From the IMG/VR virus record IMGVR_UViG_3300035698_013747, positions 1-21,903 of that record: a stretch of 21,903 nt of DNA; one strand, written 5' to 3'. This stretch comes from a virus. Below are positions 1-21,903 of the stretch, piece after piece. The notes beneath the pieces are model-generated. The model had not been told where the DNA came from, did no database searches, and saw only the letters and a program-made list of their open reading frames with translations. Positions within the stretch are counted from its first letter, which is position 1, and every line of letters begins with the position of its first letter. A program made the position numbers and the translations under genes.

Positions 1-37
1 AGAGTAGGAATATCTAGCAGCGTAAATGATTATAGAG

Positions 38-151
38 TCAAAAGCTGGGTGAGTGTTCATAAGATTCTAGAGGATTGGTGTCGTACTGATCGAGGTGTTC
101 CATAAGACTAACCCTTGGAAGCTCTCCCTGTGTTAATTCATATATTGTCAT
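38..151 (-). CDS. Possible 37-residue ORF downstream of tnpB
   Basis: An ATG-started frame of 37 codons ends in TGA. It begins with MTIYELTQGELPRV and is acidic with no membrane segment. It lies 46 bp after the tnpB stop on the same strand. Both the second full copy of the tnpB 3' repeat (95-114) and its shortened copy (53-64) fall inside it, where they encode SLMEH and SYEH. It could be a real small phage gene, or a chance frame over an RNA-coding or transposon-end region. No Shine-Dalgarno sequence precedes it and I do not recognise the peptide. Confidence 0.35.
   Translation of the reverse strand: MTIYELTQGELPRVSLMEHLDQYDTNPLESYEHSPSF
95..114. repeat. 20-bp direct repeat, second copy
   Basis: This is an exact copy of the 20 bases at 185-204. 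Read on the minus strand, each copy ends in TCTTATGGAACAC and is followed by a different sequence. Unlike the copy at tnpB, no comparable hairpin precedes this one. Confidence 0.9.
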
Positions 152-184
152 GTTTTCTTAGGTTCAAGTTTAAGGACCGTGTTC

Positions 185-204
185 GTGTTCCATAAGACTA
201 ACCC
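185..204. repeat. 20-bp direct repeat, copy overlapping the tnpB stop
   Basis: The sequence gtgttccataagactaaccc covers the tnpB stop codon (198-200). The same 20 bases recur at 95-114, exactly 90 bp away, and a shortened version (gtgttcataaga) lies at 53-64. The repeat abuts a hairpin inside the tnpB 3' end, with arms ccgaga (203-208) and tctcgg (215-220). Confidence 0.9.
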
Positions 205-330
205 GAGAAACTAATCTCGGTGCTTACTTCCTGCTTCATAGATAGTAATACATCCCTATCTCCACAGGCTTGAATTCCGGTAGAACCTACCGTATGTAAA
301 TGTTTTAGATTCATAGCAGCATTTAGATCT
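185..330 (-). ncRNA. Candidate omega-RNA scaffold at the tnpB 3' end
   Basis: In IS200/IS605-type elements the guide RNA scaffold (omega-RNA) overlaps the tnpB 3' end and runs to the right end of the element, followed by the guide. Here the last codons hold a 6-bp hairpin with a 6-nt loop (203-220), followed at once by the repeated motif TCTTATGGAACAC. The sequence after the motif, below about 184, would be the guide. The upstream boundary is a guess, I cannot compute the full fold, and no transcript evidence exists here. Confidence 0.3.
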
Positions 331-1361
331 CTGTCTAGAGAAAAGCTACATGAAAAACATGTAAACATTCTCTGACTAAGATCTAGAGACTCCCCCACTA
401 CACCACAGTTAGAACATTTCTTAGTAGAGGGAAAATACTTGTCTGCTATAACAATCTCTCTCCCATACCACCTAGCCTTGTATTCTATCATACCTCTAAA
501 CATACCAAAGCTAGCATCTCTGAGATTTCTATTTAGAGATTTTCCCATATCCCCAAACTTCAAATCTTCTAAGACTATAACTTGGTTCTCGCGTATAATC
601 TTAGTAGTAGCCTTATGTAAGGCATCTTTTCTGATGTTACTGATTCTATAATGTGTTTTTGCTATCTTCTTTCTTGATCTTTCTCTGTTTCTACTCCCTT
701 TCTGTTTTCTTGAATGTTGTCTTTGAACTCTTTTGAGTTTCTTTAGATTTCTTCTCAGGGCTTTAGGGTTCTTAAAATACTCCCTATTCGAGGTAATAGC
801 TAAATGTTTGATCCCCAGGTCTACTCCGACTACATTGGTATTCTTAGGAAGTTCTTCAATCTCTTCCTCTACTATACAAGAAACAAACCACCTATCTGCT
901 CTACCTGAGATAGTAGCAGAGATAATTCTCTTAGAGAGGTCAAGATAATTCTTCTCTTTGATTCTCACTAGACCAATGTTTGGGATCTTGATATGAGTAT
1001 TAGTTAACCAGGTACACCCCTGTAACCAGTAAGACTGTCTTGACCTATGTTTAGATTTAAAGTTAGGAAATTTACATCTCTTCTTGAAATAGTCTTTGAA
1101 GGCATCTCTACAATTAGTGAAAGCTCTATTAAGTGAACATGCAGAAACCTCATACAGCCATTTATACTCCTCTGTTCTTTTGAGCTCTAAGAATTTCTTA
1201 CCTAGATCAACTGAGTAATCCTTAGATTCAAGTTGTTTTTTGTATTCAGATAGATACCAGTTATAGACCCATCTAGCAGATCCCACATGTTTTTTGAACA
1301 TGGTTATCTGCTTTTTGTTAGGCTTGAGTTCTAACAGATAAGATTTATGGGTCTTACTCAT
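198..1361 (-). CDS. tnpB: TnpB (IS200/IS605 OrfB family) RNA-guided DNA nuclease
   Basis: This 387-residue protein has the usual TnpB length and architecture. It has an N-terminal wedge/helix-turn-helix-like region (residues 1-170), then a split RuvC nuclease. RuvC I is GVDLGIKHLAIT with Asp181, RuvC II is VLEDL with Glu265, and RuvC III is DRDLNAAMN with Asp345. A zinc finger uses Cys316, Cys319, Cys335 and Cys338, and the family-typical ACGD lies near the C-terminus. All catalytic and zinc residues are present, so it should be active. TnpB proteins are guided by an omega-RNA made from their own 3' end. The ATG lies 6 bp after the stop of the 132-residue gene, so the two are probably co-transcribed from the promoter at 1814-1842. 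I find no tnpA transposase and no left transposon end next to it, which suggests a solitary or domesticated copy. Confidence 0.95.
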   Translation of the reverse strand: MSKTHKSYLLELKPNKKQITMFKKHVGSARWVYNWYLSEYKKQLESKDYSVDLGKKFLELKRTEEYKWLYEVSACSLNRAFTNCRDAFKDYFKKRCKFPNFKSKHRSRQSYWLQGCTWLTNTHIKIPNIGLVRIKEKNYLDLSKRIISATISGRADRWFVSCIVEEEIEELPKNTNVVGVDLGIKHLAITSNREYFKNPKALRRNLKKLKRVQRQHSRKQKGSRNRERSRKKIAKTHYRISNIRKDALHKATTKIIRENQVIVLEDLKFGDMGKSLNRNLRDASFGMFRGMIEYKARWYGREIVIADKYFPSTKKCSNCGVVGESLDLSQRMFTCFSCSFSLDRDLNAAMNLKHLHTVGSTGIQACGDRDVLLSMKQEVSTEISFSG

Positions 1362-1367
1362 TTTCTC

Positions 1368-1766
1368 TTAATCTAACTCTTCTTCTGGTTGAACCCATCC
1401 TGAGTGTTTAAGAACATCAAAGAAGAATGGCTCATATTCTGGATGGTTCTCGAGGATCTGGGAATGGTCATCACATACTCCGTAAGGGAATCCTTCTACG
1501 TCTTCATCAGGATGATCAAAATATCCTTCTATCTTTGTGAAGAAGGGACGAAGGATATTATCGGAAGACCAATCACAAGTCTCATAGATAGGATAATCCA
1601 CTGACAAACTTCTAAATTCGCCACACCTTAAACCAGAATCTCCAGCTGAGGATAACATATCTGAAATCCTTCTTATATGTGAAGGCACATATTCAGAGTT
1701 GATCCGCAGGATATCAGTAGCTGGGACGTTTTCTATCTGGTCGAGAATAACTAGATTATATAACAT
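1368..1766 (-). CDS. Unknown acidic 132-residue protein, tnpB operon partner
   Basis: I do not recognise this protein. It begins MLYNLVILDQIENVPA, is strongly acidic throughout, and ends in an EEELD tail. It contains four cysteines and several His-Pro-Glu/Asp stretches (DHPDEDVEG near residue 87, NHPEYEPFF near 106). No membrane segment is visible. The ATG follows directly on the leader of promoter copy 1 (the bases before it are TTGTTGTT, with no Shine-Dalgarno). It is the first gene of a two-gene unit with tnpB 6 bp downstream. A role linked to TnpB, for example as a regulator or accessory protein, is only inferred from this position. It could equally be an unrelated early phage protein behind which tnpB landed. 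Confidence 0.8.
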   Translation of the reverse strand: MLYNLVILDQIENVPATDILRINSEYVPSHIRRISDMLSSAGDSGLRCGEFRSLSVDYPIYETCDWSSDNILRPFFTKIEGYFDHPDEDVEGFPYGVCDDHSQILENHPEYEPFFFDVLKHSGWVQPEEELD

Positions 1767-1813
1767 AACAACAATTTTCTAACAACTAACAGCCCTGCCA
1801 TAACAACAAATAA

Positions 1814-1842
1814 ACTATACCTTACATTTGAGTGAAAGTAAA
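1814..1842 (-). promoter_or_regulatory. Sigma70-like promoter, copy 1 (132-aa gene and tnpB)
   Basis: Read on the minus strand there is a -35 box TTTACT (1842-1837), a 17-bp spacer and a -10 box TATAGT (1819-1814). It lies within a longer conserved block that starts CTACTTTACTTTCA. Downstream to 1767 runs a leader, containing GGGCTGTTAGTTGTTAGAAA and ending TTGTTGTT before the ATG, that is nearly identical in copy 3 (13826-13870). The block is shared by three places in the window, which makes the call stronger than a single match would. Confidence 0.78.
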
Positions 1843-1844
1843 GT

Positions 1845-1915
1845 AGAAAAAGGTCAGCTCGTCAAGGAGGTAGGGATGGGGAATCCCGTTGAAGAAACGA
1901 AGCTGACCTTTTTCT
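1845..1915. terminator. 71-nt hairpin, likely bidirectional terminator
   Basis: A perfect 15-bp outer stem pairs 1845-1859 with 1901-1915 (core aaaaaggtcagct with agctgaccttttt). Inside it, cgt pairs with acg, caa with ttg, and gggat (1873-1877) with atccc (1883-1887). T-runs close the stem on both strands, so it can terminate transcription in either direction. On the minus strand it ends just as promoter copy 1 begins, insulating the tnpB unit from the 49-residue gene. The outer loop is unusually large and structured for a plain terminator, and the sizes and loop motifs match its neighbour at 1925-1995. Confidence 0.7.
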
Positions 1916-1924
1916 TAAATTGAA

Positions 1925-1995
1925 TTGGGGTGTTAGTGGTAGGGAAGACACAGAGGCAGGGGAGAACCTCTGTGAAGAACTCACTAACACCCCAA
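1925..1995. other. 71-nt two-part hairpin element (structured RNA or cruciform)
   Basis: A perfect 14-bp stem pairs ttggggtgttagtg (1925-1938) with cactaacaccccaa (1982-1995). An inner 8-bp stem pairs cacagagg (1949-1956) with cctctgtg (1967-1974). Asymmetric internal loops of 10 and 7 nt lie between them. There is no T-run, so it is not a canonical terminator. Its minus-strand 5' arm contains the stop of the 49-residue gene. It has the same length as the adjacent 1845-1915 element, and the + strand shares ggtaggga early and tgaagaa late although the stems differ. It may be a processed or protective 3' RNA structure, or a protein-binding site. Confidence 0.55.
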
Positions 1996-2133
1996 AGTCT
2001 CATTGGAAATATGCCTCTTCCTAAGAAGTGGATGTGCAGTAGTGAGTGTCCTAGGATCTACCTGATTAAGGATATAGTTGACAACTCCTATTGAGATAAC
2101 GACCACTAACAAATATACAAATGTTTTCTTCAC
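1984..2133 (-). CDS. Small membrane protein (49 residues, GTG start)
   Basis: A GTG-started frame of 49 codons ends in TAG. The peptide begins MKKTFVYLLVVVISIGVV: two lysines, then a hydrophobic segment to about residue 21. A polar, partly basic tail follows (LLRKRHISNETLGC), so it should be a signal-anchored membrane protein. It lies about 33 bp behind the -10 box of promoter copy 2 and ends inside a hairpin stem, so promoter, gene and 3' structure form a complete unit. I recognise no family. The GTG start is the first in frame after the promoter and no Shine-Dalgarno is present. Confidence 0.6.
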   Translation of the reverse strand: MKKTFVYLLVVVISIGVVNYILNQVDPRTLTTAHPLLRKRHISNETLGC

Positions 2134-2165
2134 AGATTTACAAATTTACAGCCCTAACAATTTCT

Positions 2166-2194
2166 ACTATCGTTTACTTCTGATTAAAAGTAAA
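2166..2194 (-). promoter_or_regulatory. Sigma70-like promoter, copy 2 (49-aa gene)
   Basis: On the minus strand there is TTTACT (2194-2189), a 17-bp spacer and GATAGT (2171-2166), with the same upstream TTTTCTAC as copies 1 and 3. The downstream transcript keeps TTGTTAGGGCTGT and then diverges. It sits between the stop of the 87-residue gene (2215) and the GTG of the 49-residue gene (2133). Confidence 0.72.
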
Positions 2195-2214
2195 GTAGAA
2201 AACATTGAAAAGAA

Positions 2215-2478
2215 TTACACCATCCCAAATATAGTGCGCGAAGGGGATTCATATTCTATTTCTATTACAAGTGATCCGGTAGGATGCCAATCTTCTTCGT
2301 CGTCAACTGATTTGAATTCTCCGAATTCACTCAGAACTCCGGAGATCTCTCCCCTAGAAGTCATGCGAACAGAATACTCATCAAAAGGAATACGAAGAAA
2401 TAAGAACCCGTGACCATTGGAATTCTCCTTGATCAGTGAATTAATACCACCAACTTTTCCTTCTCGTATCTTTCTCAT
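2215..2478 (-). CDS. Unknown 87-residue protein
   Basis: I do not recognise this protein. It starts MRKIREGKVGGINSLIKEN and has a mixed, probably beta-rich composition (GFLFLRIPFDEYSVRM, SLVIEIEYESPS), with an acidic stretch VDDEEDW near residue 60. It has no membrane segment. Its ATG overlaps the stop of the 172-residue gene by ATGA, so translation is likely coupled. It is the last gene of the long replication transcript before promoter copy 2. Confidence 0.75.
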   Translation of the reverse strand: MRKIREGKVGGINSLIKENSNGHGFLFLRIPFDEYSVRMTSRGEISGVLSEFGEFKSVDDEEDWHPTGSLVIEIEYESPSRTIFGMV

Positions 2479-2993
2479 TTCTGCCCTACAATATCATCTT
2501 GATTTCCTTGAGTCTCAGTGAGATTCCTATAGACATCTCCCATGGCTTCGTGAGCTGAACCTGATAACGGTGCCCCATGTTTATCAACAAACGGCTGCAT
2601 TGATGATGTAAGAGATGCTCCATCTTCCATTCGAGCCTTTACCTCTATTAAGAAATCAGTAAGAGCATCATCCATTACTTCTGGATAATTGAATCCATTG
2701 GGATTATCTGATGGATCAGTAGTCGCAGCTCCATGAAATTGATTAGGAGACAAGTTCACAATTAGACTATGAGCATTGGAGATAATCATCTTCTTTATCT
2801 CATCCCAGATCTCCTGGGGAGTCATGACCTGGAGAACATTCCATCGTCCTTGAGATTTGGTGTAATTTATTGACTCGTTGAACCCAATTGCAAGGCTGTG
2901 CTTGAAATGCTTCTTAAGCTCTTCGCGTGGACCAGCCTTGATAATGATATTAGGACCCTTGCCCCCACTGAATTTCCCGTCATCTTTTGCCAT
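2475..2993 (-). CDS. Unknown 172-residue protein
   Basis: I do not recognise this protein. It begins MAKDDGKFSGGKGPNIIIKAG, a Gly/Lys-rich flexible N-terminus. Helical segments follow (EELKKHFKHSLAIGF near residue 24, PQEIWDEIKKMIISNAHSLI near 59), and the C-terminus is polar. It has no signal peptide or membrane segment. It starts at ATG just after the stop of the small membrane protein at 2995 and overlaps the next gene by ATGA, so it is part of the polymerase operon. The flexible start and helical body would fit a DNA- or protein-binding structural role, but this is a guess. Confidence 0.8.
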   Translation of the reverse strand: MAKDDGKFSGGKGPNIIIKAGPREELKKHFKHSLAIGFNESINYTKSQGRWNVLQVMTPQEIWDEIKKMIISNAHSLIVNLSPNQFHGAATTDPSDNPNGFNYPEVMDDALTDFLIEVKARMEDGASLTSSMQPFVDKHGAPLSGSAHEAMGDVYRNLTETQGNQDDIVGQK

Positions 2994-2994
2994 A

Positions 2995-3225
2995 TTAATT
3001 TACTTTGATTACCTGTTTTATGTCTGCTCCTCGCATAAATATGTAGAATTGATGTTTCCCATGCCAGTATTCCTTGACCTGGAAATAATCAGCAGATTCT
3101 AAGTCCCTTACCTTACCCGAAGACATAGGAGACGGATCTAATGCTTTAGAAAAACAAATAGAAGAAATACAAGAAACAGCCAATACCGTTATAAATACAA
3201 ACCCAAAGAATCGTTTATTTATCAT
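2995..3225 (-). CDS. Small exported or membrane-anchored protein (76 residues)
   Basis: I choose the ATG at 3225 because it forms an ATGA overlap with the upstream stop. A TTG at 3246 would add seven residues and spoil the signal. The protein begins MINKRFFGFVFITVLAVSC: a basic start and a hydrophobic core ending at a cysteine near residue 19. This is a signal peptide or signal anchor. LAVSC is only a poor lipobox. The remaining 57 residues are soluble and aromatic-rich (YFQVKEYWHGKHQFYIFM). A spanin-type lipoprotein is possible but not supported by neighbours. No family is recognised. Confidence 0.75.
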   Translation of the reverse strand: MINKRFFGFVFITVLAVSCISSICFSKALDPSPMSSGKVRDLESADYFQVKEYWHGKHQFYIFMRGADIKQVIKVN

Positions 3226-3449
3226 AACATCTTTCCAAATTTCCAACCAGTGTAACCCCTATAATTTTTGACCCGGACTAATTCAGCCATACACCCAACA
3301 TTGAGAGTAGGTGGTCTAGTCACCATAGAAGGAGTTCCTAGCTCAAGAACAACTGATTCAGTCGTTCTCCCCACACCTAGGAAATAGAAAATCTTGGAAT
3401 TTTCAATCTTCTCTAATTTCACAGATATACTCGAAAACGTAAGACCCAT
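3222..3449 (-). CDS. Unknown 75-residue protein after DNA polymerase
   Basis: The start is uncertain. The ATG at 3449 lies 13 bp after the polymerase stop and gives 75 residues beginning MGLTFSSISVKLEKIENSK. The ATGs at 3488 and 3524 would overlap the polymerase gene by 26 and 62 bp. The protein looks like a small beta-rich domain (KIFYFLGVGRTTESVVLELG) with a basic C-terminus (VKNYRGYTGWKFGKML). It overlaps the signal-peptide gene downstream by ATGA. No family is recognised. Confidence 0.65.
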   Translation of the reverse strand: MGLTFSSISVKLEKIENSKIFYFLGVGRTTESVVLELGTPSMVTRPPTLNVGCMAELVRVKNYRGYTGWKFGKML

Positions 3450-3462
3450 TCTTAAAATAACG

Positions 3463-6168
3463 TCAAAGGTTGATAGATGGCTTGGCATCAGCCCAAATCT
3501 TTTCCAATGCTGGGTAGGGATCATATCCTGGTGTATCCTTCCCTCTCATGAGACAGGTATTGAACGGAACTACTCCAAGTGTTTCTCCCCAAGGGCAATA
3601 GACATCTAAATCTCCAGCTAAGTCACAACAAATCCAAGGATAGTTATCATGATCCCAATAACTGTGAAGCATGGCATATCCCATAGAAATTGCACATCTA
3701 TCTAATTCCTCGGAAGGACAATCAACCATAAATGCATCATGAATATCATTAATGATGACAGCTTTAGATACATACCCAGAATCAATAATATTTTTCTGAA
3801 ACCAAGACATCCCCTTAGAAACCCACATATGTGAATCTCCTTGAACTGGAGCATTAATGGCTTCTCGTAATGCCTTGTGTTGCCACATAGGATCAGAATT
3901 CCAAACGTCGGGAACTCGCCTAATCAATCCGAAGAGAGAAAGTGTAAATCCCTTAGCACTAGCCCACTCTTTGACTGAAGGATGCCACTCTTTTGTAAAC
4001 TCTGGGAATGTGTCATCCCAAGCTTTGATACGGACTCTCATCTCCTCCTCATCAACTCCGTATTGTTTGGCGATGGCTTTATACCCTCGACCATACTGCC
4101 GGCCCAGTGTGACGAATTTACCATTTGTTCTCTCCTGCTTAGTAACATCCTCTGGAGCTTTGTTCATCACAATAGCAGTACCAGCAGTATGTACATCTAA
4201 GCCTGACGCAAATGCCTTAACTAAATTATGCTTCTGTGCTCTCTCTAGATAGTAATCCCGGTTCTTTTTATGGAAGGCATTATCGAAGGCAGAAACCATT
4301 CCATGCTTAGAAGCCATAACAGCAGGAGCAGCAATGGAATGAATGCACGCAAATCTAACCTCAGCAGCTTGACCATCAATCTGAAGAAGATAACCTCTGG
4401 TAGTTGGAGTATGGATGTTGAATCTAGAGGTATATAGATTCCGAATTCGTTTAGATTTCTCGATCTTCTGAAGATTCTCGCCAGTAAAAGAGCTTGTCCC
4501 TTCTGCATCATCAGCATTCCGACAAGAATATCTACCTGTAGCAGTTCCATGAGTTAGGAAAGAAGGATGGGAGAATCCATCTCGAGTCTTAGCAGCATTG
4601 CTACAAACTGGCAGAATGAAATTGGCTAGATCATACTTAATCTTTTGATACAACCTAAGACTCCTAATAAGCCTCCAGACAACTTTGTATTCAGTTTCCC
4701 TGAGCTGGTTCTCGTGGAAGTCTAATGTCTCCTCTGTGACCTTCTGTTCCTTCTTCTTCTCGGTCCTACCATACTTCTCAGGATATGGAAGTCCTAGCAC
4801 ATCATAAAGGAGATGACGAATCTGTGCAGTAGATCCACAATTGAATTCTGTTCTCTTCTTCAGAGAGGCAATCATCTTGACATACATAGAAGATCCTTTG
4901 ATCGGGATCTTCTTCCGTTCTCCTATAATTTGAGCAGCTTTCTTGTTAGTGATATCTACTATGTATGGATTGCTCTTGATATGCTGTTCAATACGAACTA
5001 TCTTCTCCTTGCTTTGTCTAGCGTATCTCTCAGCATATGGGAGATTAGCCTGGATTCCGTTCCTATCCAGAATAGCAGCATTTGCCGTATTAGGAATCAT
5101 AACTGCTTTATACAACTGATACATATCGATATGGTAGAATTCAGAATTCTTTACCATTCTAGATTTGTATTCATGGAATAGTTGGAAAGTTGCATCTGTG
5201 TCAAAACAGTTGTATTCCAAGACTGTCTTCAATTCCATCTCGATGAGAGATTTGGTACTGATAGCCCAGTCTCTCCATTTGAGATCTATCCGAGCACAAG
5301 GCTTGAGACCATATCTACCCTTGGCATTTTCATCCAAGGTATATTTCATGATCATCGTATCTTCAATACGATTAACTGTATCTTGAAAAGTAGGACACAT
5401 TGAGATACCAAGACCCAGCTCAAGACCTATCTTATCAAATTTTAGTATGTTATGTCCGATCCAAGTAAACTGAGGGTCTGAAAGAACCTTTCTCAATAAA
5501 TCCCATACCTCTTCATGGTCTGGAAGATCTCTTCGTATTTCAGATTGAGGATGATTGAGACCAAACGCAAATGCCTCATTATTCTTAGAAGTAAACGAAA
5601 TACTTAGGAGATCAAATTTCTTATGATAAGGAGGATAGGAAGTTGTCTCGATATCAACAGACCAATGGGTAGCATTATAGATAATGGTTGATAGAAAGTT
5701 AACAATATCAGCTCGTTGAAGAAGAAGGTTGTAATTCTTCCCAGTCAACATATCCACTGGAGAATCTAGTAGATTAGAAATCTTAGCTAGGTGGGAACAA
5801 AACTCTTGAATATCTTCATCTGTATTTAACTCCCCAGGAAGCTCCATAACAGAGATACAAGAACACCCAGGAAGAGGTGTCCAGAAGTCTACAAATATAT
5901 AAGGGTGTAAAGCTCCCCCTAACGATAGAATAAATCGTGGAGAACAGTCCTCGACAACTTGGGAGACGAATGAGACGATATCCTCCGCAGCTATCTTCTG
6001 CTTTTCAGGAGAGAGATAGACATATCGAATCTTATGTTTCTTAGAGAATTCAACTCCAGATAGAAGTTTGAGTAGGAGAGATTTCTGGAGAGATTTATCA
6101 ATACAATCAGGAAGAACTACGACTAGGTCAGGGATATGAGAACCTTCAAAAACATCAGTAAGAAGCAT
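3463..6168 (-). CDS. polA: Family A DNA polymerase with 3'-5' exonuclease
   Basis: This 901-residue replicative polymerase has an unassigned N-terminal region (1-160), a proofreading exonuclease domain (about 165-340) and the polymerase domain (about 350-880). Exonuclease motifs: D172-I-E174 (Exo I), HNILKFD with Asp245 (Exo II), YNCFD with Tyr319 and Asp323 (Exo III). Polymerase motifs: TGRYSCR at 543-549, motif A with catalytic Asp598 (DGQAAEVRF), motif B (O-helix) R680-x3-K684 to Y692-G693, and motif C H810-D811-A812. All core catalytic residues are there. Two points are unusual. The residue equivalent to E. coli Phe762 is Leu688, and motif C has Ala812 where Glu is usual. It lies 6 bp after the DUF1599-like gene and downstream of helicase and primase, so it should replicate the phage genome. 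Confidence 0.97.
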   Translation of the reverse strand: MLLTDVFEGSHIPDLVVVLPDCIDKSLQKSLLLKLLSGVEFSKKHKIRYVYLSPEKQKIAAEDIVSFVSQVVEDCSPRFILSLGGALHPYIFVDFWTPLPGCSCISVMELPGELNTDEDIQEFCSHLAKISNLLDSPVDMLTGKNYNLLLQRADIVNFLSTIIYNATHWSVDIETTSYPPYHKKFDLLSISFTSKNNEAFAFGLNHPQSEIRRDLPDHEEVWDLLRKVLSDPQFTWIGHNILKFDKIGLELGLGISMCPTFQDTVNRIEDTMIMKYTLDENAKGRYGLKPCARIDLKWRDWAISTKSLIEMELKTVLEYNCFDTDATFQLFHEYKSRMVKNSEFYHIDMYQLYKAVMIPNTANAAILDRNGIQANLPYAERYARQSKEKIVRIEQHIKSNPYIVDITNKKAAQIIGERKKIPIKGSSMYVKMIASLKKRTEFNCGSTAQIRHLLYDVLGLPYPEKYGRTEKKKEQKVTEETLDFHENQLRETEYKVVWRLIRSLRLYQKIKYDLANFILPVCSNAAKTRDGFSHPSFLTHGTATGRYSCRNADDAEGTSSFTGENLQKIEKSKRIRNLYTSRFNIHTPTTRGYLLQIDGQAAEVRFACIHSIAAPAVMASKHGMVSAFDNAFHKKNRDYYLERAQKHNLVKAFASGLDVHTAGTAIVMNKAPEDVTKQERTNGKFVTLGRQYGRGYKAIAKQYGVDEEEMRVRIKAWDDTFPEFTKEWHPSVKEWASAKGFTLSLFGLIRRVPDVWNSDPMWQHKALREAINAPVQGDSHMWVSKGMSWFQKNIIDSGYVSKAVIINDIHDAFMVDCPSEELDRCAISMGYAMLHSYWDHDNYPWICCDLAGDLDVYCPWGETLGVVPFNTCLMRGKDTPGYDPYPALEKIWADAKPSINL

Positions 6169-6174
6169 ATACTT

Positions 6175-6699
6175 CTAATCGTTATTTGAAAATTCATTAG
6201 AACTGAGATATTGATCCTTTATATATCCGATTACCTCTGTCTCCCACCACTTACTAAATTCTTCTGGGTGATTGTTTCGAAAGTAATCAAATACTGCCAT
6301 CAACCCGTAGACACTCATATCTCCAGCGGAATCCACCTGAGCAAGTGTGAAGTTGTTATCTACTGCATTACTGAGTCTGTCATACTTTCTATCAATGTTC
6401 GACATGATAGATCGAGTAAGTCCATGCTTCCTCCAAGAATCTTTATAATTGTACCCCTTTGCAGTACTGAGAAATACCATGGAAATAAATCCAAGAAGAA
6501 GATTGGCTACTCCCCCATTCCCATATTCATGTCCGTCTATCACAGGTATCTCTATAGTCGTCAATATTCCTACACCACCGTCCTCCGCATCTTGAGTAGG
6601 AACTTCTATTGTAATCCCTGGGATTCGGCAAAAAGTTTCTATATCTATGGATAATTCAGTAGGAATTTCTATCGTAAGTCTTATATTCGAAACACTCAT
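6175..6699 (-). CDS. DUF1599/Nmad1-like protein (nucleotide-modification-associated)
   Basis: Residues 80-140 hold a pattern I know from the DUF1599 family (nucleotide modification associated domain 1): KGYNYKDSWRKHGLTR, then RKYDRLSN at 104-111, then an acidic helix with D-M-S-V-Y-G-L at 127-133. In that family the tyrosine/tryptophan, the K-x-D-R-L and the final D-x-x-V-Y are the conserved landmarks. The family is found in phages and next to genes for modified DNA bases, though its reaction is not established. The first 60 residues are beta-like and rich in ITIEVP-type strands, and may be an added domain. ATG overlaps the upstream stop (ATGA) and the polymerase follows 6 bp on. Family call moderate, function open. 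Confidence 0.6.
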   Translation of the reverse strand: MSVSNIRLTIEIPTELSIDIETFCRIPGITIEVPTQDAEDGGVGILTTIEIPVIDGHEYGNGGVANLLLGFISMVFLSTAKGYNYKDSWRKHGLTRSIMSNIDRKYDRLSNAVDNNFTLAQVDSAGDMSVYGLMAVFDYFRNNHPEEFSKWWETEVIGYIKDQYLSSNEFSNND

Positions 6700-6950
6700 T
6701 CTTTCTTCAATCGTTCTTTCTGTATTCTCTTAGATTTATAGCGATAGAAACATTTCTTCATACAAGATATCAGCCGTTTGAAGTCTTCTTCCTCAGCGGG
6801 AATCGGGAGGCTTTTTGTTAATTGTGGTGTTCTCTTGTCTCCGATATGAAGAACCATGAAGGGTCCATATTCATTTTGTTGAAGATAACACTTAAATAGT
6901 TTATGACTCAACTCCACTGATGACTTATTGAGAACTTCTGCTTTAGGCAT
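6696..6950 (-). CDS. Unknown 84-residue basic protein
   Basis: I do not recognise this protein. It starts MPKAEVLNKSSVELSHKLFK and has a short beta segment (GPFMVLHIGDKRTPQL). The C-terminal helix is very basic (KKCFYRYKSKRIQKERLKKE), which would suit nucleic-acid binding. It has no membrane segment. The ATG lies 14 bp after a terminator-like hairpin (6964-7020) that stands in its leader, so its expression, and that of the polymerase genes behind it, may be attenuated. It is coupled to the next gene by ATGA. Confidence 0.75.
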   Translation of the reverse strand: MPKAEVLNKSSVELSHKLFKCYLQQNEYGPFMVLHIGDKRTPQLTKSLPIPAEEEDFKRLISCMKKCFYRYKSKRIQKERLKKE

Positions 6951-6963
6951 GATAAATAAAAAG

Positions 6964-7020
6964 TGAGGTTTTAGTTAAGATTGTTAATCTTAGGTAGGAC
7001 AATCTCCGGCCAAAACCTCA
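6964..7020 (-). promoter_or_regulatory. Terminator-like hairpin leader before the polymerase genes
   Basis: A 9-bp stem pairs tgaggtttt (6964-6972) with aaaacctca (7012-7020). An inner 7-bp hairpin pairs taagatt (6976-6982) with aatctta (6986-6992). On the minus strand the outer stem is followed by CTTTTTATTT, like an intrinsic terminator, and then by the ATG of the 84-residue gene 14 bp on. No promoter fits in between, so it would act as an attenuator or processing signal within the operon. A 16-codon frame (7021-6971, peptide MRFWPEIVLPKINNLN) starts in one stem arm and stops in the other. The rest of the gap (7021-7064) shows another small inverted repeat, ctagg (7032-7036) with cctag (7050-7054). 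Confidence 0.45.
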
Positions 7021-7064
7021 TAAAAACCGTCCTAGGGATGTTGTTGCAACCTAGAAAATCAAAA

Positions 7065-7724
7065 TTATTTGTAAGAGGACAAAATACCTGGAAGTAGTCT
7101 TATCATTTCTTCCACCGATGGGTAATCTCTATTAGCCCAGTCCCCATTAGAATAGAATCCTGTCCGGGACTTAGTCACATAACCTTCATACTCTGCTCGC
7201 ATAGAGATAAAAAGCAAAGGAGGATTTTCTCTAGGTCTCATCAAGAATTCTACAATGGTTCCCTTTTTATTCTTCTCATCGGCCGAAGTATAAATTCTAG
7301 CAACTGACTTAGACGTAATATCTAAATGATAATTCCAAATAGGCGCATCTGGGATTTTAGCCTTGACTATGTCTAGAATCTCCTTAATGGTTATCTGAGT
7401 GCCAGCTTTCTCTGACAAAGTGGTAATATCAACTGGATTAAGAGCTGCCTTAGACTTATTAGAATTCTTTATCTTGTCTAGCCTAGACAAAACTTCAAGG
7501 GTTTGAATCTTACATTCCGCACAACTCATACACGGAGTTCTACTTGGAATATTGGGATCCCCCATACAAACAGGATCATCATCTCGAAACCATATCCCGA
7601 AACACTCTACAGCACCTTGTTCTTCGAGAGGTTTCGATGGGTCAAATTTGTTGAGTTCAAGATCTCTAGAATATATGACCTCTTGGTCAGCTAATGGAGG
7701 GGACTGAATAAAGGTGGTAGACAT
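7065..7724 (-). CDS. Unknown 219-residue cysteine-cluster protein
   Basis: I do not recognise the family. Cys41, Cys53, Cys65, Cys68 and Cys71 form a cluster (ECFGIWF, DDDPVCMG, TPCMSCAECK) that looks like a zinc-binding or metal-binding knuckle. The middle (residues 95-125) is helical. The C-terminal half is mixed alpha/beta (GTIVEFLMRPRENPPLLFI, EEMIRLLPGILSSY). It has no membrane segment. The ATG is used without a Shine-Dalgarno, 20 bp after the sigma-like gene. The position between the sigma-like and DNA polymerase genes suggests a nucleic-acid-related role, perhaps transcriptional or replicative, but that is inference. Confidence 0.78.
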   Translation of the reverse strand: MSTTFIQSPPLADQEVIYSRDLELNKFDPSKPLEEQGAVECFGIWFRDDDPVCMGDPNIPSRTPCMSCAECKIQTLEVLSRLDKIKNSNKSKAALNPVDITTLSEKAGTQITIKEILDIVKAKIPDAPIWNYHLDITSKSVARIYTSADEKNKKGTIVEFLMRPRENPPLLFISMRAEYEGYVTKSRTGFYSNGDWANRDYPSVEEMIRLLPGILSSYK

Positions 7725-7744
7725 GATTAATAGATGTGTGTGAG

Positions 7745-8467
7745 TTAGTTGGTTGGTGTGTGAAGATAGTATTCTGCTATCTTTTGGATCTCTTCAAATT
7801 CCGAAGAGTATTTATTTCGAATCTTCTTGTTAGAACCCCACCCAGGATCCAGTAGAAGATTATGTATTACTAGTTGTAAAGTTTCTGAAGAATCTTGGGA
7901 ATACTCTTTCAAGAATTCTACCAATGTCCGGTACTCATTAAGCTGGGAAGATTTATCTGATAGACCGGGAACATCTGATTCACCTGTAGAAGAAACTACG
8001 TGATCGGCACAAGCCCAGCTAAATTGAGAAGTGTCAGGATCATCCCCATCTTGAGGAAGTTGCACCAGAACACCTGCTCTCTTTTTTCTAAAAATCTTTC
8101 TGAATATATCCTTGAATTTATTTGAACAAGAAGCCTTACACAACTTTTCAAATTCAGATTTAGCCCTAAATCCTTTGTATCTAGAAATAACAGAGGCAAC
8201 TGCTAGCTGTCCCTCCCCATAAAAATTATCAACAGAGGAAAAATACTCACCATTAGCTAATTTATTACTTTGCCTAGACGCAGAAAAATAAACCCATCCT
8301 AACATTGTGGTGATGTCTTCTTCTGACGGATACCACTTATCTCGTTTAAATTTTGTAATTTGCTTTACCGAACGTTTATACTTCTGAATCGAAGACGTAA
8401 CTCTCTTGTATTTTGAAACAATGGGTGGAAATTTAGGTTCTTTTCTAGGATACTTTAGGATACACAT
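7745..8467 (-). CDS. Possible phage sigma-70-like transcription factor
   Basis: The protein has 240 residues. A very basic N-terminal tail (1-45, rich in KY/KR pairs) is followed by residues 80-125, D-NFYGEGQLAVASVISRYKG then F-EKLC-(x)-FKDIFRK. This resembles sigma-70 region 2 (acidic-x-x-EG-x-x-A-x-x-A-x-x-R-Y, then F-x-x-Y/L-(x)-basic). A helical C-terminus (180-235) could be a region 4-like helix-turn-helix but I cannot confirm it. Such factors switch phages to late transcription, which would suit its place at the end of the helicase/primase block. The 65-bp gap upstream (8468-8532) holds no copy of the phage promoter, but its leader ends with the same TTGTTGTTAG. The similarity is weak, and another helical DNA-binding protein remains possible. 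Confidence 0.45.
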   Translation of the reverse strand: MCILKYPRKEPKFPPIVSKYKRVTSSIQKYKRSVKQITKFKRDKWYPSEEDITTMLGWVYFSASRQSNKLANGEYFSSVDNFYGEGQLAVASVISRYKGFRAKSEFEKLCKASCSNKFKDIFRKIFRKKRAGVLVQLPQDGDDPDTSQFSWACADHVVSSTGESDVPGLSDKSSQLNEYRTLVEFLKEYSQDSSETLQLVIHNLLLDPGWGSNKKIRNKYSSEFEEIQKIAEYYLHTPTN

Positions 8468-8532
8468 ACTAACAACAATTTGATAACTAGAATAACTTTC
8501 CCCGAGACTAGATTAAAACACAAGCCATATTT

Positions 8533-9498
8533 TCAAATTTCTCGCATACTACTATATAACGCTGATAACTCAGAATCAGAAAGCTCATCTGGATCTCCCC
8601 CTTTCCCAAAGTAATTATCCGGAGGAATATATACCTTTGCAAGTGAGTATTCCTTCAACATAGTAGAGATTTTTTCACATGCTATCTTACCTGGAATTTT
8701 TCCAGAATCTTTAAGAGGAGTATCACTATCCGTTATGACATAATACCGAGAAGCATTAGTAGCCAGAATAGCTCGAAGTTGCCCTGCCCCTAAGCTAGAA
8801 CCTCCTATACCTATCCCCCAAGGCCCAATTCGATTAGCATCAAATACTGCCTCAGTTACTGTCCGGAAATCTGTGTCGCACTTAGGATCAGAGAACCACA
8901 CAAATTGAGTCTTCTTCCATTCCCCAATTTCCTTAGGAAATTTATAACGAATCTTAGAATATTCTCCAGGAAGAAGTCGAAGCTGGAAGTAGACGTGTTT
9001 TCCAGTTAGATCGTAGAAGGGAATTCCCAAATATCCCTTACACCTACCATAATCCTTCTCCTCTTCAAAGTGCTCTGTACAGATTTTGAAGCCCTTTCTA
9101 GACAACTCCTCAAGGTTGGTATGCTTCTTGTCTAAGACCTCTCGTTGAAGCTGTAAGCACGGTAAAGAAAAAGAACTCAGATCCGTGAAATATTGATCCC
9201 ATATCTGGAAATAACCTTCTGTACATATCTCAGCCTTGACCTCGTCCTCTGGCTTTTCTTCTATCTCATATTCCGCCACATACTTAGAAGCTCCGAGTTT
9301 TTTCATCAACCACTGTATAGTTCCCTTCTCCCCACAGGAACCACGCCAACAATTGTAAATCCCTTTCTCTATATTGACCGAAAATTTGTCATCAGAAGCT
9401 CCACAAAAAGGACAGACAGTAAATATATTCCCCTTAGAATCTTCCCGGATAACCTCTAACTTAGAGTACACATAAGTCTTAATTGAGGCAGAGTTCAT
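8533..9498 (-). CDS. DNA primase, zinc finger plus TOPRIM (DnaG-like)
   Basis: This 321-residue protein has an N-terminal zinc-binding domain of CHC2 type using Cys29, Cys32 (CPFCG), Cys50 and Cys55 (CWRGSC). A TOPRIM catalytic domain follows at about 210-300, with Glu216 in VTEAVFDA and Asp257/Asp259 in TDSDT. The middle (95-205) would be the start of the RNA-polymerase-like domain. It makes RNA primers for lagging-strand synthesis. It has no helicase domain, which is supplied by the DnaB-type gene just upstream (ATGA overlap). Together with the polymerase this is a self-contained phage replisome. It is shorter than bacterial DnaG (about 580) but normal for phage primases. Confidence 0.92.
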   Translation of the reverse strand: MNSASIKTYVYSKLEVIREDSKGNIFTVCPFCGASDDKFSVNIEKGIYNCWRGSCGEKGTIQWLMKKLGASKYVAEYEIEEKPEDEVKAEICTEGYFQIWDQYFTDLSSFSLPCLQLQREVLDKKHTNLEELSRKGFKICTEHFEEEKDYGRCKGYLGIPFYDLTGKHVYFQLRLLPGEYSKIRYKFPKEIGEWKKTQFVWFSDPKCDTDFRTVTEAVFDANRIGPWGIGIGGSSLGAGQLRAILATNASRYYVITDSDTPLKDSGKIPGKIACEKISTMLKEYSLAKVYIPPDNYFGKGGDPDELSDSELSALYSSMREI

Positions 9499-10937
9499 GT
9501 AGGAAGCTTTATAACTGGCATTTGAGGAAGAACTAGACCAGATCCAGGTTTAGAATATCCAGACCTGGATCCAGATTTAGTAGACACATCAGGAGAAGGA
9601 AGAGTGGCTGGAGCAGAAGATGGCCGAAGTTGCATTGTGCTTTTGTAAACTTCCACTGGAATTGGAAATCCTGCAGCATTGTTTCTATTCTTGGCCATGT
9701 ACAGTCTCATGATTTCGGGATCGGACTCACGTTCTGCTCGAGTTTGAGATAGAGAAATAATAACATCAGATACCTGAACTTTTCCAATGTCTTCAGCCAT
9801 ATGTTGAAGATCTACCACATCCTCCCCATAAGAAGTTCTGTTGCTCTGAGAAGCAGTGAAGACAGGGATATCTCTCTCTACTCCTATTTTCCTAAGACTA
9901 GTAAATATCTGAGTAAGTTCAAATCTTCTATCAGATTGTTTGTAAGAAGGTAACATGAGATCCCCGTAATCCACTATCAGACAATCCGCCTTGAAATCTT
10001 CACGAGTATCTAGATCATCTAATAGGAATTCGAGTGATTCAGTAGTAGCTGCATAAGGAGCATATTGGACAACAAATAATCGACCTCCAAACATACTGTA
10101 ATGTTGATCAATCGCTGTAATTCCTTTTTCCGGGTTATCTCGTAACTGAGAGCGAGTCATGCTTGTCATCGAGGAATCTACTCGTTGGCAAATTACCTCA
10201 CCAGAAGTCTCCAGAGTCACATACAGGGGATTATAAGCACCCATGAGAGCACCTTTTGCGAAGTTAGCAAGAACAAGTGTCTTACCTCTCCCAGAAGGTG
10301 CGATTATTGTCATTAACTCACCTCTCCCAAGACCTCCATCTAGTGACTTATCTAGTTCAGGACAGATGACTGTTCGAATCTTGTCTAGTGCATCTTCCTT
10401 AAGCTTATTGACGCGTTCAGTAGCAGTCTTTTGGTGATCGAATCTCTTCTCATTTGTAGCTTTCTCAGAAAGGCTAAGGCTGATTCGTTTCTTGATGTCA
10501 TCAAAATCAAGTTCGTCATCCCGAGTAATCTGAACCTCGTTCAATACTGCCTTAAGGACCTTCTCAGTCTTCAACTTACGGAGGAATATCTTAGACTTAT
10601 CTAGAAGAAAAGGATCCTCGTGAGTTATCTCCAGCTGGTAGAGATGATTGGTTAATTGTGTGAAATACGTCAGATCTAGTCTAGCGTCTCGATCACAATA
10701 GTATTTACACATCTCATACATATACCTGGAAGATATAAGAGATTTATACTGAGTGAAATATGACGTACAAATTCCGACTATTATCTGGTAATACGCATTA
10801 GAAAAACACTTGGGATCTAGTAACGAAGAAAGACCCAGGTAAAAGGATCGATCACGAGCATATCTCCTAACAATCTCATATTGAAGATCATCATCAAACG
10901 GGAATAATTTTACTTCAGTAGTCTCTCCCATGTTCAT
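9495..10937 (-). CDS. Replicative DnaB-type DNA helicase
   Basis: This 480-residue protein is a hexameric 5'-3' helicase of the SF4 type. An N-terminal helical domain (about 10-130), linker helices (140-185) and a RecA-like ATPase core (190-440) are visible. Walker A is APSGRGKT at 213-220, the catalytic glutamate is in TLET (Glu243), Walker B is LIVDYGD at 320-326, the sensor is ASQSNR at 362-367, and an arginine-finger-like AKNRNN lies at 415-420. The C-terminal tail (445-480) is Pro/Ser-rich and flexible, perhaps for partner binding. The start ATG overlaps the stop of the 209-residue gene and the stop overlaps the primase start, both by ATGA, so helicase and primase should be made in step. 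Confidence 0.95.
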   Translation of the reverse strand: MNMGETTEVKLFPFDDDLQYEIVRRYARDRSFYLGLSSLLDPKCFSNAYYQIIVGICTSYFTQYKSLISSRYMYEMCKYYCDRDARLDLTYFTQLTNHLYQLEITHEDPFLLDKSKIFLRKLKTEKVLKAVLNEVQITRDDELDFDDIKKRISLSLSEKATNEKRFDHQKTATERVNKLKEDALDKIRTVICPELDKSLDGGLGRGELMTIIAPSGRGKTLVLANFAKGALMGAYNPLYVTLETSGEVICQRVDSSMTSMTRSQLRDNPEKGITAIDQHYSMFGGRLFVVQYAPYAATTESLEFLLDDLDTREDFKADCLIVDYGDLMLPSYKQSDRRFELTQIFTSLRKIGVERDIPVFTASQSNRTSYGEDVVDLQHMAEDIGKVQVSDVIISLSQTRAERESDPEIMRLYMAKNRNNAAGFPIPVEVYKSTMQLRPSSAPATLPSPDVSTKSGSRSGYSKPGSGLVLPQMPVIKLPT

Positions 10938-11563
10938 GTCCCTAGATATGTAATCTTATCTCCCACGGAAAATACTTTTCCCTCGTTCTTCAATTGTTTA
11001 TATTCCTCAAACTCCACTAAAAATGAATCTCTGAACATTATGAGCATGTCAGTCGTAAGTATAATAGATAACGTTTTTGAAACATCATGGTCATGTCTAG
11101 CCAATAGGTAATCCCAGGTGTATTGTTGATTAGAATTCTCTATATCTGGATCAGGAGATGTCCTAGAAATTTCCAAAAATTCTGGGACAATATAGTTTTG
11201 GTTAGACTCCCGTTTGTTGAAGAGATAAATCTCCAATGCTTCCAGACATGTTTCCAATTTCAACGAAGCCTCAGTGAGAGAAGTCCGCACAACTGTTTGA
11301 CGCCGGAAAGAAACAATAGAAGACAGATATTCGATTGCAGTTATGTTGAGTTTCTCACAATACTCCGCAACTTCTACGAAATCCTTAAAGTATGGAGATT
11401 TCGTAGGATCCCAACCGTCAACCACTTCGTAAGACAACCGAGCTACTTTATACCTTGATACCTTATATCGGTATAAAACCTCCATAAGATCTTTCGCCAA
11501 CTGAAAGACAGTAGAACCAGAAACTCGAACTGGTCGTCTAGGGTATTTAGTGATTAGTATCAC
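10934..11563 (-). CDS. Unknown 209-residue replication-operon protein
   Basis: I do not recognise this protein. The GTG start is chosen because it overlaps the stop of the 31-residue peptide (GTGA) and follows GAGGA, one of the few Shine-Dalgarno-like sequences here. However, that sequence directly abuts the start codon. The body is mostly helical (VFQLAKDLMEVLYRYKVSRY, then a helix pair at 105-125) and ends with a short beta/loop segment (KVFSVGDKITYLGT). It has no membrane segment and no ATPase motif. The position directly before the DnaB-type helicase, with ATGA coupling, would suit a helicase-loading or single-strand-binding partner. No motif proves it. Confidence 0.8.
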   Translation of the reverse strand: MILITKYPRRPVRVSGSTVFQLAKDLMEVLYRYKVSRYKVARLSYEVVDGWDPTKSPYFKDFVEVAEYCEKLNITAIEYLSSIVSFRRQTVVRTSLTEASLKLETCLEALEIYLFNKRESNQNYIVPEFLEISRTSPDPDIENSNQQYTWDYLLARHDHDVSKTLSIILTTDMLIMFRDSFLVEFEEYKQLKNEGKVFSVGDKITYLGT

Positions 11564-11655
11564 TCCTCAACTGAAAACGGTGTCAGTCTCCAACAGAAAT
11601 GTACAACCCATGAATACCCAGTAAGAAATACAGTTATCAACACAAGCAACAACAT
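11560..11655 (-). CDS. Tiny membrane peptide (31 residues) at a gene junction
   Basis: A 31-codon ATG frame begins MLLLVLITVFLTGYSWVV, a single hydrophobic segment, and ends in a short polar tail (RLTPFSVEE). It starts 4 bp after the SF2 helicase stop, and its TGA overlaps the GTG of the 209-residue gene by GTGA. It thus fills the only gap of this junction exactly, which is strong positional evidence for a real gene. It has the same length, character and junction style as the peptide at 13120-13215. It should sit in the inner membrane; function unknown. Confidence 0.62.
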   Translation of the reverse strand: MLLLVLITVFLTGYSWVVHFCWRLTPFSVEE

Positions 11656-11659
11656 CCAG

Positions 11660-13123
11660 TTAAGTATTTTTCTTAGACCCTTCATAATTAAAAACAGAAC
11701 CCAATTGTTCATCCACTAGTTCAATCTCAAACCCTTCATTAATACAAATATCAAATCTCTTCTTAGAGTGTTCTTCCAACTTCTTGTGACCGCGAATATA
11801 CCATTCATAAATCGTTACTGTATTGTCTTTGTTTTTCTTCTTCCGAAGAGCTCTTCCGTATTTCTGCTTGATTCGATTAGAGGCTTTCATCCCCCCAACA
11901 ATAAACCAGTGTTCTGGGTAACCAAAGTCCAGTGCTCTGTTCCAGATAGAAGAAGCTAGTATAACTGATACTCTCCCATATTCCAAGTCTTCTGTAGCTC
12001 TCTTGCGAGACTGCACCGAGCTTGAACCGTCCACCCGAACACACCCTACTCCGAGCTTCTTAAACTTCTCCAGAAGAAGATCTCCGTGTTTTCGATGCTC
12101 ATAGAGAACTACTACCCCTTCATCTTGAACTTCTGATGCAATAGTTGCTACTCTCTCAGCAAATTCCTCGTTTTCATTGATAAGACTCTTCACCGCATTC
12201 TGATAGGTGCTGGGAATGGGGAGATTTGAATAATGAGATGTGTGGAACTTGATGAGAGGCTTAGCAGAATATTCTTCAGAGATGAGATATGAATTTGAAA
12301 TTCTTACTAACTCCTCTCCACTATACCCCACCAATTTTGTGTTGTGGATCTGGTTATCAGTAACAGGAGTCCCTGATAAGTAGATTCTAACATAAGCTTC
12401 ACAAGACGTTCCAATCAATTCTCCCGTACTCGCAGTTGCAGAATCATCGCACTCATCCCAAATTAGGATCTTAGCATTCTGGAGAAGGGAGTTGAAGTCC
12501 TTGGAATTCTTTACTGAATCAAGAGAACATACATTTACTCCTGAGAAGTCTACTGTCTTATTCTTGGAGTCGATAATGTTGCACGGGACACCTCTTTTCT
12601 CAAATCGTTCAGAGATTTCGGAAACACCTGTGAGTTGAGCAGTTATCACAAAGGAACAACATTTAGGGTAGGTGTTAATGATGAGAGAAAGAATTTCTGT
12701 CTTACCTCCATTCGTAGCTATATTAAGATATCCCCGTTGATGATTATGAATAGCTCTGACTGAATCTAATTGATAAGCTCTAGGTTGTAGACCAAGCTCC
12801 TCACATACCTCCTCAGGAGTCCTACAAGGATCTACAACGTTCTTTCTCTCATCCAACGCAGCAAAGGGGTATCTCTCGGAATCAAACGTTTTGAGAGCTC
12901 TCCAGAGAAGACCAGTAGGTATCTTGATTAAGTTGCTACTATCTTGCTCAATGGGAGACCATTGGGAAGACTTCCAAATGTATTTGGGTTGACCTCTCCT
13001 TGCATACAAATTCCGAACTAACCCAGAAGTATCTACATTAAGAGCTGTCTGAAATCCAGAGAGGAGTTCTGGAGGTAATTTATGGAAATACGAATAACAG
13101 TTCTCGATTAGAATTTCTATCAC
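11660..13123 (-). CDS. SF2 DNA/RNA helicase (DEAD/DEAH-like, UvsW-type)
   Basis: The protein has 487 residues. Residues 1-105 are an N-terminal accessory domain. The first RecA domain (110-270) has LQPRAYQLDSV (Q-motif-like, 112-122), motif I ATNGGKT at 136-142, motif II DECD at 223-226 (a DEAD variant) and motif III SGTP at 250-253. The second RecA domain (300-440) has VDGSSSVQSRKRA near 364 and motif VI QKYGRALR at 420-427. All ATPase motifs are present. Phage T4 UvsW has a similar layout and handles branched recombination and replication intermediates, so that is the likely role. The GTG start overlaps the stop of the 31-residue peptide (GTGA), and no ATG alternative exists near the N-terminus. 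Confidence 0.9.
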   Translation of the reverse strand: MIEILIENCYSYFHKLPPELLSGFQTALNVDTSGLVRNLYARRGQPKYIWKSSQWSPIEQDSSNLIKIPTGLLWRALKTFDSERYPFAALDERKNVVDPCRTPEEVCEELGLQPRAYQLDSVRAIHNHQRGYLNIATNGGKTEILSLIINTYPKCCSFVITAQLTGVSEISERFEKRGVPCNIIDSKNKTVDFSGVNVCSLDSVKNSKDFNSLLQNAKILIWDECDDSATASTGELIGTSCEAYVRIYLSGTPVTDNQIHNTKLVGYSGEELVRISNSYLISEEYSAKPLIKFHTSHYSNLPIPSTYQNAVKSLINENEEFAERVATIASEVQDEGVVVLYEHRKHGDLLLEKFKKLGVGCVRVDGSSSVQSRKRATEDLEYGRVSVILASSIWNRALDFGYPEHWFIVGGMKASNRIKQKYGRALRKKKNKDNTVTIYEWYIRGHKKLEEHSKKRFDICINEGFEIELVDEQLGSVFNYEGSKKNT

Positions 13124-13215
13124 ACTACCAACATTATCGTTAAAGTAATAATGAGGTAGAACTTCAATCTACTACGATAAGCAGCATACTCCTCTAATGT
13201 ACAAAAATAGATCAT
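13120..13215 (-). CDS. Tiny membrane peptide (31 residues) between cupin and helicase
   Basis: A 31-codon frame starts at the ATG of a TAATG overlap with the cupin stop and ends in a TGA that overlaps the helicase GTG by GTGA. It begins MIYFCTLEEYAAYRSRLKFY and ends in a hydrophobic run LIITLTIMLVVV, so it looks like a tail-anchored membrane peptide. Exact overlap at both ends makes chance unlikely. It is below the usual length cut-off of gene finders. Confidence 0.62.
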   Translation of the reverse strand: MIYFCTLEEYAAYRSRLKFYLIITLTIMLVV

Positions 13216-13646
13216 TACAAAATAGTTGGTTGTCCCTCGATAGAACATTCAAAATGTTCGTTGCAATCTAGCTCAGAGAGAGGACCAGAAGGAGAAAGCC
13301 GATATGAATCTTCTTCAAAATGTTCTGTGGACGTCTCGATTATCATAGCAGAATCTGCCATAGAAGGAGAAACCATAAATCGGTGAGGAGTCCCCACCGG
13401 AATATCAACTACATCTCCTTCATTCAAGAAATCACTCCAAGTTTCGACACCATCCATGTCAGTGAATATAATCTTCACCTGACCAAACTGAACATAAAAT
13501 GTTTCAGTCTTCTTCTTGTGGTAATGAATAGAACATTGAAATCCTGGGAGGATATGGAGGAGTTTAGAGCAGTACTTCTCAGTATTCGCAATCCATTCTT
13601 CCCGTCCCCATTCTTTTTCTACGTATCCGACTAATGATCGTTTCAT
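13215..13646 (-). CDS. Cupin, phosphomannose-isomerase-like sugar enzyme
   Basis: I take the ATG at 13646, 26 bp after the stop of the 50-residue gene. A TTG at 13688 would overlap that gene. The 143-residue protein is a single cupin barrel with metal ligands His41, His43, Glu49 (HYHKKKTETFYV) and His88 (IPVGTPHRF). The N-terminal signature YVEKEWGREEWIANTEKYCSK resembles the C-terminal domain of type II mannose-6-phosphate isomerases (WG-x-EE, then N-x-x-Y-C-x-K). The likely substrate is a sugar phosphate or related sugar. It may rework host or phage surface glycans or nucleotide-sugar pools. It is downstream of promoter copy 3 within the early/replication unit. Fold confident, reaction not. 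Confidence 0.8.
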   Translation of the reverse strand: MKRSLVGYVEKEWGREEWIANTEKYCSKLLHILPGFQCSIHYHKKKTETFYVQFGQVKIIFTDMDGVETWSDFLNEGDVVDIPVGTPHRFMVSPSMADSAMIIETSTEHFEEDSYRLSPSGPLSELDCNEHFECSIEGQPTIL

Positions 13647-13672
13647 ATCTATAAAGGAGTTAACTTCACCGG

Positions 13673-13825
13673 TTACATAGAAAACCAAAACATAACCATC
13701 TTAATAAGGACGTAGCAACAGAAAACACCGAGAGCAACCCTCCCGATAAACCCAGCCACAGCTCCAATAAGTGCAACAATCCCCTTTATAAGAAGACCAC
13801 AAGTTTCGTCAATAAATTTAATCAT
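13673..13825 (-). CDS. Small membrane protein (50 residues)
   Basis: This is an ATG-started 50-codon frame ending in TAA. After MIKFIDETCGLLIKG it has two hydrophobic stretches separated by an arginine (IVALIGAVAGFIG and VALGVFCCYVLIKMVMFWF), so it probably spans the membrane once or twice. The ATG follows directly on the leader of promoter copy 3, with the same TTGTTGTT before the start codon as the 132-residue gene. This is strong evidence that it is the first gene of that transcript. A phage-made membrane protein expressed first could alter the host envelope or act in superinfection exclusion; function unproven. Confidence 0.65.
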   Translation of the reverse strand: MIKFIDETCGLLIKGIVALIGAVAGFIGRVALGVFCCYVLIKMVMFWFSM

Positions 13826-13870
13826 AACAACAATTTCTTTCTAACAACTAACAGCCCTAACAACACTTAT

Positions 13871-13899
13871 ACTATGCCTTATATTGGAATGAAAGTAAA
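13871..13899 (-). promoter_or_regulatory. Sigma70-like promoter, copy 3 (replication operon)
   Basis: On the minus strand there is TTTACT (13899-13894), a 17-bp spacer and CATAGT (13876-13871), preceded by TTTTTCTAC. The leader to 13826 (TTGTTAGGGCTGTTAGTTG and then a TTGTTGTT end) matches copy 1 closely. It marks the border between the structural genes, which end at 13913, and the replication genes. Confidence 0.75.
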
Positions 13900-13903
13900 G
13901 TAG

Positions 13904-13923
13904 AAAAAGGAATTATTCTTTTT
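13904..13923 (-). terminator. Weak AT-rich terminator at the end of the structural genes
   Basis: An 8-bp stem with one bulge pairs aaaaag and aa (13904-13912) with tt and cttttt (13916-13923), around a 3-nt loop. On the minus strand it ends in a five-T run and contains the stop codon of the 101-residue gene. It is GC-poor and so probably leaky. It directly precedes promoter copy 3, the same order of hairpin then promoter as at 1845-1915. Confidence 0.4.
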
Positions 13924-14218
13924 TAGTGTTGTTGGGTCTTCTCTTTTTGTCATTCATATCCCTAAGCATCCAACATAATCCTAGAAATTCCTTATCCGAA
14001 ACAGGTTTATCATCTGCTATGTCTTTGAGAGTCTTGTGACATACATCAGTTGCCCTATTCATACCAGAAATCTTAGACAAAGTACTAAGATAAAATTTAA
14101 GCCTGTTAGGTTCAACTATGTTCCCCACGAACCAGCGTTTCGCAGAATCAATAGAAGGGTGAATCTCCCCTTTCTGGAGAGATGCATCGTGTGTTAATGT
14201 TGGAATTGAATCGCTCAT
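13913..14218 (-). CDS. Unknown 101-residue protein
   Basis: I do not recognise this protein. It begins MSDSIPTLTHDASLQKGEIH, has two helical stretches (SAKRWFVGNIVEPNRLKFYL, and EFLGLCWMLRDMNDKKR near residue 77), and ends very basic (KKRRPNNTKKE). It has no membrane segment. It is the last gene of the structural unit, 6 bp after the fibre-like gene, and its stop lies inside the weak terminator. It could be a fibre chaperone or a small virion protein, but nothing shows it. Confidence 0.75.
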   Translation of the reverse strand: MSDSIPTLTHDASLQKGEIHPSIDSAKRWFVGNIVEPNRLKFYLSTLSKISGMNRATDVCHKTLKDIADDKPVSDKEFLGLCWMLRDMNDKKRRPNNTKKE

Positions 14219-14224
14219 AACTAC

Positions 14225-15250
14225 TTAAGACATTGAGACAGATCTCCAAACAGAACCGACAGGATCATAACAACATAGCCTCATGTCATCAACACTAGAA
14301 GCACCAGTCCCAGTTGCAGTAGCAACACTGAACACAGTAACTCCGTTTATCTGAGCATTAATGGTGTGTGTTCGAGATCCAGCTGTAACTCCCTTTTGGG
14401 ATCTTACTGTTATGATGATAGGTCTCTTCAAGAAGTTGTCTAACAACCCGGTAAAGTCATAATTAGTAGTGATGCTTGCGTCAGTGGTTCCAGAATTTGC
14501 ATGAACAGAAACCTGATCGAATATAGTAGTCTCTGTTAACGTAGATCCACCACTTACGGAATCTTCTGACCTGATTAGTGTTCTAAGATTAACTGGAGGT
14601 TGTATGTTGATAAAAAATATCTCTGCAGTCATCGCGTAACCAACCATCTGATAATTATCTAGAGGGTCTGCCGCTGAATATGCCACGATAGCTCCAGCAG
14701 TATCACTCGCGATGTAGGACTCCATTACAGTAAGGCTAGAGAACCCGTCCATAATACCATGACATTTAATTCTCACCAACGCACCACTTGCGACTGAGTC
14801 AACGACAAATCCAATTGCTGTCTTAGTTAAAGTTATAGCATCTTGACGATCTGCCTTGACACACTGGAGGAGATTAGGGGAGGCATCTGAAATAGCTCCT
14901 CCTGTATTATTAGTGGTTAGTGTAGTAAGTGCGGTAGAGCTTGTAATCTCCTCGATGATAAAGATTGTTCCGCTTATCTCGATAACAGACCCAGATTGAA
15001 GTTCATTAGCAAAATCTGTCCCAGTCCCAACAATGCTAGAACTTCCATCAGCCATGTCAAATGTCCCAGTAAGAGCAGCCTTTTCGAGAGTTACAACTTC
15101 TCGAGCAGATAATGCTTCACCGGCATCAAATACCATGTGGACATCAAGATCAACTTCCAATGCTTCAAACACAGATTGAAGAATTTGAGTTGGATTAGGA
15201 GATCCAGATCCAGTTAGAGTAGATCTAATTTTTCGTAGAGTAGTAGACAT
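14225..15250 (-). CDS. Fibre- or baseplate-like structural protein
   Basis: The 341-residue sequence is beta-rich, Ser/Thr/Gly-rich and low in charge, as in tail fibres and virion surface proteins. Residues 58-130 follow a pattern common in phage fibres: G-T-F-D-M-A-D-G-S-S-S-I-V-G-T-G-T-D-F, then a G-S-V-I-E-I-S-G strand and an S-S-T-A-L-T-T-L strand. The N-terminus (1-50) is more polar with a helical part and may attach to the particle. The C-terminal third (235-341) could be the receptor-facing domain. It is downstream of the tail-tip genes. I cannot name the receptor or exclude a head decoration role. Confidence 0.6.
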   Translation of the reverse strand: MSTTLRKIRSTLTGSGSPNPTQILQSVFEALEVDLDVHMVFDAGEALSAREVVTLEKAALTGTFDMADGSSSIVGTGTDFANELQSGSVIEISGTIFIIEEITSSTALTTLTTNNTGGAISDASPNLLQCVKADRQDAITLTKTAIGFVVDSVASGALVRIKCHGIMDGFSSLTVMESYIASDTAGAIVAYSAADPLDNYQMVGYAMTAEIFFINIQPPVNLRTLIRSEDSVSGGSTLTETTIFDQVSVHANSGTTDASITTNYDFTGLLDNFLKRPIIITVRSQKGVTAGSRTHTINAQINGVTVFSVATATGTGASSVDDMRLCCYDPVGSVWRSVSMS

Positions 15251-15256
15251 AATAGC

Positions 15257-15844
15257 TTATGAAAGTAGATGTTTGAATCTATCGGTTTTTATATTACTTC
15301 GTAGAAGTTCTATCTCGAATCCTGGATGACTCCGGTAGAAAAAGAAATCCTTGAAGAATGGGAGAAGCTTTAGAGAAACCAATTCAACCTTTTCCTGAGC
15401 TTCTGTTATGAACTTAATATCAAACGAATTTCGATGAACTCGTTTCTGTATTCTAGATAATGCTTCTTCTGGGTCTGTGCTAATAGATACCAGAGTCTTA
15501 TAGTATGGACTAAGAGCAAAATCTTCCATCATCGTCTTATAATAATAAATATTTCTTTTTAATGGTCCAAAATCTATATCTGCTTCAACTAGAAGATTGT
15601 ATCTGTAAGCTCGTGCATATGATAGAGTATCTGAAAGACAACCTAGTGTACTTTCGGGAGCTTCCCATCTATTAGTGAGATCACAAAATCTATCTAATCC
15701 TAACCACACCCAGTTAGGATCTTCTCCTAGTATTTTCTGGATGAGGTGAGACTTACCTGATCCAGTTGTCCCACATACAAATATCAAATGAGGCTTCCCA
15801 ACCGAAGATTTCCCTTCAACTACTTCTTTCAAAATCTTACTCAT
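15257..15844 (-). CDS. P-loop kinase-like protein (zeta/AAA_33 type)
   Basis: This 195-residue protein has one clear Walker A motif, CGTTGSGKS at 24-32, after a strand HLIFV. An Asp (Asp51, in WLGLDRF) sits at the place where zeta-toxin/AAA_33-type kinases hold their catalytic or substrate-binding acid. A later strand (NLLVEADIDF, 83-92) and basic RIQKRVHRNSF (132-142) fit the lid of this fold. The likely reaction is ATP-dependent phosphorylation of a small molecule, nucleotide or polynucleotide end. Its ATG overlaps the stop of the acyl-carrier-like gene by ATGA, which suggests the two work together. The kinase class is a moderate call and the substrate is unknown. Confidence 0.65.
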   Translation of the reverse strand: MSKILKEVVEGKSSVGKPHLIFVCGTTGSGKSHLIQKILGEDPNWVWLGLDRFCDLTNRWEAPESTLGCLSDTLSYARAYRYNLLVEADIDFGPLKRNIYYYKTMMEDFALSPYYKTLVSISTDPEEALSRIQKRVHRNSFDIKFITEAQEKVELVSLKLLPFFKDFFFYRSHPGFEIELLRSNIKTDRFKHLLS

Positions 15845-16071
15845 GATACATGCTTCAAAATATGTTCAATCAAATCTTCTACTGTTGTATCAGGGTTAAG
15901 CTCTGATATAGAAAGTTCTTCATCTATCTTATACACGTCTTGGACATGTAATATAATATCAGAGAGTTCTAGAGAATCATACACAAACTTCAGACAATCC
16001 GAAATCTCTAATTCTGGAGTAGATGTGTATGATCTGAGTTCTTCTAGGAGTGTTTCAGACGTATGTTTCAT
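15841..16071 (-). CDS. Acyl-carrier-protein-like small protein
   Basis: I choose the ATG at 16071, which overlaps the upstream stop as TAATG and gives 76 residues; a TTG at 16086 would add five. The protein is acidic and helical. DSLEL at 32-36 matches the phosphopantetheine attachment motif DSL of acyl carrier proteins, with Ser33 as the modified residue. Downstream, IILHVQDVYKIDEELSISEL and then TTVEDLIEHIL (62-72) follow helices II-IV of E. coli AcpP, including the TTV-x-x-x-I-x-x-I ending. E. coli AcpP has Ser36 and 77 residues, and here the Ser-to-TTV distance is two residues longer. It lies between the tail-tip gene and a P-loop kinase-like gene. It could carry acyl or aminoacyl groups, or be a degenerate ACP-fold scaffold. 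Confidence 0.55.
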   Translation of the reverse strand: MKHTSETLLEELRSYTSTPELEISDCLKFVYDSLELSDIILHVQDVYKIDEELSISELNPDTTVEDLIEHILKHVS

Positions 16072-19000
16072 TATGTTCGGTAACAAATTATCTGGGCATA
16101 TCTCAAGGAACGTAACCCAGCGTTATCTGTGTCAGTACCAACTGCATATACTCGAGCGACAAATTGAGTAGCTATAAAAGTATCAGCAGTAATATCAAGT
16201 GTGTCATATGTAGCTGTTATATACCCTTCTGAATTAACGCCATTTACCACACTCCCGTTCGCAGACGCAATATTAGTAATAGTCCTGGTAACTGTGGAAG
16301 ATCCTCGTGGAAGGATATCTATCTCAAAATCAGAATCATCATAAGTAAACAACACAGCTAGATTATCTGAAAATACCATATTACCGTCTGAGTCAGACGT
16401 GATACCATTCAACTCAGTGTCTATAGAAGCTGATCGAGTAGATCCCCTGTCTCTGTCTCTTGGAATAAATTTGAAAGTAACATCATCCGAAGCTCCGTAT
16501 GCACCATTCAACAGATTCCCATTAGCTGTCAGTCCTATCGGAGTAAATGGTTTGATAAATTTTCCAACCATTGTAAGATTGGCAGACGTAACCACTGCGA
16601 TATCTTCAGTATTTCCATTTTCATCTCGAGCCTGAGCTTTGTAATCAATTGAAGTATCATAAGAAACAATGGAAGAATCTTGAAGAAGAACACCATCTAA
16701 GTCGCTTATAAAAACAGCAGTTGTGTCTTTATCATGAGATGTAGCTATGGTATCGTATTGCCCTCGAAGAACATAAAGGATATATGCAGATCCTGAAAAA
16801 ACTTCTGCAGACATAATCCTCATTATCTCATCCCCAACTATCAATATTCCTCCATTAGATAGAGCATTAGGAAAGGTAGACGCAAGATATGCAGTTAATT
16901 CAAAAAGGTCAGAAGAGAGTGTAGCGTTTTGATTGAAATCTACTACTAAGGAACCCTCTTGATCATAAGTAGACGTAACTCCATACCCTATTAGAAGTTG
17001 GCCAGTAAGAGAAAATCCTCCAGCAACCCCAAAATTAACATACGCAGCAAAGTTTATAGAATAATGTCCAAGAAACGAGTGTTGCAAGGTCTGATTCCTA
17101 GATCCTACTAACAACGCAGCTGGAGCAGCATCATCTGAGGTCGGAGTGAGTGCTCTAGGGAGCTCCAACATCTGGAAGAAGGGAAGTGTCCGCAACACAC
17201 CTGGATCTACGTCTGGGACGTCTGGAGTAACTATAACAGTAGACAGGTCTTGGGCATGTCCGAAATAAGGATCTTCTGTAGCTTCGATACTAATAACATC
17301 TGAATCGATATCATCAGACAACGCAGCACATCTACAATACAAATATTGAGTAATTGGAATCTCAGGTACATCAATATTTGTGATAACAAAGGGATCTCCT
17401 GGCTCTATCGGAAAGACATGACGAGAAGCTGAGAAGTTGAGAGAAGCTAAGACAATACCTTTTCTTCTAAATATACGAGAGATAATAAGACCAGCAACCG
17501 TCCCATCACAAACCCACGGAATATCTACACCTTCTGTTATATGATTACCTGTTTCTTCAAACGAGGCATTATTTCTCTTACTCTGACCAACTGTGTCGTA
17601 TTTCTTGCTTCGATTGGTATAGAGAAATGTAAATTCAGTAGGGAGAAGTGAATCAAGTTGACGAGCTATTCTCAGAGTATTGACAATCTTGGAATAATCA
17701 ATAGAAAGAATCTCTCGAATTGATCCAGCTCCAACTGTAGTATAAGTAGCTGTTCCGGACACTCCTAGAAAATGTTCCCCAGTAGTATATACAACTCCTA
17801 GATAAGTGACAGACGTATAATCAACTACAGAATAGAACTTCCCTGCTACAATACTGCCACTGGCTATGTCAGAAGTATAAGTATTTCGATATAGAACCAC
17901 TTCAATAGTAGATCCATTAAAATAGAAATTCCCATCTATATAAGTTTGGAGATCCTTTAGATGTTCTAGGAGAGAATTCCCCTGAGCCACATAGATACTC
18001 AATCGAATACCCTCATCTTCGAGAGTCTGGGTAGCTGTTCTCCAAGTTCCTGTAGAACCTGTCCCGATAATACTAGGTGGGATAACAATCCCGTATTTGG
18101 GATTTGTCATCATATCATATGAAGCTACTAATGGATTAACATCATCAGTAGTCTTATTTAAGCCGGAACCAGAGTTATAGTGTGCGTCCGGAAATGTGTA
18201 GTGTGGATCTGAAACGAAGATTCCAGCCAATATAGCCAACTCATCATAGATCCCCAGATGTCGTTTTATCTCTAAGGTAATTCGAGGAACACTAACATAA
18301 GATCCTAGACTAAAATCCTTGAAGATAAGATAACAAATATTAGTATAAGCTACATTAGGAGAAGGGAGTTCAGAAGCAGATAGAAAAGAATCTGTAGTAT
18401 TAGGAGGAGCTTGGTCATAAGCACCCCAATATATTCTAACAGATCGACCATTAAGAGTAAAATCTTCAAAATCATCTGCGTCCCGGACAACTGAAGTAGA
18501 CTCCACAACTAATGCAGTATTGTCTACCGGTGTAATATATGTAGTAATGGGAACCTGACCTGTTCGGTGGACATAAAGCTGTTCATAAAGGAATCTATAC
18601 CCATCTAGTATTTTACCCCCAGAATATTGAACATTTTGATACCCCACATTCCCATAATACGACAGATCATATCCTGTAAAAACAACCTCACCACTTTCAA
18701 CAGCTGCTGCTATTACCCCTGAACCAACCGTCGTTCCATATGCAGCATTCACAGCAGTAAACACATCCCCCACAATATAAGTATCCCCATCATGAACAAT
18801 CGACACATAACCTAGAACCATATATCTCCGACCGATGATCAGATCTCCACTGGCAACATCTGCTACAACTACACATGCTAAACTTATCGTATTAAATGTG
18901 TATACAAGCGTAGCAGTAGCTGTAAACAATTGACCAGCAAAATCAGATATACCATAATCTACTCCGTCATATGTAATACTCCCAGAGTATACATAATACT

Positions 19001-19751
19001 TTGTCCCTAGGACTATATCCGTCCTTGAAATAGACAACCCTGTAATGTGCTTAGCTACAATCGAAATAGTAGACCCGTCTATAACAGTATATGAAGTATC
19101 AGTGGCTGTAAATGTCTGACCTACTCGAATAATATTACCATCATGTCTAATTTGAAGAGGTCCTTGATTCTTGTAGGTAACTCCGATATCTAGGTCGTCC
19201 TCATCAACTCCGTCGGATAAAGTATACTGACCAAATACTTCTTCTTCATTGGCCCAAATAGTCTTCAATTCGTCTGCTAACCCCATTATACATGCCATAG
19301 AAAACGTATTGAAATACTCATGACCCGTAACCACAGGTTTCTTTTTCTTACCTCCTTTACCTCCTGCAGTTGCCTGCACTTCCTCTATTTGTTGTGATCT
19401 AAAATTTTTGGACCAACAATACATAGTTCCTACTTTATTGGTTCCTGCTAAATATGGAATAGCTATTCCTTCGGAGGACCTAGGAATTATTGCTTCATTA
19501 GCCTTAGCTGGGTTTGGTTGGTCTGCCATTGGAGTCTTAGCTGGGAACACAAATCCAGAGACATATCCTCCTACAGCAGCTCCTAAGGCAAATGCGACAG
19601 ACTGTCCTACTCCTGAGCCAAAGAACGACCCGATAGCTCCACCAAGACCAGGAAGAATAGCTGAAGCGATGACACCTAACACAATTGGAAGAAGGATTCT
19701 TCCAATTGTACCACCATAAATCCATCTATATCTATTGAGTCTAATTTTCAT
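16071..19751 (-). CDS. Tail tip / host-specificity protein (gpJ/GTA megatron-like)
   Basis: The protein has 1226 residues. A hydrophobic Gly/Ala-rich stretch (17-70) is typical of the N-terminus of tail tip proteins. It is followed by a family-like segment NPAKANEAIIPRSSEGIAIPYLAGTNKV, in pieces at 80-107. The central region (360-860) would form the hub and beta domains of the tip. The C-terminal part (900-1226) is beta-rich with Ig-like strands and probably faces the receptor. Four copies of a roughly 45-residue beta module lie at about 186-230, 243-290, 300-347 and 630-678. Each has a Y-x-V/I strand, an I/V-x-Y/H-x-G turn and a G-x-x-F-x-A/G ending. The order hub, peptidase, tip gene supports a role at the distal end of the tail, where it forms the channel and recognises the host. 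Family placement is by architecture, not by full alignment. Confidence 0.85.
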   Translation of the reverse strand: MKIRLNRYRWIYGGTIGRILLPIVLGVIASAILPGLGGAIGSFFGSGVGQSVAFALGAAVGGYVSGFVFPAKTPMADQPNPAKANEAIIPRSSEGIAIPYLAGTNKVGTMYCWSKNFRSQQIEEVQATAGGKGGKKKKPVVTGHEYFNTFSMACIMGLADELKTIWANEEEVFGQYTLSDGVDEDDLDIGVTYKNQGPLQIRHDGNIIRVGQTFTATDTSYTVIDGSTISIVAKHITGLSISRTDIVLGTKYYVYSGSITYDGVDYGISDFAGQLFTATATLVYTFNTISLACVVVADVASGDLIIGRRYMVLGYVSIVHDGDTYIVGDVFTAVNAAYGTTVGSGVIAAAVESGEVVFTGYDLSYYGNVGYQNVQYSGGKILDGYRFLYEQLYVHRTGQVPITTYITPVDNTALVVESTSVVRDADDFEDFTLNGRSVRIYWGAYDQAPPNTTDSFLSASELPSPNVAYTNICYLIFKDFSLGSYVSVPRITLEIKRHLGIYDELAILAGIFVSDPHYTFPDAHYNSGSGLNKTTDDVNPLVASYDMMTNPKYGIVIPPSIIGTGSTGTWRTATQTLEDEGIRLSIYVAQGNSLLEHLKDLQTYIDGNFYFNGSTIEVVLYRNTYTSDIASGSIVAGKFYSVVDYTSVTYLGVVYTTGEHFLGVSGTATYTTVGAGSIREILSIDYSKIVNTLRIARQLDSLLPTEFTFLYTNRSKKYDTVGQSKRNNASFEETGNHITEGVDIPWVCDGTVAGLIISRIFRRKGIVLASLNFSASRHVFPIEPGDPFVITNIDVPEIPITQYLYCRCAALSDDIDSDVISIEATEDPYFGHAQDLSTVIVTPDVPDVDPGVLRTLPFFQMLELPRALTPTSDDAAPAALLVGSRNQTLQHSFLGHYSINFAAYVNFGVAGGFSLTGQLLIGYGVTSTYDQEGSLVVDFNQNATLSSDLFELTAYLASTFPNALSNGGILIVGDEIMRIMSAEVFSGSAYILYVLRGQYDTIATSHDKDTTAVFISDLDGVLLQDSSIVSYDTSIDYKAQARDENGNTEDIAVVTSANLTMVGKFIKPFTPIGLTANGNLLNGAYGASDDVTFKFIPRDRDRGSTRSASIDTELNGITSDSDGNMVFSDNLAVLFTYDDSDFEIDILPRGSSTVTRTITNIASANGSVVNGVNSEGYITATYDTLDITADTFIATQFVARVYAVGTDTDNAGLRSLRYAQIICYRT

Positions 19752-20217
19752 ATTCGTAGTCTACCGAATAAACAAAAGTGGGTCTCCAATTTCGAAGACT
19801 CTCAATTGAGACTCCTACATCAAATTTAGAATGTAACATCTTCTTAGTTCCTTTATCGCTTATACATATCCCCATATGAGCTCCAGGACAAGTCCCTTGA
19901 GGAAATATTAGTATGTCTCCCTTTACCACATCAACTCTAGACTTACTCTTAAGTGTCAAGAAAGGAAGACCCTCACATACATCCCGTATAATTGATTTTC
20001 CAAAGCTAGATCTACGAAGAAAAAAGTGTTGATCATAACTCTTGTCTACATGAGTTGGAAGCTTCATTCGGTATTTCGAACCGTTCTTCTCGAAATATTC
20101 ATTAACGAAACATATGGAAAACCAACTACAATCTACACCAGTCTTATCTCTCCCTTTATGTACAAAAGGAACCCCATGCCAACTGGCTGAGATAGAATCG
20201 AAGAGTTCTTCATTCAT
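19741..20217 (-). CDS. NlpC/P60 cell-wall peptidase of the tail tip
   Basis: The protein has 158 residues. The NlpC/P60 signature is W-x-G-x-P-F (13-18), GVDCSWF with the nucleophile Cys30, and GAHMGI with His114. A third polar residue probably lies in MLHS (His129). The GDILIF strand (100-105) precedes the histidine as in the family. It cuts peptide cross-links of peptidoglycan during DNA entry, or matures the tail tip. It lies between the four-cysteine hub gene and the tip gene, the same place as in lambda (gpK) and gene transfer agents. Its stop overlaps the tip gene by 11 bp. Confidence 0.92.
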   Translation of the reverse strand: MNEELFDSISASWHGVPFVHKGRDKTGVDCSWFSICFVNEYFEKNGSKYRMKLPTHVDKSYDQHFFLRRSSFGKSIIRDVCEGLPFLTLKSKSRVDVVKGDILIFPQGTCPGAHMGICISDKGTKKMLHSKFDVGVSIESLRNWRPTFVYSVDYEYEN

Positions 20218-20218
20218 T

Positions 20219-21130
20219 CTATGCAGTTCCTTCCGCCGAAGCTCCTTTGGCTCCGTCAGTAGTTGGATTTCTTCGAGGTATAAGTGGGAATGACAAATTT
20301 CGTGCTAGGTTGTTGAATCTACTAAGACAAGTAGTATGACTAAAATCACACCCAGCTAGAAGCTCGATAGTATCTCCCACTTCAGCATCTACAATATTAG
20401 ATAGGAGAACTAGAGTCTTTGTAGATTGTACATATTTGAGAATATGAAGTCTCTGAGTGTATCCATCTTTAGTGAATCTAACAAACCCGTCCGAGAAATA
20501 ATCATCAGGATATAAGCCACCACCTCCGCTAGAAGTAACTGAAGATAAGGTGAGAGAACTAATAGTAATATCAAGTGATGCGATAACCGTAGTGTGTTTG
20601 AAATTAAACCCACTATACGAAGAATTTTCATCAACTCCACACATGTATCCATACAACAAATGATTACAGGTGATCTTAGTAATCAATCGCAAAAAGTTAT
20701 TCTGGAGATGGGAAATGGTAGATTGACAAGTAAGTACAAATGAACTATTATCAGCTGCTACGGAAATAACTCTACCTACAAACATCTGATAATAGACACC
20801 AGCTGAAAGATCATCATTGAAGACTTTCTGAACAGTCACACCAGTGAGCCCAATACGATTAGCCATAATGTATGAACTAAATTGGGCATTGGTATTTTTA
20901 AGAGATAATGAGAGAGAATCTGGATCTAAATTAGAAGTATATCTAAAAGACGAAATCTTCAGTTCTCCACCAGTGTATGTATTCCCACCGAAGACTATGT
21001 CTTTCCGAGAGACGGCGAATCGTTGTGTGGTTCCCTGGGACGTAATTGTGACCAGATAAATTGGGGAAACTTTGCGAGAAATACTAAGCTCATACCAGGT
21101 CTTTAGGGCAGCTGTATCAAATAATTTCAT
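20219..21130 (-). CDS. Tail hub protein, BR0599/DUF2163 type, probable iron-sulfur binder
   Basis: The protein has 303 residues. The N-terminal DUF2163-type domain (about 1-150) is beta-rich. The C-terminal BR0599-like domain has the landmarks TCNHLLYGYMCGV (Cys155, Cys164), LAGCDFSHTTC (Cys261, Cys268), then RFNNLARNLSFPLIPRRNP. Related tail hub proteins, lambda gpL and the Rhodobacter gene transfer agent hub, use four such cysteines to hold a 4Fe-4S cluster, and all four are present here. It should form the hub at the tail tip and bind the tip protein. The short Glu/Gly/Ala tail after the conserved domain may be disordered. It overlaps the upstream gene by ATGA, and the peptidase begins just after its stop. 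Confidence 0.88.
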   Translation of the reverse strand: MKLFDTAALKTWYELSISRKVSPIYLVTITSQGTTQRFAVSRKDIVFGGNTYTGGELKISSFRYTSNLDPDSLSLSLKNTNAQFSSYIMANRIGLTGVTVQKVFNDDLSAGVYYQMFVGRVISVAADNSSFVLTCQSTISHLQNNFLRLITKITCNHLLYGYMCGVDENSSYSGFNFKHTTVIASLDITISSLTLSSVTSSGGGGLYPDDYFSDGFVRFTKDGYTQRLHILKYVQSTKTLVLLSNIVDAEVGDTIELLAGCDFSHTTCLSRFNNLARNLSFPLIPRRNPTTDGAKGASAEGTA

Positions 21131-21882
21131 GCAAGTTCTATATACGCAACATCTGAAAATTCAACTAACGGGTCTGACCTGGTCCAACCAACACAAACCG
21201 CATTGAGAATTCCATTAGTAGCTTCGTTTACAGAGACTACCCGGTTTATCAACCCAATACCACTTCCATAACTCCCACCAAGAACAGTAGTAGCATAATT
21301 CCCGAAAGTGAGAGAATTTTCTTCCATAATAGCTATGAACTGTGCCTGGGTGACATCTACGAGACAACCTGCATCATTCCCAGGAGTTATTATATTAAAT
21401 TCCCATGTCGTATCTGCAGCATTCGTTCTAACAAATTCAAGGATCATCATCCCCCGAACACTTGCAGGAGCGAGAGGTAAGAATAGATCATCAGTATCTT
21501 CAGAAGTTGCATCAACATTCCCAACTCGTGTCCCCACTACAGTTCCCCCTGTTTGGTATGAATTTGTGTTCCTGCTCCATGTATTCTCTTGAGCCATAAT
21601 CCCAGCAAAATGAGATGTATTAGGAGTAATTCGGTCCGTTAGCCATTCCACAGCAGATGGAGAGGCAAGTAGTCCCAGGAAAATAGTAGCTCCTCCGATT
21701 ATATCAGTGCCACTATCAGTAAGAGATACTCGACACCCTACTCTCAACTTGGTCCAGGAAGAACTTATGTCTATAAGAGCAGCGGCCTGGCCGTAAGTCA
21801 TGAACGTGTGGTGACTGACGTGGACGATATGGTTGGTAGCTCCTGTCTCTGGATCGAAGTAAGTGAACCTCTCTGAATACAT
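21127..21882 (-). CDS. Probable tail/virion structural protein
   Basis: This 251-residue protein is beta-rich and low in charge with many Thr/Ser/Gly. It begins MYSERFTYFDPETGATNHIV. I cannot match it to a family. In gene transfer agents and many siphophages the gene before the BR0599-type hub is a distal tail protein (DUF2460 type), and its position and coupling (ATGA to the hub) suggest that role, but I see no DUF2460 signature. Segments such as SGTDIIGGATIFLGLL and RGMMILEFVRTNAADTTWEF suggest a carbohydrate- or ligand-binding beta-sandwich. The ATG has no Shine-Dalgarno, and only 21 bases of upstream sequence remain in the window, with nothing recognisable in them. Confidence 0.65.
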   Translation of the reverse strand: MYSERFTYFDPETGATNHIVHVSHHTFMTYGQAAALIDISSSWTKLRVGCRVSLTDSGTDIIGGATIFLGLLASPSAVEWLTDRITPNTSHFAGIMAQENTWSRNTNSYQTGGTVVGTRVGNVDATSEDTDDLFLPLAPASVRGMMILEFVRTNAADTTWEFNIITPGNDAGCLVDVTQAQFIAIMEENSLTFGNYATTVLGGSYGSGIGLINRVVSVNEATNGILNAVCVGWTRSDPLVEFSDVAYIELA

Positions 21883-21903
21883 GGTGCAACCAGACAGGAG
21901 GAA

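What the first reader, a model, noticed from the sequence alone, without database searches (positions are those of the whole stretch)
1..1842. Intact TnpB adopted into a phage promoter unit, without a transposon around it
TnpB keeps the RuvC residues Asp181, Glu265, Asp345 and its four zinc cysteines. There is no tnpA, no recognisable left end, and only 6 bp between it and the preceding 132-residue gene. That gene follows directly on one of three near-identical phage promoters. Known TnpB proteins serve transposon retention, and some relatives have been turned into regulators or defence nucleases. A solitary active copy in a phage transcription unit could serve interphage competition, homing or host DNA cutting.
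Basis: partly seen in the sequence, partly recalled or inferred. Interest (0 to 1): 0.72.

Follow-up and report, generated by a model that had tools for sequence, protein, structure and literature searches.

The report
Transposase-less RNA-guided nuclease in phage operon
A bacterial virus carries an apparently intact RNA-guided DNA-cutting enzyme (TnpB) together with its guide-RNA scaffold, left over from an IS607-type transposon that lost its transposase, sitting behind a viral promoter where it most likely works as a selfish retention or homing gene; such leftovers are common in phages, so this is a tidy new example and not a new kind of system.

Summary
The gene is real: tnpB (198-1361, minus) has all RuvC and zinc residues and is modelled like solved TnpBs. 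It starts 6 bp after a 132-aa ORF that follows one of three near-identical phage promoters; no tnpA was found. Relatives with that tail often carry an IS607 serine-recombinase TnpA beside tnpB. Microcystis phages show the full element, its empty sites (GGG motif, GG core) and two different tnpA deletions that left tnpB and omegaRNA about 99% intact. About two thirds of the nearest viral records show no adjacent transposase, and five relatives have tnpB abutting an upstream ORF. So this is a tnpA-less, left-end-less IS607-type TnpB, most likely still an RNA-guided nuclease, kept by cutting copies of its site that lack it. Domestication for a phage benefit is not shown. Odd: the core reads AC instead of GG, and an exact 20-bp copy of the tail lies 90 bp downstream. 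The contig ends 197 bp past tnpB and no close relative was found, so its empty site could not be tested.

The parts
1814..1849 (-). phage promoter P3 (CTACTTTACTTT...TATAGT; -35 TTTACT, 17 nt, -10 TATAGT) directly before the 132-aa ORF
   Evidence: function inferred from repetition and sigma-70-like hexamers
2166..2201 (-). second copy of the promoter motif (P2)
13871..13906 (-). third copy of the promoter motif (P1)
1368..1766 (-). 132-aa ORF (g132), acidic, no relative found; occupies the place where tnpA sits in full elements
   Evidence: single-sequence model uninformative
198..1361 (-). tnpB, 387 aa, RuvC D181/E265/D345 and zinc cysteines C316/C319/C335/C338 intact
187..296 (-). omegaRNA scaffold overlapping the tnpB 3' coding end: hairpin CGGTAG/CTACCG, CCTG/CAGG helix, hairpin CCGAGA/TCTCGG, tail GTTAGTCTTATGGAAC
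185..186 (-). position of the IS607 GG crossover core, here AC
165..184 (-). predicted guide GAACACGGTCCTTAAACTTG (boundary inferred from Microcystis phage elements and ISXfa1)
   Evidence: inference and PMC10711439
95..114 (-). exact second copy of the 20-nt tail GGGTTAGTCTTATGGAACAC, without hairpin
38..151 (-). 37-aa ORF that contains the second tail copy; reality as a gene unproven
   Evidence: sequence; tblastn hit only to itself

Best explanation
This is a TnpB plus omegaRNA left from an IS607-type element that lost its serine-recombinase tnpA and its left end and now sits directly behind a phage gene under a phage promoter. The g132-tnpB transcript would give TnpB, and its 3' end (296-187 plus flank) would be the omegaRNA, with the next 16-20 nt as guide. 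The enzyme should cut DNA that has a GGG-type motif followed by that guide sequence, that is, co-infecting or sister genomes that lack tnpB at this site; loss of such copies, or their repair from the tnpB copy, would keep tnpB in the population (retention/homing). Shown: intact protein features, intact scaffold, conserved tail, no tnpA found, promoter sequences. Inferred: expression from P3, cleavage, the guide boundary, homing.
For: Protein residues, family models and fold. Scaffold found by a model trained without the window, E 6.6e-11, with strong covariation in relatives. IS607 TnpA next to tail-bearing relatives (NCBIfam transpos_IS607). Exact element ends, GGG motif and GG core from empty sites in Microcystis phages, agreeing with ISXfa1 (PMC10711439). 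Two different tnpA deletions with tnpB and omegaRNA kept. Five other relatives with tnpB packed onto an upstream ORF. Precedent for TnpB acting as a gene drive against element-free plasmids (PMC11870625).
Against: The core is AC, not GG; [quoted passage not shown] No empty site or relative of this phage was found, so homing is untested here. The IS607 assignment rests on relatives, not on TnpB itself: NCBIfam IS200 and IS607 TnpB models both fall below cut-off and do not discriminate. Codon usage fits the phage but the control shows little power.
Confidence: 0.6

Rival explanations
1. A decaying passenger: an IS607 copy that lost tnpA, left end and GG core, whose ORF is intact only because the loss was recent; no present function.
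For: Lost core, lost tnpA and left end, tail fragment duplicated; PMC11061315 reports that 30% of TnpAs at IS607 loci are pseudo proteins.
Against: All catalytic and zinc residues and all omegaRNA elements upstream of the core are intact at only 39-45% protein identity to relatives, which a long-neutral copy would not keep; the gene lies under a phage promoter.
Confidence: 0.2
2. Domestication for the phage's benefit: TnpB serves competition with other phages, host-DNA cutting or regulation from its own transcription unit.
For: Placement behind P3 and g132 with a 6-bp gap; loss of transposase and GG core; nuclease-dead TnpB relatives (TldR) are known phage regulators (PMC13418256).
Against: Tight packing and missing tnpA are common among relatives; no target outside its own flank was found; RuvC is intact, unlike TldR; g132 has no known partner role.
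Confidence: 0.13
3. The repeated 20-mer is itself the guide and its match at 95-114 is a target: a self-directed regulator.
For: The two copies share GG plus 18 nt, and 95-114 is preceded by a GG/GGG motif.
Against: The sequence aligns position by position with the conserved tail GTAAGTTTnnnnGAACGG of 20 relatives and the model places it in the scaffold; under this reading the scaffold would lack the AAC that is conserved near its end.
Confidence: 0.05

Closest known systems
IS607-family element of Microcystis phage Ma-LMM01 and its tnpA-deleted copies in MaMV-DC and MaMV-CH01/DH01
   Same: TnpB (about 39% identical) with the same omegaRNA architecture and tail in a phage; tnpA loss with tnpB kept
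   Different: those copies keep the left end and GG core and a tnpA remnant; the window copy has none of these and is coupled to a phage gene
ISXfa1 TnpB (IS607; PMC10711439)
   Same: GG core and GGG motif rules used here to predict guide and target
   Different: complete bacterial transposon; core intact; tested experimentally
ISDra2 TnpB and ISFba1 TnpB (solved structures)
   Same: fold and catalytic residues
   Different: ISDra2 is IS605-type; ISFba1 uses a RAGATH-18 RNA outside the coding sequence with AGGAG motif (PMC11061315), here the RNA overlaps the coding end
TldR, nuclease-dead TnpB-like repressors of phages (PMC13418256)
   Same: TnpB-derived, phage-borne, outside a transposon
   Different: RuvC intact here; no partner gene or promoter target seen

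Membership tests
TnpB RNA-guided nuclease | RuvC D-E-D triad and zinc ribbon | tested here: met
   D181, E265, D345, C316, C319, C335, C338 invariant; guided_TnpB cut-off met
TnpB RNA-guided nuclease | omegaRNA at the 3' end of tnpB | tested here: met
   covariance model hit 296-187, E 6.6e-11; covariation
TnpB RNA-guided nuclease | Guided DNA cleavage | not testable with these tools
   needs biochemistry
IS607-type element | Serine-recombinase TnpA next to tnpB | tested here: not met
   none near tnpB; present in ten tail-bearing relatives, so origin, not current membership, is claimed
IS607-type element | GG core at the right end | tested here: not met
   AC after GGAAC; GG in nearly all relatives, GT in L017 and L023
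IS607-type element | Left end upstream of tnpA | tested here: not met
   6 bp between g132 and tnpB; nothing recognisable as a left end seen, but left ends are poorly conserved
Homing gene | Empty site in relatives matching the guide behind a GGG motif | tested here: inconclusive
   no relative of this phage found; shown for the family at Microcystis phage sites
TldR | Inactivated RuvC site | tested here: not met
   triad intact

The most novel reading that the evidence does not exclude
A lineage of phage TnpBs has dropped transposase, left end and GG core and become free-standing RNA-guided homing genes plugged into phage operons; in this copy the duplicated scaffold tail 90 bp downstream, followed by a different flank, would let recombination between the 20-bp repeats swap the guide.
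Probability: 0.1. Interest if true: 0.75.

Novelty: new member of a known kind. Interest (0 to 1): 0.42.

Why it matters
If the homing reading holds, phage TnpBs without transposase would be RNA-guided counterparts of free-standing homing endonucleases, and the Microcystis phage series (full element, two tnpA deletions, empty sites in sister phages) would be a ready system to test how a transposon nuclease outlives its transposase.

Tried and rejected
(1) First idea: the repeated 20-mer is a guide with a neighbouring target. Rejected because it aligns with the conserved scaffold tail. (2) Relatives of this phage: megablast in phage records, TnpB and PolA peptides in viral contigs and a PolA motif pattern: none. 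(4) The 18-mer after the second tail has three viral hits in unrelated GC-rich sequence, taken as chance; the predicted-guide 18-mer has none. (5) Second tail copies in 21 relatives: no exact one. (6) Codon usage as a sign of long residence: tnpB fits the phage, but a third of unrelated TnpBs do too. (7) g132 by AF2 alone: pLDDT 33, no use. (8) Rfam: no match at gathering. (10) Left-end similarity between the 70 nt separating the tail copies and the Ma-LMM01 left end looked suggestive by eye, but left ends are not conserved among relatives, so it was dropped.

Full report
What was checked. The window is a whole virus record of 21,903 bases with no near match among phage records and no PolA relative found in viral contigs. 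All long genes run on the minus strand and include DNA polymerase A, a DnaB-like helicase, a primase zinc finger, a second helicase and tail proteins, so it is a phage of an undersampled lineage.

The protein. tnpB at 198-1361 (-) encodes 387 aa. It meets the NCBIfam guided_TnpB cut-off, aligns along its length to ISDra2 TnpB, keeps D181, E265, D345 and four zinc cysteines invariant among 14 sequences, and its AF2 model (mean pLDDT 80.6) matches ISFba1 and ISDra2 TnpB structures at TM-scores of about 0.7 to 0.9. The last 28 residues are modelled with very low confidence; their DNA also encodes the omegaRNA.

The right end. Comparing 3' ends of relatives showed a conserved architecture: a hairpin, the box AGCCTGTGGAG, a variable hairpin, the box GAAGCAGGAA, another hairpin, and a tail GTAAGTTTnnnnGAACGG. 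In 20 relatives (window excluded) the first hairpin and the CCTG/CAGG helix form standard pairs in 98.9% of cells, against 37-50% when slid, with changes on both sides in 8 of 9 pairs. A covariance model from these finds one strong site in the window, 296-187 minus, 45.6 bits, E 6.6e-11. The omegaRNA scaffold is therefore complete up to GGAAC; the two core positions that follow read AC instead of GG. Folding the strand alone gives the same hairpins, though not more stably than shuffles (z -1.5).

Which transposon. Ten tail-bearing relatives carry an IS607-type serine recombinase directly before or overlapping tnpB, and others have truncated pieces of it. In Microcystis phages the element could be delimited exactly. 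Ma-LMM01 has tnpA and tnpB; sister phages show the empty site TTATTATAGGG|CATTCAAACAG, and in LMM01 the element sits between TAGGG and CATTC, with its right end GAACGG joining CATTC. MaMV-CH01 has it at another site, empty in two relatives as TATTATAGGG|AGTTGCAC. This is the GG core and GGG motif reported for ISXfa1 (PMC10711439). Relative to LMM01, MaMV-DC lacks about 419 bp and CH01 about 368 bp of tnpA, while tnpB and omegaRNA remain about 99% identical. Losing tnpA while keeping the nuclease is thus documented in this family.

How unusual is the window copy? Among the 30 nearest viral records, 8 have a resolvase match (one of them far from tnpB) and 3 a Y1 transposase; the rest have none in the record, though many records are fragments. 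Five other relatives (L010, L011, L012, L017, L055) start tnpB within 20 bp of, or overlapping, an upstream ORF. So neither the absence of tnpA nor the tight packing is special. A core other than GG occurs in three tail-bearing copies (window, L017, L023), none with a tnpA seen (3 of 9 against 0 of 14; Fisher p 0.047; small, hand-picked sample and uncorrected). The tails of L017 and L023 were assigned by eye.

The transcription unit. The promoter motif occurs three times, exact over the specified bases, with none expected in shuffles; the pattern was derived from the sites themselves, so this shows that they repeat, not that they work. P3 lies just before g132; a very stable 70-nt hairpin precedes it. 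That P3 drives tnpB and its omegaRNA is inferred; TnpB is known to process its own mRNA into omegaRNA (PMC10278001, abstract). g132 has no relative in any library searched.

The repeat. GGGTTAGTCTTATGGAACAC at 185-204 (scaffold tail) recurs exactly at 95-114, inside a 37-aa ORF and without the hairpin; sequence outside the 20-mer is unrelated at the 90-bp offset. No relative shows an exact second copy. It may be a scar of another copy's right end. A guide swap by recombination between the repeats is possible but untested, and why it exists remains unexplained.

Mechanism. Most likely TnpB binds the processed 3' RNA and cuts DNA with a GGG-type motif next to the guide, that is, genomes lacking tnpB here, so that repair or biased survival keeps it. 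Protein and scaffold integrity are shown; expression, cutting and homing are inferred. The lost GG core is the main reason for doubt, since the flanking nucleotide matters for ISXfa1 activity. Rivals are a decaying passenger and domestication for the phage's benefit; the evidence excludes neither, but nothing specific supports the latter.

Verdict.

Noticed in passing
window 1845-1915 and 1925-1995: Two very stable ~70-nt hairpins back to back (fold z about -7.9 and -7.4) between a 49-aa membrane-like ORF downstream of P2 and promoter P3; the first ends in a T-run that overlaps the P3 -35 region. Terminators or small structured RNAs.
   Followed up: partly
L020 4182-4355, L029 4197-4367, and in L013, L027, L080, L011, L012: A small ~58-aa gene (VTKTEFETxDGxxHP..FELDE.PT.EEFQ..YD) lies directly upstream of IS607 tnpA in several phage elements, and directly upstream of tnpB in tnpA-less L012; no Pfam family. 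It may be an unrecognised accessory gene of these elements.
   Followed up: partly
window 95-114 and 185-204: Exact 20-bp direct repeat of the omegaRNA tail 90 bp apart, the second copy inside a 37-aa ORF; origin unexplained.
   Followed up: yes
window 15257-15844: 195-aa P-loop protein matching the Zeta toxin and AAA_33 Pfam families, next to tail genes; probably a nucleotide kinase.
   Followed up: no
window gene starts: Most genes of this phage have no clear Shine-Dalgarno sequence (listing), which may hint at the host group.
   Followed up: no
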